From Daejeonella sp. JGW-45 (GTDB lineage: Bacteria; Bacteroidota; Bacteroidia; Sphingobacteriales; Sphingobacteriaceae), in NCBI RefSeq assembly GCF_029360805.1, contig NZ_JARKNC010000008.1:804339-868338 (forward strand): 64,000 bases of DNA. Reading direction: 5' to 3'. Every line of letters begins with the position of its first letter. Position 1 is the first letter of the stretch. This document shows positions 1-64,000 of this stretch, piece by piece. Under the pieces are notes generated by a model. The model was not told where the DNA came from, ran no database searches, and was given only the letters and a program-made list of their open reading frames with translations. Made by a program: the position numbers and the translations under genes.

Positions 1-1
1 C

Positions 2-607
2 CTTCATGAACCGGACGAGGGCTCCGTTATTTATGATGATCGCGACTTCACACGTATGAACTTCGAGACCCGCATTGAGATCCGTACCGAAATAGGTATG
101 CTTTTTCAGGGTTCCGCATTATTCGATTCGATGAACGTGGAAGAGAATATCATGTTCCCTTTAAATATGTTTACCGACAAGCCCCGGAAAGAAAAGCTGG
201 AGCGCGTTAACTTCTGCCTCGAACGAGTTAACCTCGCCGGGAAAAACAAGCTGTTCCCGGCCGAGCTATCCGGCGGGATGAAGAAACGTGTGGGAATAGC
301 ACGTGCCATTGCAATGAACCCGAAATACCTGTTCGTAGATGAACCAAATTCAGGACTTGACCCTAAAACTTCGATAGTTATTGATGACCTGATCCAGGAA
401 TTAACAGAAGAATATAAAACAACCACCATCGTGGTAACACACGATATGAACTCCGTGATGGGCATCGGAGAAAACATCATATTCCTCCACGAAGGACAAA
501 AATGGTGGGAAGGATCTAACAAGGAAATCTCGAATACCGATAATCAGGAATTAAATGATTTCGTATTTGCCAGCAAATTTATGAGGGCACTTCAAAAAAA
601 TAAATAA
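2..607 (+). CDS. ABC transporter ATP-binding protein, MlaF-like (5' truncated by window edge)
   Basis: ATPase subunit of an ABC importer-type system, most like MlaF, which works with an MlaE permease in phospholipid/lipid transport between the membranes. The reading frame is open to the left edge, so the Walker A loop lies outside the window. Visible are the Q-loop (IGMLFQGSALFDSMNVEENI), the signature LSGGMKKRVGIARAIA, Walker B with YLFVDEPNSGLDP, and the switch histidine in TIVVTHDM. The 'GSALFDSMNVEENI' and 'NSGLDP' wording is typical of the Mla group rather than of drug or sugar transporters. A permease gene is expected just upstream (inference). An internal ATG at 56 is not the true start. 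Confidence 0.88.
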   Translation, partial: LHEPDEGSVIYDDRDFTRMNFETRIEIRTEIGMLFQGSALFDSMNVEENIMFPLNMFTDKPRKEKLERVNFCLERVNLAGKNKLFPAELSGGMKKRVGIARAIAMNPKYLFVDEPNSGLDPKTSIVIDDLIQELTEEYKTTTIVVTHDMNSVMGIGENIIFLHEGQKWWEGSNKEISNTDNQELNDFVFASKFMRALQKNK

Positions 608-635
608 CAAGTCGTCCGACGAGTAACCAGGAACA

Positions 636-1523
636 ATGATCCAACTTCTAACCCCCTCCCTTTTTAAAGATTACGAACTTATCGATTGCGGCGATTTCGA
701 AAAACTTGAGCGCTTCGGTAATATCGTCCTGATACGTCCGGAGCCTCAGGCGGTTTGGTCCAAGGGCCTTTCTGAAAGCGAATGGACCAAACAACACCAC
801 ATCCGGTTTAAAGGCAGGTCGGCAACATCAGGCGAATGGATCAAAAAGGATAAGAAAACACCAGATCGCTGGCATATAAAATATCAGAAAGAGGATCTCA
901 CCCTCCAGTTCAGGCTGGCACTTACCTCTTTCAAACACTTGGGTATTTTTCCCGAACAGGCAGTCAACTGGGACTATATTATTAAGTGCATCAAAGCCTT
1001 CAAAAATAAACAGCCGAAGGTGTTAAACCTGTTCGCGTATACAGGCGGCGCCTCCCTGGCGGCTCGGGCTGCGGGAGCTGAAACCACGCATGTTGATTCT
1101 ATCAAGCAGGTTGTTAGCTGGGCAAATGAAAACCAGGCGCTGTCCGGGCTTGACAACATCCGGTGGACTGTTGAAGACGCTCTAAAATTTGTAAAAAGAG
1201 AGGTTAAACGAGGTAAAAAGTATAATGGCATCATTCTGGATCCTCCCGCCTATGGGCATGGACCGAATGGGGAAAAATGGAAGCTTGAAGATAATATCCA
1301 GGAGATGATGCAGGATGTTGTCTCCTTGCTTGATGAAGAAGAGCACTTTCTGATACTGAACACTTACTCACTCGGATTTTCATCCGTAATCGTAGACAAC
1401 CTGATCAGGTCTTCATTCCCGGCGGTTAAAAACCTGGAAACAGGAGAGCTTTACCTACAGGCTACCTCGGGACCTAAATTACCCCTGGGAGTTTTTGGAA
1501 AATTCTTTAAAACATCATTATGA
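636..1523 (+). CDS. class I SAM-dependent methyltransferase, RlmI/COG1092-like
   Basis: Rossmann-fold methyltransferase of 295 aa related to RlmI-type 23S rRNA methyltransferases. The SAM-binding motif VLNLFAYTGG is at about residues 129-138, the acidic ribose-binding 'HVDS' at about 152-155, and the active-site DPPAYG at 202-207. The usual motif VI of the m5C enzymes contains a catalytic cysteine; here the corresponding strand reads ILNTYSLGFSS (240-250) with no Cys, so a 5-methylcytosine reaction is unlikely and the target is open. It starts 28 bp after the ABC ATPase gene and may be cotranscribed. The fold is certain and the substrate unknown. Confidence 0.82.
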   Translation: MIQLLTPSLFKDYELIDCGDFEKLERFGNIVLIRPEPQAVWSKGLSESEWTKQHHIRFKGRSATSGEWIKKDKKTPDRWHIKYQKEDLTLQFRLALTSFKHLGIFPEQAVNWDYIIKCIKAFKNKQPKVLNLFAYTGGASLAARAAGAETTHVDSIKQVVSWANENQALSGLDNIRWTVEDALKFVKREVKRGKKYNGIILDPPAYGHGPNGEKWKLEDNIQEMMQDVVSLLDEEEHFLILNTYSLGFSSVIVDNLIRSSFPAVKNLETGELYLQATSGPKLPLGVFGKFFKTSL

Positions 1524-1662
1524 ATACCTTAACTTGTACCACAGGGCAAAATCCGGCAAATTATTCTCCGAATATTACGGAGATTGAAAGGTTGAAGGAA
1601 CAAAGACAATAAAACATGTATGAGATGGTTCTATAAGAAACCGGAATCGAAGAAAAACTAAT

Positions 1663-2715
1663 ATGAATATTAAACACACCACCCTAATTATCGGACTTGC
1701 AATCAGTACAGCATTTACGGGATGCTCAGAATCAGGGATAAAGGCTTCGGAAACAACGAAGCCAAAAGATTCTACAAAAACAGATGAACCGGTAAGCGAG
1801 CTGAAAGCCACATCAAGTGAGTACCCACCTATCGATACTGCGCTCTATAATGAAAAGATCAGGCAGCTTGCAAATGGTGATACGACCGGCAGGTGGCCGG
1901 TAAAGAACCAACCCTATCCGCTGCCTGGCGCCATATTGCCGTTTAAACGCGTGGTAACCTATTATGGAAACCTGTATTCGAAAAAGATGGGCGCCCTGGG
2001 TGAATATGCGCCTAAGGAGATGCTTCGGATGTTGTACGCCGAGGTGGCTAAATGGGAAAAGATCGATCCTTCCACGCCTGTTCAGCCTGCACTTCATTAT
2101 ATAGCGGTCGTAGCCGCCGGCGATCCCGGTAAAGACGGTAAATACCGCAACCGTATGCCCGACAAACAGATCGACTCGGTATTCGCAATCGCTGCAATGA
2201 AGAAGGATATGATTGTATTCCTTGATATCCAGGTTGCTTTGAGCACGATAAGGGAAGAACTGCCAAGGCTGGAAAAATACCTGAAGAGGCCAAATGTACA
2301 TTTGGGTATAGACCCCGAGTTTTCAATGAAAGGCGGTGTACTGCCAGGGAGAAAGATCGGAACTTATGATGCTTCGGAAATCAATTATGTGTCTGATTAT
2401 CTTGCTAAACTGGTACGCGACAACAACCTCCCGCCAAAAATATTCGTTATTCACAGGTTTACCGGGAAGATGGTAACAAATTCACAAAATATAAAGCTCC
2501 GGCCTGAAGTTCAGGTAGTGATGCACATGGATGGCTGGGGCGAACCAGACCTTAAGTTAGGAACCCACCGCCATTTTATCTTTAGGGAGCCAGTACAGTT
2601 CACAGGGTTTAAAATCTTTTATAAGAACGATCTTAAAAAAGCGCCGAACCGTTTAATGACACCAGCTGAGCTGATGAAGTTAAAACCTCAACCAAGTTAT
2701 GTTCAGTATCAGTAG
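1663..2715 (+). CDS. uncharacterised lipoprotein
   Basis: Secreted lipoprotein of 350 aa. A hydrophobic signal peptide ends in the lipobox TAFTGC, with the acylated Cys at residue 20, followed by a Ser/Lys/Thr-rich linker to about residue 50. The globular part carries runs that look like barrel strands followed by conserved turns: HYIAVVAAGDPGKDGKYR, MIVFLDIQVA, VHLGIDPEFSMKG, KIFVIHRFTGKMV and VVMHMDGWGEP. These alternating beta strands ending in Asp, His or Glu suggest a TIM-barrel hydrolase-like fold (inference). I do not recognise a named family. The gene stands alone, with repeat-rich DNA downstream. Confidence 0.75.
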   Translation: MNIKHTTLIIGLAISTAFTGCSESGIKASETTKPKDSTKTDEPVSELKATSSEYPPIDTALYNEKIRQLANGDTTGRWPVKNQPYPLPGAILPFKRVVTYYGNLYSKKMGALGEYAPKEMLRMLYAEVAKWEKIDPSTPVQPALHYIAVVAAGDPGKDGKYRNRMPDKQIDSVFAIAAMKKDMIVFLDIQVALSTIREELPRLEKYLKRPNVHLGIDPEFSMKGGVLPGRKIGTYDASEINYVSDYLAKLVRDNNLPPKIFVIHRFTGKMVTNSQNIKLRPEVQVVMHMDGWGEPDLKLGTHRHFIFREPVQFTGFKIFYKNDLKKAPNRLMTPAELMKLKPQPSYVQYQ

Positions 2716-2735
2716 TCGTCAGGTGGGAGGTGAGG

Positions 2736-2787
2736 TGAAAACTGAAAACTGAAAACTGAAAGCTGAAAACTGAATGGTGAATGGGGA
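2736..2787. repeat. intergenic repeat, family A (AAAACTG units)
   Basis: A stretch of degenerate 7-9 nt units built on GAAAACTGAAA, just after the lipoprotein stop. A weak complementary arm (ccattttcaacttacaac) lies at about 2841-2858, separated by G+C-rich unique sequence. The same family recurs between other genes in this window. Confidence 0.7.
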
Positions 2788-2885
2788 GGAGTGAAATAGG
2801 ACGGGTGCCGGTGGATCGTAATAGTGGCCGACCCGGCTTACCATTTTCAACTTACAACTCGCTGGGCAAATCAAATGTCGTTCGC

Positions 2886-2917
2886 GACGTAAAACGTATA
2901 ACGTACAACATATAACT
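2886..2917. repeat. intergenic repeat, family E (ACGTATAACGT units)
   Basis: Short degenerate units of the type gacgtaaaacgtataacg lie directly upstream of msrA. They match the arms found between rpmB and rpmG. Only one orientation is present here. Any effect on msrA expression is unknown. Confidence 0.6.
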
Positions 2918-2927
2918 TAAAAAAAAC

Positions 2928-3455
2928 ATGGAACAAGCAACATTCGGAGGCGGATGCTTTTGGTGTACAGAAGCAGTTTTTCAGAACTTAAAGGGGGTAA
3001 CGAAGGTCGTTTCGGGTTACATGGGCGGCCATACCGACAATCCCACTTACAAAGATATCTGCACGGGTGAAACCGGCCATGCTGAGATCATACAAATTGA
3101 ATATAACGAGAGCGAGATCAGGTTTGAAGATCTTCTACTGATATTCTTCAAAACACATGACCCAACAACACTAAACCGCCAGGGCAATGATATAGGAACT
3201 CAATACCGCTCGGTTATTTTCTATGAAAACCAGGAACAGAAAGCCGCGGCAGAAAATATGATCGACAAACTTGAAAAGGAAATGGTTTTCGACAAGCCGA
3301 TAGTTACAGAGATCACTCCGATCTCAAAATTTTACTCGGCCGAAGATTATCATCAGAATTACTTCAACATCAATCCCAATCAAAGCTATTGTGCGGCCGT
3401 GATCCAGCCTAAACTAGTGAAGTTTACAAGGGAGTTTGGGGATAGATTAAAATAA
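2928..3455 (+). CDS. msrA: peptide-methionine (S)-S-oxide reductase MsrA
   Basis: Repairs oxidised methionine, reducing the S epimer of methionine sulfoxide in proteins and free methionine in the cytoplasm. The catalytic motif GGCFWC starts at residue 8, with the nucleophile Cys10, and EAVF follows. The conserved GxxGHAE block (TGETGHAEIIQIEY), the HDPTTLNRQGNDIGTQYRS substrate loop and the AEDYHQNYF motif are all present. A C-terminal Cys in QSYCAAV is the likely resolving residue. At 175 aa the length is normal for a single-domain enzyme; no MsrB fusion. Convergent with topoisomerase IV subunit A, with an inverted family A repeat in between. Confidence 0.96.
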   Translation: MEQATFGGGCFWCTEAVFQNLKGVTKVVSGYMGGHTDNPTYKDICTGETGHAEIIQIEYNESEIRFEDLLLIFFKTHDPTTLNRQGNDIGTQYRSVIFYENQEQKAAAENMIDKLEKEMVFDKPIVTEITPISKFYSAEDYHQNYFNINPNQSYCAAVIQPKLVKFTREFGDRLK

Positions 3456-3535
3456 CTGAAAGATGAAAACTGAAACTGAATAGCGTGGCGCCTAGCTACA
3501 AACCATACTTTCAACTTTCAGTTTTCAGCTTTCAC
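3456..3535. repeat. inverted intergenic repeat, family A
   Basis: Left arm 3456-3480 is made of CTGAA/GAAAACTGAA units. Right arm 3507-3535 is their complement (tttcagttttcagctttc). A unique 26-bp centre lies between. It fills the whole gap between two convergent genes and would fold into one hairpin in either transcript, so it could act as a two-way transcript end (inference). Confidence 0.75.
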
Positions 3536-6382
3536 CTAAAACAGTCCCAGCTGTCCCTTATCATCAATATCCAGGTCGTCCGGGTTGGTGATCTCAAAAT
3601 CGATCTTCTTAGCTGGTTTAGTTTCCTCCGGCGTCTGCTGCTTTTCCGTCGGCTGCGGTGGTTCCGGCACCTCTACGTCCTCCGGAGCTTCGGCCCCGTC
3701 AATCACCGGACCTTCTCCTTCGGCAGGGTTTTCGGTACCAGGTTCTGCATCCTCCATATCTATAGCCATTGAAGATACCGGAGTAGCGGTACGCACGCCC
3801 GGCTCTGGCTCATCTTCTTCACCGCGAGCAACCGGGTCCGTAATAACCACCTCATCTATGTCAAGTTCTGACGGAGCGACCAGTTCTATCGATTTCACCT
3901 CGTGCGATGATAAACGGTTGCCCAATGCTTTCATTCCCTTAACCTCGATCGCATCGGCCAGGTCTATCTCAAGAATTTCAGATATCTTGGTTTTACCCTT
4001 CAACACCTCGATTGTTACTGCAGGCTTTTGAAGCCCGGTAAGCAGTACCAACTTAGAACCGTTTTCCTCACTGATCACGCTGGTTTTCTTTCCTATGGAC
4101 GAGCTTTCAAACACGAAGCGTTTTAAATAATGCGAGCCTGATTTTCCTTCCAGGTAGACTAGCGTGAATATCTTCTCAGGATTATACTTTTCGATCAAAA
4201 GCAGATGATCGTCAAAATGGTTACTCAGGTCGAAGCTGCTCAGTTCATAAACACCATTCCTGTCTACCGTCAGTATGCGGTCGTCGCCGTCAAACTCGCC
4301 GAGGTATTTTCCGCGCGAATCTACATTCAGCCTTTTAAGGATCTCATCATACCAGATTTTTCTTCCTGACAGAGTGGAAATCCCCTTACTCTTAAGTACT
4401 ATTTTCTTAACAGGATATTTTGTTACGATATTACCCATCGAGCTCCGGCCCTTAATCACCTGCTCGGCAAAATCCACATCAAACTGCAGCTTTTTAAGCT
4501 TGGAGTGCGGCTTCAGCTGGACATTCACAATTTCAGCTTCGCCATTTGGATTGGCCGTAAAATATAAGGTCTTCGAACCCTTGCCGCCCTTGGTCAGGTC
4601 ATATTCTTTCTCGCGCGTAACTCCCAATACCGAGAAACGTTTAATGTATGAGGTACCGCTCTCCCCATCCCGGTAGATCATGTTATACACCGTGCGCTCA
4701 TCGTTTTTCTTAAAAACCTGCGCATGAAGTATACCCTTGCCTACAAATGTCTTCTCAGCAACCTTAGAAACATTGAACTTGCCATCCTCACGGAATACGA
4801 TGATCTCATCCAGATCCGAGCAGTCGCACACGAACTCATCTTTCCGCAGACCCGTCCCCACGAATCCATCTTCACGGTTCATGTAAAGTTTCACGTTCGC
4901 CAAAGCAACTTTTGATGCTTCCACCTTATCGAACTGCCTGATCTCAGTTTTCCGTTCACGCCCCGCACCATATTTTTGTTTCAGCTTTTCAAACCAGGCG
5001 ATGGCATAGTCAGTCAGGTGTTTGAGATGCTTGTTAACCTCCTTAATATCATTTTCCAGGGACTTCAGCTGCTCGTCCGATTTCTTCAGGTCGAACCGCG
5101 TGATACTGCTCATTGGCTTATCGATCAGCTTCTTATAATCTTCAGGAAGTATCGTCCGGTAAAACTGAGGGAAGAAAGGCTCAAATAATTTATTAAGGAC
5201 TTCTACAACGACTTCGAAATTACCGGAACTTTCATAGTCCGGGTTCTTATACATACCCTCCTGAATAAATATCTTAAGCAGGGAGCTGAAAAATATCTTC
5301 TCCTTAAGGTCAGCAAGCCTGATCTCAAGTTCCTGCTTAAGCAGGTTCTTCGTATGATGGGTGCTTTCGATAAGTATATCGTTCACACTCATAAAGTAAG
5401 GCTTATCAGCCTTTATAATACAAGTGTTTGGCGATATGGAAACCTCACAATCCGTAAATGCATAGAGTGCATCAATGGTAACGTCAGGGGAAATACCCGG
5501 CGCAAGATGGATGATGATCTCGACATCTTTGGCGGTATTGTCTTCAATCTTTTTGATCTTGATCTTACCCTTGTCATTCGCCGAAATAACGCTGTCTATT
5601 AATCCGCCTGTGGTGGTACTATAAGGAATTTCCGTAATAGCCAGGGTCTTCTTATCGCGCTCAACGATCTTGGCGCGGACACGAACCTTCCCGCCACGCA
5701 TACCCTCATTGTAATTGCTGAAATCAGCCATCCCTCCCGTCTGGAAATCAGGAAGCAGGTCTGGGCGCTTACCTTTCAGGACTTCGATGGAGCCCTCAAT
5801 GAGCTCCACAAAGTTGTGGGGCATAACCTTGGTGGCCAGGCCCACAGCAATACCATCAGCTCCTTCAGCCAGGAGCAATGGAAATTTCACCGGAAGCGTA
5901 ACAGGTTCCTTGTTACGGCCATCATAACTTGACTGCCATTCAGTTGTATCCGGGTTAAAAACCACTTCCAAGGCAAATTTGGAAAGACGGGCTTCGATGT
6001 ACCTTGGTGCAGCTGCCGAATCCCCGGTAACCGGGTCGCCCCAGTTTCCCTGGGTGTCAATAAGTAAATTCCGCTGCCCGATCTGCACCATCGCATCGCC
6101 GATAGAACGGTCGCCATGCGGATGATACTTCATAGTATTTCCAATAACATTTGCCGCTTTGTTGAAGCGGCCATCGTCCATTTCTTTTAGCGAATGAAGA
6201 ATACGTCGCTGCACAGGCTTCAACCCATCGTGTATATGGGGCACAGCCCGGTCCAGGATCACATACGATGCGTAATCCAAAAACCAATTCTCATACAAAC
6301 CCGAAAGGGAGATAGCATTATGAACAGCTTCGTCACCTGCAGGTGCAGTATCAGCACCTGTATTTTCTATTTCTTCACTCAT
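3536..6382 (-). CDS. parC: DNA topoisomerase IV subunit A
   Basis: DNA-breaking subunit of a type IIA topoisomerase. The N-terminal winged-helix/tower part has AVPHIHDGLKPVQRRIL and the active-site Tyr128 in AAAPRYIEARL. Coiled-coil segments lie at about 450-500, followed by a beta-pinwheel-like C-terminal half. The last ~120 residues (PEPG, EGEGP, PEDVEVPEPPQP) form an acidic, proline-rich tail ending in a short conserved-looking DDKGQLGLF. At 948 aa it is longer than E. coli ParC (about 750 aa). ParC rather than GyrA is chosen from the HPHGD-x-S-I-G-D context and the presence of a ParE-type subunit at 10.4 kb. The residue at the classical quinolone Ser position is Arg92. The two subunit genes are separated by four other genes. 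Confidence 0.9.
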   Translation of the reverse strand: MSEEIENTGADTAPAGDEAVHNAISLSGLYENWFLDYASYVILDRAVPHIHDGLKPVQRRILHSLKEMDDGRFNKAANVIGNTMKYHPHGDRSIGDAMVQIGQRNLLIDTQGNWGDPVTGDSAAAPRYIEARLSKFALEVVFNPDTTEWQSSYDGRNKEPVTLPVKFPLLLAEGADGIAVGLATKVMPHNFVELIEGSIEVLKGKRPDLLPDFQTGGMADFSNYNEGMRGGKVRVRAKIVERDKKTLAITEIPYSTTTGGLIDSVISANDKGKIKIKKIEDNTAKDVEIIIHLAPGISPDVTIDALYAFTDCEVSISPNTCIIKADKPYFMSVNDILIESTHHTKNLLKQELEIRLADLKEKIFFSSLLKIFIQEGMYKNPDYESSGNFEVVVEVLNKLFEPFFPQFYRTILPEDYKKLIDKPMSSITRFDLKKSDEQLKSLENDIKEVNKHLKHLTDYAIAWFEKLKQKYGAGRERKTEIRQFDKVEASKVALANVKLYMNREDGFVGTGLRKDEFVCDCSDLDEIIVFREDGKFNVSKVAEKTFVGKGILHAQVFKKNDERTVYNMIYRDGESGTSYIKRFSVLGVTREKEYDLTKGGKGSKTLYFTANPNGEAEIVNVQLKPHSKLKKLQFDVDFAEQVIKGRSSMGNIVTKYPVKKIVLKSKGISTLSGRKIWYDEILKRLNVDSRGKYLGEFDGDDRILTVDRNGVYELSSFDLSNHFDDHLLLIEKYNPEKIFTLVYLEGKSGSHYLKRFVFESSSIGKKTSVISEENGSKLVLLTGLQKPAVTIEVLKGKTKISEILEIDLADAIEVKGMKALGNRLSSHEVKSIELVAPSELDIDEVVITDPVARGEEDEPEPGVRTATPVSSMAIDMEDAEPGTENPAEGEGPVIDGAEAPEDVEVPEPPQPTEKQQTPEETKPAKKIDFEITNPDDLDIDDKGQLGLF

Positions 6383-6461
6383 ATTCTATTAGGATGGTAA
6401 ATATAAGCGATAGCAGCATAATGTATTCAGGAAGTTTTAAACAGGAGGTGGAATTGGATGA

Positions 6462-7166
6462 ATGACAAATTATTTTAATCCGGAAGCAACCTTTTCTTCA
6501 TTAACTTCGTGTATAAGGAAACAGCTGTCAAAATTGAATAATTCGCTGGATCATTTGCCCGATAAATTAAGGGAGGACTGTATCCGTGGCGATGCGGGTA
6601 GTCAAAAGAAATTGTATTACGGTTTCTATAGCTTCGCTATGGCTATTTGCCTGCGATATGCACGCGACCGCGATGAGGCGGAGAACATACTCAACGATGG
6701 CTTTTTTAAGGTACTGACCAACCTGAACCGTTATGACAGCTCCAAGCCATTCCTTCCCTGGCTTGGACGTGTGATGACCAATACAGCTATCGACCACTAC
6801 AGAAGCCAGCTACGCCATCCGGAAACGGATGATATTACGGAAATGGATATATATGGCGAAAACCCTGTAATCGACAGCAAACTAAATTATGATGATCTGA
6901 TCAAACTGGTTCAGAAATTACCACCCGGTTATCGTACAGTTTTTAACCTGTATGCTATCGACGGGCTTACACACGAAGAAATCGCTGAAAAGCTTGGCAT
7001 ATCATCCGGAACTTCAAAGTCGAATCTATTTAAAGCACGGCAGAAGTTAATTAGCATGTTAGACGAGCAGAAAAAATTAACAGAGGGTGTAGTAAGAACC
7101 CTTAATAACGATAATGAACAACACGAATCAAAACCATACCGACATTTTTTTCAGGCAGGGGCTTAG
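6462..7166 (+). CDS. RNA polymerase ECF-type sigma factor
   Basis: Sigma-70 family regulator of 234 aa. Region 2 includes FYSFAMAICLRYARDRDEAENILNDGFFKVLTNL, ending in FLPWLGRVMTNTAIDHYRS. Region 4 has LPPGYRTVFNLYAIDGLTHEEIAEKLGISSGTSKSNLFKARQKL, the usual helix-turn-helix. The N-terminal ~45 residues before region 2 are longer than in most ECF factors. Divergent from the topoisomerase subunit A gene. Its end overlaps the start of the next gene by 53 bp, implying translational coupling to a membrane-anchored partner that probably acts as its anti-sigma factor (inference). Confidence 0.93.
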   Translation: MTNYFNPEATFSSLTSCIRKQLSKLNNSLDHLPDKLREDCIRGDAGSQKKLYYGFYSFAMAICLRYARDRDEAENILNDGFFKVLTNLNRYDSSKPFLPWLGRVMTNTAIDHYRSQLRHPETDDITEMDIYGENPVIDSKLNYDDLIKLVQKLPPGYRTVFNLYAIDGLTHEEIAEKLGISSGTSKSNLFKARQKLISMLDEQKKLTEGVVRTLNNDNEQHESKPYRHFFQAGA

Positions 7167-8313
7167 CTCACCTCCGGAATTCAAGCCATCTGAACAAAAT
7201 TGGCGGGCTATGGAACGGCTTCTTAAACCAAAAGCTAAAAAACGGTCCATCGGTTGGATCTATGCCGCGGCAGGGATCGCTGCAGCATTGCTGGTATCTC
7301 TTGTATTCTGGCTGGAACGCCAAAAACCACTTGCCACTGAGCAAAAATTAGTAACTAAGGATAAGGACAATATTATACCGCCGGCGACGCAGTCTGTCGC
7401 AGCATCAACAGAAGGCATCATAACGAAAAAGCATATAAGCCCAAGCAGCAATATCAGTGCATTCGAGAGTTCGTCTGTCGCCGCGAACACCTATCCGGTT
7501 GTAGAAAGCAATGCAGGAGGCCGGCAGCCGGCCACAAGGCCGCGAGATCTGCTGGCCGCTCAGTCTGTATCTATCAGGCAAAGCCTGACTACCGGAACAA
7601 GGGCCATCATTGTGGTGCCAGCAAACACTTTAAGTATTCCGGGGGACGGCGAAAACAGTGAGTCCAGGGATTTGATTAAAGATACCGATACGCGATCAGG
7701 CAATATTGCCGGCAGATGGGCAATCAGTCTGGCCGCATCACCAGACCTCAATTCGGTAGCGGGTGTCGACAAAGGCGCATTTGGCATGAGCGTGGGTGCG
7801 GGCGTGAGTTACAGGCTGGGCAAAGCCATCAGTGTAGGAACGGGCGTCTATTATTCCAGGAAATTTTATTCGGCCGATAAAACCTCGTACAGAGTTAAAG
7901 AAAAACCATTCGCTACCTGGACAAGCCGTTCGAACAGTATTGACGCAGATTGCGAGGTTATAGATGTCCCGGTAAATTTAAGCATGAAGCTGATCAGCAA
8001 AAAACAGAACAATGTGTATGCAACAGCCGGCTTATCTTCCTATATCATGCTTTCCGAAAAGTATAATTTTAAGTATAACAAATCTCCAGCATATCCTACA
8101 GGAAGCAGGGAGTACACCGTCCACAACCAGAATAAGCATGTATTGAGCGTGGTGAACCTTGGAATTGCTATTGAGAAGCCTGTTAATGAACAAGTAAGCC
8201 TGGTTGTTCAACCCTACGCAAAATTACCACTCACCGGAATCGGGCAGGGTGAAACTAATCTGAAATCGTTTGGGCTTGCGTTGAAGCTTAATTATTCATT
8301 GAAAAGAAAGTAA
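7114..8313 (+). CDS. membrane-anchored protein with C-terminal outer-membrane beta-barrel-like domain; putative anti-sigma partner
   Basis: A 399-aa protein with unusual architecture. A cytoplasmic-looking N-terminus of about 48 residues (FKPSEQNWRAMERLLKPKAKKR) precedes one membrane helix (WIYAAAGIAAALLVSLVFWL). A long Ser/Thr-rich linker follows to about residue 190, then a repeat of amphipathic strands (GAFGMSVGAGVSYRLGKAISVGTGVYYSRKFYS to the C-terminal LKSFGLALKLNYSLKRK), as in PF13568-type outer-membrane barrels. There is no cleavable signal peptide. The overlap with the sigma gene suggests an anti-sigma role for the N-terminus. How a protein with an inner-membrane anchor would hold a barrel-like domain is not clear. 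It ends one base before the stop of the convergent OmpA gene. Confidence 0.8.
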   Translation: MNNTNQNHTDIFFRQGLSSPPEFKPSEQNWRAMERLLKPKAKKRSIGWIYAAAGIAAALLVSLVFWLERQKPLATEQKLVTKDKDNIIPPATQSVAASTEGIITKKHISPSSNISAFESSSVAANTYPVVESNAGGRQPATRPRDLLAAQSVSIRQSLTTGTRAIIVVPANTLSIPGDGENSESRDLIKDTDTRSGNIAGRWAISLAASPDLNSVAGVDKGAFGMSVGAGVSYRLGKAISVGTGVYYSRKFYSADKTSYRVKEKPFATWTSRSNSIDADCEVIDVPVNLSMKLISKKQNNVYATAGLSSYIMLSEKYNFKYNKSPAYPTGSREYTVHNQNKHVLSVVNLGIAIEKPVNEQVSLVVQPYAKLPLTGIGQGETNLKSFGLALKLNYSLKRK

Positions 8314-8314
8314 G

Positions 8315-9823
8315 TTATTCCTTCCTTACAAACATAATCTCCACTCTCCGGTTTGCCTGACGGCCGCTGTCTGTGCTGTTAGTCGCGGCAGGCTCGGTGA
8401 AAGATTTGGCCTGGGCAGGCAGATCGCGCTTACCCAGGATCTGGTTAACGGCATCAATGACCGACTGATTCCTTCTCCGGGAAAGAGCGACATTGTAAGC
8501 CATGCTGCCTATACTATCGGTATGCCCGGTAATGCGGAAGTTGTAATAAGCACTTAGCTTCCGGAAACGCTCCATAGCCTCTTTCAATTTTACCATCTCC
8601 GTGGCGGAAATATCCGACTTATCGAAATCAAAATAGATCACCGTGTTTTCAAGCACCGGGACACTTACACTTTTTGCGGGGGTCGGGGTGACTTCCGCTT
8701 TGGGCAGGGGGCTGGGCCTCGCGTCTACCGGGGTAGCCGCAACCGGCTGACTGACATCAACAGGCTGCTGTATGTTGGTTTTATAGGCATCAGGTATAAT
8801 ATCTTCCAGCTTCTTTCCCTGAAGGATCAGATTAGGATCAATCACCTTGCTCAGATCGGGATAATCTTTAAAATCAGGTTGAGTTACATCCTTTTTTGCA
8901 GTCAGGCTTCGGTCTTCGATAAACACGCCCGAATCGTAAATATTATCTGAAACATCGGCTAACACGATCTTTAAATGATATTTCTTATAAGGAGTAACAT
9001 ACATTTGGGCTACCAGCTTTTTGGTAATACCATCATAACGAAGGTTACGGTACAGGTTCGCGTCCAGGGTTTTCAGAAGTTCAGGATCGGGCGCTATCAC
9101 TACACGGTCGGCATTACCGGCATAATCAGGATCTCCAAAAACAGATGCGATCCCCCTAAGAATCCGTCCCGGTAAAGTACCCCTGTAGGTAGATTTAACT
9201 GGATCCTGTCTTTTTATCACAACCTGCTTGTACAGGTTATTGTCAATAAAGTGATCCTGGTTGGATTTAAAATTGATCGTATTGATACTGACCGGAACAT
9301 TCGTACCCGGTACCAGGGCTATATTTTTTGAAGTGGTTTCATCAGAAACTATGAACGCAAAAATATCATTATAGGGAGAATCGACATATTCAGGATATTC
9401 GTCGGAGCCGAACTGATAATTGAACTGGATACTGTTATCCATCGGCACGAAGTCGAATTCGATGCTGCACACATCAAATAATTTTTCTGTGATCATTTTA
9501 GCCAGGTCGGCGTCGGCAGCAGGAACACTGACATCACTAAATGTCGAGCTTTGATTGTGCGAATTATTATAACCTGCTACGTTGAAGGAGTTTCCCGAGG
9601 AGAGGATCAGCCCTTTGGGTACCTTTAAGACGTTGGCGGAACTGGTAAAAGACAAGATAGAAAGCGGATACCCTTTATGGGTAATATTGCCGATAACCAC
9701 ACCCTGTCCGCTGAAGTTTTTTTTGATCCAATCATCAACATTTATCGATGATAACCTGATCTGAGCATTAGATATGCTGCTGCAGGCCAATATTAACAAA
9801 ATCAGGTAACCGGCTTTCTTCAT
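8315..9823 (-). CDS. choice-of-anchor L / OmpA family outer-membrane protein
   Basis: Secreted protein of 502 aa with a signal peptide (cut after about residue 20, SISNAQ). The N-terminal ~300 residues are a choice-of-anchor L domain: GVVIGNITHKG, PKGLILSSGNSFNVAGYNNS, FVPMDNSIQFNYQFGSDEYPEYVDSPYNDIFAFIVS. A proline-rich linker (about 355-390) leads to an OmpA peptidoglycan-binding domain: VIYFDFDKSDIS, FRITGHTDSIGSMAYNVALSRRRNQSV, RQANRRVEIMFV. It probably tethers the envelope to peptidoglycan while showing the N-terminal domain outside or in the periplasm (inference). It converges on the beta-barrel-like gene with a 1-bp gap. Confidence 0.88.
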   Translation of the reverse strand: MKKAGYLILLILACSSISNAQIRLSSINVDDWIKKNFSGQGVVIGNITHKGYPLSILSFTSSANVLKVPKGLILSSGNSFNVAGYNNSHNQSSTFSDVSVPAADADLAKMITEKLFDVCSIEFDFVPMDNSIQFNYQFGSDEYPEYVDSPYNDIFAFIVSDETTSKNIALVPGTNVPVSINTINFKSNQDHFIDNNLYKQVVIKRQDPVKSTYRGTLPGRILRGIASVFGDPDYAGNADRVVIAPDPELLKTLDANLYRNLRYDGITKKLVAQMYVTPYKKYHLKIVLADVSDNIYDSGVFIEDRSLTAKKDVTQPDFKDYPDLSKVIDPNLILQGKKLEDIIPDAYKTNIQQPVDVSQPVAATPVDARPSPLPKAEVTPTPAKSVSVPVLENTVIYFDFDKSDISATEMVKLKEAMERFRKLSAYYNFRITGHTDSIGSMAYNVALSRRRNQSVIDAVNQILGKRDLPAQAKSFTEPAATNSTDSGRQANRRVEIMFVRKE

Positions 9824-9861
9824 ATTGATATCAACTACCCTACTTAATATACAATTTACGA

Positions 9862-10350
9862 TTATTTCTTAAGTCTTGTTTCCGCAAATGCAAAAGGAAG
9901 CAAACTTTTAATCCCGGCAGTCTTAATTACAGCCCCGTTCCTGCAATAAAACAAAACCTCGATCGGGTGAGATTGTCTTTTCTCATACTCGGCCATCACC
10001 TGCAGGCAGGCCCCGCAGGACGTTACAGGCTCCATGATCTTAAAATTATCTGTGTGAGCCGTGATAGCCATCGATAAGATCTTGTCGTCAGGATATGTAG
10101 AACCTATTGTGAACAAGGCAACCCTCTCCGCACATAGGCCGGAAGGATAGGCTACGTTCTCCTGGTTGCTGCCATAAACGATCTTCCCGCTTTCCAGCCT
10201 TACGGCAGCTCCAACCCTGAATTCAGAATAAGGTGAGTGAGAATTGGCCATTGCCTTTACAGCTTCCTGGCAGAGGTCTTTGTCAGAAGGATCAAGCTCA
10301 TCTATGGACGAATATTCTTCGTATGATATGGTAAGATTATTACGCATCAC
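9862..10350 (-). CDS. cdd: cytidine deaminase
   Basis: Pyrimidine salvage enzyme converting cytidine/deoxycytidine to uridine forms, 162 aa. The substrate motif SPYSEFRVGAAV and the zinc site are intact: CAER (catalytic Glu next to the first Cys ligand) and the paired ligands in SCGACLQVM. It is about 30 residues longer than tetrameric bacterial enzymes, mostly at the N-terminus. Downstream of topoisomerase subunit B on the same strand, with a possible terminator hairpin between. Confidence 0.95.
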   Translation of the reverse strand: MMRNNLTISYEEYSSIDELDPSDKDLCQEAVKAMANSHSPYSEFRVGAAVRLESGKIVYGSNQENVAYPSGLCAERVALFTIGSTYPDDKILSMAITAHTDNFKIMEPVTSCGACLQVMAEYEKRQSHPIEVLFYCRNGAVIKTAGIKSLLPFAFAETRLKK

Positions 10351-10358
10351 AAAATATT

Positions 10359-10387
10359 AAACCCGCACGGATTCGCCCGCAGGGTTT
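10359..10387 (-). terminator. weak hairpin after topoisomerase IV subunit B gene
   Basis: AAACCC and GGGTTT halves enclose a G+C-rich loop. On the minus strand the hairpin is followed by TTTAATATTTT, an imperfect T-tract. A weak candidate end for the subunit B transcript just before cdd. Confidence 0.4.
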
Positions 10388-10411
10388 ACAATATAAGAAT
10401 ATTGACAGATA

Positions 10412-12307
10412 TTACTGCGCTTCCGCCAGAACTTCTTCCGGTTCGCTTAGCTCAGGGACAGGCTCATCGCCAATAAAGTCTACTTCAACACGCAGGTTCT
10501 GTATAATATGCTGCTGCCGGTCTGGTGTATTTTTACCCATATAATACTCCAGCAGGTTCTTGATTGGCTGTTCCTTGGACAGGATCACCGGGTCGAGCCG
10601 GATATCCTCACCGATGAAAAGTGCAAACTCCTCAGGTGAGATCTCACCAAGGCCCTTGAACCGGGTGATCTCAGGTTTATTTCCCAATTTCTGTATTGCA
10701 CGCTGGCGCTCTTCATCGCTGTAGCAATAAATGGTTTCTTTCTTATTACGCACCCTGAATAAAGGTGTTTGTAAGATCGAAACATGACCTGCCTTAACCA
10801 GATCCGGGAAAAACTGGAGGAAGAATGTCATGAGCAACAGGCGAATATGCATACCGTCGACATCCGCATCTGTGGCTATCACAATGTTATTATAACGAAG
10901 ATTATCCAGTCCGTCCTCGATATTCAGGGCGTGCTGTAAAAGGTTAAACTCCTCATTTTCATAAACCACCTTCTTGGTGAGGCCGTAACAGTTCAGGGGC
11001 TTTCCCTTGAGACTGAATACAGCCTGTGTCAATACATCCCGGGATTTGGTTATCGAACCTGAGGCCGAATCACCCTCGGTGATAAACAGCGTGGTATCCT
11101 GCTTACGCTCATGAGTATCCTCAAAATGTATCTTACAATCCCGCAATTTCTTATTGTGCAGTGAGGCTTTCTTAGCCCGCTCATTGGCCAGCTTTTTAAT
11201 CCCCGCTATATCCTTACGCTCACGTTCAGACTGCAGTATTCGCTTTAAAAGGGCGTCTGCGTCGGCAGGATGCTTATGCAGGTAGTCATCAAGGGCCTTT
11301 TTGATAAAATCGTTAATAAACGTCCTTACACTTGGCCCGTCGGCAGCTATATTTTGCGAACCGAGTTTAGTCTTCGTCTGCGATTCAAAAACAGGCTCCT
11401 GGACACGGATTGATATAGCTGCTACAATAGACGCCCTGATATCAGACGCATCGAATTCCTTTTTATAGAACTCCCTGATAGTTTTCACCACAGCTTCGCG
11501 AAAAGCCGCCTGGTGCGTTCCTCCCTGCGTGGTATGCTGACCATTAACAAAGGAATAGTATTCCTCGCCATATTGCTGGCCATGGGTCATTGCCACTTCG
11601 ATATCCTCGCCCTTGAGATGAATGATCGGATACCGGAGTGTTTCTACGTCGGTATTTCTTGTCAGGAGATCGTACAGCCCCCGCTCAGAAAAATACTTGG
11701 TACCGTTGAAATTAATGGTAAGGCCTGAATTCAGAAAAACATAATTCCAGATCATGCTTTCTACAAACTCAGGAATATAATGGTAATGGCGGAAGATGGT
11801 ATCATCTGCATAAAAAACCACCGCAGTCCCGTTACGCTGCGTTGTCTCTGTTTCCGCCGCATCGTTCACCAATACCCCTTGTTCGAATTCGGCCTTTTTT
11901 GTACGCCCGTCACGATAAGACTGGACAGAGAAACTGGACGACAATGCATTTACAGCTTTGGTACCCACGCCGTTCAATCCTACAGATTTCTGAAAGGCCT
12001 TGGAGTCATATTTCCCTCCTGTATTGATCTTGGAAACACAATCAATCACTTTCCCGAGAGGAATACCGCGGCCATAATCGCGGATAGAAACCCGTTTGTC
12101 GGATACCGTTACCTCTATGGTGCGGCCAGAACCCATGACAAACTCATCAATAGAGTTATCAAGTATCTCTTTCAGCAAGACATAAATACCGTCGTCGTAA
12201 GCGGAGCCGTCACCGAGCTTGCCGATGTACATTCCCGGACGCAGACGGATATGTTCTTTCCAGTCGAGCGACCGGATACTATCATCACTATAATCTATTT
12301 CAGCCAT
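10412..12307 (-). CDS. parE: DNA topoisomerase IV subunit B
   Basis: ATPase subunit of the type IIA topoisomerase, 631 aa. GHKL ATPase motifs: [36 protein letters not shown], and the [10 protein letters not shown] part of the transducer. TOPRIM domain: [12 protein letters not shown] (catalytic Glu), then [21 protein letters not shown] (the DxD metal site), and [12 protein letters not shown] near the C-terminus. The length matches Bacteroidota ParE/GyrB-like subunits. It should pair with the subunit A gene at 3.5-6.4 kb on the same strand. Confidence 0.93.
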
Positions 12308-12617
12308 TTATTAAGAGGATATTTTAACCCATACAAATTTAAAATTTTGAGCGGGGTATTGGGAAGGGAGATTTCAACATATGAACATCTTTCCGCTTCG
12401 TTTTTTTGCCATAAGGGGAAAAAGGCAAAAACTTCTTATTGTCTACTGTACTATACACAGATATTTATCAAAATGCACAGGAATACCCTTAGACCGGAAC
12501 GGTTCATCAGTATAAAAACAATCCTAGCGATCCAATAAGGCTGGGGCATAAGCTTCGTCATGGCATAAACGTCTTTTTGGAACGAGAATCGTATTAGGTA
12601 TCACAGGGAAAACAATT
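12308..12617. other. 310-bp divergent intergenic region
   Basis: Lies between the topoisomerase subunit B gene (leftward) and a tiny rightward gene. It holds a small hairpin, TTTTTGCC/GGCAAAAA at 12403-12431, that could end transcription in either direction, and A+T-rich DNA suited to promoters. No gene, RNA or clear promoter motif could be assigned. Confidence 0.5.
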
Positions 12618-12806
12618 ATGAATAAGCCGGGAAAAGAAAAAAAGAAACAAACCGGTTCAAAAGAACCAGAACTGGAACCGGAGAAGGACTGGGAAAACCC
12701 CGGGAACCCGGAAGCTCCTACCGACCCGCGGGATGTAGAAAAGCTTCAGCGGCAACTGGAAGAAGCCCAACGAAGAAAAGAAAATTTAAGCGAAGACAAA
12801 ACCTGA
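12618..12806 (+). CDS. small charged hypothetical protein (62 aa)
   Basis: Predicted 62-aa protein made almost entirely of Lys, Glu, Asp, Pro and Gln: KEKKKQTGSKEPELEPEKDWENPG at the start and the heptad-like VEKLQRQLEEAQRRKENL near the end, which may form a short coiled helix. No membrane segment or cysteine. Likely disordered. It starts an apparent two-gene unit with the next 55-aa frame, which ends at a strong terminator. Composition makes a chance ORF possible, but codon use looks like the neighbours. Confidence 0.55.
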   Translation: MNKPGKEKKKQTGSKEPELEPEKDWENPGNPEAPTDPRDVEKLQRQLEEAQRRKENLSEDKT

Positions 12807-12835
12807 TTATAAGATAAACCTAAAAACCAACGACT

Positions 12836-13003
12836 ATGAAAAGGAATACTAAAATAACGGCAATGACCCTTGTAGAGCAATTTGACCAACAACTACGCGA
12901 AGCATTAATGTCTGACCTTAAAGCAATCCATAACGCCAGAATTAACCTGATCAAACACATTACATTTAATAACCATGGCCGCGACAGGCTAATGACAGCA
13001 TAA
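12836..13003 (+). CDS. small hypothetical protein (55 aa)
   Basis: Frame beginning ATGAAAAGGAATACT and ending TAA, encoding a basic, largely helical peptide (VEQFDQQLREALMSDLKAIHNARINLIKHITF). It lies 29 bp after the previous tiny gene and 37 bp before a strong Rho-independent terminator, a layout that supports real expression. No family recognised. It could be a small regulator or RNA-associated peptide, but nothing in the sequence shows this. Confidence 0.5.
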   Translation: MKRNTKITAMTLVEQFDQQLREALMSDLKAIHNARINLIKHITFNNHGRDRLMTA

Positions 13004-13040
13004 AATTATCTAATCAAGCTATATACCTTTCTAAACTGAA

Positions 13041-13073
13041 AAAGTCGCTTCTTAACTGAGGCGACTTTTTTTT
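13041..13073 (+). terminator. Rho-independent terminator after the two tiny genes
   Basis: An 11-bp stem AAAGTCGCTTC / GAGGCGACTTT (one T-G pair) with a 6-nt loop TTAACT, running straight into a T8 tract. One of the strongest terminators in the window. Confidence 0.85.
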
Positions 13074-13098
13074 GCAGAACAAAGACCTCAAAGCTGTC

Positions 13099-13233
13099 AT
13101 TGCGAGCGCAGCGCGGCAAAAGAATCAATGCTCAGGAAATTATGACCTTCCACCAACCGTAATGTTCTGCCTTTTCCACTTTCAGTTTTCAGTTTTCAGT
13201 TTCAGTTTTCAGTTTTCAGTTGTCCACTTTCAA
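13099..13233. repeat. REP-like fragment plus family A repeat
   Basis: At about 13099-13130 is gtcattgcgagcgcagcg, a form of the 'TCATTGCGAG' element I know from many Bacteroidota intergenic regions. At 13173-13233 follow tandem ttcagttttcag units of family A, in one orientation only. Both lie downstream of the convergent desaturase gene. Confidence 0.6.
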
Positions 13234-13238
13234 CTAAT

Positions 13239-13967
13239 CTAAACCTTCCTCAACTTAATAATCCTTAAAGTATGCATTAGCTTAATAATGGGATAGGACG
13301 GGTCGAACTCGAACCATTTATTTGCAAAATTTACACTGTTCGGGCTCTTATGATGGTTGTTCTGAAACAACTCGCCCATCATTAAGAAATCGAGGGGAAG
13401 AGTATTTTTACTATGATCGTCGTTATCGTGGTTTGAATAGCCGTATTTATGGCCGCACCAATTAACGATAGCACCGTGGATAGGTCCCATCAAAAAGTGA
13501 ATGGGAAGCAGTAAAAACATCCACCAGTACTCAGCGAAGTAAATATAAAATGCTACATATAGCAATGCAAAGACGATGCGGGTAACCCACAGGTCGCCGA
13601 TACGGTCGATCAGCGGCCATGTTGGATACCTGTCAATAAATGCAGGCTCCGGCTGAACCTTGAACTTAACATATTCCAGGTAAATATTCTTTGTTTTGAT
13701 CATCAGACCCCAAACATCTTTGATAAAATGCGGGGAATGCGGATCTTTCTCTGTATCGCTGTATGCGTGATGCATCCGGTGCATGATCGCATAGGCGCGC
13801 GGGTTGAGAAAAGACGAACCTTGTGTAAGGAAGGTCAGCATATAGAAGATCTTCTCCCAGAAGGGGTTCATCTTAAACATCTTATGGGATGCATATCTGT
13901 GGAGGAAGAAGGTTTGAAAGAATAAAGAAAAGAACCAGTGACAGAGAAAAAAAATAAGAACAGGCAT
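13239..13967 (-). CDS. acyl-CoA desaturase (membrane fatty-acid desaturase)
   Basis: Integral membrane di-iron desaturase, 242 aa, introducing a double bond into fatty acyl chains. The three histidine boxes are present: HRYASH near residue 23, HRMHHAYSD at about 63-71, and NNHHKSPN at about 206-213. Hydrophobic stretches (N-terminal [19 protein letters not shown] and [29 protein letters not shown]) fit the four-helix topology. It is shorter than eukaryotic stearoyl-CoA desaturases but normal for this bacterial group. Confidence 0.88.
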
Positions 13968-14047
13968 GGATAAAGTTAGGTGTACAATAAAGGGGCAAAA
14001 CTAAGAAAATTATAGTTCTTAAAGATATAAACGCAGAAATGATTGCT

Positions 14048-14551
14048 TTAGCGCCCGAAGTCGTCCTGAACCCTTATAATATCCAACTCATCGGAAGGGT
14101 TTGATGGTTCGGTATGCTGCCAGATCTCTGCTATAATACCCCATTCCTTTAAACCCACTGCCCGGTGGCGTTCTCCTTTTTGAAGCACGATACGGTCGCC
14201 GGGGCCATACTCTTTCAGGCCGCCTTCTGTATCATCCGGGCTAGTTATTACCCCGACTGTTCCCTTGATAACCTGCCAGATCTCCGCACGGCGATTATGA
14301 TATTGCCAGGATAACCTCTGCCCCGGTGTAACGATCAAAACCTTCGGGCTAAGTTTTCCCGAGATCTTCAGGTCATCTACCTTAATTCCGTTAAAATAGG
14401 TATCGGCAAATTTCTGCGCCTGCCCCTCGTCGAGCACAAAAAAACCACCCCATGGCCTGGTCTGGTCTTCTGTTAAGATATTAAATCCCTGGTCTTCAAG
14501 GGTAGAACGGGTCTCCGAAAATATATTACTTTTTTGTTGGTCTGCAGTCAT
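14048..14551 (-). CDS. cupin protein, mannose-6-phosphate isomerase type II-like
   Basis: Single-cupin protein, 167 aa from the chosen start. Motifs RPWGGFFVLDEG, PGQRLSWQYHNRRAEIWQVIKGTVGV (cupin motif 1) and GDRIVLQKGERHRAVG (motif 2) match the C-terminal cupin of type II phosphomannose isomerases, so a sugar-phosphate or sugar-nucleotide substrate is likely but unproven. An in-frame ATG 39 bp upstream (14590) would add a basic stretch outside the family; the internal Met (MTADQQ) is preferred. Same strand as the small secreted protein gene behind it. Confidence 0.72.
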   Translation of the reverse strand: MTADQQKSNIFSETRSTLEDQGFNILTEDQTRPWGGFFVLDEGQAQKFADTYFNGIKVDDLKISGKLSPKVLIVTPGQRLSWQYHNRRAEIWQVIKGTVGVITSPDDTEGGLKEYGPGDRIVLQKGERHRAVGLKEWGIIAEIWQHTEPSNPSDELDIIRVQDDFGR

Positions 14552-14622
14552 AGTCTTTGCAATTATACGTTTTAGAACATATAAGTGCAATTAGAGTTTG
14601 AACTTTAGAAGTATATGCAGTA

Positions 14623-15084
14623 TTAATTGGTGATGCCCAAAGATATTTTCCAAAACCCGGGCTCCTTAATCTCAATATCAGCGTATTGGTCTGACATATT
14701 CACTCTTATGCGGCAAGGGAATACCACATCAAGCAGCTGCATGCTCATACCTCTTGCAGTTTTAGCAAGCTCCCGCGTCTGGTTATAATTCCCGCTGATC
14801 ACATTGACGGAACTTATCGCCGCTGTCGCCAATGATTTATCCGTAGATGCGAGGTTTGCACCACCGGACGCGTTCGTGGCGTCTATCTGTATGACATTTT
14901 CCACGCCTTTCAAATCCTTACGTATGTCAACCCTGTTGACTTTGCTGGACCTGTCGTGAACCATATAAGGCTTCTCAACCTTAATCTTTTCTTTTTTCTC
15001 AGGCTTTTCGGCTTTATCCTGCGCTGCAACAGACAAACAGGAAAAGGTAATCAGGGCAATAAAAAAAAGCTTGATTGATTTCAT
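14623..15084 (-). CDS. secreted hypothetical protein
   Basis: 153 aa with a clear signal peptide (KLFFIALITFSCLSVAAQ, cut near residue 21). A Lys/Glu-rich stretch (DKAEKPEKKEKIKVEKPY) follows, then a small domain with VNRVDIRKDLKGVENVIQIDATNASGG and FPCRIRVNMSDQYADIEIKEPGFWKISLG. A single Cys remains in the mature part. No family recognised; a small periplasmic or surface beta protein is the best reading. Confidence 0.7.
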   Translation of the reverse strand: MKSIKLFFIALITFSCLSVAAQDKAEKPEKKEKIKVEKPYMVHDRSSKVNRVDIRKDLKGVENVIQIDATNASGGANLASTDKSLATAAISSVNVISGNYNQTRELAKTARGMSMQLLDVVFPCRIRVNMSDQYADIEIKEPGFWKISLGITN

Positions 15085-15175
15085 GGTTCAGGTTTAAGTA
15101 TACCTAATTTAAATAAAACATATTGATGTCCCCTACAGTAGGTATTTCATTTTTCTCCGAAATGGTTTCAATAAA

Positions 15176-15670
15176 TTAAAGGGCTCCCGGCAATTGTGGC
15201 TGGAAGCCGTGTAATTCCATTTTATACAAATGAAATCCTTTATCCCAATAGTCTTCAACAACTTCAGTGGTCCTGAAGCCTTGCTTCTCATAAAACCTGT
15301 ATACGAGTTGTGAAGTCCGGACAGTTATGCTTTTTACACCAATAATTTTCTGTATTTCCCTGATCCTGAATTTCAGCAAGGCGCTTCCTAATGATCTGCG
15401 CTGAAAGCCAGGGTGTATAATATCCCAGCTTATCACCCCCCTGGTCTTGTCGTCAGAGAAATTAAGGCCTCCGCTGCCTACAACTTTGCCTGACATTTCT
15501 ATAACATAATAGGATTCGATTTCGCTCTCTAAATAATATTCAAGATCGTCTTGCTCTTTTGGTGAAAAGTATGCCGGTGTGTTCAGTCTGAATAAATTCA
15601 ATACTCTGTCCTTATCTGAACTTGAATATGCCCTGATCAAGGGATCCTGATTTTCTTGTATAAAAGTCAA
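15176..15670 (-). CDS. GNAT family N-acetyltransferase
   Basis: 164-aa acetyl-CoA-dependent acyltransferase. The GNAT core is visible: IRAYSSSDKDRVLNLF (strand 1/helix 1), YYVIEMSGKVVGSGGL (strands 2-4), and the acetyl-CoA loop in WDIIHPGFQRRSLGSALLKFRIREIQ, a variant of the Q/RxxGxG/A motif, then FYEKQGFRTTEV. Substrate unknown. It starts 19 bp after the cupin lipoprotein gene and probably shares its transcript. Confidence 0.88.
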   Translation of the reverse strand: MTFIQENQDPLIRAYSSSDKDRVLNLFRLNTPAYFSPKEQDDLEYYLESEIESYYVIEMSGKVVGSGGLNFSDDKTRGVISWDIIHPGFQRRSLGSALLKFRIREIQKIIGVKSITVRTSQLVYRFYEKQGFRTTEVVEDYWDKGFHLYKMELHGFQPQLPGAL

Positions 15671-15689
15671 TGGTTCAATTTACAACTGG

Positions 15690-16139
15690 TTATTGCAATG
15701 ACTTAATTTCAGTTAATATGATCTTTATGTCCGTATCGCCAACGTTCTCCACATAGTGTTTAGCGCCATGGCCGGCCCAGGATGAGGTGCCTGTTTTAAC
15801 TTCCGAGACCTTCGGTTCGCCGTTTTCGGTATACACCTTGACCTTCCCGCCTGAAACCACATAAGATGATCTTGGCGGATGAGTATGCCAAACATCCTTT
15901 TCACCTGGCTTTACAGAATACTCTACAACCCGTACATGTTCATTTTCTGTCAGCACCCTGGCTTGATTCGGAGAAGTTTGCACCATATCAATGTTAAGAA
16001 TGCCGCTTTGCTTCTCCGCTGAGACAGATGTGTTTTTTGACTTGTTGTCCTGACTTGAATTTGAAGCATTCTTGATACCCTGGTTACATGCGTATATCGT
16101 TGTTGTTCCCAACGCCATTAAGAGAATAAGTTTTTTCAT
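15690..16139 (-). CDS. cupin-domain lipoprotein
   Basis: 149-aa exported protein. The signal peptide LILLMALGTTTIYAC places the lipobox Cys at residue 18. After an Asn/Ser/Lys linker comes one cupin barrel: VRVVEYSVKPGEKDVWHTHPPRSSYVVSGGKVKVYTENG (WHTHPP metal-binding histidines) and SWAGHGAKHYVENVGDTDIKIILTE. Downstream of the amidohydrolase gene, separated from it by a hairpin terminator. Catalytic or only a small-molecule-binding lipoprotein: not decidable. Confidence 0.82.
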   Translation of the reverse strand: MKKLILLMALGTTTIYACNQGIKNASNSSQDNKSKNTSVSAEKQSGILNIDMVQTSPNQARVLTENEHVRVVEYSVKPGEKDVWHTHPPRSSYVVSGGKVKVYTENGEPKVSEVKTGTSSWAGHGAKHYVENVGDTDIKIILTEIKSLQ

Positions 16140-16158
16140 CTTTTTATAATTTCTATGG

Positions 16159-16188
16159 TAAAAAGGCAGAGAATTTACTCCCTGCCTT
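16159..16188 (-). terminator. terminator after amidohydrolase gene
   Basis: A 7-bp stem AAGGCAG/CTGCCTT, with an inner GAG/CTC, and on the minus strand a TTTTT tract. It lies between the amidohydrolase stop and the cupin lipoprotein start. Confidence 0.7.
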
Positions 16189-16205
16189 ATTGCGGTTGAG
16201 AAACC

Positions 16206-17480
16206 TTATTTAGCATTCCAAAGAGCACCTGCAATACCGTTCAGGTCCCATACTACCCGTCCTGCGCGGACGGTCAGTTCTGCTTCAAATTTCTTATTTC
16301 CCTTATAGGTTACCCCGCGGGCATCCTGGAAACCAAAATTACCTTCCCGCACTGTGAACACAGCGATATCGGCTTCAGAACCCACACTCAGGCTGCCCAG
16401 GTCCGGACGTTTGATCACTGTCGCCGGATTCCAGGTAGACCGGAGAATTATATCCTGAACAGATAAGCCCAGGGCCAGGAACTTCGACATCACATTAGCC
16501 ATGTCTTTCATCCCAGCGTTGCGGCTGGCACGATAAAGATCTGTGCTGATGGTATTTGGAAGAAAACCCTGCTTGACAGAGTTATGAGCAACATGCCATT
16601 GGAAGGCGCCCGCACCGTGTCCGACATCGAAGATACGTCCGCTCTTCTGCGCTTCAAAAATAAAGGGCTTCACCTTATTATTCTCATCGACTACCGATTC
16701 ACGGGCAGGCATGGAATAGGCATAGGTATGCGTAAAGATATCTCCCGGGCGAAGATGCTTCATAAACAGCTCTTCGATAGATAAGCGCGGTGTACTGCTT
16801 CCAAAATCAACGATAACAGGCTTATCAGTAAGCTTTCCGGCTTCAACAGCGCGATCGACGGGCGTAAAATCATGCCCCTGGTAATGGTGAGCTTTAATCC
16901 CAACGATCAGGTTCGGATGCTCCTTCATCACGAATGCCGTTGCCGTAGGGTTCATATCGGAAACATCCTGAGCATGTACCGTTCCAAGCATAGAATTTCC
17001 AACGATACTTAAAAATGCCAGCACACGGGTCTGAGAGTTATCGATGGTTTGCTTTTTAAAGATGTGGAAGTTACGCCAGCCGGAGGATCCCGCATCCACG
17101 ACCGTAGTCACCCCGGAACGGAAGGTAAAATCATCAGGAACAACGCTGCCCCATCCGTTGGTGATCCCAAACCCGGTATAACCCGGATCCTCTGTTCCGG
17201 CGAATACATGCGTATGCATATCGATAATACCAGGGGTAACATACATGCCGCTTGCGTCGACAACCTTCTTTGCATTTGCTGCCGGTATGCTGGCCGCTAC
17301 CTGGACAATCTTTCCATTAGCTACCGCTACGTCCATTTTGCCGTCGATCTTATTCTTGGGATCGATCACATGGCCGCCCTTTAGCAGCAGGTCAATTTCC
17401 TGAGCCTGCAGGGCGCCTGAAAAGAACAAAGAAGAGCATAATGCTATGGCAGAAATTCTTTTTAATAGATATAATTTCAT
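16206..17480 (-). CDS. amidohydrolase/deacetylase family metallohydrolase, exported
   Basis: 424-aa enzyme of the amidohydrolase superfamily (dihydroorotase-like deacetylase group) with a signal peptide ending near ALQAQ (about residue 27). Metal-site features: DMHTH after strand 1, GIKAHHYQG with the likely bridging carboxylated Lys and a His, GHGAGAFQWHVAHN, and the catalytic Asp in ISTDLY. The C-terminal small domain repeats the N-terminal fold (SVGSEADIAVFTV). It probably hydrolyses an amide or acetyl group of an imported compound in the periplasm. Downstream of SusC/SusD genes, which suggests its substrate is what they import (inference). Confidence 0.85.
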   Translation of the reverse strand: MKLYLLKRISAIALCSSLFFSGALQAQEIDLLLKGGHVIDPKNKIDGKMDVAVANGKIVQVAASIPAANAKKVVDASGMYVTPGIIDMHTHVFAGTEDPGYTGFGITNGWGSVVPDDFTFRSGVTTVVDAGSSGWRNFHIFKKQTIDNSQTRVLAFLSIVGNSMLGTVHAQDVSDMNPTATAFVMKEHPNLIVGIKAHHYQGHDFTPVDRAVEAGKLTDKPVIVDFGSSTPRLSIEELFMKHLRPGDIFTHTYAYSMPARESVVDENNKVKPFIFEAQKSGRIFDVGHGAGAFQWHVAHNSVKQGFLPNTISTDLYRASRNAGMKDMANVMSKFLALGLSVQDIILRSTWNPATVIKRPDLGSLSVGSEADIAVFTVREGNFGFQDARGVTYKGNKKFEAELTVRAGRVVWDLNGIAGALWNAK

Positions 17481-17504
17481 GAAATTAATTTTAGTTCCCT
17501 TAAA

Positions 17505-17541
17505 GATAAAAGGTATGTGCAGGTTTCCCGCACATACCTTT
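17505..17541 (-). terminator. hairpin between SusD-type gene and amidohydrolase gene
   Basis: A perfect 12-bp stem AAAGGTATGTGC / GCACATACCTTT with a 9-nt loop. On the minus strand it runs into TTTTATCTTT. It could end or partly end the SusC/SusD transcript before the amidohydrolase gene, or act as a processing/stabilising hairpin that sets unequal expression within one operon. Confidence 0.75.
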
Positions 17542-17567
17542 AATTTATTTTGAATATCACCTCCTGA

Positions 17568-19004
17568 TTACCAGTCTTTATTTTGAACCAGTTGTGGGTT
17601 GACGTCGATTTCCAGCTGCGGAAGAGGCAGGAACTTGTGTTTAGGCAGGTAGCCTAAGCTCTTAAGTTCTGTTTCTGCCCGTCCCCACCGCCTGAGGTCT
17701 GAGAAACGGTGGTTCTCGAATGCTAGTTCCCAAAGGCGTTCTCTTACAATCGCCTCAAACAATGTCTCTTTGGAACCCGTAGTCGCCGCCGTGAGCACAG
17801 GTACATTTACAGACGGACGCTGGCGAACCAGGTTAACCGCATCGCGGGCTGCGTCAAGTTTTCCATTCTCGTTCGCTGCTTCAGCATACATCAGCAATAC
17901 GTCGGCATAACGGATCACGGGATAGTTCGTTCCGCCGCCCTGAACAAAAAGAATTGGCAACATACCTTTGCGGATATTATAACCGGTAGGCGACCAGATA
18001 GACTTATACGTATCCAGGTTTAAATTACCAGTAGTAAGCGACGGAGCAAACACATCACCATTCCTGAAGATAGAATACTTCAGGCGCGGATCATTTGCCG
18101 GGAAGGCATCAACCATACGCTGGGTAGCGGCATGGCTTCCCGTACCACCGTTCACGCCGGGCAGATGGCTCTGGTTGCGGGTATTTACACCTGAGCCGCC
18201 GATATCGGCAAACTGAACCTCGAAGATCGACTCTTTGTTATTCTCGAAATTACGGTTCCACACCTGGTCGAACACATCCATCAGGCCATATTGCTTGCTG
18301 TCGATCACCGTTTTGAAAGCCTTTTCCGCCTCCGGGTAGTTTTTCACAGACAGGTAGGTCTTACCAAGCAAGGCATTAGCTGCACCGCTGGTGGCTCTTC
18401 CCAGGTCTGCCGGCCCGTATGACGGCGGCAATGCCGGAATAGCTTCCTTCAGATCCTTAATTACGAATGCAAAAACATCAGCCTGCGGGCTCTTAGCGAT
18501 CAGCGCTTCATCAGGACTTTTTAATGGCGCGCTGATGATGATCACATCTCCCCACATATCGGCCAGGGTCCAGTAATAGAACGCTCTCAGGAATTTCGCT
18601 TCCGCGATATAGCGTGCTTTTAAGTTTGCATCCATCTCCACGGCTGGCACCTCGGCAATTACCTTGTTCGCACGTCTTACGCCTGCATAAAGATCGGCGT
18701 AGGTATTGAGCATGTAGGTATCTGAAGCATCGTACGAAAAGTTGTTCAATGCTAAAGGCGAAGTATTGGACAGCAAGGTCTCGCCGGATGGTACACCCAG
18801 GAACTTAGGCAGATAATCAGCATACAAAGCTGAAGATTGCAATTGCTGATAAACCGCATTAAGGCTGGTTTTAGCCCGGTCTGCAGAATTAATAAAACCG
18901 TCTTCCGGTAAACGGTCAGGTGGTGTCTTTTCCAGAAAGTCCTTGTCGCATGAGGAAGATAGAATGGTGATCAGCACGACACTAAATATTTTGAGATATT
19001 TCAT
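17568..19004 (-). CDS. RagB/SusD family nutrient-binding lipoprotein
   Basis: Cell-surface lipoprotein (478 aa) that caps the SusC channel and binds its ligand. Signal peptide with lipobox SSSC (Cys at about residue 18) followed by DKDFLEKTPPDRLPEDGF, the standard SusD start. TPR-like helices: DRAKTSLNAVYQQLQSSALYADYL, ARYIAEAKFLRAFYYWTLADMWGDV, YPEAEKAFKTVIDS. The SusD C-terminal signature is intact: RYADVLLMYAEAANENGKLDAARDAVNLVRQR ... RERLWELAFENHRFSDLRRWG. A further in-frame ATG 42 bp upstream would precede the signal peptide; the later Met is chosen. Gap to the SusC stop is about 45 bp. Confidence 0.93.
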   Translation of the reverse strand: MKYLKIFSVVLITILSSSCDKDFLEKTPPDRLPEDGFINSADRAKTSLNAVYQQLQSSALYADYLPKFLGVPSGETLLSNTSPLALNNFSYDASDTYMLNTYADLYAGVRRANKVIAEVPAVEMDANLKARYIAEAKFLRAFYYWTLADMWGDVIIISAPLKSPDEALIAKSPQADVFAFVIKDLKEAIPALPPSYGPADLGRATSGAANALLGKTYLSVKNYPEAEKAFKTVIDSKQYGLMDVFDQVWNRNFENNKESIFEVQFADIGGSGVNTRNQSHLPGVNGGTGSHAATQRMVDAFPANDPRLKYSIFRNGDVFAPSLTTGNLNLDTYKSIWSPTGYNIRKGMLPILFVQGGGTNYPVIRYADVLLMYAEAANENGKLDAARDAVNLVRQRPSVNVPVLTAATTGSKETLFEAIVRERLWELAFENHRFSDLRRWGRAETELKSLGYLPKHKFLPLPQLEIDVNPQLVQNKDW

Positions 19005-19049
19005 CTTAGTAATGTTTTGAGTTAAAGAATACAGATGGTTCAGCATGAC

Positions 19050-22000
19050 TTAAAAATTAGCCTGTATACCAAACTGGAATACTTTTGGAATCGGATAATT
19101 TCCGGTATCCACTCCGATCGACAATGGGTTTAAGTCGTTGTTTCCGTAACCTGAGCCACCCAATCCATCCGGGCTATAATTGATATAGTCTGTAATGGTG
19201 AACAAGTTCTGGGTATTGACGTATGCTCTCAGGCGTTTCACACCCACGGAGCTCAGTGTGTTCGCCGGCAATACATAACCGATCTGAAGGTTCTGCAACC
19301 TCAGGTAACTTGCATCTTCAAGGTAGCGGGTAGAAGGACGCGAGTTCTGGTTAGCACCGCCACGAATAGCACGTGGCATGGTGTTGGAAGTACCCGGACC
19401 AGACCAGCGGTTCACTACCGTAGCCATTTGTCCGTGCTCACCGTTCATGCTCTCCAGATAAGCGCGCTGTGAATTATACAATTGCTTCCCGGCAACGCCC
19501 TGGAAACTGAAGGTCAGATCGAAGGCTTTATAGTTCATGTTACCACTGAATCCATAGTTAAAATCAGGGAACGGGCTTCCGATCACCGTACGGTCATTGG
19601 CATCGATCAAACCATTACCATCGATATCACGGAATTTCACATCACCCGGGGCAGCACCTGTCTGACGCGCATGAGCATCAATCTCTGCCTGCGTCTGGAA
19701 GATACCATCCATGATATAGCCGTAGAAGCTAGACATAGGCTGGCCCACGGCAGTGCGGGTAAACGTACCGAACTGGTAAACGTTTTCAACCATACTTACG
19801 ATCGCATCTCCCTTACCGAGTGATAGCACTTTGTTCTTAACGGTAGACAAGTTAGCAGAAAGGCCAAAGTTTACTTTTCCTACCGACTGACGGTAACCCA
19901 AAAGGAACTCAAAGCCTGAGTTTCTAAGGGCCGCCGCGTTCTCAAACGCACCCTGGTCACGGCCTATTCCCGATACCACTGAGATCGGCGTACGCAGCAG
20001 GATCCCGTGAGTGTCTTTCACCCAGTAGTCAGCAGAGAAGGTCAGCGCGCTGTTGAACATAGCCAGGTCTAAACCGAAGTTGGTTTGCTCTGTAGCTTCC
20101 CAACGTAAGGACGGGTTGCCCAGGCTCAGAACAGCAGAAGCCGGAGCGATCTGGTCTGCACCAAAGAAGTAACGCAGCGAAGTAGTAACCGTAGAGATAT
20201 TATTATAATTACCAAATTCCTGGTTACCCAAACGGCCCCAGCTTCCTCTCAGCTTTAATGCAGTAACAGCTGGCAGTGCTTTCATGAATTCCTCACGCTC
20301 TATATTCCAGCCCGCGGCAAAAGAAGGGAAATTACCGTAACGGTTATCAGAACCGAAGCGCGAAGAACCATCGCGGCGGATAGTGGCCGTGAACAGGTAC
20401 TTGTCGGCGATAGTCAGGTTGGCCCGGCCCAGGAATGAACGCAGTGCCCACTCTGATTCGTTTCCACCCAGCGTAAAGGTTCCCGTCATGGCATCAAATA
20501 CCTGCAGGTCATTGCTCGGCGCGTCACGACGGCTTCCCGACATGTTGCTGTAGAGTGCATTCTGCTGGGTATAACCTCCCAATAAGGATAAGGCAAACTT
20601 TTCCTTAAACACCTTATCGTAGGTCAGGGTATTCTCAAGCAAGTACTCATTCCCGTCATTTTTATACTGATTCAGGGTCTGGGTATTATTGGACCTGTTA
20701 TCCATCTGGAAAACACCCACATACAGCTTATTGCTGTTCAATGTAGTATTCAAACCTGCATTCAGACGGTATTTCAATCCCGGCAGGAAGGTATACTCGG
20801 CGAACACGTTACCTAACAGGTTATTACGATACGTATAGTTACGACGCAGGTCGCGGCGGGCCACAATATTCTCGCGGTTATTTACGCCGGTTTCGGCAGT
20901 ATTAGGACCGCCATATCCGCCCAGGTTTTGAGGCTTGTACAGTTTCATCGTAGGCGATGATCCCAGGAGGTAGGCAAAATCAAGGTTATTTGCCTGTCCC
21001 AGGTTCAGGCCCTGCGAACGGCTCATTACGATCGACTCACCGATCTTTAACTTCTTCTGCTTGCCAACAGTGAAATCACTGTTCACCCGGGCAGAGTATC
21101 TCTTCAGGTGACTGAAAACCATAACACCTTCCTGGTCAAAGTATCCGCCGGAAACGTAGAACTTAGCGTTCTCGCCGCCGCCTGCCAGCGTCAGGGTATG
21201 ATCCTGCATAGGTGCGGTCTGGAAAGCCTCCTTCTGCCAATCGGTATTGGTAGCCAATACGCTAGGATTGCTGAATGCTGCCTGGGCCGGGAAACCTCCT
21301 GCCCTGTCAGCTTCATTCACCACATCAGCTAATTGCTGAGAGTTAGCCATCGGAATGAAATTATTGAAGTTCTGAACGCCATAGTAAGCGTTATAGCTTA
21401 AGCGGGTTTCGCCTGACTGGCCTTTTTTAGTGGTGATCAATACTACGCCGTTGGCAGCCCGTGAACCGTAGATCGCCGACGCCGATGCATCCTTAAGAAT
21501 GTTAAGCGACTCGATATCATTAGGATTTATTGCGTTAATATTGTCGCCCGGCATAGGCACCCCATCAACTACATACAGTGGGCCTGAGTTTCCAAAAGTT
21601 CCCTGGCCGCGGATACGGATCTGCACAGCACCTCCCGGCTCGCCGGAAGTATTGGTAATGTCAGCGCCCGCTACACGACCCTGAAGCGCCTGGTTGACGT
21701 TAGATACGGCCTGGCCTTCAATATCTTTAGCAGTAACAGAAGTAACGGCACCGGTCAGGTCGCTCTTCTTTTGCGTACCGTAACCGATCACGACAACTTC
21801 CTGTAAGGATTCGGGGTTGGCCTGTAAAACCACGTCCAGCGAAGTACGTCCGTTAACGGCAAGTTCCTGAGTGGTATAGCCTACATAGGTAAATACCAGG
21901 GTAGTTGCACCCTCGGGCATATTGATCGTAAACCGGCCATCAACATCAGTACTTACACCAACAGTAGAGTTCTTCACTTTCACGCTCACCCCGATCAGTG

Positions 22001-22466
22001 CCTCACCGGTAGCGTCCGTAACCCGCCCGCGGATCTCGGCCAGCACAGCCTTTTCCTCGACAGCCTGCCTGTTAAGGCCTGCCAGGTTTGAAGAGGCCAC
22101 AGGTTCTGTCCTTGCCTTAACAATGATGGTCTTATTACTGATGGTGTAGGTCAGCGATTGATTGTCAAACGATTTATCAAGCACTTCACCAAGTGGGGCG
22201 CGCGTAACGTTAATAGTAACCGGTCGGGCACGATCTATCACCGGAGTGATGTACACCAGGTCATATCCGGTCTGCGATCCAATTTCTTTCAGTACGGTTT
22301 CCAGTTTAGCGTTACTAAACTTCAAACTTACCGTCTGGGAAAATGTCTTAGCGCTACTCACCTGGAGGAGCGCTGTGATCAATAAAACAAAAACCAGTTT
22401 TATCATCAACAAGAGTTTAATTATGTAGTCAGAGGGCCTACATAAAGTCAATGAACTTAATTTCAT
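19050..22466 (-). CDS. SusC/RagA family TonB-linked outer-membrane transporter with STN domain
   Basis: 1138-aa outer-membrane importer. In order: signal peptide (hydrophobic about 17-38, ending SSAKTFSQ); secretin/TonB N-terminal (STN) domain about 45-115 (FSNAKLETVLKEIGSQTGYDLVY), used to signal to FecR; carboxypeptidase-regulatory-like domain about 143-215 (GRVTDATGEALIGVSVKVKN); SusC plug with the signature VVVIGYGTQKKSDLTGAV, then GPLYVVDGVPM and ASASAIYGSRAANGVVLITTKKG; and a 22-strand barrel ending KVFQFGIQANF. The STN domain plus the adjacent fecR and sigma genes means expression is probably induced when the ligand is bound. Confidence 0.95.
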   Translation of the reverse strand: MKLSSLTLCRPSDYIIKLLLMIKLVFVLLITALLQVSSAKTFSQTVSLKFSNAKLETVLKEIGSQTGYDLVYITPVIDRARPVTINVTRAPLGEVLDKSFDNQSLTYTISNKTIIVKARTEPVASSNLAGLNRQAVEEKAVLAEIRGRVTDATGEALIGVSVKVKNSTVGVSTDVDGRFTINMPEGATTLVFTYVGYTTQELAVNGRTSLDVVLQANPESLQEVVVIGYGTQKKSDLTGAVTSVTAKDIEGQAVSNVNQALQGRVAGADITNTSGEPGGAVQIRIRGQGTFGNSGPLYVVDGVPMPGDNINAINPNDIESLNILKDASASAIYGSRAANGVVLITTKKGQSGETRLSYNAYYGVQNFNNFIPMANSQQLADVVNEADRAGGFPAQAAFSNPSVLATNTDWQKEAFQTAPMQDHTLTLAGGGENAKFYVSGGYFDQEGVMVFSHLKRYSARVNSDFTVGKQKKLKIGESIVMSRSQGLNLGQANNLDFAYLLGSSPTMKLYKPQNLGGYGGPNTAETGVNNRENIVARRDLRRNYTYRNNLLGNVFAEYTFLPGLKYRLNAGLNTTLNSNKLYVGVFQMDNRSNNTQTLNQYKNDGNEYLLENTLTYDKVFKEKFALSLLGGYTQQNALYSNMSGSRRDAPSNDLQVFDAMTGTFTLGGNESEWALRSFLGRANLTIADKYLFTATIRRDGSSRFGSDNRYGNFPSFAAGWNIEREEFMKALPAVTALKLRGSWGRLGNQEFGNYNNISTVTTSLRYFFGADQIAPASAVLSLGNPSLRWEATEQTNFGLDLAMFNSALTFSADYWVKDTHGILLRTPISVVSGIGRDQGAFENAAALRNSGFEFLLGYRQSVGKVNFGLSANLSTVKNKVLSLGKGDAIVSMVENVYQFGTFTRTAVGQPMSSFYGYIMDGIFQTQAEIDAHARQTGAAPGDVKFRDIDGNGLIDANDRTVIGSPFPDFNYGFSGNMNYKAFDLTFSFQGVAGKQLYNSQRAYLESMNGEHGQMATVVNRWSGPGTSNTMPRAIRGGANQNSRPSTRYLEDASYLRLQNLQIGYVLPANTLSSVGVKRLRAYVNTQNLFTITDYINYSPDGLGGSGYGNNDLNPLSIGVDTGNYPIPKVFQFGIQANF

Positions 22467-22600
22467 ATATTTGTTTGTTTGGGTTATTTCATCTAAAATG
22501 TTCTCAACAATGTTTTGCAGGGTAGCCCAACTTAAGCCGGGGGCGTTGCAACCGCTCCTGGCTTCTTTTTCAGGGATACCTTATGCGCTTCGGGTCAATA

Positions 22601-23812
22601 TTACGGCATAACGGTAACCCTCCTTCCTTCGACCTTAAATTTCACAACGTTTGTTAACTGAAGCACGGCAAGCACTTCTGCGAGGTCTTTCGAGCGGGAA
22701 ATATTACCCCCGAACCCTACCGATGGGACATTGCCGGCATATACCACCTCCACATCATACCAGCGTGATATTTTCCGCATCACACTGTGTATATCCTCAT
22801 TTTTGAACATGAAATACCCGTCTTTCCAGGAGGTCACCTCATCCGTGTCTACAGGTACAGTTTTGATTGTCGTGCTGGCGGCAGTGGATTGAAACTGCTG
22901 GCCGGGGTTAAGCATCACCACCTTGTCCTGGTAATGCACTTTTACAGAACCCTCGATCAGGGTAGTTTTTACGGCTCCCTCCTCGGGGTATGAATTAATA
23001 TTGAACTGTGTACCCAGTACCTCCACCACCTGGTCCTTACTCTTTACGCGGAAAGGCCGGCTTTTATTAGATGAAACATCAAAATAGGCTTCGCCAGTCA
23101 GCTCCACGTCCCGTGTATCGCCGGAGAACATGGCCGGGAAACGAAGCGCCGAAGAAGAATTAAGCCAGACGCGCGTTCCGTCAGGCAGGTTTACCTGGTA
23201 TTTACCCCCCGCCGGCGTTTCCACCGTGTTATAAGCGATGCTGGTATTTTCTGTCTGGGACTTCTTAGCATCCGAGAATGAGTACATGATCTGCCCGTCG
23301 GAGGTTTTGTGAATATTCACACCCTCCTGGTGAGCCACCATGCCGTTCTCGGCGCTATCCAGGATGATCTGACTGCCGTCGGCAAGAGTAAGTATTGCCT
23401 TATCGTCACCCGGACTGATAACCACCTCTTCCGTCGCGGGAACGGGCTTTGATGCAGCCAATTCTTCCGTTTGCCGGTTGGTATATAAATAAAGTCCCGC
23501 GACCGAAAACATTAATAATGTCGCTGCCGCCGCATAGCGACGGTAAAGCGGCACCGGCCTGACGATTTCCGCTTCCAATGGCTGCGTAAAGCGTTCATCG
23601 CTCACAATACGCTGATAGAGCTCATCGCGTTCTGCATCGCCCAGCACGTGCCGGGCCTTCACTGCGTTTAATACATTATCTGCCGCCTCATCCAGCTGAC
23701 CGCTTCCGTTGTCATCCAGGATCTCAGCCATTAAGACATCATATTCTTCACGGCTAATACTTCCGTTGAGTAAAAGACCTAATAATCGCTCTGTATTTTG
23801 TTGATCTTGCAT
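22601..23812 (-). CDS. FecR family anti-sigma/transmembrane signal protein
   Basis: 403-aa inner-membrane regulator that holds or activates the partner ECF sigma factor. Cytoplasmic N-terminus (about 1-92, starting MQDQQNTERLLGLLLNGSISREEYDVLMAEI), one membrane helix (YAAAATLLMFSVAGLYLYT), then the periplasmic FecR domain: VETPAGGKYQVNLPDGTRVWLNSSSALRFPAMFSGDTRDVELTGEAYFDV, KVEVLGTQFNINSY-like strands, and a C-terminal DUF4974 region (MRKISRWYDVEVVYAG, AVLQLTNVVKFKVEGR). The periplasmic part should contact the STN domain of the SusC protein. Lies between the sigma and SusC genes. Confidence 0.94.
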   Translation of the reverse strand: MQDQQNTERLLGLLLNGSISREEYDVLMAEILDDNGSGQLDEAADNVLNAVKARHVLGDAERDELYQRIVSDERFTQPLEAEIVRPVPLYRRYAAAATLLMFSVAGLYLYTNRQTEELAASKPVPATEEVVISPGDDKAILTLADGSQIILDSAENGMVAHQEGVNIHKTSDGQIMYSFSDAKKSQTENTSIAYNTVETPAGGKYQVNLPDGTRVWLNSSSALRFPAMFSGDTRDVELTGEAYFDVSSNKSRPFRVKSKDQVVEVLGTQFNINSYPEEGAVKTTLIEGSVKVHYQDKVVMLNPGQQFQSTAASTTIKTVPVDTDEVTSWKDGYFMFKNEDIHSVMRKISRWYDVEVVYAGNVPSVGFGGNISRSKDLAEVLAVLQLTNVVKFKVEGRRVTVMP

Positions 23813-23914
23813 CCAGGCTAGTTAATTATAAGGAATACACCGCAGCCCGGCGGCCGGACTAGCCGGAATGAAATTATTTATAAATATTTTTTGCTGATGC
23901 AGCTGCGAAGGATG

Positions 23915-24514
23915 CTACATGAAGACGAGCAGGAATAAAAAGAGAACTTTATGGACCTGGTAGCGGATAGTGCGAAGCGCGGAAACCAGGTGATTGCGCA
24001 CCGTATTCCGGGAGATATTCAGATTGTTGGCAATCTCACCATAGCTTAAACCCTCCTGCCGGCTCATGCGGAACACGAGCTGCTGCTGGCGTGGCAGGGC
24101 CTGAAGTACTTTCTCTGTGAAACTCTCCAGGTCGTCCAATAGTACTGACTCCTCGGTTTCATTGCTAAAATGCCGTAGTTCTGCCCAATGTTTTTCCATC
24201 GCGGCTCGCGAGCGGGCGATACTTCGCAAGGTATTGAGCGTCCGGCGGCGGGCCATCACATAGAGTAAAGGCACCAGCGAGCACTCGGCATCCAGCTTTT
24301 CGCGATTAATCCAGAGGTCAAGAAAAACTTCCTGCACTACTTCTTCTGCCTGTTCCCTGTTTTTCAGGAAACTAAAGCTGTAATTATAGAGCTTGTTTGA
24401 ATATGCTTCAAAGGCGGTACGGTAAGCATCCGCGTCACCCATATAGATGCGTGAAGCCAGGTCCGTTTCAGATATCACCGCTCTCGTTTGCATAGTAAGA
24501 TTTACTGACATCAA
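23915..24514 (-). CDS. ECF-type RNA polymerase sigma factor
   Basis: 199-aa sigma factor of the Bacteroidota FecI/RpoE-like group. Region 2: YRTAFEAYSNKLYNYSFSFLKNREQAEEVVQEVFLDLWINREKL. Region 4: VLQALPRQQQLVFRMSRQEGLSYGEIANNLNISRNTVRNHLVSALRTIR. The C-terminus is a hydrophobic VLFLFLLVFM, unusual for a soluble sigma factor. First gene of the leftward sigma-fecR-susC-susD order; should switch on susC/susD when FecR is relieved. Confidence 0.93.
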   Translation of the reverse strand: MMSVNLTMQTRAVISETDLASRIYMGDADAYRTAFEAYSNKLYNYSFSFLKNREQAEEVVQEVFLDLWINREKLDAECSLVPLLYVMARRRTLNTLRSIARSRAAMEKHWAELRHFSNETEESVLLDDLESFTEKVLQALPRQQQLVFRMSRQEGLSYGEIANNLNISRNTVRNHLVSALRTIRYQVHKVLFLFLLVFM

Positions 24515-24722
24515 TGATGCAGTACTAAATCGTAAATATTATAATAATATTTAAATAACACTAAGTTTATAAGTAAAAGGCGTGGAAAAATTTACAAAGG
24601 AAGGGGTGAGGTATGAGCTGGGCAGACAAAATGGTACGTCCGGTGGAAAGTCCTGGTTCTTGGCTCCTGATTCTTGGGTGAACCGCTACAAATTATAGTT
24701 TCCAGGAGAAAATACTGACAAC

Positions 24723-25838
24723 TTATATTCTGACACTTTTATTCCAAAGAGCTATAAAAGTTTTCCCATCATATCGGGACAGACCTCTTCTGGTGCCAAA
24801 CCAAAACATACCTGATTTGTCTTCTAAAATAAACCAAACTGCGTTATGGCTCAGACCATCTTTCTTTGAAAAGTGTTTAAAGGATGTCCCATTGTAAACC
24901 CATACGCCTCCTTCGGTTTCTCGGTCTGATGCGTCGCTGGCTTCAGTCCCAAACCACATATTCCCTGACTTATCCTGTGTTATTGAGTACACAGTAGAGG
25001 AATCAAACCTGCCGTCCTGTGTCATGCTGGTAAAGGTTTTCCCCTGCCCATCCGGCAGGCGGGCATCAAAACGACATACGATGTTTTTCCCGCCAGCCCA
25101 AATAGTTCCGTCTTTATCAATAAATAGTGCACGGAACCATGTTACATCATTAGGCGTGTAATTAATGATAGATTTGCCATCATAACGACAAATGCCTTCA
25201 TCTTTGGTAGTAATCCAAATATTGCCCTGTTTGTCTTCGAGCATACTTTGTACGACTCTAAGAGCAAGTCCACTGCGATTAATCACACCTTGATCATCCA
25301 AGAACCGTGTAAAGGCTTTTCCCTGCCCATCCGGCAGGCGGGCATTGTACCAGTAAACACCATTTCTTGTGGCAAACCAAAGCTTTCCACTTTTATCTTC
25401 TAATATACTGGTTACAAAATTATCCGGTATTGGGATGTCCGTAAAGGTTTTTCCATCGTAATGAGATACACCGGAGTCGGTTCCGAACCAAAGATCTCCC
25501 TCCTTATCTTCCATTATAGAAAGAACCATATCACTGATCAGTCCATCCCGGGTTGTGAAGTTTGTGAATGATTGACCCTGTCCGTCACCCAAGCGGGTAT
25601 TGTAACGATAAACGCCTTTACCCGTGCTAACGAACCAGATATTCCCCTTTTTGTCTTCCAGACCAATAGAAACATTGCCGACTGGTACTGAACTTTGTGG
25701 CTTAATTATCTTTGATTGAATTGCCGAAACAGTTGGATTTTCTCTTAGCAAGTTTGATTCCCTTTGCCAGTTGCCGGAAGTAAAAAAGAAAGACATCCAT
25801 AGAAGCGAGAGAAAAGTTAGTTTGGTTATGAGCGTCAT
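24723..25838 (-). CDS. two-component-regulator propeller (Reg_prop) protein, exported
   Basis: 371 aa from the chosen start (MTLITKLTFLSLLWMSFFF, a signal peptide); an upstream ATG at 25931 would put a second hydrophobic stretch first. The mature part is a beta-propeller of Reg_prop repeats: at least seven copies of a 'EDKxGNxWFGT ... VYRYD' unit (EDKKGNIWFVSTGKGVYRYN, EDKEGDLWFGTDSGVSHYD, EDKSGMFWFGTRRGLSRYD). These usually form the sensor of hybrid two-component proteins; here no Y_Y_Y domain, membrane helix or kinase follows, so it is a free propeller. Three repeats carry an extra 'RLPDGQG'-type insert. Confidence 0.82.
   Translation of the reverse strand: MTLITKLTFLSLLWMSFFFTSGNWQRESNLLRENPTVSAIQSKIIKPQSSVPVGNVSIGLEDKKGNIWFVSTGKGVYRYNTRLGDGQGQSFTNFTTRDGLISDMVLSIMEDKEGDLWFGTDSGVSHYDGKTFTDIPIPDNFVTSILEDKSGKLWFATRNGVYWYNARLPDGQGKAFTRFLDDQGVINRSGLALRVVQSMLEDKQGNIWITTKDEGICRYDGKSIINYTPNDVTWFRALFIDKDGTIWAGGKNIVCRFDARLPDGQGKTFTSMTQDGRFDSSTVYSITQDKSGNMWFGTEASDASDRETEGGVWVYNGTSFKHFSKKDGLSHNAVWFILEDKSGMFWFGTRRGLSRYDGKTFIALWNKSVRI
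25045..25344. repeat. two near-identical imperfect palindromes inside the propeller gene
   Basis: TGCCCATCCGGCAGG-type 21-bp sequence at 25045-25065 and again at 25324-25344, identical in both and flanked by similar bases. A degenerate third copy lies at about 25576-25599. On the coding strand they read in frame as RLPDGQG between propeller strands that in other repeats are joined by only a DGKTF turn. This looks like an in-frame repeat insertion rather than ordinary repeat drift. Confidence 0.65.
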
Positions 25839-26083
25839 ATCATCAAGGCTATTTTGTTTGTCTCTTGTAGCAGTAAGTTGTATTAAGTCTAATAAAATCA
25901 GGCAACACAAGTATATCCCGCAGCTTGACACAGTTTTGTCATCCTTGATTAAATATCTTGTTTTGCATTAAGATCTCCTAACTCATACGAAGATATTAAA
26001 TAGCAGAGGCTAAGCCACCTTTTGAGAAAGGCCAGTTAAGGTGTCTGAATAGTAATTTATATATTAGAGAATCAAAACAAAAT

Positions 26084-26461
26084 ATGAACGATCTTGATCA
26101 AATCAAAAAATTAGAAGAAGAACTTCGGCTTGCAATGTTAGGTAGCGACGTACTTAAGCTGGATTCACTTATCTCCGACAATTTAATTTTTACAGATCAT
26201 TCCGGAAGTATTTATACAAAGGAGATGGATCTTCACAACCATCAGTCAGGGAATCTTAAAATTGATGCTCTCTACCCGCAAGATCAGAAGATCGATTTAT
26301 ATTATAGCACTGCAATAGTATCTGTCCTAATGCGTATTAATGGCAGCTTTACAGGAGAAGAATTCAATGTGAATAACAGATACACAAGGGTTTGGGTCAA
26401 ACAAGATGGTATGTGGAAGATCGTCGCAGCTCACTCGAGTGTCGTGACGTATTCTGAGTAG
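26084..26461 (+). CDS. nuclear transport factor 2-like (SnoaL/DUF4440) protein
   Basis: 125-aa cone-shaped alpha+beta protein of the NTF2-like superfamily. N-terminal helix KKLEEELRLAMLGSDVLKLDSLISDNLIFTDHSGSIYTKEM is followed by strands ending NRYTRVWVKQDGMWKIVAAHSS, the typical DUF4440 finish. No signal peptide. These proteins bind or convert small molecules; this one's ligand is unknown. Stands alone, followed by a hairpin. Confidence 0.82.
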   Translation: MNDLDQIKKLEEELRLAMLGSDVLKLDSLISDNLIFTDHSGSIYTKEMDLHNHQSGNLKIDALYPQDQKIDLYYSTAIVSVLMRINGSFTGEEFNVNNRYTRVWVKQDGMWKIVAAHSSVVTYSE

Positions 26462-26488
26462 ATCAACAAACATTCACCACTCATTCAG

Positions 26489-26520
26489 CCTATCCCTCGT
26501 TAAGCAATTGGAGGGATAGG
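26489..26520 (+). terminator. perfect hairpin after NTF2-like gene
   Basis: A 10-bp stem CCTATCCCTC/GAGGGATAGG with a 12-nt loop, 27 bp past the stop. A second smaller hairpin CGCAC/GTGCG follows at 26521-26541. Neither has a T-tract, so the terminator call is tentative. Confidence 0.5.
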
Positions 26521-26544
26521 CGCACTGTTCTGGACGGTGCGTCA

Positions 26545-26568
26545 CTAAAAAGGGGCTTTGAAGCCCCT
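26545..26568 (-). terminator. terminator of tRNA-Ala
   Basis: An 8-bp stem AGGGGCTT/AAGCCCCT with a 2-nt centre; on the minus strand it is followed by TTTTTAG. It lies 13 bp after the tRNA 3' end. Confidence 0.75.
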
Positions 26569-26581
26569 AAGTTTAATTCTG

Positions 26582-26655
26582 TGGAGAATATCGGATTCGA
26601 ACCGATCACCTCTTCACTGCCAGCGAAGCGCTCTAGCCAAATGAGCTAATCCCCC
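26582..26655 (-). tRNA. tRNA-Ala (anticodon GGC)
   Basis: Minus-strand gene of 74 nt. The acceptor stem GGGGGAT pairs with ATTCTCC (two G-U pairs). The D-arm contains GCTC..GAGC, the anticodon arm CTTCG-CTGGCAG-TGAAG gives anticodon GGC reading GCC/GCU Ala codons, and the T-arm contains GGTTCGAATCC. The 3' CCA is not encoded: the discriminator A is followed by CAG. Confidence 0.93.
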
Positions 26656-26791
26656 GTGTATAAGAACACAAATATCGTGATTCCGAAGATCATTCGCAAA
26701 AAAATCTGTCTAGATCGATGGATCAGATTTGAAAAGAGGAATTTTGCTTCCGGATATGAAAAAACGTATTTTCAATCATCTAATTAGAACT

Positions 26792-28132
26792 ATGAAAAGA
26801 ATTTCTACTCTTTTAGCGTTGCTTATATGGGCCAGCGCTACTATTGCGCAAAGCATTAAATACGAAAAGTCCTTTGAAGCAGCGCAGGCCAAAGCCCGGG
26901 AGCAGAATAAACTGCTGTGCCTGTTGATAACTACCAAACCGGCTGTGGGGGTTTCGCAAGTGCTCACCGGACTTGACGACCCTGCCATAGTGAAAATTTT
27001 CACTGAGAATTTCGTTGGATACAAGGTCGATCGTTCGGATTCGGCATCACGGCCGCTTATTAGAGCCAATCAATTAACCGGGTTCCCCGCTTTCGCGTTC
27101 TTCGACTCCAAAGGCGGACTCCTTTTTAAACAGATTGGCAATTTGCCGGCACCGCTGCTTACCGATATGTTTAACCGGGCGCTTGCCGAGAAAGGTAAAG
27201 AGTCAATTATTGATCTCGATGAAAAATACAAAACCGGTGATCGTAGCAATGCGTTCCTGAAAAACTACATCAACAGACGCATGAACGCAGGGATTGATAA
27301 AAACGCTGAACTAATTGAGGAGTATGTTAAGACCCTCACCATCAATGACCTCGAAAAATACGGTGAAGTTCTCTTTGTCCTCAAGGCTGGCCCGTTTATC
27401 GACGGTCGCGCATACGGCCTGATAAACACCAACCGTAAGCTAGTCGACAGTATATTCAAACGTGAGATCTATGATGTTAGGGCTGCAATTAATCGCCGCA
27501 TGATCGAAAATACCCTGGAGAGTGCTATAGCAGAAAAAAACATAACAAGGGCTTCGGCCGTTCGGCACTTTACAACAATGTTATCCTCAAAAACTAATCC
27601 TGTTGCTGCTTGGGCAGCCGGTGATCGCCAGATGCTTCGCTATTACTCAGGGATAAAAGATACTGCTCAATACCTGGCAATGGCTGTGAGGCACTACGAT
27701 CAGCATTACATGCGGTTAAGCGCCGACTCCATCCGAAAATTGACAGACAGGGCGCAGGAGGTAGCGCGAAGCAGGGCAAATGAACTGGCCGAGCTGAACA
27801 GACCCACAGGGGCCGCCGTTAGATCGGTAAGTTACACCTATGCCAACAATTTGTTTGCGGCGGAATTGAATAATGGCGCTTACTCTGTTTACACAACCAA
27901 AACCACAAATCCAAAGTACCTGATGCCAGCATTGCAGTGGGTAAAACGATCGATCGAACTGCGTCCGACACCGGAAAGTTATGATACTCTCGCTCACCTC
28001 CATTACCGGCTCGGACATTTCGCCGAAGCGGAAGCAAGTCAATTAAAAGCCGTCGAACTGGGCAAGGCAGCGAAAGGGAATATTACTATTCTTGAAGCAT
28101 CGCTTAAGAAAATGAAATCCCGTACATTATAA
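26792..28132 (+). CDS. exported thioredoxin-fold protein with C-terminal helical repeats
   Basis: 446 aa from the chosen Met (MKRISTLLALLIWASATIAQ signal peptide); an upstream in-frame ATG at 26729 is not preferred. The N-terminal ~130 residues are thioredoxin-like: YEKSFEAAQAKAREQNKLLCLLITT, VKIFTENFVGYKVDRSD, NQLTGFPAFAFFDSKGGLLFKQIG (the cis-Pro loop GFPA is kept). The CxxC site is replaced by TTKPAVG, so it cannot do disulfide chemistry. The rest is helical, ending in a TPR-like RPTPESYDTLAHLHYRLGHFAEAEASQLKAVEL. Probably a periplasmic binding or chaperone protein (inference). Confidence 0.78.
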   Translation: MKRISTLLALLIWASATIAQSIKYEKSFEAAQAKAREQNKLLCLLITTKPAVGVSQVLTGLDDPAIVKIFTENFVGYKVDRSDSASRPLIRANQLTGFPAFAFFDSKGGLLFKQIGNLPAPLLTDMFNRALAEKGKESIIDLDEKYKTGDRSNAFLKNYINRRMNAGIDKNAELIEEYVKTLTINDLEKYGEVLFVLKAGPFIDGRAYGLINTNRKLVDSIFKREIYDVRAAINRRMIENTLESAIAEKNITRASAVRHFTTMLSSKTNPVAAWAAGDRQMLRYYSGIKDTAQYLAMAVRHYDQHYMRLSADSIRKLTDRAQEVARSRANELAELNRPTGAAVRSVSYTYANNLFAAELNNGAYSVYTTKTTNPKYLMPALQWVKRSIELRPTPESYDTLAHLHYRLGHFAEAEASQLKAVELGKAAKGNITILEASLKKMKSRTL

Positions 28133-28195
28133 CAATTCTATTTCCGGTAGCTCAATCAAAATGCAGTTCGATATATTTGCTAAAAAACATTCGAT

Positions 28196-28693
28196 ATGAA
28201 AAGAACATTTCTATTATTACTGATCACCGGGCTGATCAGCGCCACTGCATGCGCACAGCGCCCGAGCCCTGCGGCCAAAGTTTCTGAAACCACTAACAGC
28301 GGAGTAAAGATCACTATCGACTACAGTCAGCCCGGCATTAAGGGAAGAACTATTGGCAAAGAGATCGCTCCATGGGGTAAGGTATGGCGTACCGGCGCTA
28401 ATGAAGCGACAACCTTCGAAGTCAGCAAAAATGTAACCGTGGGCGGAAAAGCGCTGCCGAAAGGGAAATACAGCCTGTATTCTATCCCCGGACAAAAAGA
28501 ATGGGTTATTATCCTGAATAAAACCTGGAACCAGTCGGGCACAGAATACGATCAGAAGGCAGATGCCCTGAGATTTACCGTAAAAACCCTCAAGTCACCA
28601 GCATTCTCTGAAAGAATGACCTTCAAGATCGCTAAAACCGGCGTGGTTTCCCTGATCTGGGGCGATTACCAGGTTAATTTTACCGTGAAATAA
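28196..28693 (+). CDS. DUF2911 family exported protein
   Basis: 165 aa with a signal peptide ending near TACAQ. The domain is typical DUF2911: KITIDYSQPGIKGRTIGKEIAPWGKVWRTGANEATTFEVSKNVTVGGKALPKGKYSLYSIPG and WVIILNKTWNQSGTEYDQKADALRF. A Cys just before the cleavage site (TACAQ) is also compatible with a lipoprotein. Function of the family is unknown. It begins 63 bp after the thioredoxin-fold gene, on the same strand. Confidence 0.88.
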   Translation: MKRTFLLLLITGLISATACAQRPSPAAKVSETTNSGVKITIDYSQPGIKGRTIGKEIAPWGKVWRTGANEATTFEVSKNVTVGGKALPKGKYSLYSIPGQKEWVIILNKTWNQSGTEYDQKADALRFTVKTLKSPAFSERMTFKIAKTGVVSLIWGDYQVNFTVK

Positions 28694-28724
28694 TTCAGAT
28701 CCCTCACTTCGCGCGGGGATCTCA

Positions 28725-28859
28725 AACTGAAAACTGAAAGTTGAAAACTGAAAACTGAAAATGAACTAGACGCTGTGCAGGATCGCTAGTGCTTAATTAA
28801 CTGTTTTCCACTTCAGTTTTCAGTTTTCAGCTTTCCATTTTCCACTTTCAACTTTCAAC
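28725..28859. repeat. inverted intergenic repeat, family A
   Basis: Left arm 28725-28765 (tandem GAAAACTGAAA), unique centre, right arm 28801-28859 (tandem CAGTTTTCAG, then TTTCAACTTTC). It fills the convergent gap between the DUF2911 gene and the T9SS cargo gene. Confidence 0.75.
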
Positions 28860-28874
28860 CCGATAGCTATCGGG
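28859..28874. repeat. perfect 16-bp palindrome
   Basis: CCCGATAGCTATCGGG, directly abutting the family A right arm and 15 bp before the stop of the T9SS cargo gene. May be part of a two-way terminator; no T-tract on either side. Confidence 0.6.
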
Positions 28875-28888
28875 TCTCCACTCTCACC

Positions 28889-30643
28889 CTACCTCACCAA
28901 CGTCACATACCCCGATCTCAAATACTTTTTAAATTCTAGTATCCCCTCAAGAACCCAGTAATATACCCCAACGGGCACGTTTGATGTATCGCGGAAACCT
29001 GTCCAATAATTATTTATATCCGTGGTGATATATACAACGTCGCCCCAGCGGTTAAATATCTTGAAATGCTTTACCTGGACAGCGCTGTTAATGAGTACGG
29101 TTAACTGGTCATTCACGCCGTCACCATTCGGACTGAACATATTTGGTATCACGTAATCCGGGATAATGATATCCACCAATATAGGCGTTATCGAAACGCA
29201 ATTGCTGGCAGTCATGCTTTTTATGTAATAGGTCCCCTTTCTCCCTACCCGGGTGGGGTCGGGTATCCGCCTGGTAGTATCCCTGTCCGCCCAGTATGAG
29301 TACCTCATATTTTCATTATGTAAGAACGCCGTCGTAATGTCGACCGTTACCGGGTGTACAGCCTGTAAAACCCTGGTTTGCACAATCGGCGGGACCGGTA
29401 TAATAAGAACCCTCACGGGCCTGATCTCAACGCAGCCTGATGAACTCCGCCCCCGGATATAATAGGTACCCGTTACCGTGACCCGCCGCGGGTTAAGCAG
29501 GGGCCGCGTCGCCAATGGATCGGTCCAGTACGTATAGGTCAGGTCGGAGCTGTTGCCCACCTTCAGGGAAATATCAGTAATGTCCACGCTTATACAGTCG
29601 GGCGGCGGATCAATAATATTCATAGACATGCCGCCTATGGTGGTGTAGAGTGTTTGCTGGCAACCCAGACCCGGGTATGGCATCAGCTCGATGGCGATCC
29701 GGGTGCCCACGGGCGGAACGGGTGATATAACAACGCTGTCGCCGCTTCCCAGGAACTCTGAGGTTTCAGCGTTATACCAGCGATATCCGTAAAAGCCGGG
29801 AAGAGTTCTCAGGGTCAGGCTTTGTATGCCCGGACAGGTGATATTTCCCGTTACGGGTATAGAGCAATTTTCATCGAAATCGATGTAGGCATACCCAAAA
29901 TGCCCGCCGAGGCTGCAATCATTGGTTGTAAACTCCAGCCTGATAGTTCTCCCCAGATATTCAGATAAGTTCACCAGGACAGGGGACCAGTCTTTATACA
30001 GCACCGGGACAGGGCCCTGAGGAGGGTTATTCCCTCCACCACCGCCACCGCCGCCACCACCGCAAAGCCGTCTGCTTTCAAATGGAGAAACCGCGAAGCC
30101 CGGCAGGCCGCCTGAAGCAACAAATTCAAAAGAGCCGCAGGCGGTTGAATTGTTACTGGCTACATCGAAAACCCTGGCTGTAAACTTAGGCTGCTCATCA
30201 TAATCATGTGTGGGGCTCTCGAAAACTACGGCATAGTTAAAAATTATCGAGTAATTCTCAACATTGGAGGGAACAGTGATGGTATAGCTGATCCGTTCAG
30301 CGCCCCGGCCATTACACTCATTTCCCAGCTGGACAACATAATCACTTCCGTTCGGCGAATTCGTAGAAAACTGACCGTAATAATCGGTCGCCGAAGCCGA
30401 TCTTGGTATAAGCGTATGCGTACCGGCAACCGGACCCGAGGTGTTGAGGGATATAACTGCCGGGCGTGGGTTGTTTGCCGGCGCCATGGGACCGGTCTGC
30501 GAGATCTCTCCCATGGAACATATCCAGTTGAAAAAACTGCCGCTTTCAAAGCCAATGTTCCGCGGGCATTCTGTAACAACCTGTGCAGATCCGGCGAACC
30601 CAGAAATGCAGAAACAGGCCAATAACAGGAACCTATGAAACAT
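28889..30643 (-). CDS. T9SS type B cargo protein (gliding-motility C-terminal domain)
   Basis: 584-aa secreted protein. Signal peptide FLLLACFCISGFAGSAQ. The C-terminal ~85 residues are the type B sorting domain: NMFSPNGDGVNDQLTV, FKIFNRWGDVVY, VPVGVYYWVLEG, ending SGYVTLVR, which directs export through the type IX system and surface attachment. The N-terminal part (ECPRNIGFESGSFFNWICS ... HLGFGYAYIDFDENC-like) resembles a jelly-roll adhesion domain, and two following Ig-like repeats contain 'GTYYIRGRSSSGCV' and 'GTYYIKSMTASNCV'. A run of ten Gly (coding bases about 30035-30065) links the domains. Specific role not shown. Confidence 0.87.
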   Translation of the reverse strand: MFHRFLLLACFCISGFAGSAQVVTECPRNIGFESGSFFNWICSMGEISQTGPMAPANNPRPAVISLNTSGPVAGTHTLIPRSASATDYYGQFSTNSPNGSDYVVQLGNECNGRGAERISYTITVPSNVENYSIIFNYAVVFESPTHDYDEQPKFTARVFDVASNNSTACGSFEFVASGGLPGFAVSPFESRRLCGGGGGGGGGGNNPPQGPVPVLYKDWSPVLVNLSEYLGRTIRLEFTTNDCSLGGHFGYAYIDFDENCSIPVTGNITCPGIQSLTLRTLPGFYGYRWYNAETSEFLGSGDSVVISPVPPVGTRIAIELMPYPGLGCQQTLYTTIGGMSMNIIDPPPDCISVDITDISLKVGNSSDLTYTYWTDPLATRPLLNPRRVTVTGTYYIRGRSSSGCVEIRPVRVLIIPVPPIVQTRVLQAVHPVTVDITTAFLHNENMRYSYWADRDTTRRIPDPTRVGRKGTYYIKSMTASNCVSITPILVDIIIPDYVIPNMFSPNGDGVNDQLTVLINSAVQVKHFKIFNRWGDVVYITTDINNYWTGFRDTSNVPVGVYYWVLEGILEFKKYLRSGYVTLVR

Positions 30644-30797
30644 ACATTAAGTTATAGAAAAATCCCGGCAGAAATGATAACAAGTTAATTCTTAGTTTGT
30701 TGGCATGCCGGCGGTATAAGGATATACGAAGGAAGTTGGGGATTGGTTGTTAGGAAGTATGATTTTCCCGCTCGTAGTCGCGGGAGGGGCGAAAATA

Positions 30798-31904
30798 CTA
30801 CTGAAGGTACCCGAATATCAGTCGCGCCGCCCTCTCCGACGCGCCAGTATCTCCCATTCTAATCAGCAGTTCATCATAATTAATCAGCATACCCGTGCGG
30901 TACAACTGGTCATTCAGGAGCAAATCTAATTCCTTAGCGATCGCTACAGCGTTGCAATCCTCCTGGATAAGCTCTTTTACTACCGCGTCATTCATCACCA
31001 GATTAACGAGCGAAATAAACTTGATATTAACCAGCATACGGGCGATCGCGATGGACACAGGGTTACCTTTATAAACAACCACCTGGGGAACTTTAAGTAT
31101 TGCCGTTTCAAGGGTTGCTGTACCGGAGGTTACCACTGCAGCGGCGGAATTTAAGAGCAGATTATAGGTGGCGTTGAATATCACCGGAATTTCACGCCCG
31201 CCTAGGTAAGGAAGGTAGTCGGCCTCGCTGAAGCTGGGAGCTCCGGCAATAACAAAATGATAACCAGGAAACTTGTCTGCTGCCCTTATCATCTCCGGCA
31301 ATACGCGGTCGAGCTCCTGCTTCCTGCTTCCCGGAAGCAGCGCTATCAAAGGCCTCACATCCAGGTCGTGGTTAACCTTAAACTGATCGTCAGGCTGATT
31401 AACGCTGATTGCATCAAGCAGCGGGTTCCCGATGTAGTCTACATCCATACCCCATTTCTTGTAGAAATCAACCTCGAAGGGCAGGATACAGAACATGCGG
31501 TCGACGTACTTTTTAATTTTCAGTACCCGCTTCTGGTTCCAGGCCCAAACCTTCGGAGAGATATAGTAGAATACCCTTATACCCTCCTTTTTGGCGAACT
31601 CAGCGATCTTCATGTTAAAGCCGGGGAAATCGATCAGGATGATCACATCCGGCTTAAAGTCCAGGATATCCTGCTTGGCCTTCTTTATATTTTTGAATAT
31701 GGTGTTCAGGTTCGCAACTACCTCAACGAAGCCCATGAAAGCCATTTCCGAGTAGTGCTTGGACAGGCTCCCGCCCTCAGCCTGCATCAGATCACCGCCA
31801 AAAAACCGGAATTGCGCATCAGCATCTTCCTGCTTCAACGCCTTCATTAAATTGGATCCATGAAGATCCCCGGATGCTTCACCGGCTATGAGGTAGTATT
31901 TCAT
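30798..31904 (-). CDS. lpxB: lipid-A-disaccharide synthase
   Basis: 368-aa glycosyltransferase joining UDP-2,3-diacylglucosamine and lipid X into the lipid A disaccharide at the inner membrane. Starts with the family mark MKYYLIAGEASGDLHGSNLMKALK, then FFGGDLMQAEGG, MAFMGFVEVV, IDFPGFN, YYISPKVWAWNQKRVLKIKK, and the nucleotide loop LLPGSRKQEL followed by VTSGTATLETAI. Length normal. Downstream of surE on the same strand with a repeat-filled gap. An intact gene supports a Gram-negative outer membrane with LPS. Confidence 0.96.
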   Translation of the reverse strand: MKYYLIAGEASGDLHGSNLMKALKQEDADAQFRFFGGDLMQAEGGSLSKHYSEMAFMGFVEVVANLNTIFKNIKKAKQDILDFKPDVIILIDFPGFNMKIAEFAKKEGIRVFYYISPKVWAWNQKRVLKIKKYVDRMFCILPFEVDFYKKWGMDVDYIGNPLLDAISVNQPDDQFKVNHDLDVRPLIALLPGSRKQELDRVLPEMIRAADKFPGYHFVIAGAPSFSEADYLPYLGGREIPVIFNATYNLLLNSAAAVVTSGTATLETAILKVPQVVVYKGNPVSIAIARMLVNIKFISLVNLVMNDAVVKELIQEDCNAVAIAKELDLLLNDQLYRTGMLINYDELLIRMGDTGASERAARLIFGYLQ

Positions 31905-31908
31905 TGGC

Positions 31909-32086
31909 TATGGGATTTGGGATATGGGATTTGGGCTGTGGGATTTGGGCTATGGGCTGTGGGATGGGAGCTATGGGACTTTGAATCAGGATTAATCGTT
32001 TGCTATGTTCGCTTGCAAAAAGCTCATTGCTCGTGGCTCATTGCTCATTGCTCATAGCTCATTGCTCATAGCCCGTAGCTCACTTC
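31909..32086. repeat. inverted intergenic repeat, family C (GCTATGGG / CTCATAGC units)
   Basis: Left arm 31909-31978 has tandem gctatgggatttggg variants. Right arm about 32021-32086 has tandem ctcattgctcatagc units, continuing a few bases into the surE 3' end. A unique centre of about 40 bp lies between. It fills the gap between surE and lpxB, which are on the same strand. Confidence 0.7.
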
Positions 32087-32869
32087 TCATAGCTCCGAGC
32101 TAAAATCCCAGGTATTCAGTATCGGAATCGCATGATGCGCAGTCATATCAAATTGCACCGGAACTACGGATACATAACCATTATCAAGGGCCCATACGTC
32201 AGTATCTTCGCCATGATCGTTATTCTGGAAGATCCCTGTCAGCCAATAGTATTTACGTCTATGCGGATCAAGGCGCTCGTCAAATTCTTCGGTCCACTTT
32301 GCATTTGCCTGCCTGCAGATCTTAAGGCCTTTGATCGCATCGCCCTTGGGGAAGTTGACATTTAACAGAGTGCCGAGTCCGAGGCCATTCTTCAATACCT
32401 GTTTTGTGATAAGCTCGACATACTTTTTACAGTGACTGAAGTCAGCGTCCAGCTCAAAATCATCCAGCGAAAAGCCTATGGATGGTATGCTTTCGATGGC
32501 GCCTTCCACTGCGGCCGACATGGTGCCGGAATATAAAATGTTTATAGAATTATTCAGGCCGTGATTAATACCCGACACACACAGGTCCGGTTTCTTACCT
32601 TTAAATATCTTATTGACAGCCAGCTTTACACAATCAACCGGCGTCCCCGAGCACTTATACATTTCAACCCCTTCATAAAGGTCTACGCCATCCAGCCGCA
32701 GGGGTTTAGCTATCGTAATAGCATGGCCGGTTGCTGACTGCGGTCCATCGGGTGCCACAACAACAACATTGCCCAGTGTTTGCATCACCTCTATCAGCGC
32801 TTTGATACCGGGTGCTGTGATCCCGTCGTCATTTACTACGAGTATTGTCGGTTTGGTTTTGCTTTTCAT
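32087..32869 (-). CDS. surE: 5'/3'-nucleotidase SurE
   Basis: 260-aa metal-dependent nucleoside-monophosphate phosphatase, cytoplasmic. Acidic metal motif ILVVNDDGITAPGI near the start, then VVVAPDGPQSATGHAIT, the Asn-Ser-Gly motifs CVSGINHGLNNS and LYSGTMSAAVEGAI, and a C-terminal swap region with PVQFDMTAHHAI. The Met at MKSKTKP is used; an ATG 42 bp upstream would add 14 unrelated residues. Confidence 0.95.
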   Translation of the reverse strand: MKSKTKPTILVVNDDGITAPGIKALIEVMQTLGNVVVVAPDGPQSATGHAITIAKPLRLDGVDLYEGVEMYKCSGTPVDCVKLAVNKIFKGKKPDLCVSGINHGLNNSINILYSGTMSAAVEGAIESIPSIGFSLDDFELDADFSHCKKYVELITKQVLKNGLGLGTLLNVNFPKGDAIKGLKICRQANAKWTEEFDERLDPHRRKYYWLTGIFQNNDHGEDTDVWALDNGYVSVVPVQFDMTAHHAIPILNTWDFSSEL

Positions 32870-32941
32870 TGAGACGAAAATACGGATTAGATGTGGGAAA
32901 CGAGAAACCACGATAACTCATTTCCCACATCCATATCCCAC

Positions 32942-33127
32942 TTACAAGCTTCTCAGCCAGTCGATCACGCCTTCGCGCGTTTTTCCCGTCTTCTTTTGTA
33001 ATCTGCCGTAGAGTTCGTCATCCTTTCCCTCTTCGTATTTCAGATCGTCGTCAGTTAAATCGCCATAAGCCTGTTTAACTTTTCCCTTCATTTCGTTCCA
33101 TTTTCCTTTCAATTCTAACTTGTCCAT
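32942..33127 (-). CDS. CsbD family stress protein
   Basis: 61-aa hydrophilic protein: [29 protein letters not shown] then [28 protein letters not shown]. This is the standard CsbD layout, including the KGKVKQAYG and GKTREGV repeats. The family is induced by general stress; its action is unknown. The longer upstream start is not supported by the family. Confidence 0.9.
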
Positions 33128-33186
33128 GGTGTTTAAGTGTTGGTTATGATCAAATAACCCGGATAAGGAGGAAATGTTTTTTGGGA

Positions 33187-33606
33187 GAGTCAGGAGCAAA
33201 GAGTCAAGAACCAGGAGTCACTAGTATCCGGTTAAAAGATTTTACTTTTCGCCCCAAAGGCAGTCGGATGCTTATAGTAATCGATATTTCCGACAAATCG
33301 ACCCCAAAGGTGGTCGCATGTGAAGTTTTTAAACACATACGACCGCCTCCGGGGTCGGAAAGGCTTGAATGATTTCTTCTATAAACATGAGACCCCGTCC
33401 GAACGGTGTTCATCCCCGTCCGTATCGGCACGGGCGGACGGGCGGGCACCTTCGGGGTCAAGCCTGCTTTGTATTTATAGGTGAGCCTGCCTTTAAAAAA
33501 CGGCAAAAAACATCCCATGCAGGGCGCAAAACATATTTTCGCTGTAAGCGCGGATAGTCCGCTTTGTGGAAAGTCTTTATTCTTTGCTCTTTACTCCCTG
33601 CTCCTT
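33187..33606. repeat. composite gene-free repeat region: family D arms around family G hairpins
   Basis: This fills most of the 479-bp gap between csbD and acs. Outer arms are family D: about 33187-33222 (gtcaggagcaaagagtcaag) and the inverse at 33571-33606 (tctttattctttgctctttac). Inside are nested G+C-rich hairpins: 33299-33357 (CGACCCC..GGGGTCG with GGTCG/CGACC and CATGTG/CACATA continuing the stem) and 33391-33459 (GACCCCG..CGGGGTC enclosing CCCGTCCG/CGGACGGG). The sequence ctataaacat at 33379-33388 joins them (family G core). No gene is believed to lie here. Confidence 0.7.
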
Positions 33607-35520
33607 TTACAGCGCTCCGTTCTTAATCTCCTCAACCACACTCGGGTCGAGCAGTGTCGAAACATCGCCCAGGTTGGAGGTTTCACCCTCTGCGACCTTC
33701 CTGAGGATACGGCGCATGATCTTTCCTGATCTTGTTTTAGGCAGGCCGGAAACGAACTGTATCTTATCCGGTTTAGCGATAGCACCTATGATACGCGCAA
33801 CGGTCTGTAAGATATCCTTACGGGTAAGGTCCTGGTCGTGCGTTGAGGTTCCAAGAATGACGTAGGCGTAGATCCCTTGTCCCTTAATATCATGAGGGTA
33901 CCCTACTACTGCGCTTTCGATAACATCAGCGTGCATATTAATGGCATTTTCAACCTCGGCTGTACCAATACGGTGACCGGACACGTTGATTACATCATCC
34001 ACACGACCGGTAATGCGGTAATAACCATCCTCATCCCTTAAACAGCCGTCGCCGGTAAAGTACATATTAGGATATGTTGCAAAGTAAGTGGTGCGGCAGC
34101 GCTCATGATCGCCCCAGGTGGTACGGATAACGCCAGGCCATGGGAACCTGATACACAAGTTTCCGCTAACATCGTTTCCTGTAAGCTCATTGCCATGCTC
34201 ATCAACCAGTACCGGCTGGATACCCGGCAGGGGCAATGTTGCATAGCCCGGCTTGGTGGTAGTTACACCTGCTATCGGCGAGATCATGATACCGCTGTTC
34301 TCGGTCTGCCACCAGGTGTCTACGATCGGGCAGTTGCCCTTGCCAATATTTTCATTATACCAGTGCCAGGCCTCCTCATTGATTGGCTCCCCTACTGATC
34401 CCAGTTTTTTAAGCGAACTAAGATCCTTTCCCTTTAGAGGCTCATCGCCAAAGCTCATTAAAGAACGGATGGCTGTAGGGGCAGTATATAGAATATTTAC
34501 TTTGAATTTGTCGACAATATCCCAAAACCGTCCTGCGTCAGGGTAGGTAGGTACGCCCTCGAACATCAGTGAAGTAGCACCCTGTGAAAGCGGCCCGTAA
34601 ACGATGTAAGAGTGACCGGTGATCCAGCCGATATCGGCAGTGCAGAAATGCACTTCGCCCGGCTCATACTGGAATACCGTTTTGAAAGTATACCCGGTGT
34701 AGACCATGTAACCGCCGCAGGTATGTACAACACCCTTTGGCTTGCCGGTTGACCCGGATGTATACAATATAAATAAAGGATCTTCAGCATCCATAGACTC
34801 AGCCTCGCAAACAGGGTTGCCCTGGGTCTCTACCTTTTTAATTTCATCTTCCCACCATACATCACGGCCCTTGATCATCGAAACCGGTGTGCGTGTGCGG
34901 GTAAGTACGATGATCTTCTCAACAGATTTACACTGAACAATAGCATCATCTATGATACTTTTCAATGGAATATCCTTTGCTCCCCTGAATCCGCCGTCGG
35001 CAGTGATAACCAGGCTGCATTCAGCGTCATTGATCCTGTCGGCGATAGACTGTGCAGAGAAACCGCCGAACACTACTGAGTGAATGGCGCCGATCCGCGC
35101 GCAGGCCAGAACAGCTATTGCAAGCTCCGGAACCATAGGCATATAGATACATATCCTGTCGCCTTTCTTCGCGCCGTTATTCTTTAACGCATTAGCAAAC
35201 TGGCATACTTTGAAGTGAAGCTCTTTATAAGTGAATCTTCTGTAGTGTTCTTCTGTGTCGTTCGGCTCCCAGATCAGCGCTGTTTTATCACCGTCCTTTT
35301 CAAGGTGGCGGTCCAGGCAATTTTCGGTGATGTTTAACCGGGCGCCTTTAAACCATTGCACATTAGGTTCTGTAAAGTTCCACTCCAATACCTTATCCCA
35401 TTTCTTTTTCCACAGAAAGGTATCAGCTATCCCAGCCCAGAAATTTTCAGGCTCGGCCACACTGTAGTCATACACACGTTTGTAATCGTCAAAAGAATTA
35501 ATACGAAGATCCATTTTCAT
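33607..35520 (-). CDS. acs: acetate-CoA ligase (acetyl-CoA synthetase)
   Basis: 637-aa AMP-forming enzyme making acetyl-CoA from acetate, ATP and CoA. Acs N-terminus (NSFDDYKRVYDYSVAEPENFWAGIADTFLWKKKWDKVLEW), P-loop FILYTSGSTGKPKGVVHT, the acetate pocket region ADIGWITGHSYIVYGPLSQGAT, WWQTENSGIM, FTGDGCLRDEDGYYRITGRVDDVINVSGHRIGTAEVE, and the acetylation-regulated Lys in GLPKTRSGKIMRRILRK. Length normal. A second Met two codons in is an equally possible start. Confidence 0.96.
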   Translation of the reverse strand: MKMDLRINSFDDYKRVYDYSVAEPENFWAGIADTFLWKKKWDKVLEWNFTEPNVQWFKGARLNITENCLDRHLEKDGDKTALIWEPNDTEEHYRRFTYKELHFKVCQFANALKNNGAKKGDRICIYMPMVPELAIAVLACARIGAIHSVVFGGFSAQSIADRINDAECSLVITADGGFRGAKDIPLKSIIDDAIVQCKSVEKIIVLTRTRTPVSMIKGRDVWWEDEIKKVETQGNPVCEAESMDAEDPLFILYTSGSTGKPKGVVHTCGGYMVYTGYTFKTVFQYEPGEVHFCTADIGWITGHSYIVYGPLSQGATSLMFEGVPTYPDAGRFWDIVDKFKVNILYTAPTAIRSLMSFGDEPLKGKDLSSLKKLGSVGEPINEEAWHWYNENIGKGNCPIVDTWWQTENSGIMISPIAGVTTTKPGYATLPLPGIQPVLVDEHGNELTGNDVSGNLCIRFPWPGVIRTTWGDHERCRTTYFATYPNMYFTGDGCLRDEDGYYRITGRVDDVINVSGHRIGTAEVENAINMHADVIESAVVGYPHDIKGQGIYAYVILGTSTHDQDLTRKDILQTVARIIGAIAKPDKIQFVSGLPKTRSGKIMRRILRKVAEGETSNLGDVSTLLDPSVVEEIKNGAL

Positions 35521-35563
35521 TTAAAATATAGTTTGCTTTAATCCCGCATCTATGGGATGAAGT

Positions 35564-35587
35564 CCCCCCGGATAATTATCCGGGGGG
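35564..35587. repeat. perfect 24-bp palindrome (C6 GGATAA | TTATCC G6)
   Basis: Twelve bases each side with no loop, starting with six C and ending with six G, 44 bp upstream of the acs start. No T-tract on either strand, so a plain terminator is unlikely; an operator or a very stable cruciform are alternatives. Confidence 0.7.
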
Positions 35588-35733
35588 TCTATCGAGAGAT
35601 CCCTGCCGCAGCTGGCCGGCCTTTGAGCCTGATTCTCACGACGGTTTTAAAGTTTGTGCGGTAAAAATAGTTTTCTAAAGTATAGGATACAAGGGCAAGG
35701 GCTAATATAGTGTATAACATTTGTGACGGGCCG

Positions 35734-35765
35734 GGAAATTGATTTCCTGTAGCGTGTACGTACAC
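35734..35765. repeat. two adjacent short palindromes
   Basis: GGAAATTGATTTCC at 35734-35747 and the perfect GTGTACGTACAC at 35754-35765. Spacing and symmetry are compatible with a protein-binding site; which gene it would serve is unclear. Confidence 0.45.
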
Positions 35766-35915
35766 CAAAATAATTTAACGTCGCTTTTTAATTTGCAGTC
35801 GTTTTGCGTGACTTTATTGCTTGGGACTTTTGAGGAGGAGATTGTAAAACAATATAAAATAAAGATATACATAGCTGGGATAAGAAGAATGGAACTGGTG
35901 TAGAGAAAACGATGC

Positions 35916-36266
35916 TATTTTCTTTTGGAAAGCAGAGCCTGTGTTTCATTGAAACGATAGCCCTGCTCTGCGCAGTAGTTTGGCCATCCAATTTCTCTTT
36001 TAAATCGATTTGCGTATTGGCCAAAGCTACCTGCTGCGATCAGGTTTAACTCGGTGAGAGCATTGCTGCTATTAAAGCGAGTATCGGACCCGGTACGTTT
36101 GCAACCCTCCATAGCAGCACCATCCCTGCCATCTAAACCGTGACGAAGCGGCAGCTTTTTGCATCCTGAAATCTTCTTATTTAAAACACCTGCAAAGCAA
36201 AAACTACAGCGTAGCAACGGACTATCGTTAATCAATGCTTCTGCCCCTGCTTTCCAAAAAAAAACA
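35916..36266. mobile_element. candidate MITE-like element with long imperfect terminal inverted repeats (~350 bp)
   Basis: The ends are inverted copies: TTTTGGAAAGCAG at 35923-35935 matches CTGCTTTCCAAAA at 36247-36259 exactly. With one interruption the match extends outward through a T4 run. Going inward, the arms stay recognisably related for about 50-60 bp (shared CATTGA, AACGATAG, GTAG TTT, TTTTAAAT). There is no transposase gene and I could not see a clear target duplication. It could instead be a structured RNA with a long stem. Confidence 0.5.
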
Positions 36267-36303
36267 CGTCCTGGTAAATGCAACATTTTATGACAGATTC
36301 GCT

Positions 36304-36370
36304 GACTCCGAAGGAGTCAAATGTTTATGGAAAATTATTTAGTGCGTTTTTCCGACCCCTACGGGGTCGG
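36304..36370. repeat. intergenic palindrome family G
   Basis: GACTCCGAAGGAGTC (36304-36318), then AA and ATGTTTATGGAAAA, and after about 20 bp the 19-bp palindrome CCGACCCCTACGGGGTCGG (36352-36370). The same order, GGGGTC-TC-ATGTTTATAGAAG on the minus strand, occurs at 33372-33398. Confidence 0.75.
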
Positions 36371-36390
36371 TTACACACCTGATACCGAAA

Positions 36391-36480
36391 ACTTTCATCT
36401 TCCGGCTTTCACTTTTCACCTTTCACCTTTCCCCTCCGCCCTATGCTTCGTCCGGCGCATCACCTCCCACTTTCAACTTT
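36391..36480. repeat. pyrimidine-rich family A units
   Basis: Degenerate tandem ctttcacttttcacctttcac units, ending in ttcaacttt. One orientation only, in the rpmB leader-upstream region. Confidence 0.5.
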
Positions 36481-36493
36481 ATCCAAAAAACGT

Positions 36494-36524
36494 TTGCGTA
36501 TCTAATTTTTTCTCCCGATATTTG
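36494..36524 (+). promoter_or_regulatory. putative Bacteroidota-type promoter of rpmB operon
   Basis: TTG at 36494-36496, then 20 bp, then GATATTTG at 36517-36524, a 7 of 8 match to the TAnnTTTG -7 element known for Bacteroidota. About 48 bp separate it from the rpmB start codon. Confidence 0.5.
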
Positions 36525-36572
36525 CAAACTCTTTAGAGAATTAGACTAATAATAAAAGATACACTTAGAGTC

Positions 36573-36806
36573 ATGTCGAGAATTTGTGATTTAACCGGGA
36601 AAATGGCGATGAACGGTTTTAACGTTTCTAATTCGAACGTAAAAACCAAACGTAAGTTTTACCCTAACCTGCATGTAAAGAAATTTTACATCCCAGAAGA
36701 AGACAGATGGATCACGTTGAAAGTTTCTACTTCAGCGATCAAAACCATCAGTAAAAATGGCATCACTGCCGTAATTAATAAGTTCCTTAAGAAAGGTTAT
36801 ATATAA
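36573..36806 (+). CDS. rpmB: 50S ribosomal protein L28
   Basis: 77-aa large-subunit protein. Starts MSRICDLTGKMAMNGFNVSNSNVKTKRKFYPNLHVKKFY, the L28 signature, and ends in a helix TAVINKFLKKGYI. Normal length. First gene of the L28-L33-DUF4295-ftsY order conserved in Bacteroidota; the 79-bp gap to L33 is filled by an inverted family E repeat. Confidence 0.97.
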   Translation: MSRICDLTGKMAMNGFNVSNSNVKTKRKFYPNLHVKKFYIPEEDRWITLKVSTSAIKTISKNGITAVINKFLKKGYI

Positions 36807-36870
36807 GTTGTACGCATTACGTTATACGTTGTACGTCTGGACGTAAAACATATAACGGAGAACTTACAAC
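36807..36870. repeat. inverted repeat, family E, between rpmB and rpmG
   Basis: Left arm 36807-36837 (gttgtacgcattacgttatac) and its complement at 36840-36870 (cgtaaaacatataacgg ... cttacaac), with almost no centre. The transcript would form a long hairpin starting one base after the L28 stop and ending 15 bp before the L33 start. Confidence 0.75.
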
Positions 36871-36885
36871 TCAAAAAACAATACA

Positions 36886-37068
36886 ATGGCTAAGAAAGGT
36901 AATAGAGTTCAGGTGATTTTAGAATGTACCGAGCACAAAGAAAGTGGCATGGCTGGAATGTCTCGTTACGTTACAACAAAAAACAAGAAAAACACCACTG
37001 AGCGTTTAGAATTAAAGAAATTTAATCCTGTTCTGAGAAAGGTGACTGTTCACAAAGAAATTAAGTAA
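36886..37068 (+). CDS. rpmG: 50S ribosomal protein L33
   Basis: 60-aa large-subunit protein: [58 protein letters not shown] shows the L33 core. It has only one Cys (ECTEHK), so this is the zinc-free form (lacking the CxxC pairs). Second gene of the operon. Confidence 0.97.
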
Positions 37069-37069
37069 G

Positions 37070-37147
37070 TTATAAGTAATACGTTATACGTTTTAAGTCA
37101 GAACTCTTTCCGAGTACCTAAAGCCTAAAACCTATAGCCTATAACCA
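37070..37147. repeat. mixed intergenic repeat between rpmG and DUF4295 gene
   Basis: Family E units (taatacgttatacgtttta) at 37076-37098, and a different tandem (aaagcctaaaacctatagcctataacc) at about 37119-37147. Arms are not clearly complementary. Confidence 0.5.
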
Positions 37148-37163
37148 CTCAAAAAGATAAAAA

Positions 37164-37331
37164 ATGGCAAAGAAAGTAGTTGCAACCCTGAAGACCGGCG
37201 CTGGTAAAGAATATTCAAAAGTGATCACTATGACTAAGTCCCCAAAATCCGGTGCTTATTCATTTAAAGAACTTATCGTTCACAACGATCACGTGAAGGA
37301 TGCTATCAACGCGTCTAAAAGCGGTCAATAA
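37164..37331 (+). CDS. DUF4295 family small protein
   Basis: 55-aa basic protein read as MAKKVVATLKTGAGKEYSKV ... MTKSPKSGAYSFKELIVHNDHVKDAI, the recognisable DUF4295 pattern. In Bacteroidota it is found directly after rpmG, which suggests a ribosome-linked role, but none is established. No Cys, no membrane segment. A terminator follows before ftsY. Confidence 0.88.
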   Translation: MAKKVVATLKTGAGKEYSKVITMTKSPKSGAYSFKELIVHNDHVKDAINASKSGQ

Positions 37332-37351
37332 TTAATAATGAACTTTTAGAG

Positions 37352-37386
37352 AAGCCGCCCACGTTTAATCGTTGGGGGGCTTTTTT
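37352..37386 (+). terminator. terminator of the rpmB-rpmG-DUF4295 transcript
   Basis: Stem AAGCCGCCCACG / CGTTGGGGGGCTT (with small mismatches), loop TTTAAT, followed by T6. It lies 20 bp after the DUF4295 stop. Confidence 0.75.
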
Positions 37387-37400
37387 GTTGGAGCCAGATA

Positions 37401-37512
37401 GTAATCGGTGATCAGTAATCGGTAATCGGTGCACGGCGTACACAACGCCGTTTTTAGTTTGTGGCGCTATGCGATACGCACCTGATCACTGATTACCGAT
37501 CACTGATTACCG
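37401..37512. repeat. inverted intergenic repeat, family B (GTAATCGGT / ACCGATTAC units)
   Basis: Left arm 37401-37431 has GTAATCGGT and GATCA units, right arm 37481-37512 has the complement (tgattaccgatcactgatta), and a unique ~50-bp centre lies between. Placed between the ribosomal terminator and ftsY. Confidence 0.75.
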
Positions 37513-37575
37513 CTACAAACGAAATAGGAAAATAAAAACGTAAAAAGAATACCTCGGTACCTAATAAAAACTCCC

Positions 37576-38538
37576 ATGGGATTATTCGATTTTTTCAAAA
37601 AGAAAGAAAACAATGTTGAGGAGCAGGCTGCTCTCGACAAGGGGCTGGAGAAATCCAGGGAAGGCCTGTTTTCAAAGATCACCAAAGCTGTTGCCGGGAA
37701 GTCGACAGTTGACGAGGATGTGCTGGATGAACTGGAAGAAACTCTTGTCACCTCTGACGTAGGTGTTCAAACCACCCTGAAGATCATTTCGAGGATCGAG
37801 GCAAGGGTTGCGCGCGATAAATATGTAAATACCTCCGAGCTCAATGAGATCCTGCGGGGAGAAATTCAGAACCTGCTTTCCGAAAATAACAGCAATGATT
37901 TCAGGAATTTTGAATATGGCGACCATAAGCCTTATGTGATCATGGTTGTCGGAGTGAACGGCGTTGGTAAGACCACCACGATAGGTAAGCTGGCCAATAA
38001 ATTAAAACTTGCCGGCAATAAGGTAGTGCTTGGCGCTGCCGATACGTTCAGGGCAGCTGCGGTAGATCAGATCAAACTTTGGGCAGAGCGCGTGGGCGTG
38101 AGGATCGTTGCGCAGCCGATGGGCTCCGATCCTGCATCAGTAGCTTTCGATACTTTGCAGTCGGCCGTAGCAAATGGCGATGATGTGGCTATTATCGACA
38201 CCGCCGGCCGTCTTCATAATAAAATTGCCCTGATGAACGAGCTGACCAAGATCAAACAGGTAATGCAGAAAGTGGTTCCGGGAGCGCCCCATGAAATATT
38301 ACTGGTATTAGATGCTTCCACCGGCCAGAATGCAATAGAACAGTGCAAGCAGTTTACGCAGGCTACTGAAGTAAATGCCCTGGCGTTAACCAAACTTGAC
38401 GGTACGGCAAAAGGCGGGGTGGTGATTGGGATCTCTGATCAGTTCAAGATCCCGGTGAAATATATTGGTGTTGGAGAAGGGATAGACCACCTTCAACTAT
38501 TTAACAAGAAGGAGTTTGTCGACTCGCTTTTTAAGTAA
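37576..38538 (+). CDS. ftsY: signal recognition particle receptor FtsY
   Basis: 320-aa GTPase that docks the SRP-ribosome complex at the inner membrane. N-domain: LEKSREGLFSKITKAVAGKSTVDEDVLDELEETLVTSDVG. G-domain: G1 GVNGVGKTTTIGKLA (about 126-140), DTFRAAAVDQ, G3 DTAGR, ALTKLDGTAKGG and closing GVGEGIDHLQLF. No acidic A-domain, as usual in this phylum. The 3' end is 14 bp from rimO. Confidence 0.97.
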   Translation: MGLFDFFKKKENNVEEQAALDKGLEKSREGLFSKITKAVAGKSTVDEDVLDELEETLVTSDVGVQTTLKIISRIEARVARDKYVNTSELNEILRGEIQNLLSENNSNDFRNFEYGDHKPYVIMVVGVNGVGKTTTIGKLANKLKLAGNKVVLGAADTFRAAAVDQIKLWAERVGVRIVAQPMGSDPASVAFDTLQSAVANGDDVAIIDTAGRLHNKIALMNELTKIKQVMQKVVPGAPHEILLVLDASTGQNAIEQCKQFTQATEVNALALTKLDGTAKGGVVIGISDQFKIPVKYIGVGEGIDHLQLFNKKEFVDSLFK

Positions 38539-38552
38539 GGGGAACGAAGATA

Positions 38553-39881
38553 ATGAAAACGAAGATCAGCAATGCAGCGCCGGCGACCAAGCCGAGGGTG
38601 AATGTGATAACCCTCGGATGTTCGAAGAACATTCATGACTCAGAGGTCCTGATGGGACAGCTGCGGGGGAATCAGATGAATGTGATCCATGAAGCTGAGA
38701 AATTGAATAACGATGATATTGTAGTGATCAATACCTGCGGCTTCATAGACAATGCCAAGCAGGAATCGATTGATACGATACTGCAATACAGCCAGTTAAA
38801 GGACGAAGGTAAGGTGGGAAAAGTTATTGTTACGGGATGCCTTTCCGAGCGTTATAAACCTGAGCTGGAAGCGGAGATAACGAACGTTGATTCTTACTTC
38901 GGGACGAATGACCTGCAAAACCTGCTGGGTTCTATTGGGGCCGACTATAAGCATGAGCTGGTAGGCGAGCGTTTACTAACCACCCCCTCCCACTTTTCAT
39001 ATTTCAAAATTGCCGAGGGTTGCAACAGGCCGTGTTCTTTTTGTGCTATACCCTTAATGCGCGGCAAGCACGTTTCTAAACCCATCGACGAACTGGTTAA
39101 AGAAGCTAAATTCCTGGCAAGCAATGGAACCAAAGAATTAATTCTGATTGCCCAGGATCTTACTTATTATGGCCTGGACCTTTACAGCAAACGTAACCTG
39201 GCCGACCTGCTTCGCAACCTGTCTGACGTAAATGGCATCGAATGGATACGGCTGCAGTATGCTTACCCTTCCGGATTCCCAATGGATATCCTGGACGTAA
39301 TGAACGAGCGCGAAAATATTTGTAATTATCTCGACATGCCTTTGCAGCACATCACTGACAGTATGCTGGGTTCCATGCGCCGGGGAATTAACAAGGAGAA
39401 AACCATTGATCTGGTCAATAAGATCAGGGATAAGGTTCCGGGCATCGCATTGCGTACCACGCTGATCTGCGGATATCCTGGTGAAACGGAACAGGATTTT
39501 CAGGAAATGAAAGACTGGGTAGAAGAAACGAGGTTCGAGCGGCTCGGATGCTTTACGTATTCGCATGAAGAAAAAACACACGCCCATCTGCTAAACGATG
39601 ACGTTCCGGAAGAGGTTAAACAGGAGCGCGTTGATGCCATAATGGAAATTCAGCAGGGAATTTCTTATGAAAAGAACCAGCAAAAAGTCGGACAGACATA
39701 TAAAGTCCTGATAGACAAAAAGGACGGTGACTTCTTTATAGGGCGCACGGAATTCGACTCTCCGGAGGTTGATAATGAGGTTCTGCTTGATGCGTCGACA
39801 GATTATGCCACGCCGGGCAGCTTTGTAAATGTACAGATTGACCGGGCTGAGGATTTTGATCTGTACGGACGGAGAGTGTAA
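38553..39881 (+). CDS. rimO: ribosomal protein S12 methylthiotransferase RimO
   Basis: 442-aa radical-SAM enzyme adding a methylthio group to Asp of ribosomal protein S12. N-terminal UPF0004 domain with cluster cysteines in GCSKNIHDSE, NTCGFIDNAK and TGCLSERY; radical-SAM cluster in CNRPCSFCAIPLMRGKHVS; C-terminal TRAM domain (GQTYKVLIDKKDGDFFIGRTEFDSPEVDNEVLL). The FCAIP and GCLSERY wording fits RimO rather than MiaB. Likely cotranscribed with ftsY. Confidence 0.96.
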   Translation: MKTKISNAAPATKPRVNVITLGCSKNIHDSEVLMGQLRGNQMNVIHEAEKLNNDDIVVINTCGFIDNAKQESIDTILQYSQLKDEGKVGKVIVTGCLSERYKPELEAEITNVDSYFGTNDLQNLLGSIGADYKHELVGERLLTTPSHFSYFKIAEGCNRPCSFCAIPLMRGKHVSKPIDELVKEAKFLASNGTKELILIAQDLTYYGLDLYSKRNLADLLRNLSDVNGIEWIRLQYAYPSGFPMDILDVMNERENICNYLDMPLQHITDSMLGSMRRGINKEKTIDLVNKIRDKVPGIALRTTLICGYPGETEQDFQEMKDWVEETRFERLGCFTYSHEEKTHAHLLNDDVPEEVKQERVDAIMEIQQGISYEKNQQKVGQTYKVLIDKKDGDFFIGRTEFDSPEVDNEVLLDASTDYATPGSFVNVQIDRAEDFDLYGRRV

Positions 39882-39902
39882 CATAGTCAAACGCCTATTT
39901 AG

Positions 39903-39991
39903 AGGGCGCAAAGGTTTTCGCAAAGGACGCGAAGTTAACACGACAACCAAGCTTTGCGCCTTCTGCGTGTACTTTGCGGTCTTTGCGTTTA
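39903..39991. repeat. inverted intergenic repeat, family F (CGCAAAGG / CCTTTGCG units)
   Basis: Left arm 39903-39935 (gcgcaaaggttttcgcaaagg) and right arm 39951-39991 (actttgcggtctttgcg), with a 15-bp centre. Lies between rimO and bshC. Same family as the block at 62.45-62.67 kb. Confidence 0.75.
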
Positions 39992-40084
39992 AAATCGTAT
40001 GCAAGACGCGAAATCTATAGTTAAATTGTCAAATAATCGATACTACTGATGGAATTCACCAAATTCAGCTAATTTCGTTTCTTA

Positions 40085-41677
40085 ATGAAGGCAAATTATC
40101 TTGATTACAGCGAAACAAATAGTTTCTCACCGGCAATAATTCGCTACCTGGAAAACGATCCTGATCTTGAGCCTTTTTGTAGTTTCAGGGCAGACATAGA
40201 CGGATTCAGGAAACTGATTGAAAAGAAAGCAGATAAAGCCGACCGCGAGCTTCTTGTCACTGTTCTTAAAGAACAATACGCAAGACTTAAACAAAACCCT
40301 AACGAGGCTGTCGTTAGGAACATCAACCTCCTTCAACAAAAAGAAACTTTCACTGTAACAACGGGCCACCAACTCAATCTTTTTACGGGCCCGCTATACT
40401 TCATTTTCAAGATTGTCACTGCCATAAACCTGGCCAGGGAATTAAAAGCCAGCTTCCCGGACAAGAATTTCGTCCCTGTTTATTGGATGGCTTCGGAGGA
40501 TCATGATTTTGCTGAGATCAACCATACCTATATTTCGGGGAAAAAGATAATCTGGGAGACGGAGACTGCCGGGGCAACCGGCAGGATTGATATCAAAGGA
40601 ATCCAGAAAACGCTCAGGGATTATACCGGAACCCTGGGAATATCTGAAAACGCTGCGGAACTTAGCAGCCTGATGAGCGCCGCCTACCTCGAAAATCCGA
40701 ATCTCGGTGATGCCACGCGATCGGTGGTCAACACTCTTTTTGAGGAGTACGGCCTTATCATTCTGGACGCCGACGATGCCCGGCTAAAAAAGGAATTCTC
40801 GGCTGTGATGCGCGACGATATTATCGGTCGGCACAGCTTTAAAAATATCGCCGCCACCAGTAAACAGCTTGAGGGTCTCGAAATACCGGTACAGGTAAAT
40901 CCCCGGGAGATCAATTTCTTTTACCTGGATAATGACCTCCGCGAACGCATTGTTTTTGAGAGCAATGGATACGAGGTGTTAAATACAAGTATCCGGTTTA
41001 CAGAAGATGAACTTCGCCGCGAAATTGAGACTCATCCTGAAAGGTTTAGTCCCAACGTCGTCATGCGCCCGCTTTACCAGGAGATAATACTCCCGAATCT
41101 CGCCTATATAGGCGGTGGAGCTGAAATTGTTTACTGGCTGCAGCTGAAGCAAAATTTTGATTTCTATGGGATTGACTTCCCGGTTCTGCTGCTCCGGAAT
41201 TCCGCGATCATCACTTCAGGCAACCTCAGTGGTAAACTTGCCAGGCTCGACCTCAGCCTCCCTGATATATTTGAGAACACTGAAAAGCTGCGTAAACAAT
41301 GGGTTTCAGACCATTCTGGTCACACGCTCAATCTCAATGACGAACTCCAGGAATTGAACAACATCTTTGAGAAGATTAAGCTCAGGGCTCATAAAATAGA
41401 TCCCACCCTGGGGCCAAGCTCAGAAGCCGTTAATGCCCGCTTGCAGAAAGCGGTGAAGAACCTTGAGGGGAAGCTGATGAAAGCCGAGAAGCGTAACTTT
41501 AGTGACGCGCTCGCCCAGATCGATTCACTGAAAGATAAGCTATTTCCACGGGGTGGCCTTCAGGAGCGGACGGAGAATTTCGGTCTCTTTTATGTTAAAT
41601 ATGGCCGGGCATTCATCGACATGCTTATTGAAAATTTTAAGCCTCTCGACAGGAAATTCACCATTTTAGAAGATTAA
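40085..41677 (+). CDS. bshC: bacillithiol biosynthesis cysteine-adding enzyme BshC
   Basis: 530-aa enzyme that adds cysteine to glucosaminyl-malate, the last step of bacillithiol synthesis. Nucleotidylyl-transferase-like core with VTTGHQLNLFTGPLYFIFKIVTAINLA, PVYWMASEDHDFAEINHTYI, NVVMRPLYQEIILPNLAYIGGGAEIVYWLQL and PVLLLRNSA. A C-terminal coiled region (about 390-485, LNDELQELNNIFEKIKLRAHKIDPTL). BshA and BshB are not in the window. Five bp from the next gene, so probably cotranscribed. Confidence 0.94.
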   Translation: MKANYLDYSETNSFSPAIIRYLENDPDLEPFCSFRADIDGFRKLIEKKADKADRELLVTVLKEQYARLKQNPNEAVVRNINLLQQKETFTVTTGHQLNLFTGPLYFIFKIVTAINLARELKASFPDKNFVPVYWMASEDHDFAEINHTYISGKKIIWETETAGATGRIDIKGIQKTLRDYTGTLGISENAAELSSLMSAAYLENPNLGDATRSVVNTLFEEYGLIILDADDARLKKEFSAVMRDDIIGRHSFKNIAATSKQLEGLEIPVQVNPREINFFYLDNDLRERIVFESNGYEVLNTSIRFTEDELRREIETHPERFSPNVVMRPLYQEIILPNLAYIGGGAEIVYWLQLKQNFDFYGIDFPVLLLRNSAIITSGNLSGKLARLDLSLPDIFENTEKLRKQWVSDHSGHTLNLNDELQELNNIFEKIKLRAHKIDPTLGPSSEAVNARLQKAVKNLEGKLMKAEKRNFSDALAQIDSLKDKLFPRGGLQERTENFGLFYVKYGRAFIDMLIENFKPLDRKFTILED

Positions 41678-41682
41678 CATTC

Positions 41683-42765
41683 ATGGCTTACAAGGTTTTC
41701 GCTGAAGATCAGCTTCGCGGGTTCACGGTTTCAGTTTTCGAGAAGATGGGTTGTTCTCCCCAGCATGCAGCCCTTGCGGCAGATGTGCTTCTCAAATCGG
41801 ATCTCCGCGGAATTGATTCTCACGGAGTTGCGCGCTTAAGCGGGTATGTGAGGCTATGGGAGAAAAAGAGAATAAATACCACGCCCAGCATCCGGGTGGT
41901 GCATGAAACTCCTACAACAGCCACAGTTGATGGCGACGCAGGGCTTGGGCTCGTTGTTGCGCCATTCGCTATGAAGGTTGCTATCGAGAAGGCAGAGAAG
42001 TATGGTTCCGGATGGGTGTCGGTAAAAAACTCTAACCACTTCGGTATAGCGGGCTATCATACCATGCTTGCCCTGGAAAAAGACATGATCGGCTTTGCCA
42101 TGACCAATGCCAGTCCGCTTGTTGCGCCCACCTTTGCCAATGAACGGATGCTGGGGACCAACCCCATGTGCTACGCTTTCCCGGCGGGTAAGTATCCCCC
42201 GGTAATTGTTGACATGGCTACTTCAGCTGCCGCCAATGGCAAGCTCGAAATTGCGCAACGTTCGGGCAAGCCTGTTCCGGACGGGTGGATCCAGGATAAG
42301 GACGGGAATCCGTCTACTGATCCGCATGAGCTAAAAAAAGGAGGCTCGCTGTTAACGCTTGGGGGCGACCGTGATCATGGCAGCCACAAAGGCTTCGGAC
42401 TGAGCGCTACGGTCGACATTCTTTCAGCCGTATTATCGGGCGCTAACTACGGTCCCTGGGTACCCCCATTTGTTGCCTTCCTCGAACCTTCCGCAAATCC
42501 TGTTGGCGAAGGCATCGGCCATTTCCTTGGCGCTATGAGGGTGGATGGCTTCAGACCGGTTGATGAGTTCAAATCTCACCTTGACAATTGGATCGAACGC
42601 TTTAAATCAGCAGTCCCTGTTTCAGAAGATCAGGGCGTTATCATCCCGGGGGAACCTGAGCTTTTAGCCGAACGGGAGAGGAAAGTGTCGGGGATTCCGA
42701 TTATTGATGCAGTTTGCGGGGATTTGGATGAGCTTGCTGCGAGATTTGGTATCGGAGGTCTATAA
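41683..42765 (+). CDS. Ldh family (malate/L-sulfolactate/ureidoglycolate-type) NAD(P)-dependent dehydrogenase
   Basis: 360-aa oxidoreductase of the type-2 malate/lactate dehydrogenase family. N-terminal DVLLKSDLRGIDSHGVARLSGYV (the DSHG motif with the catalytic His), WVSVKNSNHFGIAGYH, TNASPLVAPTFANERMLGTNPMCYAFPAG (NADH contact), and DGNPSTDPHELKKGGSLLTLGGDRDHGSHKGFGLSATVDIL near the substrate site. Exact 2-oxoacid substrate is not decided by sequence. Five bp after bshC. Confidence 0.9.
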   Translation: MAYKVFAEDQLRGFTVSVFEKMGCSPQHAALAADVLLKSDLRGIDSHGVARLSGYVRLWEKKRINTTPSIRVVHETPTTATVDGDAGLGLVVAPFAMKVAIEKAEKYGSGWVSVKNSNHFGIAGYHTMLALEKDMIGFAMTNASPLVAPTFANERMLGTNPMCYAFPAGKYPPVIVDMATSAAANGKLEIAQRSGKPVPDGWIQDKDGNPSTDPHELKKGGSLLTLGGDRDHGSHKGFGLSATVDILSAVLSGANYGPWVPPFVAFLEPSANPVGEGIGHFLGAMRVDGFRPVDEFKSHLDNWIERFKSAVPVSEDQGVIIPGEPELLAERERKVSGIPIIDAVCGDLDELAARFGIGGL

Positions 42766-42769
42766 TGGG

Positions 42770-42871
42770 CTGTGATCTGTGAGCTATCAGCTGTGAGCTA
42801 TCAGCTTCTAACCGCTCGGAAAGGATGTCGGAAATCCCTAGCTCATTGCTCACAGCTGATCGCTGATCGCT
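42770..42871. repeat. inverted intergenic repeat, family C
   Basis: Left arm 42770-42806 (gtgagctatcagctgtgagc) and right arm 42839-42871 (ctagctcattgctcacagctg, gatcgct units), with a ~30-bp unique centre. Lies between the dehydrogenase gene and the MG2/plug protein gene. Confidence 0.7.
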
Positions 42872-42960
42872 CCCCGTTAAAATAATGTTAAACCCATCTT
42901 CGTTTCTCTTTTAAAACATCATTTGCGTTATATTAGCACTATATCATACTTATCTGCTGC

Positions 42961-45678
42961 ATGAGACTTTTACGCTTCCTTTTCATCACCGTTTTGGGCC
43001 TCTTTCAGGTTGGCTTGTCATATTCACAGGATACCATCAGCCTGAATACCATCGTTGAAAGAAACCAAAAATTGATCGATGAGTATCCAACAGAAAAAGT
43101 TTATCTGCATTTTGACAAACCGTATTATGCGGTGGGCGATACCATCTGGTTCAAAGCCTATCTTGCTTCGGGCCAGGACCAGCCTTCAGATCTCAGCAAG
43201 GTAGTTTATGTAGATCTGATCTCAGACAAAGATACCGTGGTCAGGGCTATGCGCCTGCCGGTGGTCAATACATCGGCTTACGGCAGCTTAACGCTCGACC
43301 CTCTGGTATATAAAGCCGGTAATTACCGTGTCAGGGCCTATACTTATTGGATGCTTAACAGTGACGAGGCTTCTTTTTTCTATAAAAATATTCAGATTGG
43401 TAACGCGATCAACAGGAAGGTAATTACCAATATTTCCATAAAGGGTGATGAAACAGGCGGAACGCCGAAAGTGAACGTTCAGATCTTATTTAAAGGCCCT
43501 GACGGGAGCCCGCTAAGGAACAGCCGCGTTTCCTGGCGACTGCTGTCTAACTTCGATGAAATCTCTAAAGGGCGGGAGAACACGGATGACCACGGCGTAT
43601 TGACACTTTCCCTGACAGCCAACCAGAAGGCCGCATTCGATGCGGGCATGCTGGAAACTATACTCGAGACCGCTGATGCAAAACAGATCACATCGACGTT
43701 TCCCCTGAAAAACGCATTTTCGGATGCCGATATTCAGTTCTTCCCCGAGGGAGGCGATCTGGTGGAGAATGTCAGAAGCAAGGTTGCTTTTAAGGCAGTC
43801 GGACAAAAAGGAAACGGCCTGCGTGTTAAGGGCGAAATTGTTGATAATACCGGTAAGGTGATCACCCCGCTTGAATCTCAGCACCTTGGAATGGGGGTTG
43901 TCGCATTTTTGCCCGAACCAGGACATACTTATAAAGCGAATGTGACATTCTCAAACGGTGTAAAAAAGACAATTGCATTGCCTGCGGCAAAATCATCAGG
44001 TATCGCCTTATCGGTCACAAATACCGACCCAGCCGATATGGTGCTGCGTATCACAGCTAATCCCAATTACTTCTCGGCCAACCAAAACAAGAATTATTAT
44101 ATAGTTGCGCGGAGCAAGGGAGTAATCTGTTACGCTGCAAAGGCAACGCTGACAGCCCCCACGTTTACTGCTTCCATACCAAGGGATAAATTCCCGACCG
44201 GCATTGCCCAGGTTACTTTATTCACTTCGGCCGGGGAACCCCTGGTGGAGCGGCTGGCCTTCATTAATCACGGTAATACTCTTAGCCTGGCCGTGAACAG
44301 CGATAAAAAGACATACGGCTCAAGGCAGCCGGTAAAAATGAGCGTGACTGCGAAAACTAACAACCAGCCCATACAAGGTAATTTCTCCGTTTCCGTTGTT
44401 AATGAGACCAGGGTGCCTTTCAGTGAAGATTCCGAAACTACTATACTCAGCACTTTCTTGTTGTCGACAGAGCTTGCAGGCTATATCGAAGATCCAAACT
44501 ATTACTTTAACCAGCCTAATGAGAAGAAGAAGTCTGATCTTGATGTTTTGATGCTGACCCAGGGTTACAGGAAATTTGACTATAAAAACATCATCGCCGG
44601 AAAGGCGCCTGCAATAAGCTTTCTTCCGGAACAGGGGATAGAATTTTCAGGCACACTAAGAAGCGCTAACGGTATGCCTGTTTCAAAAGGGACCTTAAAA
44701 CTCGTTGTGCCGAAAAACAGGTTCTATGCAGAGACGACTACGGATGTTAACGGAGTGTTCAGATTCAAGAATGTGGTCGTCCCAGACTCAGCAGAAGCAT
44801 CTATAACGGCAAGAACCTCGACAGGTTCAAAAAACATGATGATCATGCTTGACGGATCTGCCTTTCCAGCTATCATAAAAAATGTCAATGCTCCTGACGA
44901 GACGCTGAACATAGACAGTATACTTGATCCCTATCTTCAAAATAGCGAGCGACAGTACAGGCTGGCTACCCAGATGCTTCAGGAAGTGGTTGTGAAAGCC
45001 GCACCGGTCAAAAAAGCCAGCCATACTGATTATCCGGCATTGACCGGCTTAAGTATGCTCGCCGACCATACGATAGATACTGAACGGTTTAAGGGCTGCA
45101 ATGTAATGATCAGCTGCCTGCAGGGAGCTGCAATGGGTCTTACTTTTGCCGACAACAATTTCTTCGTTACCCGCGTTTACAACAGCGGCCTTCGGGTGCC
45201 GGTGGCTATTTTCTTAGACGGGATGCAAATCGAACCTACCTTCCTCAACAATATCGTTCCCGCGGACGTAGAAAGTGTCGAGATCTTCCTGAAGGATGAC
45301 TTAGGCCTGGTTAACCGCGCATATGGCACGAACGGGGTTTTATCTATTTATACTAAGAAGGATGTTAAAAAGGCTGTGACGGCAGATGACCTTAAGAAAT
45401 TATTCCCTCCGAACAACGTGTTGACCTTTACCCCTCAGGGTTTCATCAAGAGCCGCGAATTCTACTCGCCTAAATATGCCACCCCCGAAAGCCGGACCGC
45501 TGGTTCAGACCTCCGCACAACGATCTACTGGAATCCCAAGATCTTTACGGATCAGAACGGAAATATGGCGTTCGACTTCTATACCGGCGACAATAAAGGG
45601 ACGTATAAGGCTACGGTTGAAGGGACCGATATCGATGGGAATTTAGCCCGGTTTATTTACCGGTATAAGGTTGAGTAG
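42961..45678 (+). CDS. exported MG2-domain protein with TonB-plug-like segment
   Basis: 905-aa exported protein, signal peptide ending SYSQ. The N-terminus has an alpha-2-macroglobulin MG2-type domain (PTEKVYLHFDKPYYAVGDTIWFKAYL ... GNYRVRAYTYWML). Further Ig-like domains follow, then LRSANGMPVSKGTLKLVVPKN ... DVNGVFRFKNVVVPDSAEASI (a regulatory-like domain). At about 745-815 is a segment like a TonB-receptor plug (VAIFLDGMQIEPTFLNNIVPADVESVEIFLKDDLGLVNRAYGTNGVLSIYT), with no beta-barrel after it. The C-terminus has FYSPKYA-type and TIYWNPKIFTDQNGNMAFDFYTGDNKGTYKATVEG, again MG-like. Large surface or periplasmic protein of unknown role; the family is common in this phylum. Confidence 0.8.
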   Translation: MRLLRFLFITVLGLFQVGLSYSQDTISLNTIVERNQKLIDEYPTEKVYLHFDKPYYAVGDTIWFKAYLASGQDQPSDLSKVVYVDLISDKDTVVRAMRLPVVNTSAYGSLTLDPLVYKAGNYRVRAYTYWMLNSDEASFFYKNIQIGNAINRKVITNISIKGDETGGTPKVNVQILFKGPDGSPLRNSRVSWRLLSNFDEISKGRENTDDHGVLTLSLTANQKAAFDAGMLETILETADAKQITSTFPLKNAFSDADIQFFPEGGDLVENVRSKVAFKAVGQKGNGLRVKGEIVDNTGKVITPLESQHLGMGVVAFLPEPGHTYKANVTFSNGVKKTIALPAAKSSGIALSVTNTDPADMVLRITANPNYFSANQNKNYYIVARSKGVICYAAKATLTAPTFTASIPRDKFPTGIAQVTLFTSAGEPLVERLAFINHGNTLSLAVNSDKKTYGSRQPVKMSVTAKTNNQPIQGNFSVSVVNETRVPFSEDSETTILSTFLLSTELAGYIEDPNYYFNQPNEKKKSDLDVLMLTQGYRKFDYKNIIAGKAPAISFLPEQGIEFSGTLRSANGMPVSKGTLKLVVPKNRFYAETTTDVNGVFRFKNVVVPDSAEASITARTSTGSKNMMIMLDGSAFPAIIKNVNAPDETLNIDSILDPYLQNSERQYRLATQMLQEVVVKAAPVKKASHTDYPALTGLSMLADHTIDTERFKGCNVMISCLQGAAMGLTFADNNFFVTRVYNSGLRVPVAIFLDGMQIEPTFLNNIVPADVESVEIFLKDDLGLVNRAYGTNGVLSIYTKKDVKKAVTADDLKKLFPPNNVLTFTPQGFIKSREFYSPKYATPESRTAGSDLRTTIYWNPKIFTDQNGNMAFDFYTGDNKGTYKATVEGTDIDGNLARFIYRYKVE

Positions 45679-45686
45679 TCCTTGAA

Positions 45687-45846
45687 GAAGTGATCGGTGT
45701 GAAGGGGAGGCCAGCAATCAACGTGAAACAGTGACCTGTAATCAGTGACCTGACGACCGATCGCACCCGATTACCGATTACCGATTACCGATTACTGATC
45801 ACTGATTAGTGATTAGTGATTAGTGATTAGTGATTACTGATCACTC
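45687..45846. repeat. inverted intergenic repeat, family B
   Basis: Right arm 45769-45846 is a long tandem of cgattac then gattagt units (at least ten). Left arm about 45687-45752 is a diverged complement (tgatcggtgt, gtgacctgtaatcagtgacc). It fills the convergent gap between the MG2 protein gene and lepB. Confidence 0.75.
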
Positions 45847-46953
45847 CTAATGTATCCCTCCCAATATCCGGCTCCACCTGATCTTATCAAAGAATGTCCC
45901 GTTGGCGTCCCAGCTCATCCATACGAATAAAGCCTTTCCTACGATATGGTCTTCCGGGACAAATCCCCAGTAACGCGAATCCAGTGAGTTATCACGATTA
46001 TCGCCCATCATCCAGTAGTAATTCATTTTAAAGGTATAGCTGTTCGTTTTCTTTCCATTGATGATAAAGTCGTTTCCCGAGCGCTCCACCTTGTTCCCTT
46101 CATAAAGCGTAATACTGCGTTCGTACAGGGGATAATTGGTGCTATCCAGCTTCACAGTCCACCCTTCCTTAGGGATGATTATCGGTCCTGAATTGTCTGC
46201 CGACCAGTTAAAAGCAGGATGGTGCGGAAATATCTGGCGGTCTGCTGCACCTATATATTTCTGCACCGACTTAACATTACTCCATTTCCTTACTGTTTCC
46301 GCGTCTGCTGCTGTCATATTGAAGAAGTATTCGTCAGCCGCAGAACGCTGCGCTTCGATCTTCATATCTTCAAGGGTCTGTGGATTAAATTCAGAACCAT
46401 CGGATTGGACCTTGTAATACTTCTCTCCAAACTCAGGTACTTCAGCAGGCTTGCTGTTGACCATAACCTGCGCATTAACGATCTGCACCGTATCTCCGCC
46501 GATGGCGAGGCAGCGCTTTATGTAATTCTCGCGCTTATCAACCGGACGTGAAAGCGGCGCATCAGCATCCATCGGGTAATTGAATACCACCACATCATTG
46601 CGTTTTATGCTTCCAAGGCCTGGCAAACGCCTGTACTTCCACTGGATACCATCATAGTAGGCTTTTGTCCCCGTAATCGGCATGGTATGATGTGCAAACG
46701 GAAAAGATATCGGTGTGATAGGCAGCCGTGCACCATAATTTACTTTACTGACAAACAGAAAATCGCCGACAAGCAGTGTTTTTTCCATTGAACCGGTTGG
46801 AATAGTGTAAGCTTCGATAAAAAGTCCGCGGATCAAAGTGGCCGCAATAACAGCAAATAATATTGCATCGAACCACTCCCTTCCTGCACTTTTCTTAACT
46901 TTCTTTTTCTTGTTTTCCTCAGATTTATCTTTATTCCAAAACTTCCAGTTCAT
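45847..46953 (-). CDS. lepB: signal peptidase I
   Basis: 368-aa membrane serine protease removing signal peptides. Cytoplasmic Lys-rich N-terminus, one membrane helix (DAILFAVIAATLIRGLFIEA), the catalytic Ser55 in PTGSMEKTL, the general-base Lys146 in NYIKRCLAIGGD, and the C-terminal MMGDNRDNSLDSRYWGFVPEDHIVGKALFVW. It is longer than the E. coli enzyme because of an insert between about 165 and 290 (YYKVQSDGSEFNPQTLEDMKIEAQR). It lies 21 bp after dapB on the same strand. Confidence 0.95.
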   Translation of the reverse strand: MNWKFWNKDKSEENKKKKVKKSAGREWFDAILFAVIAATLIRGLFIEAYTIPTGSMEKTLLVGDFLFVSKVNYGARLPITPISFPFAHHTMPITGTKAYYDGIQWKYRRLPGLGSIKRNDVVVFNYPMDADAPLSRPVDKRENYIKRCLAIGGDTVQIVNAQVMVNSKPAEVPEFGEKYYKVQSDGSEFNPQTLEDMKIEAQRSAADEYFFNMTAADAETVRKWSNVKSVQKYIGAADRQIFPHHPAFNWSADNSGPIIIPKEGWTVKLDSTNYPLYERSITLYEGNKVERSGNDFIINGKKTNSYTFKMNYYWMMGDNRDNSLDSRYWGFVPEDHIVGKALFVWMSWDANGTFFDKIRWSRILGGIH

Positions 46954-46974
46954 ATTGTTATTTATAACAAAAAA

Positions 46975-47718
46975 TTAAACGCTAAAATCAAACATATCCG
47001 TGATATTAAAAAATCCGGTTTTATCATGTACCCATTCGGCTGCTAAAACCGCCCCAAGAGCAAAGCCTGCCCTGCTGTGCGCTGCATGCTTGAACTCAAT
47101 TTCATCCACTTCCGAACTGTAAATGACCGTATGTGTGCCGGGCACATCCTCAATACGGTGCGACTCGATCAGTAACTGATCTGGCTTGGTGATCAACTCC
47201 TCCCCCGATCCGATAAGCTCATTAACCCATTCACTTTTCCGGTCAAGTTCACCCAGGATGCCTTCTGCGATACTCATCGCCGTACCACTTGGCGAATCAA
47301 GCTTCTCCGTATGATGGATTTCGTCTACCTGCACCTCGTACTGAGGGTAGCGGTTCATGATCTTCGCAAGGACCTTGTTCACGAAGAAGAACACGTTGAC
47401 CCCAACACTAAAGTTTGAGCCATATAACAATGTATTGCTTCCTTCGATGCATTGATCTTTGACCTCCTGTAAGCGGCCATACCAGCCGGTAGTTCCTACA
47501 ACGATAGGTACGCCGGCGTCAAAGCAGGTATTTATGTTGGTCATTACAGAATCAGGCGTACTGAAATCTATAGCGACATCGGCTTTTCTAAGATTCGGGA
47601 CATTTAAGTCGTCCAAATTATCAATATTAACTTTTAACACAACTTCGTGCCCGCGCTCGCTGGCAAACTCTTCGATTATCCTTCCCATCTTCCCGTACCC
47701 CAAAATAGCTATTTTCAT
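46975..47718 (-). CDS. dapB: 4-hydroxy-tetrahydrodipicolinate reductase
   Basis: 247-aa NAD(P)H enzyme of the diaminopimelate/lysine pathway. Dinucleotide motif MKIAILGYGKMGRIIEEFA, then IDFSTPDSV, VGTTGWYGRL, SNFSVGVNVFF, the catalytic EIHHTEKLDSPSGTA and closing AHSRAGFALGAVLAA. Slightly shorter than E. coli DapB, as is normal for this group. Lies between the DUF5683 gene and lepB. Confidence 0.96.
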   Translation of the reverse strand: MKIAILGYGKMGRIIEEFASERGHEVVLKVNIDNLDDLNVPNLRKADVAIDFSTPDSVMTNINTCFDAGVPIVVGTTGWYGRLQEVKDQCIEGSNTLLYGSNFSVGVNVFFFVNKVLAKIMNRYPQYEVQVDEIHHTEKLDSPSGTAMSIAEGILGELDRKSEWVNELIGSGEELITKPDQLLIESHRIEDVPGTHTVIYSSEVDEIEFKHAAHSRAGFALGAVLAAEWVHDKTGFFNITDMFDFSV

Positions 47719-47751
47719 CTTATAAAGTTTGATATCCTGTTTATAGAAATG

Positions 47752-48372
47752 TTACAAAGACAACTTAACCCTGAATCCGACAGTGGTTGCCGACGGTGTA
47801 TGCGCATTATAAATTGTGCCGGGTTGAATAAAAGGGTCAACTTTCAGCGACAGATCGTTTGAGACGTCAAACCTGAAGAACTTGGCGTCGACATAAGCAT
47901 CTATGATCTGCACTGCGTAGAAAGCAACGCCGGCAAGTATGGATAGATCGCGCGACCTCCGGTAGTCATCCTTTATTCCGATTATCCCTTCATTAGAGTA
48001 GCCCACCCAGTCGGGATTCGCCTTAGTGGGGTCGTCCTGCCTATACTGGGCCTCTTTCAGGAAAATTTTATAATATCTTTGATTGAACTCATAAACAAGG
48101 CCAATTCCCACGAAACCACCGTAGACAAGGGGAACCTTCCACCAGCGCTTATTGTAGATCTGTCCGAGTCCGGGGACTATAGCCGATCTCCTGGCAGCGA
48201 TCCGCGGCCTTGCTTCATCCGCAAGCCGGGCCGAGTCTTTGACAACTCCGTCGGAAGTAACCTGCTGGCCGGTTGCCTTTTTTGAGGGAATAGAATCAGT
48301 ATTCTGGGCAAAAGCTTCTGTCTGCGCCGAAAGACACAAGAAAAATAATAAGCTAAGCCATTTACCAATCAT
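47752..48372 (-). CDS. DUF5683 family membrane protein
   Basis: 206-aa protein with a signal peptide (WLSLLFFLCLSAQTEAFA). After a polar linker, the DUF5683 core: RSAIVPGLGQIYNKRWWKVPLVYGGFVGIGLVYEFNQRYYKIFLKEAQYR, then RRSRDLSILAGVAFYAVQIIDAYVDAKFFRFDVS. Two membrane helices likely. Its start overlaps the parB stop by one base, so translation is coupled to parB. Function unknown; the parA-parB-DUF5683-dapB-lepB order is typical of the phylum. Confidence 0.88.
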   Translation of the reverse strand: MIGKWLSLLFFLCLSAQTEAFAQNTDSIPSKKATGQQVTSDGVVKDSARLADEARPRIAARRSAIVPGLGQIYNKRWWKVPLVYGGFVGIGLVYEFNQRYYKIFLKEAQYRQDDPTKANPDWVGYSNEGIIGIKDDYRRSRDLSILAGVAFYAVQIIDAYVDAKFFRFDVSNDLSLKVDPFIQPGTIYNAHTPSATTVGFRVKLSL

Positions 48373-49274
48373 TACCAGTCGAGCATTTCCAGGATCCGGT
48401 TCAGGTCGTCATCCGACATAAACCCGATTTCAATAGAACCCGCGTTCTTGTCTTTTAGTTTTAACTTAACGTTTGTGCCGAATTTCGATGCAAGATCGTC
48501 CTGGATCTTCATATATTGAAACGAGATCCCGTCCTTCTTTACTGAGGAGGCTTTTGGTTTGCCCGACTTCTCGATCTGCCGTACTAATTCTTCGACCTTT
48601 CTAACCGAAAGCCCGCGGTTTATGATCTCCTGGAAGATATACAACTGTTGGTCAGGGTTCTCAACCGATATAAGGGCGCGTGCATGCCCCATAGATATCT
48701 CTTTGTCGCGAATAGCTGCCTGTATTGCAGGCGGGAGCTTGAGAAGACGGAGGTAGTTTGTAATCGTTGAACGGTTCTTGCTGACCCTGCTGCCCAATTC
48801 TTCCTGTTTCAGGTCGCACTCATCGATCATCCGCTGAAAGCTAAGGGCCACCTCTATTGCATTCAGGTTTTCACGCTGAATATTTTCGATAAGCGCCATC
48901 TCCAGCATCTGCTGGTCATTTGCAGTACGGACATAAGCAGGTATTTCCGTCAGGCCGGCAAGTTTTGAAGCGCGTAAACGCCGTTCGCCTGATATCAGCT
49001 GGTAGGAATTCTGCCCGGACTGCCGTACGGTTATGGGCTGGATAAGACCCTGGAGTTTAATTGAGTCCGCCAGCTCGTGTAAGGCTTCAGGATCAAAATC
49101 AGTCCGGGGCTGAAAAGGGTTTACCGTAACCTGGCTTATCTTAACAAAACTAATAGATCCCAAAGAAGTGCTTTCACTGCTGATCTGCTGCTTCCTCTCG
49201 GTTTCCGGCAGGTCTGAATCATCCAATAATGCACGTAGTCCTTTTCCCAGTCCTGTTTTCTTCTGATGGATCAT
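48372..49274 (-). CDS. parB: chromosome-partitioning protein ParB
   Basis: 300-aa DNA-binding CTPase of chromosome segregation. KTGLGKGLRALLDD start, ParB N-terminal domain (NPFQPRTDFDPEALHELADSIKLQGLIQPITVR), the GERRLRASKLAGLTEIPAYV motif, ENIQRENLNAIE, the helix-turn-helix LGSRVSKNRSTITNYLRLLKLP, and a C-terminal dimer domain. It sits 7 bp after parA. No parS site was recognised close by. Confidence 0.95.
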   Translation of the reverse strand: MIHQKKTGLGKGLRALLDDSDLPETERKQQISSESTSLGSISFVKISQVTVNPFQPRTDFDPEALHELADSIKLQGLIQPITVRQSGQNSYQLISGERRLRASKLAGLTEIPAYVRTANDQQMLEMALIENIQRENLNAIEVALSFQRMIDECDLKQEELGSRVSKNRSTITNYLRLLKLPPAIQAAIRDKEISMGHARALISVENPDQQLYIFQEIINRGLSVRKVEELVRQIEKSGKPKASSVKKDGISFQYMKIQDDLASKFGTNVKLKLKDKNAGSIEIGFMSDDDLNRILEMLDW

Positions 49275-49281
49275 AAAATAA

Positions 49282-50085
49282 TTATACTAATGCTTCCTTT
49301 TCGGCTTCTTCACTTGACAATAATCCATTTTTACGGATGATCTCGCGGGCCAGATTGAGATAATTGATCGCTCCTTTACAATTTGCATCATGCATGATCA
49401 CGGAGATACCATAGCTTGGCGCCTCGCTTAGACGCGTATTGCGCTGGATTATCGTATCGAACACCAGGTCCTGGAAGTGGGTTTTCACCTCTTCTACAAC
49501 CTGGTTTGACAAACGCAGGCGGACATCATACATCGTAAGAAGGATACCTTCTATCTGCAATTCGGTATTTAAACGGTTTTGAACGATTTTGATTGTGTTT
49601 AACAGCTTTCCGAGGCCTTCAAGTGCGAAATACTCGCATTGTACCGGGATTATAACGGAATCTGCCGCCGTAAGGGCGTTTATGGTGATCAACCCGAGTG
49701 AGGGTGAGCAATCTATAATGATAAAATCGTAGTTATCACGGATCCTGTCGAGCACCGCCTTCATCTTATATTCGCGGTTTGTCAGGTTGATCATTTCTAT
49801 CTCAGCACCCACAAGATCGATATGAGCAGGCAGCAGATCCAGGTTTGGGGTATCCGTACTTTGTATCGCATCAGCAGGGTCTATCTCATTGATGATACAC
49901 TCGTAAATACTTGATTTTATTGTACGCGGATCGTACCCAATACCAGAGGTTGAGTTGGCCTGCGGATCTGCATCCACCAACAAAGTACGATACTCAAGCA
50001 CAGCCAGACTGGCAGCCAAATTTATGGAAGAAGTCGTTTTCCCAACTCCACCTTTTTGGTTAGCTAACGCGATGATTTTACCCAT
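49282..50085 (-). CDS. parA: chromosome-partitioning ATPase ParA (Soj-like)
   Basis: 267-aa deviant Walker ATPase partner of ParB. Motif KGGVGKTTSSINLAASLA (residues 10-27), LLVDADPQANST, and DYDFIIIDCSPSLGLITINALTAADSVIIPVQCEYFALEGL; DNA-binding basic patch in NTRLSEAPSYGIS. First gene of the leftward parA-parB-DUF5683-dapB-lepB cluster. Confidence 0.95.
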   Translation of the reverse strand: MGKIIALANQKGGVGKTTSSINLAASLAVLEYRTLLVDADPQANSTSGIGYDPRTIKSSIYECIINEIDPADAIQSTDTPNLDLLPAHIDLVGAEIEMINLTNREYKMKAVLDRIRDNYDFIIIDCSPSLGLITINALTAADSVIIPVQCEYFALEGLGKLLNTIKIVQNRLNTELQIEGILLTMYDVRLRLSNQVVEEVKTHFQDLVFDTIIQRNTRLSEAPSYGISVIMHDANCKGAINYLNLAREIIRKNGLLSSEEAEKEALV

Positions 50086-50262
50086 ATAATAGAAGATAAT
50101 TACAAATAACTGATATTAAGTAGACCAAAAAATATGGTTAAAGCACTAAAAAAGACTACTTTTGATACGTTTGAATGGCTTTTTACCAAGGACTAAAGAT
50201 AGCAAACTTATGACTATTTAACCTGCGGGGCGATTTTCGTTTTGCACATCTTATCAACAAAA

Positions 50263-50784
50263 ATGATCACCATAATTTCAGGGACAAACCGCGAAGGGAG
50301 TTATACGTTACGGCTGTCTGAATATTACCAGCGCCAATTAACCGCCAAAGGTTATGAGGCCGACCTGCTCTCTCTTACCGACCTGCCCCACCACCTGATT
50401 GGCACCGACCTGTACGGTCAGCGCAGCGAGGCATTCCAGCCGATCCAGGACAAGGTTAGCCTGACCAGCAAATTCCTCTTTATTTTTCCCGAGTACAATG
50501 GGGGCTTCCCGGGTATCCTGAAAACTTTTGTGGATGCCTGCAAGTTCCCGGAAAGCTTTTACGGCAAAAAGGCCGCCCTCGTAGGATTATCATCAGGGAA
50601 ATACGGCAATGTACGGGGCGTGGATCATTTCACGGGGATCTGTCATTACGTGAACATGCACGTCTTACCGCTGAGGATACACATCCCGGCTATTCATAAA
50701 GAATTAGATGAAAACGGGGATCTTTTTAAAGAAGACACCATCCGGTTTACCAATCAGCAGATCGATCAGTTCATTGCCTTTTAG
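50263..50784 (+). CDS. NADPH-dependent FMN reductase-type flavoprotein
   Basis: 173-aa flavodoxin-fold reductase. FMN phosphate loop IISGTNREGSYTLRLSEYY, the second loop FIFPEYNGGFPGILKTFVDAC (P-E-Y-N-G, typical of the NADPH-dependent FMN/quinone reductase family), and AALVGLSSGKYGNVRGVDHF. The Met at MITIIS is used; the ATG 21 bp upstream would add seven residues ahead of strand 1. Divergent from parA. Confidence 0.88.
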   Translation: MITIISGTNREGSYTLRLSEYYQRQLTAKGYEADLLSLTDLPHHLIGTDLYGQRSEAFQPIQDKVSLTSKFLFIFPEYNGGFPGILKTFVDACKFPESFYGKKAALVGLSSGKYGNVRGVDHFTGICHYVNMHVLPLRIHIPAIHKELDENGDLFKEDTIRFTNQQIDQFIAF

Positions 50785-50842
50785 GGACATTAAACGGCTA
50801 AAGCAGATACTTCCCAGGGACCTGGAAGGGTTCTGGAAGGGC

Positions 50843-50900
50843 TCTTGTTGGGCGATTATTGGGCTAAAGGGGTCAAAAACGCGGTTTTCGCCCAACAAGA
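50843..50900. repeat. inverted repeat between convergent genes
   Basis: TCTTGTTGGGCGA (50843-50855) and its perfect complement TCGCCCAACAAGA (50888-50900), with outer GGGCTCTT/AAGAGCCC repeats. A long hairpin past the FMN reductase stop; may end transcripts from both sides. Confidence 0.65.
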
Positions 50901-51001
50901 CCCCTGGAAGAGCCCTACAAAACCCCTTTTTTAGACCATTTGCCGATCTGGTATAAAACAGCTTTTCATATCTCCCTCTTCATCCCTCCGGCTTTAAGCC
51001 A

Positions 51002-51931
51002 TCAGGCCAGGTTGAATTTAATCCAGCCCTCTCCTTCATAACCAAAAACAAACTGCTTCGGGTTGATGATCTCAGCGAGGATCTCGATGCTATCTGTTAA
51101 CCTGGGACCAGAGCGGTTGAAATACTGGTTACCATCAGCAATATAGACCCGGTTGTTCTTCACCGCTTTAAGATCTTGCCAGCCCGGAAGATCCAGTAAG
51201 AGGCTAATTTCCTGCAGGGTTCGTGGTATTGAAAACCCACAGGGCATGACAATAATTATCTCCGGATCGGAATTGGCGACGTCAACAAAATCAACAAATG
51301 GAGAATGCTTGCCATTGACAGCAAGCAGCAGCTCACCCCCGGCAACCTCCACCAGTTCGGGCGTCCAGTTTCCGGCTATCATCAGTGGTGCCAGCCATTC
51401 GATACAGGCAACGCGTGGCTTTTCGGAAATAAATTTAAGCTTATGGCGAATAATATCTATTCTTTCGCCGGCCCGTTCGAGGAGATCGTCTGCACGCTCG
51501 CTCACTCCAAAGACCGCCGCTATATTTTTAATATCGTTGTAAACATCTCCAAGCACATTTGGCTCCAGGGAGATTATCCGGCATTCTTTATCAAGCAGGC
51601 CTTCAAGTGCCGCTTCCACGTCCTTTAGGCTTACCGCGCAAACCTCGCATTGGGCCTGGGTAATGATCACATCGGGATCCAACCGGCGGATCATCTCTCT
51701 ATCGATCGTATAGATTGACAGAGCATCGCTAAGTATCTCTTTCACCTGTCTGTCGATTTCCTGACTGTCAGACCCCGAAATAAATTTAGCGGATGAGCAT
51801 ACGGGGAGCTCCCTTATGCTTTCCGGGAAATCACATTCGTGCGAGCGGCCAATAAGCTGGCTTTCCAGGCCAAGCGCACAAATAATTTCGGTAGCAGCGG
51901 GCAAGAGGGAAATAACTTTCAGATCAGCCAT
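51002..51931 (-). CDS. BtuF/TroA-like metal-cofactor (cobalamin-type) binding protein
   Basis: 309 aa from the Met at MADLKVISL. Two-lobed periplasmic-binding fold: VISLLPAATEIICALGLESQLIGRSHECDFPESI, then DPDVIITQAQCEVCAVS, and SPFVDFVDVANSDPEIIIVMPCGFSI. The RSHECDFP-type motif matches cobalamin-binding BtuF-like proteins. Strikingly, no signal peptide or lipobox is visible, so it may act in the cytoplasm or the true start may differ. It lies downstream of the TonB receptor gene, separated from it by a terminator. Confidence 0.78.
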   Translation of the reverse strand: MADLKVISLLPAATEIICALGLESQLIGRSHECDFPESIRELPVCSSAKFISGSDSQEIDRQVKEILSDALSIYTIDREMIRRLDPDVIITQAQCEVCAVSLKDVEAALEGLLDKECRIISLEPNVLGDVYNDIKNIAAVFGVSERADDLLERAGERIDIIRHKLKFISEKPRVACIEWLAPLMIAGNWTPELVEVAGGELLLAVNGKHSPFVDFVDVANSDPEIIIVMPCGFSIPRTLQEISLLLDLPGWQDLKAVKNNRVYIADGNQYFNRSGPRLTDSIEILAEIINPKQFVFGYEGEGWIKFNLA

Positions 51932-51971
51932 AGTATAGATTTCGGCAAATGTACATAAACCCCTTCTCAAC

Positions 51972-52002
51972 AAAAAAACTCCATCAATTCTGATAGAGTT
52001 TC
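51972..52002 (-). terminator. terminator of TonB receptor gene
   Basis: Stem AAACTC-ATCA / TGAT-GAGTTT with one mismatch and a 4-nt loop; on the minus strand a T7 tract follows. It overlaps the start of family D units at 52000-52042. Confidence 0.7.
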
Positions 52003-52042
52003 TCTTTTGTCTTTACTCTTTATTCTTTGCTCCTGACTCTTA
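52000..52042. repeat. family D units (TCTTTACTC / TTTGCTCCTGAC)
   Basis: Tandem degenerate units gtctttactctttattctttg, matching the arms at 33187-33222 and 33571-33606. One orientation here; touches the 3' end of the TonB receptor gene. Confidence 0.6.
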
Positions 52043-54529
52043 CTGATTTCCTGTATTCTGCTCGTTCTGCTTCAAATCGTCATTTGTTACACCGCGTTTC
52101 TTACGGGGGGCTTGCATGGTCATCTTTCCGAAACGATAGCTGAAGCTCATTCCGAATGACCTGAATGGAAGGGAGAAATTGCTTGTCTGTGTAAAATCAG
52201 TTCCGCTAATGTTCTGACGGAAGTTCTTATTCTCATTAAACGGATCGATCACCGTCAGGCCAATACTGCCCTTTTTTGCAAGAATCTCTTTTTTCAAACC
52301 CAGGTTCCACATATTGAACGATGGATTTCTGCCCTGCGAGGTGCGGCGCGGCGAGTTGGTGATGAGGAATGTTTCAAACGTCAGACCTTTTGGAAAAGCG
52401 TATGAGCCCATCAGGAACCCATTGTACAACAACTGCACACCGGAATTAGGATTAGCCACAACCACAGTATTATTCGTGCTGATATCGTAGGTAAAGACAT
52501 TGAAATTTCCGCGGAGGGTAAGCGGCTTCACAGGGTTTATCTGGCCGAAAAAGTTAAATCCTACAGAGTTATTTGTTCCTACGTTACGATAAGTTGTCCT
52601 TGATCCTGAAACTGTATTACCCGTGGTCGGGTCGGTAACGGTAGTAGGAATCACAAAACTTTCGATAATATCATTGGTGCGGCGATAGAACAGCGATCCG
52701 TTTACCACCGTGGTTTTAACGAACATTGAATAATTAAGCTCGATGTTGTGAGACAGTTCCGGTTTCAGCGAAGGGTTACCCTGCGATTGATTAAAGATAT
52801 CTGCACTGTTCAGGAACGGGTTCAGGTAAAACAGGCTTGGCCTTTGCAGACGCTGGTTGTAGCTCACTTTAAGAGTTGAATAGTTCTTAAACGTCCGTGA
52901 TATCACAAAGCTCGGTACTAAATTATAATAGCTGCTGCTAAATGGAGACACACCTGTTCCGGCGCTCCTGGCATCGCCTTCGATCTCGGTAGCTTCGTAC
53001 CTCGCTCCTGCCCTGATGCCGTATTTCTTCGCCAGGGTAAAGCCTACCGTCGCGTAAGCAGAATATACATCCTGGTTGTAGTCGTATACATAAGTACGTG
53101 CGGCGATGGGCGTGAACTCACCTGTAGTTGAATTTAAATTACGGGTGCGGTTATCGCTGACAATATCTCTCAAAATTCCTTTAACACCTGTTTCCAGGAT
53201 AAGCTTTTTGAACGGATGTGTATAATCGATCTGTACGGTGTTTTCTGTATTATCAGCATCATTATTACCATACTCGTCTATAGCGGTATTAGAGAAGTCA
53301 GTTGTATAATCATTCATCTGAACGCTGTGGGTCAGCTGATAAGCGATGGAGATCTGCTGGTCTTTCTTTTTAAATTTATGCAGATAGTCGCTGCTCCAGT
53401 CAATACCATTCATCTCGATGGAATTATCGCTCAGCCGGGTAAAGATCACAGGCGCGCCCCCAAAGGAATTCTCGTTGATATTACTGCCGTCGACCTTTGT
53501 ATTAAACCCGTTCAGGCGTAAGTTCGAACTGATTGAATTAAAGCTGTTAAAATCATAATCTGCGCCGATCGAACCATTGGCGGCAAGCCTGTCTGACTCG
53601 CTCTTCCCGGTCTGGCTTAAAACCTGCGAGCCATTATTGGCTGCACGTTTGAATGAAATTGTACTTGTTTGTGGCCATGAATAAAACCCGCCTCCGTTTG
53701 CCGTTACCGCAAGACGGCCCGTTTTTGCATTAAGATTGACATTTCCGCTGTTCTGACGGGTGCCTACTCCCGCATTTACCGATCCGCTGACGCCAGCAAG
53801 ATTATTCTTTTTGGTAATGATATTGATGATACCAGAGGTACCTTCCGCATCATACTTGGCAGATGGAGATGTGATCACCTCCACATTTTTTATCTGGTCG
53901 GCCGGAATAGCTTTTAAAGCGTCAGCCATATTGTTTGCCATAGAACCTGATGGTTTACCATTAATAAGGACCTTCACATTCTGACTTCCTCTCAGAGATA
54001 CATTTCCTTCGAAATCTACGGAAAGGAGCGGCACTTTACGCAATACATCGGTTGCATTACCCCCGGCGATTGCTACATCCTGCTCAGCATTATAAACAAG
54101 CTTATCGATCTTAGTTTCCACGATGGGAGCTGTACCGGTAACTACTACCTCGCCAAGGGCTTTTGCGTTTGGTGACAGAAAGATCCTGCCGAGATTCAGA
54201 TCCGGCCTGGCTGCTGTAGTTTTCACAGAGTCAATGACCTTTGTCTGATACCCGAGGAAAGCGATGGTAACGCGGTAAGTGCCCGCTGCAATGTTTTCAA
54301 TTTTAAAGGCACCCTTATCGTCAGTAAGGGCTCCGTTTGTAGACCGGGTCGTACCGGCAGGGCCGAGGGCGATAGTCGCGTAGTCTATCGGAGCTTTAGA
54401 AAGAGAGTCCAGTATAGTTCCGGTTATCCTTCCGGTAACAGAGCTGGCCGCAGGTGCGCCCGGGCCCTGTGCCGAAACAGAGTCAATAATGGATATAAGG
54501 ACTAATAATAGTAATAAACGTTTCATCAT
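52040..54529 (-). CDS. TonB-dependent outer-membrane receptor (OMP_b-brl_3 type)
   Basis: 829 aa from the chosen Met (MMKRLLLLLVLISIIDSVSAQ, signal peptide); an upstream in-frame ATG at 54661 is rejected because it overlaps leuS and adds 44 unrelated residues. Domains in order: carboxypeptidase-regulatory-like (GRITGTILDSLSKAPIDYATIAL), TonB plug (TKIDKLVYNAEQDVAIAGGNATDVLRKVPLLSVDFEGNVSLRGSQNVKVLINGKPSGS), and a large beta-barrel with GISGIINIITKKNN-type and KVSYNQRLQRPSLFYLNPFLNSAD. Substrate unknown. The terminator upstream (leuS) and downstream (before the BtuF-like gene) make it a single-gene unit. Confidence 0.9.
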   Translation of the reverse strand: MMKRLLLLLVLISIIDSVSAQGPGAPAASSVTGRITGTILDSLSKAPIDYATIALGPAGTTRSTNGALTDDKGAFKIENIAAGTYRVTIAFLGYQTKVIDSVKTTAARPDLNLGRIFLSPNAKALGEVVVTGTAPIVETKIDKLVYNAEQDVAIAGGNATDVLRKVPLLSVDFEGNVSLRGSQNVKVLINGKPSGSMANNMADALKAIPADQIKNVEVITSPSAKYDAEGTSGIINIITKKNNLAGVSGSVNAGVGTRQNSGNVNLNAKTGRLAVTANGGGFYSWPQTSTISFKRAANNGSQVLSQTGKSESDRLAANGSIGADYDFNSFNSISSNLRLNGFNTKVDGSNINENSFGGAPVIFTRLSDNSIEMNGIDWSSDYLHKFKKKDQQISIAYQLTHSVQMNDYTTDFSNTAIDEYGNNDADNTENTVQIDYTHPFKKLILETGVKGILRDIVSDNRTRNLNSTTGEFTPIAARTYVYDYNQDVYSAYATVGFTLAKKYGIRAGARYEATEIEGDARSAGTGVSPFSSSYYNLVPSFVISRTFKNYSTLKVSYNQRLQRPSLFYLNPFLNSADIFNQSQGNPSLKPELSHNIELNYSMFVKTTVVNGSLFYRRTNDIIESFVIPTTVTDPTTGNTVSGSRTTYRNVGTNNSVGFNFFGQINPVKPLTLRGNFNVFTYDISTNNTVVVANPNSGVQLLYNGFLMGSYAFPKGLTFETFLITNSPRRTSQGRNPSFNMWNLGLKKEILAKKGSIGLTVIDPFNENKNFRQNISGTDFTQTSNFSLPFRSFGMSFSYRFGKMTMQAPRKKRGVTNDDLKQNEQNTGNQ

Positions 54530-54594
54530 AATTGAATTTGAAATTAGTCGCGGCAGCACATCAATTGTTACACCTTTGCCATTATTTCTTGGAT

Positions 54595-54639
54595 AAAAAA
54601 AAGGCTGACTCCTCATGTCAAAACACGAGGAGTCAGCCT
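54595..54639 (-). terminator. terminator of leuS
   Basis: A perfect 13-bp stem AGGCTGACTCCTC / GAGGAGTCAGCCT with a 12-nt loop; on the minus strand it runs straight into T8. Lies 12 bp past the leuS stop and upstream of the TonB receptor start. Confidence 0.92.
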
Positions 54640-54650
54640 GCAGTACCAGA

Positions 54651-57437
54651 TCAGACAACAACGTTGATAATCTTCCCTTTTACAAATATTACCTTCTTGG
54701 GGGTCTTGCCATCCATATAGCGCAGTATATCTTCATTGGCAAGCACAATAGCCTCCACTTCGGGCTGCGGCAAACCAAGTGAAATATTCAGGTTCAGGCG
54801 GGTCTTGCCGTTGATTGATACCGGGTAAGAAAATTCGTTTTCAACCAGGTATTCCGCATTAAAAGCAGGGTAATTCGCCACAGAGATAGTTCCTGCCTGA
54901 TTTCCCAGCAGGGTCCATAATTCCTCTGTAATATGAGGTGCATAGGGCTGCAGTACAATGACCAGATCCTGGAGTATTTGCCTTTTGTTGCACTTCAGAT
55001 CTGTAAGCTCATTCACGCAGATCATGAAGCTCGAAACCGATGTATTAAACGAAAACCGTTCGATATCTTCTTCAACTTTGCGGATGATCTTGTGCAGCGC
55101 TTTAAACTCTGCTTTTGAAGGCTCTTCATCCGATACCCTGAAGTTAAATTCATCATCGTGGAACAGTTTCCAGAATTTCCGGAGGAACTTAAAAACACCC
55201 TCTATTCCGTTCGTATTCCATGGTTTGCTTTGTTCAAGCGGACCAAGGAACATTTCATACATACGAAGCGTATCCGCGCCGAAACGTTCAGTCAGTTCAT
55301 CAGGATTAACCACATTGAATTTGGACTTAGACATCTTTTCGATCTCTACGCCACATATATATTTCCCGTTTTCGAGGATAAACTCCGCATTTTCAAATTC
55401 GGGCCGGAAGGCTTTAAATTTCGTGAGGTCAAGAATCTCGTTCTCAACGATATTTACATCCACGTGCATAGCAGATGCTTTATATTGTGATCGTAATCCT
55501 GCCGAAACAAAAGTATTAGTTCCTTTACCTTCAGCATCAATTAAGCGATATACGAAGTTAGATCTTCCCTGGATCATCCCCTGGTTGATGAGCTTCTTAA
55601 AAGGCTCCTCTTCGATAACATATCCAAGGTCTTTGAGGAATTTGTTCCAGAAACGGCTGTATAACAAATGACCTGTCGCATGCTCCGATCCCCCGATATA
55701 TAAATCCACATCTTTCCAGTAGGCGATTGCATCTTTCGAAGCAAACTCACCTTCATTCCGGGCATCCATGTATCTGAACCAATACCAGCTGGAGCCTGCC
55801 CAGCCGGGCATGGTGCTTAATTCATATTCCAGCTCTCCACGGTACTTCCAGTTGTCGGCGCGGCCAAGCGGCGGTTCACCGCTTTCAGTTGGCAGGTATT
55901 TATCAACCTCGGGGAGTACTAAGGGCAGTTCAGCTGCGTCGATCAGCTGTGGTAAGCCGTCTTTGAAATATACAGGAACGGGTTCACCCCAGTAACGCTG
56001 TCTTCCAAAAATTGCATCACGAAGTCGATAATTCACTTTGGCTTTACCAGCACCCAGCTCTTCAAGCTTTTCGATCAGCTTAGTAGTAGCGGCTTTGTAA
56101 TCAAGCCCGTTAATGATGCCTGAATTAATATATTTCCCTTCTTTAGTGGGATCTGCCTGTTCGTCCAGCCCTACCTGGGCATCTGAAATCGCCACGATCG
56201 GCAGGCCGAACTTAGTAGCAAAAAGCCAGTCACGCTGGTCGCCGGAAGGAACAGCCATCACCGCACCGGTTCCGTATCCGGCAAGAACATAATCTGCTAT
56301 CCAAACAGGGATCTGTTCACCGCTAACCGGATGAAGTGCATACGATCCGGTAAAGGCTCCAGACACCGTTTTAGTATCTGCCATACGATCAAGCTCACTT
56401 TTCTTCTTAGTCTGATCGATGTAATTCGTTATTTCAGCTTTCCTGTCAGGGGTGGTAAGTGATTCTACCAGCTCATGTTCAGGAGCAAGTACCAGGAAAG
56501 TAGTTCCATAAATGGTATCCACCCGGGTTGTAAACACTTCTATGAATTCAGGCCTGTTTTTCAGTCCGAACTTTACCAGTGCGCCTACGCTCTTACCTAT
56601 CCAGTTACGTTGCATCTCTTTCAAGGGTTCCGGCCAATCAACAGTGTCCAGTCCTTGAATTAGACGATCTGCATAAGCTGTGATGCGCATGCTCCACTGC
56701 ATCATTTTCTTTTGTTCAACCGGATAACCACCCCGCTCAGAGAATCCATCTTTTACTTCATCATTAGCCAGAACAGTTCCCAGGGCCGGGCACCAGTTCA
56801 CGGTACTCTCGCGCAGGTAAGTAAGACGGTATTTAAGCAATTCGACCTGCTTTTCTTCGTCAGACTTTTCCCTCCATTCTTCGGCTGTGAAACTGCTTGT
56901 ATCATCATCGCAAACAGCTTTGATCCCTTCGCTGCCCGCACGTCCAAACTTCTCAGTAAGACTTTCAATGCTCTCGGCTTTATCTGTATCCAGGTTATAC
57001 CATGAGTTGAACAAAAGCATAAAGATCCATTGGGTCCACTTATAATACCCCGGATCACTTGTACGGACTTCCCGGCTCCAATCAAAGGAAAAACCGAGAT
57101 TATCGAGTTGCTCCCTATACCTGTTAATATTCGCTTCTGTAGTTATTGCCGGGTGCTGACCGGTCTGAATGGCGTACTGTTCTGCAGGCAGTCCGAAAGA
57201 GTCATATCCCATGGGATGCAGTACATTAAAGCCTTTGAGCCTTTTATACCGTGAAAAAATATCGGAAGCTATGTATCCAAGAGGATGGCCGACATGCAAA
57301 CCCGCACCTGAAGGGTAAGGGAACATATCCAGTACATAATATTTGGGTTTTGCTGAATGATTGTCAACTTTAAAAGTCTGATTGTCGGCCCAGAATCTTT
57401 GCCACTTCTTCTCTATTTCCCTGAATTGATAATCCAT
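54651..57437 (-). CDS. leuS: leucine-tRNA ligase
   Basis: 928-aa class Ia synthetase charging tRNA-Leu. Nucleotide motif HVGH in [21 protein letters not shown] and the [15 protein letters not shown] loop. The CP1 editing domain is present ([20 protein letters not shown] ... [16 protein letters not shown]), with TGxxAVMAVPxxDxRD typical. The C-terminal anticodon and Leu-specific domains follow. Normal length for this phylum. Divergent from ftsX. Confidence 0.97.
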
Positions 57438-57465
57438 CTTATTAAACTAAGGTGCGAAAATACTT

Positions 57466-57600
57466 AGAAAAGTTGAAAGTGGAGAGTTGAAAATTGAAAG
57501 TGGAGTTCTGCGTGATACGTTAACATGCTGAAGCGAAAAGCTAAATGCTAAAAATCTGCCAGCCGCGATAAGCTGGCATCTCGGATCTCGTTGCTCACAG
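57466..57600. repeat. family A/C units in leuS-ftsX divergent region
   Basis: Degenerate agttgaaagtggagag units at 57472-57504, gctgaagcgaaaagctaaatgc at 57527-57549, the small palindrome gccagc..gctggc at 57559-57577 and a lone gttgctcacagctc at 57590-57603 (family C). Arms are poorly paired. Confidence 0.45.
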
Positions 57601-57689
57601 CTCTTTAACAAACTTTAACTCATATTAACATTCAAATTCCTACGTTTATAAGAGTGAAATCTTTATTTTCGCGATTATAATACAAGCTC

Positions 57690-58568
57690 ATGGAAGAATT
57701 TGAAGGAAGCACCTCATCCAGAAAGACTAAAACCATTTATGTTTCGACTGTGATTTCCATTGCATTAGTTTTACTCATGACAGGCTTGCTGGGCCTGATT
57801 TTGGTGCATGCAAAAAATCTCTCGAATTATGTTAAGGAGAATATAGTCCTGAATATTATCGTGAACGAGGGTGCCAAAGAAGTTGACATTGCAGCTCTTC
57901 AAAAACAACTCGACGCCAATCCCTACGTTCTAAAAACTCAGTATGTAAGTAAAGAACTTGCAGCCAGAAATCTTACAAAGGATCTGGGAGAAGACTTTGT
58001 GGAATTCCTGGGTTATAACCCGCTTTTATCATCAATTGATGTTTATATGAAGGCCGATTATGCCAACAACGCAAGTATTCAGACCTTTACATCGCAACTA
58101 AATAAAAACCCGCTGGTTAAAGAAGTGATTTATCAGAAATCACTGATCGATATGGTCAATCAAAACATCAGGGGAATCGGCCTGGTGATCCTGGCCTTTG
58201 CCGGGATATTATTGATCATTGCAGTGGCCCTGATTAACAATACTATACGTCTTGCAATTTATTCCCAGCGCTTTCTTATCAAAAGCATGCAGCTGGTGGG
58301 TGCTACGAGAGGTTTTATTCGTAAGCCCTTCCTGGCGTACGGCATCATGCATGGATTATTGGCCGGCCTGATTGCTATAATTTTGCTGCTCTTAACACTT
58401 TATTTCGCTCAGCAACAGGTTCCGGAAATGATCATTTTACGGAATTGGTTTGAGTTTATAATTGTCTTCGCGGGAGTTATTGGCATTGGCATACTGATAT
58501 CGGGCTTAAGTACCTATTTCGCTGTCAGTAAGTTCCTTCGTTTAAAAATACATGACCTTTACAGATAA
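57690..58568 (+). CDS. ftsX: cell-division protein FtsX
   Basis: 292-aa permease-like partner of FtsE that regulates cell-wall hydrolases at the septum. One membrane helix near the N-terminus (VISIALVLLMTGLLGLILVHA), a periplasmic domain (about 50-160) with the FtsX pattern VVLNIIVNEGAKEVDIAALQKQLDANPYV, and three C-terminal helices with NTIRLAIYSQRFLIKSMQLVGATRGFIRKPFLAYGIMHGLLAGLIA. ftsE is not in the window. Starts an apparent five-gene unit whose first three genes overlap end to start. Confidence 0.95.
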   Translation: MEEFEGSTSSRKTKTIYVSTVISIALVLLMTGLLGLILVHAKNLSNYVKENIVLNIIVNEGAKEVDIAALQKQLDANPYVLKTQYVSKELAARNLTKDLGEDFVEFLGYNPLLSSIDVYMKADYANNASIQTFTSQLNKNPLVKEVIYQKSLIDMVNQNIRGIGLVILAFAGILLIIAVALINNTIRLAIYSQRFLIKSMQLVGATRGFIRKPFLAYGIMHGLLAGLIAIILLLLTLYFAQQQVPEMIILRNWFEFIIVFAGVIGIGILISGLSTYFAVSKFLRLKIHDLYR

Positions 58569-58804
58569 TGGCACAGAAAAACACCACGGTTAAAGAAACC
58601 AACCAACAGCCTTTTGTATTTGCAAAAATCAACTATGTGCTTATGATCGTCAGTATCCTGATCGTCATTCTGGGTTTTATAATTATGACTGGCGACGCGG
58701 ATATCTATAGCTCCGGCAAAATAGTGATCGCCCCAATAATCGTTTTGACAGGCTTCGCCATCGGCTTCATTGCAATTCTTAAAAAACCTGCAAATAATAG
58801 TTAA
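58568..58804 (+). CDS. DUF3098 family small membrane protein
   Basis: 78 aa with two membrane helices ([23 protein letters not shown] and [20 protein letters not shown]). The start overlaps the ftsX stop by one base and its stop overlaps the uppP start by one base, so all three are translationally coupled. Conserved between ftsX and uppP in Bacteroidota; function unknown. Confidence 0.9.
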
Positions 58805-59598
58805 TGACGGTTTTTCAGGCGATCATTCTGGCGATTATTGAAGGCCTGACTGAGTTTTTACCGGTTTCATCGACCGGCCACATGATCCTTGGCTCCTCTT
58901 TAATGGGCATAGAGTCAAACAAGTTCGTTAAGTTGTTCACCGTGGCAATACAATTAGGAGCGATCCTGTCTGTTATTGTACTTTACTTCAACCGGTTTTT
59001 TCAGACGCTGGACTTTTATTTCAAGCTCCTGGTAGCTTTTATACCGGCTGTTATTTTCGGGTTGTTATTAAGCAGTAAAATAGACCAGCTGCTTGAAAGT
59101 CCCCTGGGTGTTGCGATCGCCCTGCTCATCGGTGGTGTGATCCTCCTCTTTGTAGATAAATGGTTCAAAAACGGCACTATCGACGATACAAATGATATCA
59201 GCTATAGCACCGCGTTTAAAATCGGCTTGTTCCAATGTCTTTCAATGATACCGGGTACCTCCCGTTCGGCTGCTACAATTGTCGGGGGCATGGCTCAGCG
59301 GCTGACCAGGAAAGCGGCGGCGGAATTTTCTTTTTTTCTGGCTGTACCAACCATGTTTGGCGCTACTGTAAAAAAGCTCTATGATTTTTATAAAGACGGC
59401 TACGTGATCAGCAATGAAGAAATTAAGTTGTTGTTTATAGGCAATGTTGTAGCGTTTATTATAGCCATGCTTGCTATAAAATACTTTATAAGCTTCCTGC
59501 AAAAAAGAGGCTTCCGGCTATTCGGATGGTACAGAATCGTTGTCGGCGGTGTGCTGTTGGTACTGCTTCTCTCCGGATACGATCTACAAGTTATCTAA
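58804..59598 (+). CDS. uppP: undecaprenyl-diphosphate phosphatase
   Basis: 264-aa membrane phosphatase recycling undecaprenyl pyrophosphate for cell-wall synthesis (also called BacA). Active-site motifs [17 protein letters not shown] (residues about 13-29) and [14 protein letters not shown] (about 153-166). Seven to eight membrane helices. Coupled to the DUF3098 gene and to truB by one-base overlaps. Confidence 0.97.
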
Positions 59599-60323
59599 TG
59601 GGCGAACCCGAAGAACGAATATTTCCGGACTTTAACTTTGCTGAGGGCGAAATGCTTCTCATAGACAAGCCCTACAAATGGACGAGCTTCGACGTGGTGG
59701 GGAAAATACGCAATGCATTTAAGCCGGTTAAACTTAAGGTAGGGCATGCCGGAACGCTGGACCCTCTCGCGACCGGGCTACTTATTATCTGTACCGGCAA
59801 ATTAACTAAAAAGATTGACGAGTTCCAGGCGCAGGAAAAGGAATACACAGGCACCATGATCTTAGGAGCAAATACCCCATCCTACGATATGGAAACCGCG
59901 GTTAACGAAACATTTGCTATCGACCACCTTACTGACGAAGAGATAAACGCAAACACGATGCACTTTACCGGCGATCTGGATCAATATCCACCGGCCCATT
60001 CAGCCGTGAAAGTTGACGGGGAGCGACTTTATATGAAGGCGCGACGGGGTGAAGATGTCGAATTAAAGACCAGAAAAGTGAGTATACGGGTTTTTGAGAT
60101 CACGAGAATAGAACTGCCGGAAGTGGATTTCAGGGTAGTGTGCAGTAAGGGCACTTACATCCGCTCTCTCGTACATGATTTTGGCAGATCGTTGAACAAC
60201 GCAGCTTACCTAAGTTCTTTACGACGTACAAAAAGCGGGGATTATGATGTATCCAATGCATTCGGTGTGATGGAACTGGTAACTCATATCAGACAGCTTA
60301 AAGAAGACGGGAAGTTAAAATAA
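59598..60323 (+). CDS. truB: tRNA pseudouridine(55) synthase
   Basis: 241-aa enzyme making pseudouridine 55 in the tRNA T-loop. Catalytic Asp55 in GHAGTLDPLATGLL, preceded by LLIDKPYKWTSFDVV; then YTGTMILGANTPSYDMET, YPPAHSAVKVDGERLYMKARRG, and the KGTYIRSLVHDFGRSL motif. The ATG at 59598, overlapping the uppP stop (TAATG), is chosen over an upstream ATG at 59526 that would sit inside uppP. No C-terminal PUA domain, as in many bacteria. Confidence 0.96.
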   Translation: MGEPEERIFPDFNFAEGEMLLIDKPYKWTSFDVVGKIRNAFKPVKLKVGHAGTLDPLATGLLIICTGKLTKKIDEFQAQEKEYTGTMILGANTPSYDMETAVNETFAIDHLTDEEINANTMHFTGDLDQYPPAHSAVKVDGERLYMKARRGEDVELKTRKVSIRVFEITRIELPEVDFRVVCSKGTYIRSLVHDFGRSLNNAAYLSSLRRTKSGDYDVSNAFGVMELVTHIRQLKEDGKLK

Positions 60324-60336
60324 TTATTTAAAGCGC

Positions 60337-60344
60337 TATTTTTG
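60337..60344 (+). promoter_or_regulatory. possible -7 element upstream of ribF
   Basis: TATTTTTG is an exact match to the TAnnTTTG element. It lies 14 bp before the ribF ATG; only a poor -33 element (GTTA) is seen upstream. It could start a short-leader transcript inside the operon. Confidence 0.3.
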
Positions 60345-60358
60345 TGCTCTCCTGAATA

Positions 60359-61300
60359 ATGAAGATATATCATCATATAGACGATTTTATAAAAATCAAC
60401 AAGGCCGTCGTTACAATAGGTACTTTTGATGGTGTTCATATAGGGCACCAGAAGATCATCAGCCGGCTTACAGAGATTTCACGTCAGAAAGGCGGAGAAA
60501 CGGTTATTCTAACTTTTTTTCCCCACCCACGGATGATACTGCACCCGGAGGACAAGGCCATCAAACTTATAAATACGATATCCGAAAAAGCGGAAAGACT
60601 TGAGGCACTTGGAATCGACCATTTGATAATAACACCATTTTCGCGCGACTTTTCTAATCAAACTCCGGAAGAATATGTGAGCAACGTTTTGGTGGATAAG
60701 ATCGGCACTAAACACATAGTGATCGGATATGACCACCGCTTCGGAAAGGATCGCGAGGGCGGTCTGGAAGATCTTCAAAAGTTCTCACAGGATTTTGGGT
60801 TTGAGGTGGAAGAGATCCCGGAGCAGGACATTAACGATGTTGCTGTAAGCTCGTCGAAGATCAGAACTGCCATCCTGAGCGGTGATGTGAAAACAGCCAA
60901 TGATTTCCTGGGCTATCCCTTCCATCTTACCGGGAAAGTGATAAAAGGTGATCAGATCGGACGCAGTTTAGGATACCCCACAGCGAACCTGTTTGTCGAA
61001 GAAACTTACAAACTTATCCCTGCTGATGGGATCTACGCCGTTGAAGTCGTGGTTCAGCCTGGCTCGACAGTTGAAAAAACGGAATATGGGATGGCTTATA
61101 TCGGTGCCCGGCCTACTATCAACGGTATGTCGCGAAATATTGAAGTAAACATTTTCGACTTCAACGAGGATATTTATGGCGAGACGATCCGGCTTAAATT
61201 CCTCGATTTTGTCCGCGCAGATGAGAAGTTCAATTCGATCGAAGAGCTGAAAGATCAACTGGGCAAAGATGAAAAAGCTGTGAGAGCCATCCTGTTCTGA
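60359..61300 (+). CDS. ribF: bifunctional riboflavin kinase / FAD synthetase
   Basis: 313-aa enzyme making FMN and FAD. N-terminal nucleotidyltransferase: VVTIGTFDGVHIGHQKII, FFPHPRMIL, and VIGYDHRFGKDREGG. C-terminal kinase: GKVIKGDQIGRSLGYPTANLFVE, DGIYAVEVVV, GMAYIGARPTING and VNIFDFNEDIYGETIRLKFLDFVR. Normal length. Follows truB by 35 bp. Confidence 0.97.
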   Translation: MKIYHHIDDFIKINKAVVTIGTFDGVHIGHQKIISRLTEISRQKGGETVILTFFPHPRMILHPEDKAIKLINTISEKAERLEALGIDHLIITPFSRDFSNQTPEEYVSNVLVDKIGTKHIVIGYDHRFGKDREGGLEDLQKFSQDFGFEVEEIPEQDINDVAVSSSKIRTAILSGDVKTANDFLGYPFHLTGKVIKGDQIGRSLGYPTANLFVEETYKLIPADGIYAVEVVVQPGSTVEKTEYGMAYIGARPTINGMSRNIEVNIFDFNEDIYGETIRLKFLDFVRADEKFNSIEELKDQLGKDEKAVRAILF

Positions 61301-61341
61301 GCCAAATAGCTTAATTTTATCTTTTAATCTGTTAAAACGTC

Positions 61342-62397
61342 TTGGCTAAACTAAATCTTGATAAGCAGGAGTGCGATTTTCTGGATACAACGATCCGTCA
61401 CTGGCAGGCAGATGGGCTTATTGACGCGGAAACCGCAGGAAAACTTCAGGGATCTTATGAAACTAAAGGGTTCGACTGGAAACGGCTCGCACAATACTCT
61501 TTCTGGGTGGCGCTTGCCTGCGGGATCATCGCAATAGCTTCCCTGATCATCGATGATGTGGTGATTAACTGGCTTAAAAAGCTATACGATACACCGGACA
61601 TTATTATCAGTCTTATCTCTGGACTGCTTGCTGGGGCGCTTCTTTACGAAGGCAATAAGCGGAAGCAAAAATATCCTGAGCGGGTATTCAGCAACGAAGC
61701 AATAATATTCTTCGGCGTGCTTTTCACGGCCAGCTGCATTGCCTTCCTGGGCAAGACATTCGATAACGGCAAGGGGCATTTTTCCATCCTTTTCCTTCTG
61801 TCGGTAGTAGTGTATTGCTTTCTTGCTACAAAGTATAAATCCAGGCTTATATGGGCATTTGCCCTGGTTTCCTTAGGAAGCTGGTTCGGCACCGAGACAG
61901 GTTATCAAACAGACTGGAGTCATTATTTCCTGGGAATGAATTATCCGCTCCGGTTCGTTGTATTTGGCTTTCTGCTTGTCGCTTTCAGTTTCACTATGAG
62001 TGGGATAAAAAAGATAGCTGAATTTCGTGATCTGACCTATATAATCGGGCTTCTCTACCTTTTCGTTTCATTGTGGCTCCTTTCAATCTTCGGAAATTTC
62101 GGAAGCTTGGAAGACTGGCTGAAAATAAAACAGATCGAATTGTTCTACTGGGGCATTATTTCCGTGCTCATCTCAATTGGCTTTACTATTTACGGACTAC
62201 GCAGGAAAGACTTTATTGCAAGGGAGTTTGGGATCACGTTTCTACTGATCAATCTTTACAGCAGATATTTCGAGTATTTATGGGACGTCACGGATAAAAC
62301 TATATTCTTCGCTGTGCTGGCCTTATCCTTCTGGCTCATCGGCCGTAAAGCCGAAAAAATCTGGAATGTCGAATTTTTGAAACCAAAGGCGAATTAA
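61342..62397 (+). CDS. DUF2157 family membrane protein (TTG start)
   Basis: 351-aa integral membrane protein. A cytoplasmic N-terminus (KQECDFLDTTIRHWQADGLIDAETAGKLQGSYETKGFDWKRL, the DUF2157 pattern) precedes eight to ten membrane helices. The start is TTG at 61342: an in-frame TAA lies nine bases before it, and the next ATG is about 200 residues in, so no ATG start is possible. Function unknown. Confidence 0.85.
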   Translation: MAKLNLDKQECDFLDTTIRHWQADGLIDAETAGKLQGSYETKGFDWKRLAQYSFWVALACGIIAIASLIIDDVVINWLKKLYDTPDIIISLISGLLAGALLYEGNKRKQKYPERVFSNEAIIFFGVLFTASCIAFLGKTFDNGKGHFSILFLLSVVVYCFLATKYKSRLIWAFALVSLGSWFGTETGYQTDWSHYFLGMNYPLRFVVFGFLLVAFSFTMSGIKKIAEFRDLTYIIGLLYLFVSLWLLSIFGNFGSLEDWLKIKQIELFYWGIISVLISIGFTIYGLRRKDFIAREFGITFLLINLYSRYFEYLWDVTDKTIFFAVLALSFWLIGRKAEKIWNVEFLKPKAN

Positions 62398-62823
62398 TAT
62401 ATAGGGCAGAATTTCACGACCTGGCTTTCGGCAATAACACCGGGCTTTCGCTACAAACTTTGCGCCCTTTGCTGTCCGAACGGTTTTAGCCGGGCGGGCG
62501 TGTACTTTGCGTCCTACTATAGAACTCATTTTACGTACCGACCGAAACTTAAACGCAGAGGACGCAAAGTACAACGCAGAGTTCGCAAAGGTTTGCAAAA
62601 ATATGCCCCTAAAACTTGGTTTTAAGCCATACTCTGCGTCCTTTGCACGGAACTTTGCGGCCTTTGCGTTTAAAACAGGCGCCCAGCAAGTTCTTTAAGT
62701 ATACAACATAGGGCTTGCCTATATCACACTATACGCTTAAATAGGCGTCTCGAAAGCTGATATCGACGAAACATTTCAGTTTTCCCTTCGAATTTCCTAA
62801 TTTGACGTCCAAACTACCATCCT
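62398..62823. other. 426-bp gene-free region with family F repeats
   Basis: Between DUF2157 and the Tat-type isomerase gene. Family F units in several inverted arms: 62453-62473 (actttgcgccctttgc), about 62549-62599 (acgcagaggacgcaaag, acgcagagttcgcaaagg) and 62632-62672 (tctgcgtcctttgc, ctttgcggcctttgcg). No gene or RNA recognised. Confidence 0.65.
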
Positions 62824-63663
62824 ATGAAAACACGCCGCGATTTCTTAAAAAATGCCGGAACTCTTGCACTGGCTTCTATTGTTATGCCTGAATTAACATT
62901 TGCCACCGCCAAAGTAAAAAACCCTGGCCTCCAGCTATATTCAGTCCGTACGGAGATGATGGCTGATGCGAAGGGAACGTTAAAGCAGCTGGCTGGTCTC
63001 GGAATTAAACAGATAGAGTCGGCTAGAAGCACCAAGGGCAACTATTATGGTCTGACAGGCAAGGAAATGAGGGACACCTGTAAAGAGCTTGACATGACCT
63101 TGCGTAGCGGGCATGTTGCCATAGATGCGAAATGGCAGCAAACCCTCGATGAAGCTGCCGAATCAGGCCAGGAATACCTGATCTGTTCGAGCCTGCCGGG
63201 CGCCGGCCAAACGGTCGACAACTACAAACGGGTAGCAGATCTCTTCAACAAGCATGGCGAAGAATGCCGGAAACAAGGCATTAAATTCGGATATCATAAT
63301 CACGATTACGAGTTTGAAAAGGTTGACGGACAGGTTTTATATGACGTTTTAATGGATAACACCGATCCTAAACTGGTTTACATGGAGCTGGACCTTGGAT
63401 GGGTTGTAGCCAGCGGTATCAACCCGCTTGATTATTTCAAAAAATATAAAGGCCGTTTCCCCCTCTGGCATCTTAAGGATATGAATATGCAAAAGAAGCA
63501 TAGTACAGAATACGGCAAGGGAGCGCTCGATATTCCAAAGATGCTGGAACATCAGAACGAATCCGGTCTAAAATACTTTTTTATGGAGCAGGAAGAATAT
63601 GCTAAGAGTCCAATGGAAAGTATCAAGTATAATATGGACTATCTGGAACGCATAAGAATTTAA
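62824..63663 (+). CDS. sugar phosphate isomerase/epimerase family protein, Tat-type signal
   Basis: 279-aa TIM-barrel protein of the xylose-isomerase-like superfamily. N-terminus MKTRRDFLKNAGTLALASIVMPELTFA is a twin-arginine (TRRDFLK) signal peptide. Barrel strands: GLQLYSVRTEMM, GIKQIESARST, LRSGHVAI, YLICSSLPG, IKFGYHNHDYEFEKV (metal-binding HNHD), VYMELDLGWVVASG, LWHLKDM and FFMEQEEY. Probably a divalent-metal sugar isomerase or lyase in the periplasm; substrate not decided. Convergent with the YceI gene. Confidence 0.9.
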   Translation: MKTRRDFLKNAGTLALASIVMPELTFATAKVKNPGLQLYSVRTEMMADAKGTLKQLAGLGIKQIESARSTKGNYYGLTGKEMRDTCKELDMTLRSGHVAIDAKWQQTLDEAAESGQEYLICSSLPGAGQTVDNYKRVADLFNKHGEECRKQGIKFGYHNHDYEFEKVDGQVLYDVLMDNTDPKLVYMELDLGWVVASGINPLDYFKKYKGRFPLWHLKDMNMQKKHSTEYGKGALDIPKMLEHQNESGLKYFFMEQEEYAKSPMESIKYNMDYLERIRI

Positions 63664-63691
63664 ACAGCAGATGTGTAGCCGCCTTTAAAAC

Positions 63692-63725
63692 AAAAAAAGG
63701 CCATTCGCCCATCACGAATAGCCTT
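63692..63725 (-). terminator. terminator of YceI gene
   Basis: Stem AAGGC-ATTCG / CGAAT-GCCTT with one mismatch and a 7-nt loop; on the minus strand it runs into T7. Lies 18 bp past the YceI stop. Confidence 0.78.
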
Positions 63726-63742
63726 ACGAGAAAAAAATATTT

Positions 63743-64000
63743 TTACGCTTGTTTTGCGAATTGCAGGTTGATGTTCAATTTGATCTCATCACCTACTACA
63801 ATTGCGCCTGCTTCGGTCACTGCACTCCAGGTTAAATCAAATTCCTTACGGCTGATCTTTCCTGTAATTTCGAAGCCTGCTTTTTCGTTACCGTACGCAT
63901 CTGTAGCAACACCACCTAATTCAACATCCAGCTTTACCGGCTTCGTTACGTTCTTAACGGTAAGATCTCCGGTCAGCTCATAATCATCACCTTTTTTAAT
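63743..64000 (-). CDS. YceI family lipid/isoprenoid-binding protein (5' end beyond window)
   Basis: Only the last 85 codons are visible, open to the right edge. Reads DDYELTGDLTVKNVTKPVKLDVELGGVATDAYGNEKAGFEITGKISRKEFDLTW ... VGDEIKLNINLQF, the standard C-terminal half of a YceI lipocalin-like barrel (TVKNVTKPV, ITGKISRKEFDLTW). Family members bind polyisoprenoids or other lipids in the periplasm. A signal peptide is expected upstream. Confidence 0.9.
   Translation of the reverse strand: MKKGDDYELTGDLTVKNVTKPVKLDVELGGVATDAYGNEKAGFEITGKISRKEFDLTWSAVTEAGAIVVGDEIKLNINLQFAKQA

Follow-up and report, generated by a model that had tools for sequence, protein, structure and literature searches.

Introduction

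Dual membrane-spanning anti-sigma factors (Dma) are a class of proteins described as confined to Bacteroidota and recognized by a four-part architecture together with a neighboring ECF sigma gene (PMC13088901). A sigma factor of ECF group 21 is a further mark of the family. Dma1 was first described in Pardue et al. (PNAS 2024, cited here via later papers), and Dma1 and Dma2 are now known to control their cognate sigma factors, the deletion phenotypes being sigma-dependent (Pardue et al. 2026, PMC13088901). EcfO/Reo, first described in J Bacteriol 2013 (likewise cited via later papers), is a pair of similar build that occurs in B. fragilis and in P. vulgatus (M0N98_03761/03760), in which the sigma gene is followed by that of a large, predicted periplasm-spanning anti-sigma factor with a C-terminal outer-membrane barrel; Reo has been described as spanning all five compartments and as a likely sensor of outer-membrane stress, and the pair is induced by antibacterial toxins and oxygen (PMC9308784, PMC13114119). 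For the SigX-CfrX/CmpX-OprF system of P. aeruginosa, signaling from the OprF barrel to an ECF sigma factor has been proposed (review PMC8999054).

Here we describe a two-gene operon, an ECF sigma gene followed by the gene of a 399-aa membrane protein, from a stretch of 64,000 nucleotides (the window) of a Daejeonella-type member of the Sphingobacteriaceae. The operon very probably constitutes a Dma-type sigma/anti-sigma system, in which a protein reaching from the inner to the outer membrane would control the sigma factor. Like Dma1/Das1 and Dma2/Das2 of Bacteroides thetaiotaomicron, it comes from a host within Bacteroidota and combines an adjacent ECF sigma gene with an N-terminal sigma-binding domain (here predicted), one transmembrane helix, a long disordered tether and a C-terminal outer-membrane beta-barrel (here modeled with medium confidence), whereas the host belongs to a different bacterial family, the Sphingobacteriaceae. 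By this architecture the protein is a member of the Dma family, and it is set beside Dma1 and Reo on the strength of their published descriptions. With EcfO-Reo it shares the gene order and the large, predicted periplasm-spanning anti-sigma factor with its C-terminal barrel, but a NigD regulon is known there and none was found here: NigD_C, the family of a known Dma1 target, was not found in the window genome and matched few proteins among the genomes searched. The N-terminal barrel of OprF is a fold match of the barrel described here (Z 16.7), but the SigX-CfrX/CmpX-OprF system consists of separate proteins, has no covalent tether and belongs to a different phylum.

The kind of system is therefore already known, outer-membrane-stress sensing having been proposed for the similarly built Reo (PMC9308784, PMC13114119). 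What is added here is a conserved, probably autoregulatory promoter, a correction of the sigma gene start, and a counterpart in which anti-sigma module and barrel-type protein are split; no description of the GCAACC-N16-CGT promoter or of the split counterpart was found in the open-access papers searched, a set that does not include the founding Dma paper.

Locus and gene organization

Contig C9 of a genome of 4.1 Mb carries the locus, and the same locus is present in the congener Daejeonella lutea DSM 22385 (G018). Its features are as follows.

3536-6382, minus strand: long ORF, the 5' neighbor of the operon, which from its sequence we take to resemble a topoisomerase/gyrase A-type subunit
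6486-6512, plus strand: predicted ECF-type promoter with -35 GCAACC (6486-6491), a 16-bp spacer and -10 CGTGT (6508-6512); invariant in 9/9 aligned congeners
6534-7166, plus strand: ECF sigma factor gene, 210 aa, with a TTG start; Pfam Sigma70_r2/r4_2
7114-7166, plus strand: overlap of the sigma stop region with the anti-sigma gene start, exactly 53 bp
7114-8313, plus strand: putative Dma-type dual-membrane anti-sigma factor, 399 aa, assigned from the ORF, its domains and its adjacency to the sigma gene
7114-7251, plus strand: N-terminal anti-sigma module, residues 1-46, expected to be cytoplasmic; W30 and homology to short anti-sigma proteins
7252-7320, plus strand: predicted inner-membrane helix, residues 47-69; sequence, low-confidence model and a conserved GIAAxLL
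7321-7719, plus strand: linker of 133 aa (residues 70-202), predicted to be disordered and periplasmic, of low complexity and up to ~47 nm long if extended
7720-8298, plus strand: predicted 8-stranded outer-membrane-type beta-barrel, residues 203-395; PF13568, model, fold matches and residue alternation
8315-9823, minus strand: gene that converges on the anti-sigma gene and encodes a choice-of-anchor-L domain fused to an OmpA peptidoglycan-binding domain

An earlier note on this DNA had reported an ECF sigma gene overlapping a membrane-protein gene by 53 bp, and both the ORF at 7114-8313 and the overlap at 7114-7166 proved exact. The overlap is a conserved feature, since the six closest relatives (L033/L004, L005-L009) all share the exact length of 53 bp with the window; in remoter relatives it is often 4 bp, or else 17 or 74 bp, or is replaced by a short gap. 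This conservation, at 53 bp among close and often at 4 bp among remote relatives, points to translational coupling of the two genes. The sigma gene stands directly 5' in 26 of 29 distinct homologs of the 399-aa protein. In one of the three exceptions a deletion has truncated the locus but left the promoter and some of the sigma gene; the second lies at the edge of a contig, and the third is an orphan. Further homologs occur across the phylum, nearly all with a sigma gene directly 5', and no relative was found in the viral contigs searched.

Several individual loci are recorded here in their own right. At L094/L010 (G011:C18) a deletion, or an assembly join, fuses the promoter and sigma start to the end of the barrel, so that the 3' end of the sigma gene is missing, as is most of the anti-sigma portion. 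A Dma-type gene at L080 2381-3658 (G050:C8) has no sigma gene that could be found beside it. The window genome itself carries a second, diverged fused sigma/Dma-type pair (L003 2065-3965, minus strand; G000:C7, ~464-466 kb), with an anti-sigma protein of 447 aa, a 4-bp overlap and no GCAACC promoter. At L136 1602-3417 (G092:C17) there is a remote sigma/Dma-type pair with this architecture; its genome, one of the few with a NigD_C match, belongs to a different class from the window genome, and the neighboring genes examined there did not point to Bacteroidales.

Sigma factor and its start

The sigma factor matches Sigma70_r2 and Sigma70_r4_2 (Pfam) far above cut-off. It reaches 81.4 bits against TIGR02985, under the cut-off of 126.4, and no FecR match was found in the anti-sigma protein, so the pair does not have the features of the FecR-type Bacteroidetes sigma/anti-sigma systems, in which a TIGR02985 sigma factor goes with SusC/D transducers. 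The gene most likely begins at the TTG at 6534, and not at 6462 as previously proposed, because the latter start would enclose the conserved promoter at 6486-6512 within the gene. The TTG is invariant in the upstream alignment of nine congeneric loci, and several orthologs lack any ATG 5' of it.

Architecture of the anti-sigma protein

The charged N-terminal segment, single helix and long linker named in the earlier note are all present (~46 aa, residues 47-69 and ~133 aa). A Lys/Arg-rich stretch, KPKAKKR, lies directly ahead of this single helix, so the N-terminus is expected inside and, by the positive-inside rule, the C-terminus in the periplasm. The full-length AlphaFold model, built from two sequences, had a pLDDT of 30.6 and was set aside in favor of the barrel model alone, the helix at 47-69 being visible in it at low confidence. 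Trp30 is invariant in 26 homologs, and this conservation, the gene order and the homology to the N-terminus of barrel-less anti-sigma proteins make it probable that the first ~46 residues bind and inhibit the cognate sigma factor, as had been supposed from gene order. At L025 2488-2770 (G028:C164) the anti-sigma module occurs in about three tandem repeats (2.9 copies of a 96-bp unit, with 88% matches), so that the encoded protein has three ends that might each bind a sigma factor.

The linker is 117-191 aa long in all 29 homologs and 58-73% of it consists of P/S/T/N/Q/K/E/D/G; its sequence is poorly conserved. At this length it would suffice to cross the periplasm, in keeping with one of two possibilities raised in the earlier note, a periplasm-spanning protein.

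The amphipathic C-terminal strands had been likened to PF13568, and the protein does match PF13568 (OMP_b-brl_2), at 27.9 bits against a gathering cut-off of 27; the family is also matched at E<=0.01 by 20/26 homologs. The predicted structure of the C-terminal ~200 residues shows eight antiparallel strands in a barrel of outer-membrane type (best blocks pLDDT 70-80, mean 54.8), a model of medium confidence that derives from a two-sequence alignment and of which four of five versions were much worse. Its best fold matches (Foldseek/VIA) are a Legionella porin (Z 17.1), NspA (17.0), OprF (16.7), OmpA (16.2) and OmpW (15.4). A sequence profile search of the PDB gave nothing meaningful. Hydrophobic and polar residues alternate in the modeled strands with a score of 2.81, compared with 1.13 +/- 0.29 in within-strand shuffles, all 5000 of which it exceeds. 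The C-terminal domain is accordingly modeled, with medium confidence, as an outer-membrane barrel.

Promoter

Typical ECF promoters have an AAC-containing -35 and a CGT-containing -10 element. The exact pattern GCAACC-N16-CGTGT stands 5' of the operon in 12/12 congeneric genomes. These genomes hold 19 such sites, 13 of them at sigma/Dma loci; seven of the 19 lie elsewhere, and one of the seven precedes another sigma/Dma pair (G018 C10). The other six do not exceed the 15 matches of a reversed control pattern, and for this reason no regulon is claimed from exact promoter matches. Across the family at large, the looser pattern GCAACC-N15-17-CGT was found 5' of 26/54 fused sigma genes (0.025 in shuffles) and of 5/10 split sigma genes (0.01 in shuffles), with two fused and no split loci for the reverse-complement control. 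The -10 box differs by subfamily, being CGTGT or CGTGA in close relatives, CGTAT or CGTAC in others, and CGTCT in split loci of the flavobacterial type. Judged by this conservation, the operon is probably autoregulated from GCAACC-N16-CGTGT. In Flavobacterium psychrophilum, mapping of transcription start sites located a CGT -10 motif 5' of an ECF sigma/anti-sigma pair, and the regulon of that ECF (SM6) sigma factor includes T9SS genes (PMC9723704).

Other occurrences of such sites were noted in the window genome, one of them also in G018. A YceI-like gene, together with a gene for an exported barrel-like protein, is preceded by the exact operon promoter (L081; G000:C3:417357-417383), a candidate target in this single genome. 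GCAACC-N16-CGTAT lies ~290 bp before a GldK-like lipoprotein gene in both L104 (G000:C1:334063-334089) and L102 (G018:C8:274474-274500); judged from its sequence, this gene presumably belongs to type IX secretion. The site was rejected as a regulon member, as it is present in the two closest genomes and was not found in the other congeners.

Split counterparts

The N-terminal module and helix recur in barrel-less proteins of 241-265 aa, each encoded directly 3' of a sigma gene (10/10 examined), and are homologous to those of the fused protein over residues 4-68 (hhalign 97.3%, E 2.4e-11). Because it recurs in these split operons without the barrel, the N-terminal module is the part that always accompanies the sigma factor. 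All ten split loci continue, on the same strand, with a gene for a protein whose start, as read from the sequence, resembles a signal peptide; of six such exported proteins scanned with Pfam, two were above the PF13568 cut-off, one was just below it and three had no relevant match. A barrel-type partner is thus found near the sigma gene, whether fused or separate. Between the barrel of the fused protein and the separately encoded barrel-type proteins hhalign detected no homology (0.4%). For this reason only the N-module and gene order are claimed as shared, and no origin by fusion or fission of one barrel is proposed. In the sigma tree the split loci fall into one supported group, joined by L140, a short protein (186 aa) whose label 'fused' is a default.

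One split operon is located in the window genome outside the window, at ~769.7-772.0 kb (L063; G000:C9:768500-774500). It encodes, in this order, an ECF sigma factor, a 256-aa anti-sigma protein that joins this N-module to a C-terminal tail, likewise conserved, then an exported barrel protein of PF13568 as a gene product of its own and finally an ABC ATPase.

Tentatively, one anti-sigma module might exist in two wirings with the barrel as sensor. Where module and barrel are fused, a barrel that has not assembled or has been dislodged would itself be the signal and so report directly on insertion, while in the split form the same would be achieved via the conserved periplasmic tail of the short anti-sigma protein.

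Proposed mechanism and alternatives

We propose that the N-terminal ~46 residues retain the ECF sigma factor at the cytoplasmic face of the inner membrane, which the single helix would span, while the ~133-residue disordered linker would cross the periplasm to an 8-stranded barrel in the outer membrane. The trigger would be a disturbance that the outer-membrane part senses, or its failed assembly, relayed probably by proteolysis of the tethered protein. The sigma factor so freed would transcribe its own operon from GCAACC-N16-CGTGT and, in all probability, a few further genes. Bacteroidota possess a barrel-assembly machinery of their own type. It is reasonable to suppose that the protein may sense barrel-assembly stress, but a ligand, the distance between the two membranes or general damage to the envelope would fit the present evidence as well.

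The same architecture would also serve a barrel that acts as receptor for a surface ligand or glycan, with ligand binding and not assembly stress freeing the sigma factor. This is a possible but distinctly less favored explanation, for which speak the effect of Dma2 on polysaccharide utilisation loci, its authors' suggestion that it senses a glycan at the outer-membrane surface (PMC13088901), and the strong variation of some inter-strand loops, whose length and sequence differ from homolog to homolog. The operon is not directly adjoined by susC/D or glycan genes, however, and what induces the Reo-type pair is toxins that damage the envelope, not a nutrient (PMC9308784). We consider it unlikely that the protein is instead a sensor of membrane spacing, which would read the length of the linker so that a pull on it during envelope swelling or blebbing alters the sigma-binding end. 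The linker is never shorter than 117 aa despite its poor sequence conservation, and loss of Dma1 or Dma2 alters vesiculation (PMC13088901), which would suit such a sensor.

When fully extended, a disordered chain of 133 aa exceeds the usual width of the periplasm; the linker would therefore be slack, which argues against a reading of its length. It is quite improbable that the C-terminal domain is a soluble or inner-membrane-attached barrel (calycin-like) not inserted into the outer membrane; a soluble domain was the outcome that the earlier note had named as fatal to its proposal. With medium confidence, that outcome did not occur, because the best matches are transmembrane barrels and the strands are hydrophobic on one side. 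The medium confidence of the model, a C-terminus that is a Lys-rich tail and not the usual aromatic residue, and a YceI-type soluble barrel lower among the fold matches (Z 9.3) would suit a soluble domain, but the top matches at Z 15-17, the membership of PF13568 in outer-membrane proteins, the closed 8-strand topology and the regularity of the one-sided hydrophobicity all favor insertion. That the two genes are unrelated neighbors, an ECF sigma gene beside that of a common outer-membrane protein whose N-terminus happens to be unusual, is hardly credible, given that pairing and overlap are conserved across the family and beyond, with conservation found phylum-wide, and that the N-module also adjoins sigma genes where there is no barrel.

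Significance

A physical link between the surface of the outer membrane and a transcription factor in the cytoplasm would be a simple way in which Bacteroidota might monitor their outer membrane, and the operon described here extends this arrangement beyond the gut Bacteroides. The conserved promoter offers a readout of the activity of the system, and the fused and split loci offer a natural comparison for testing the roles of barrel and tether.
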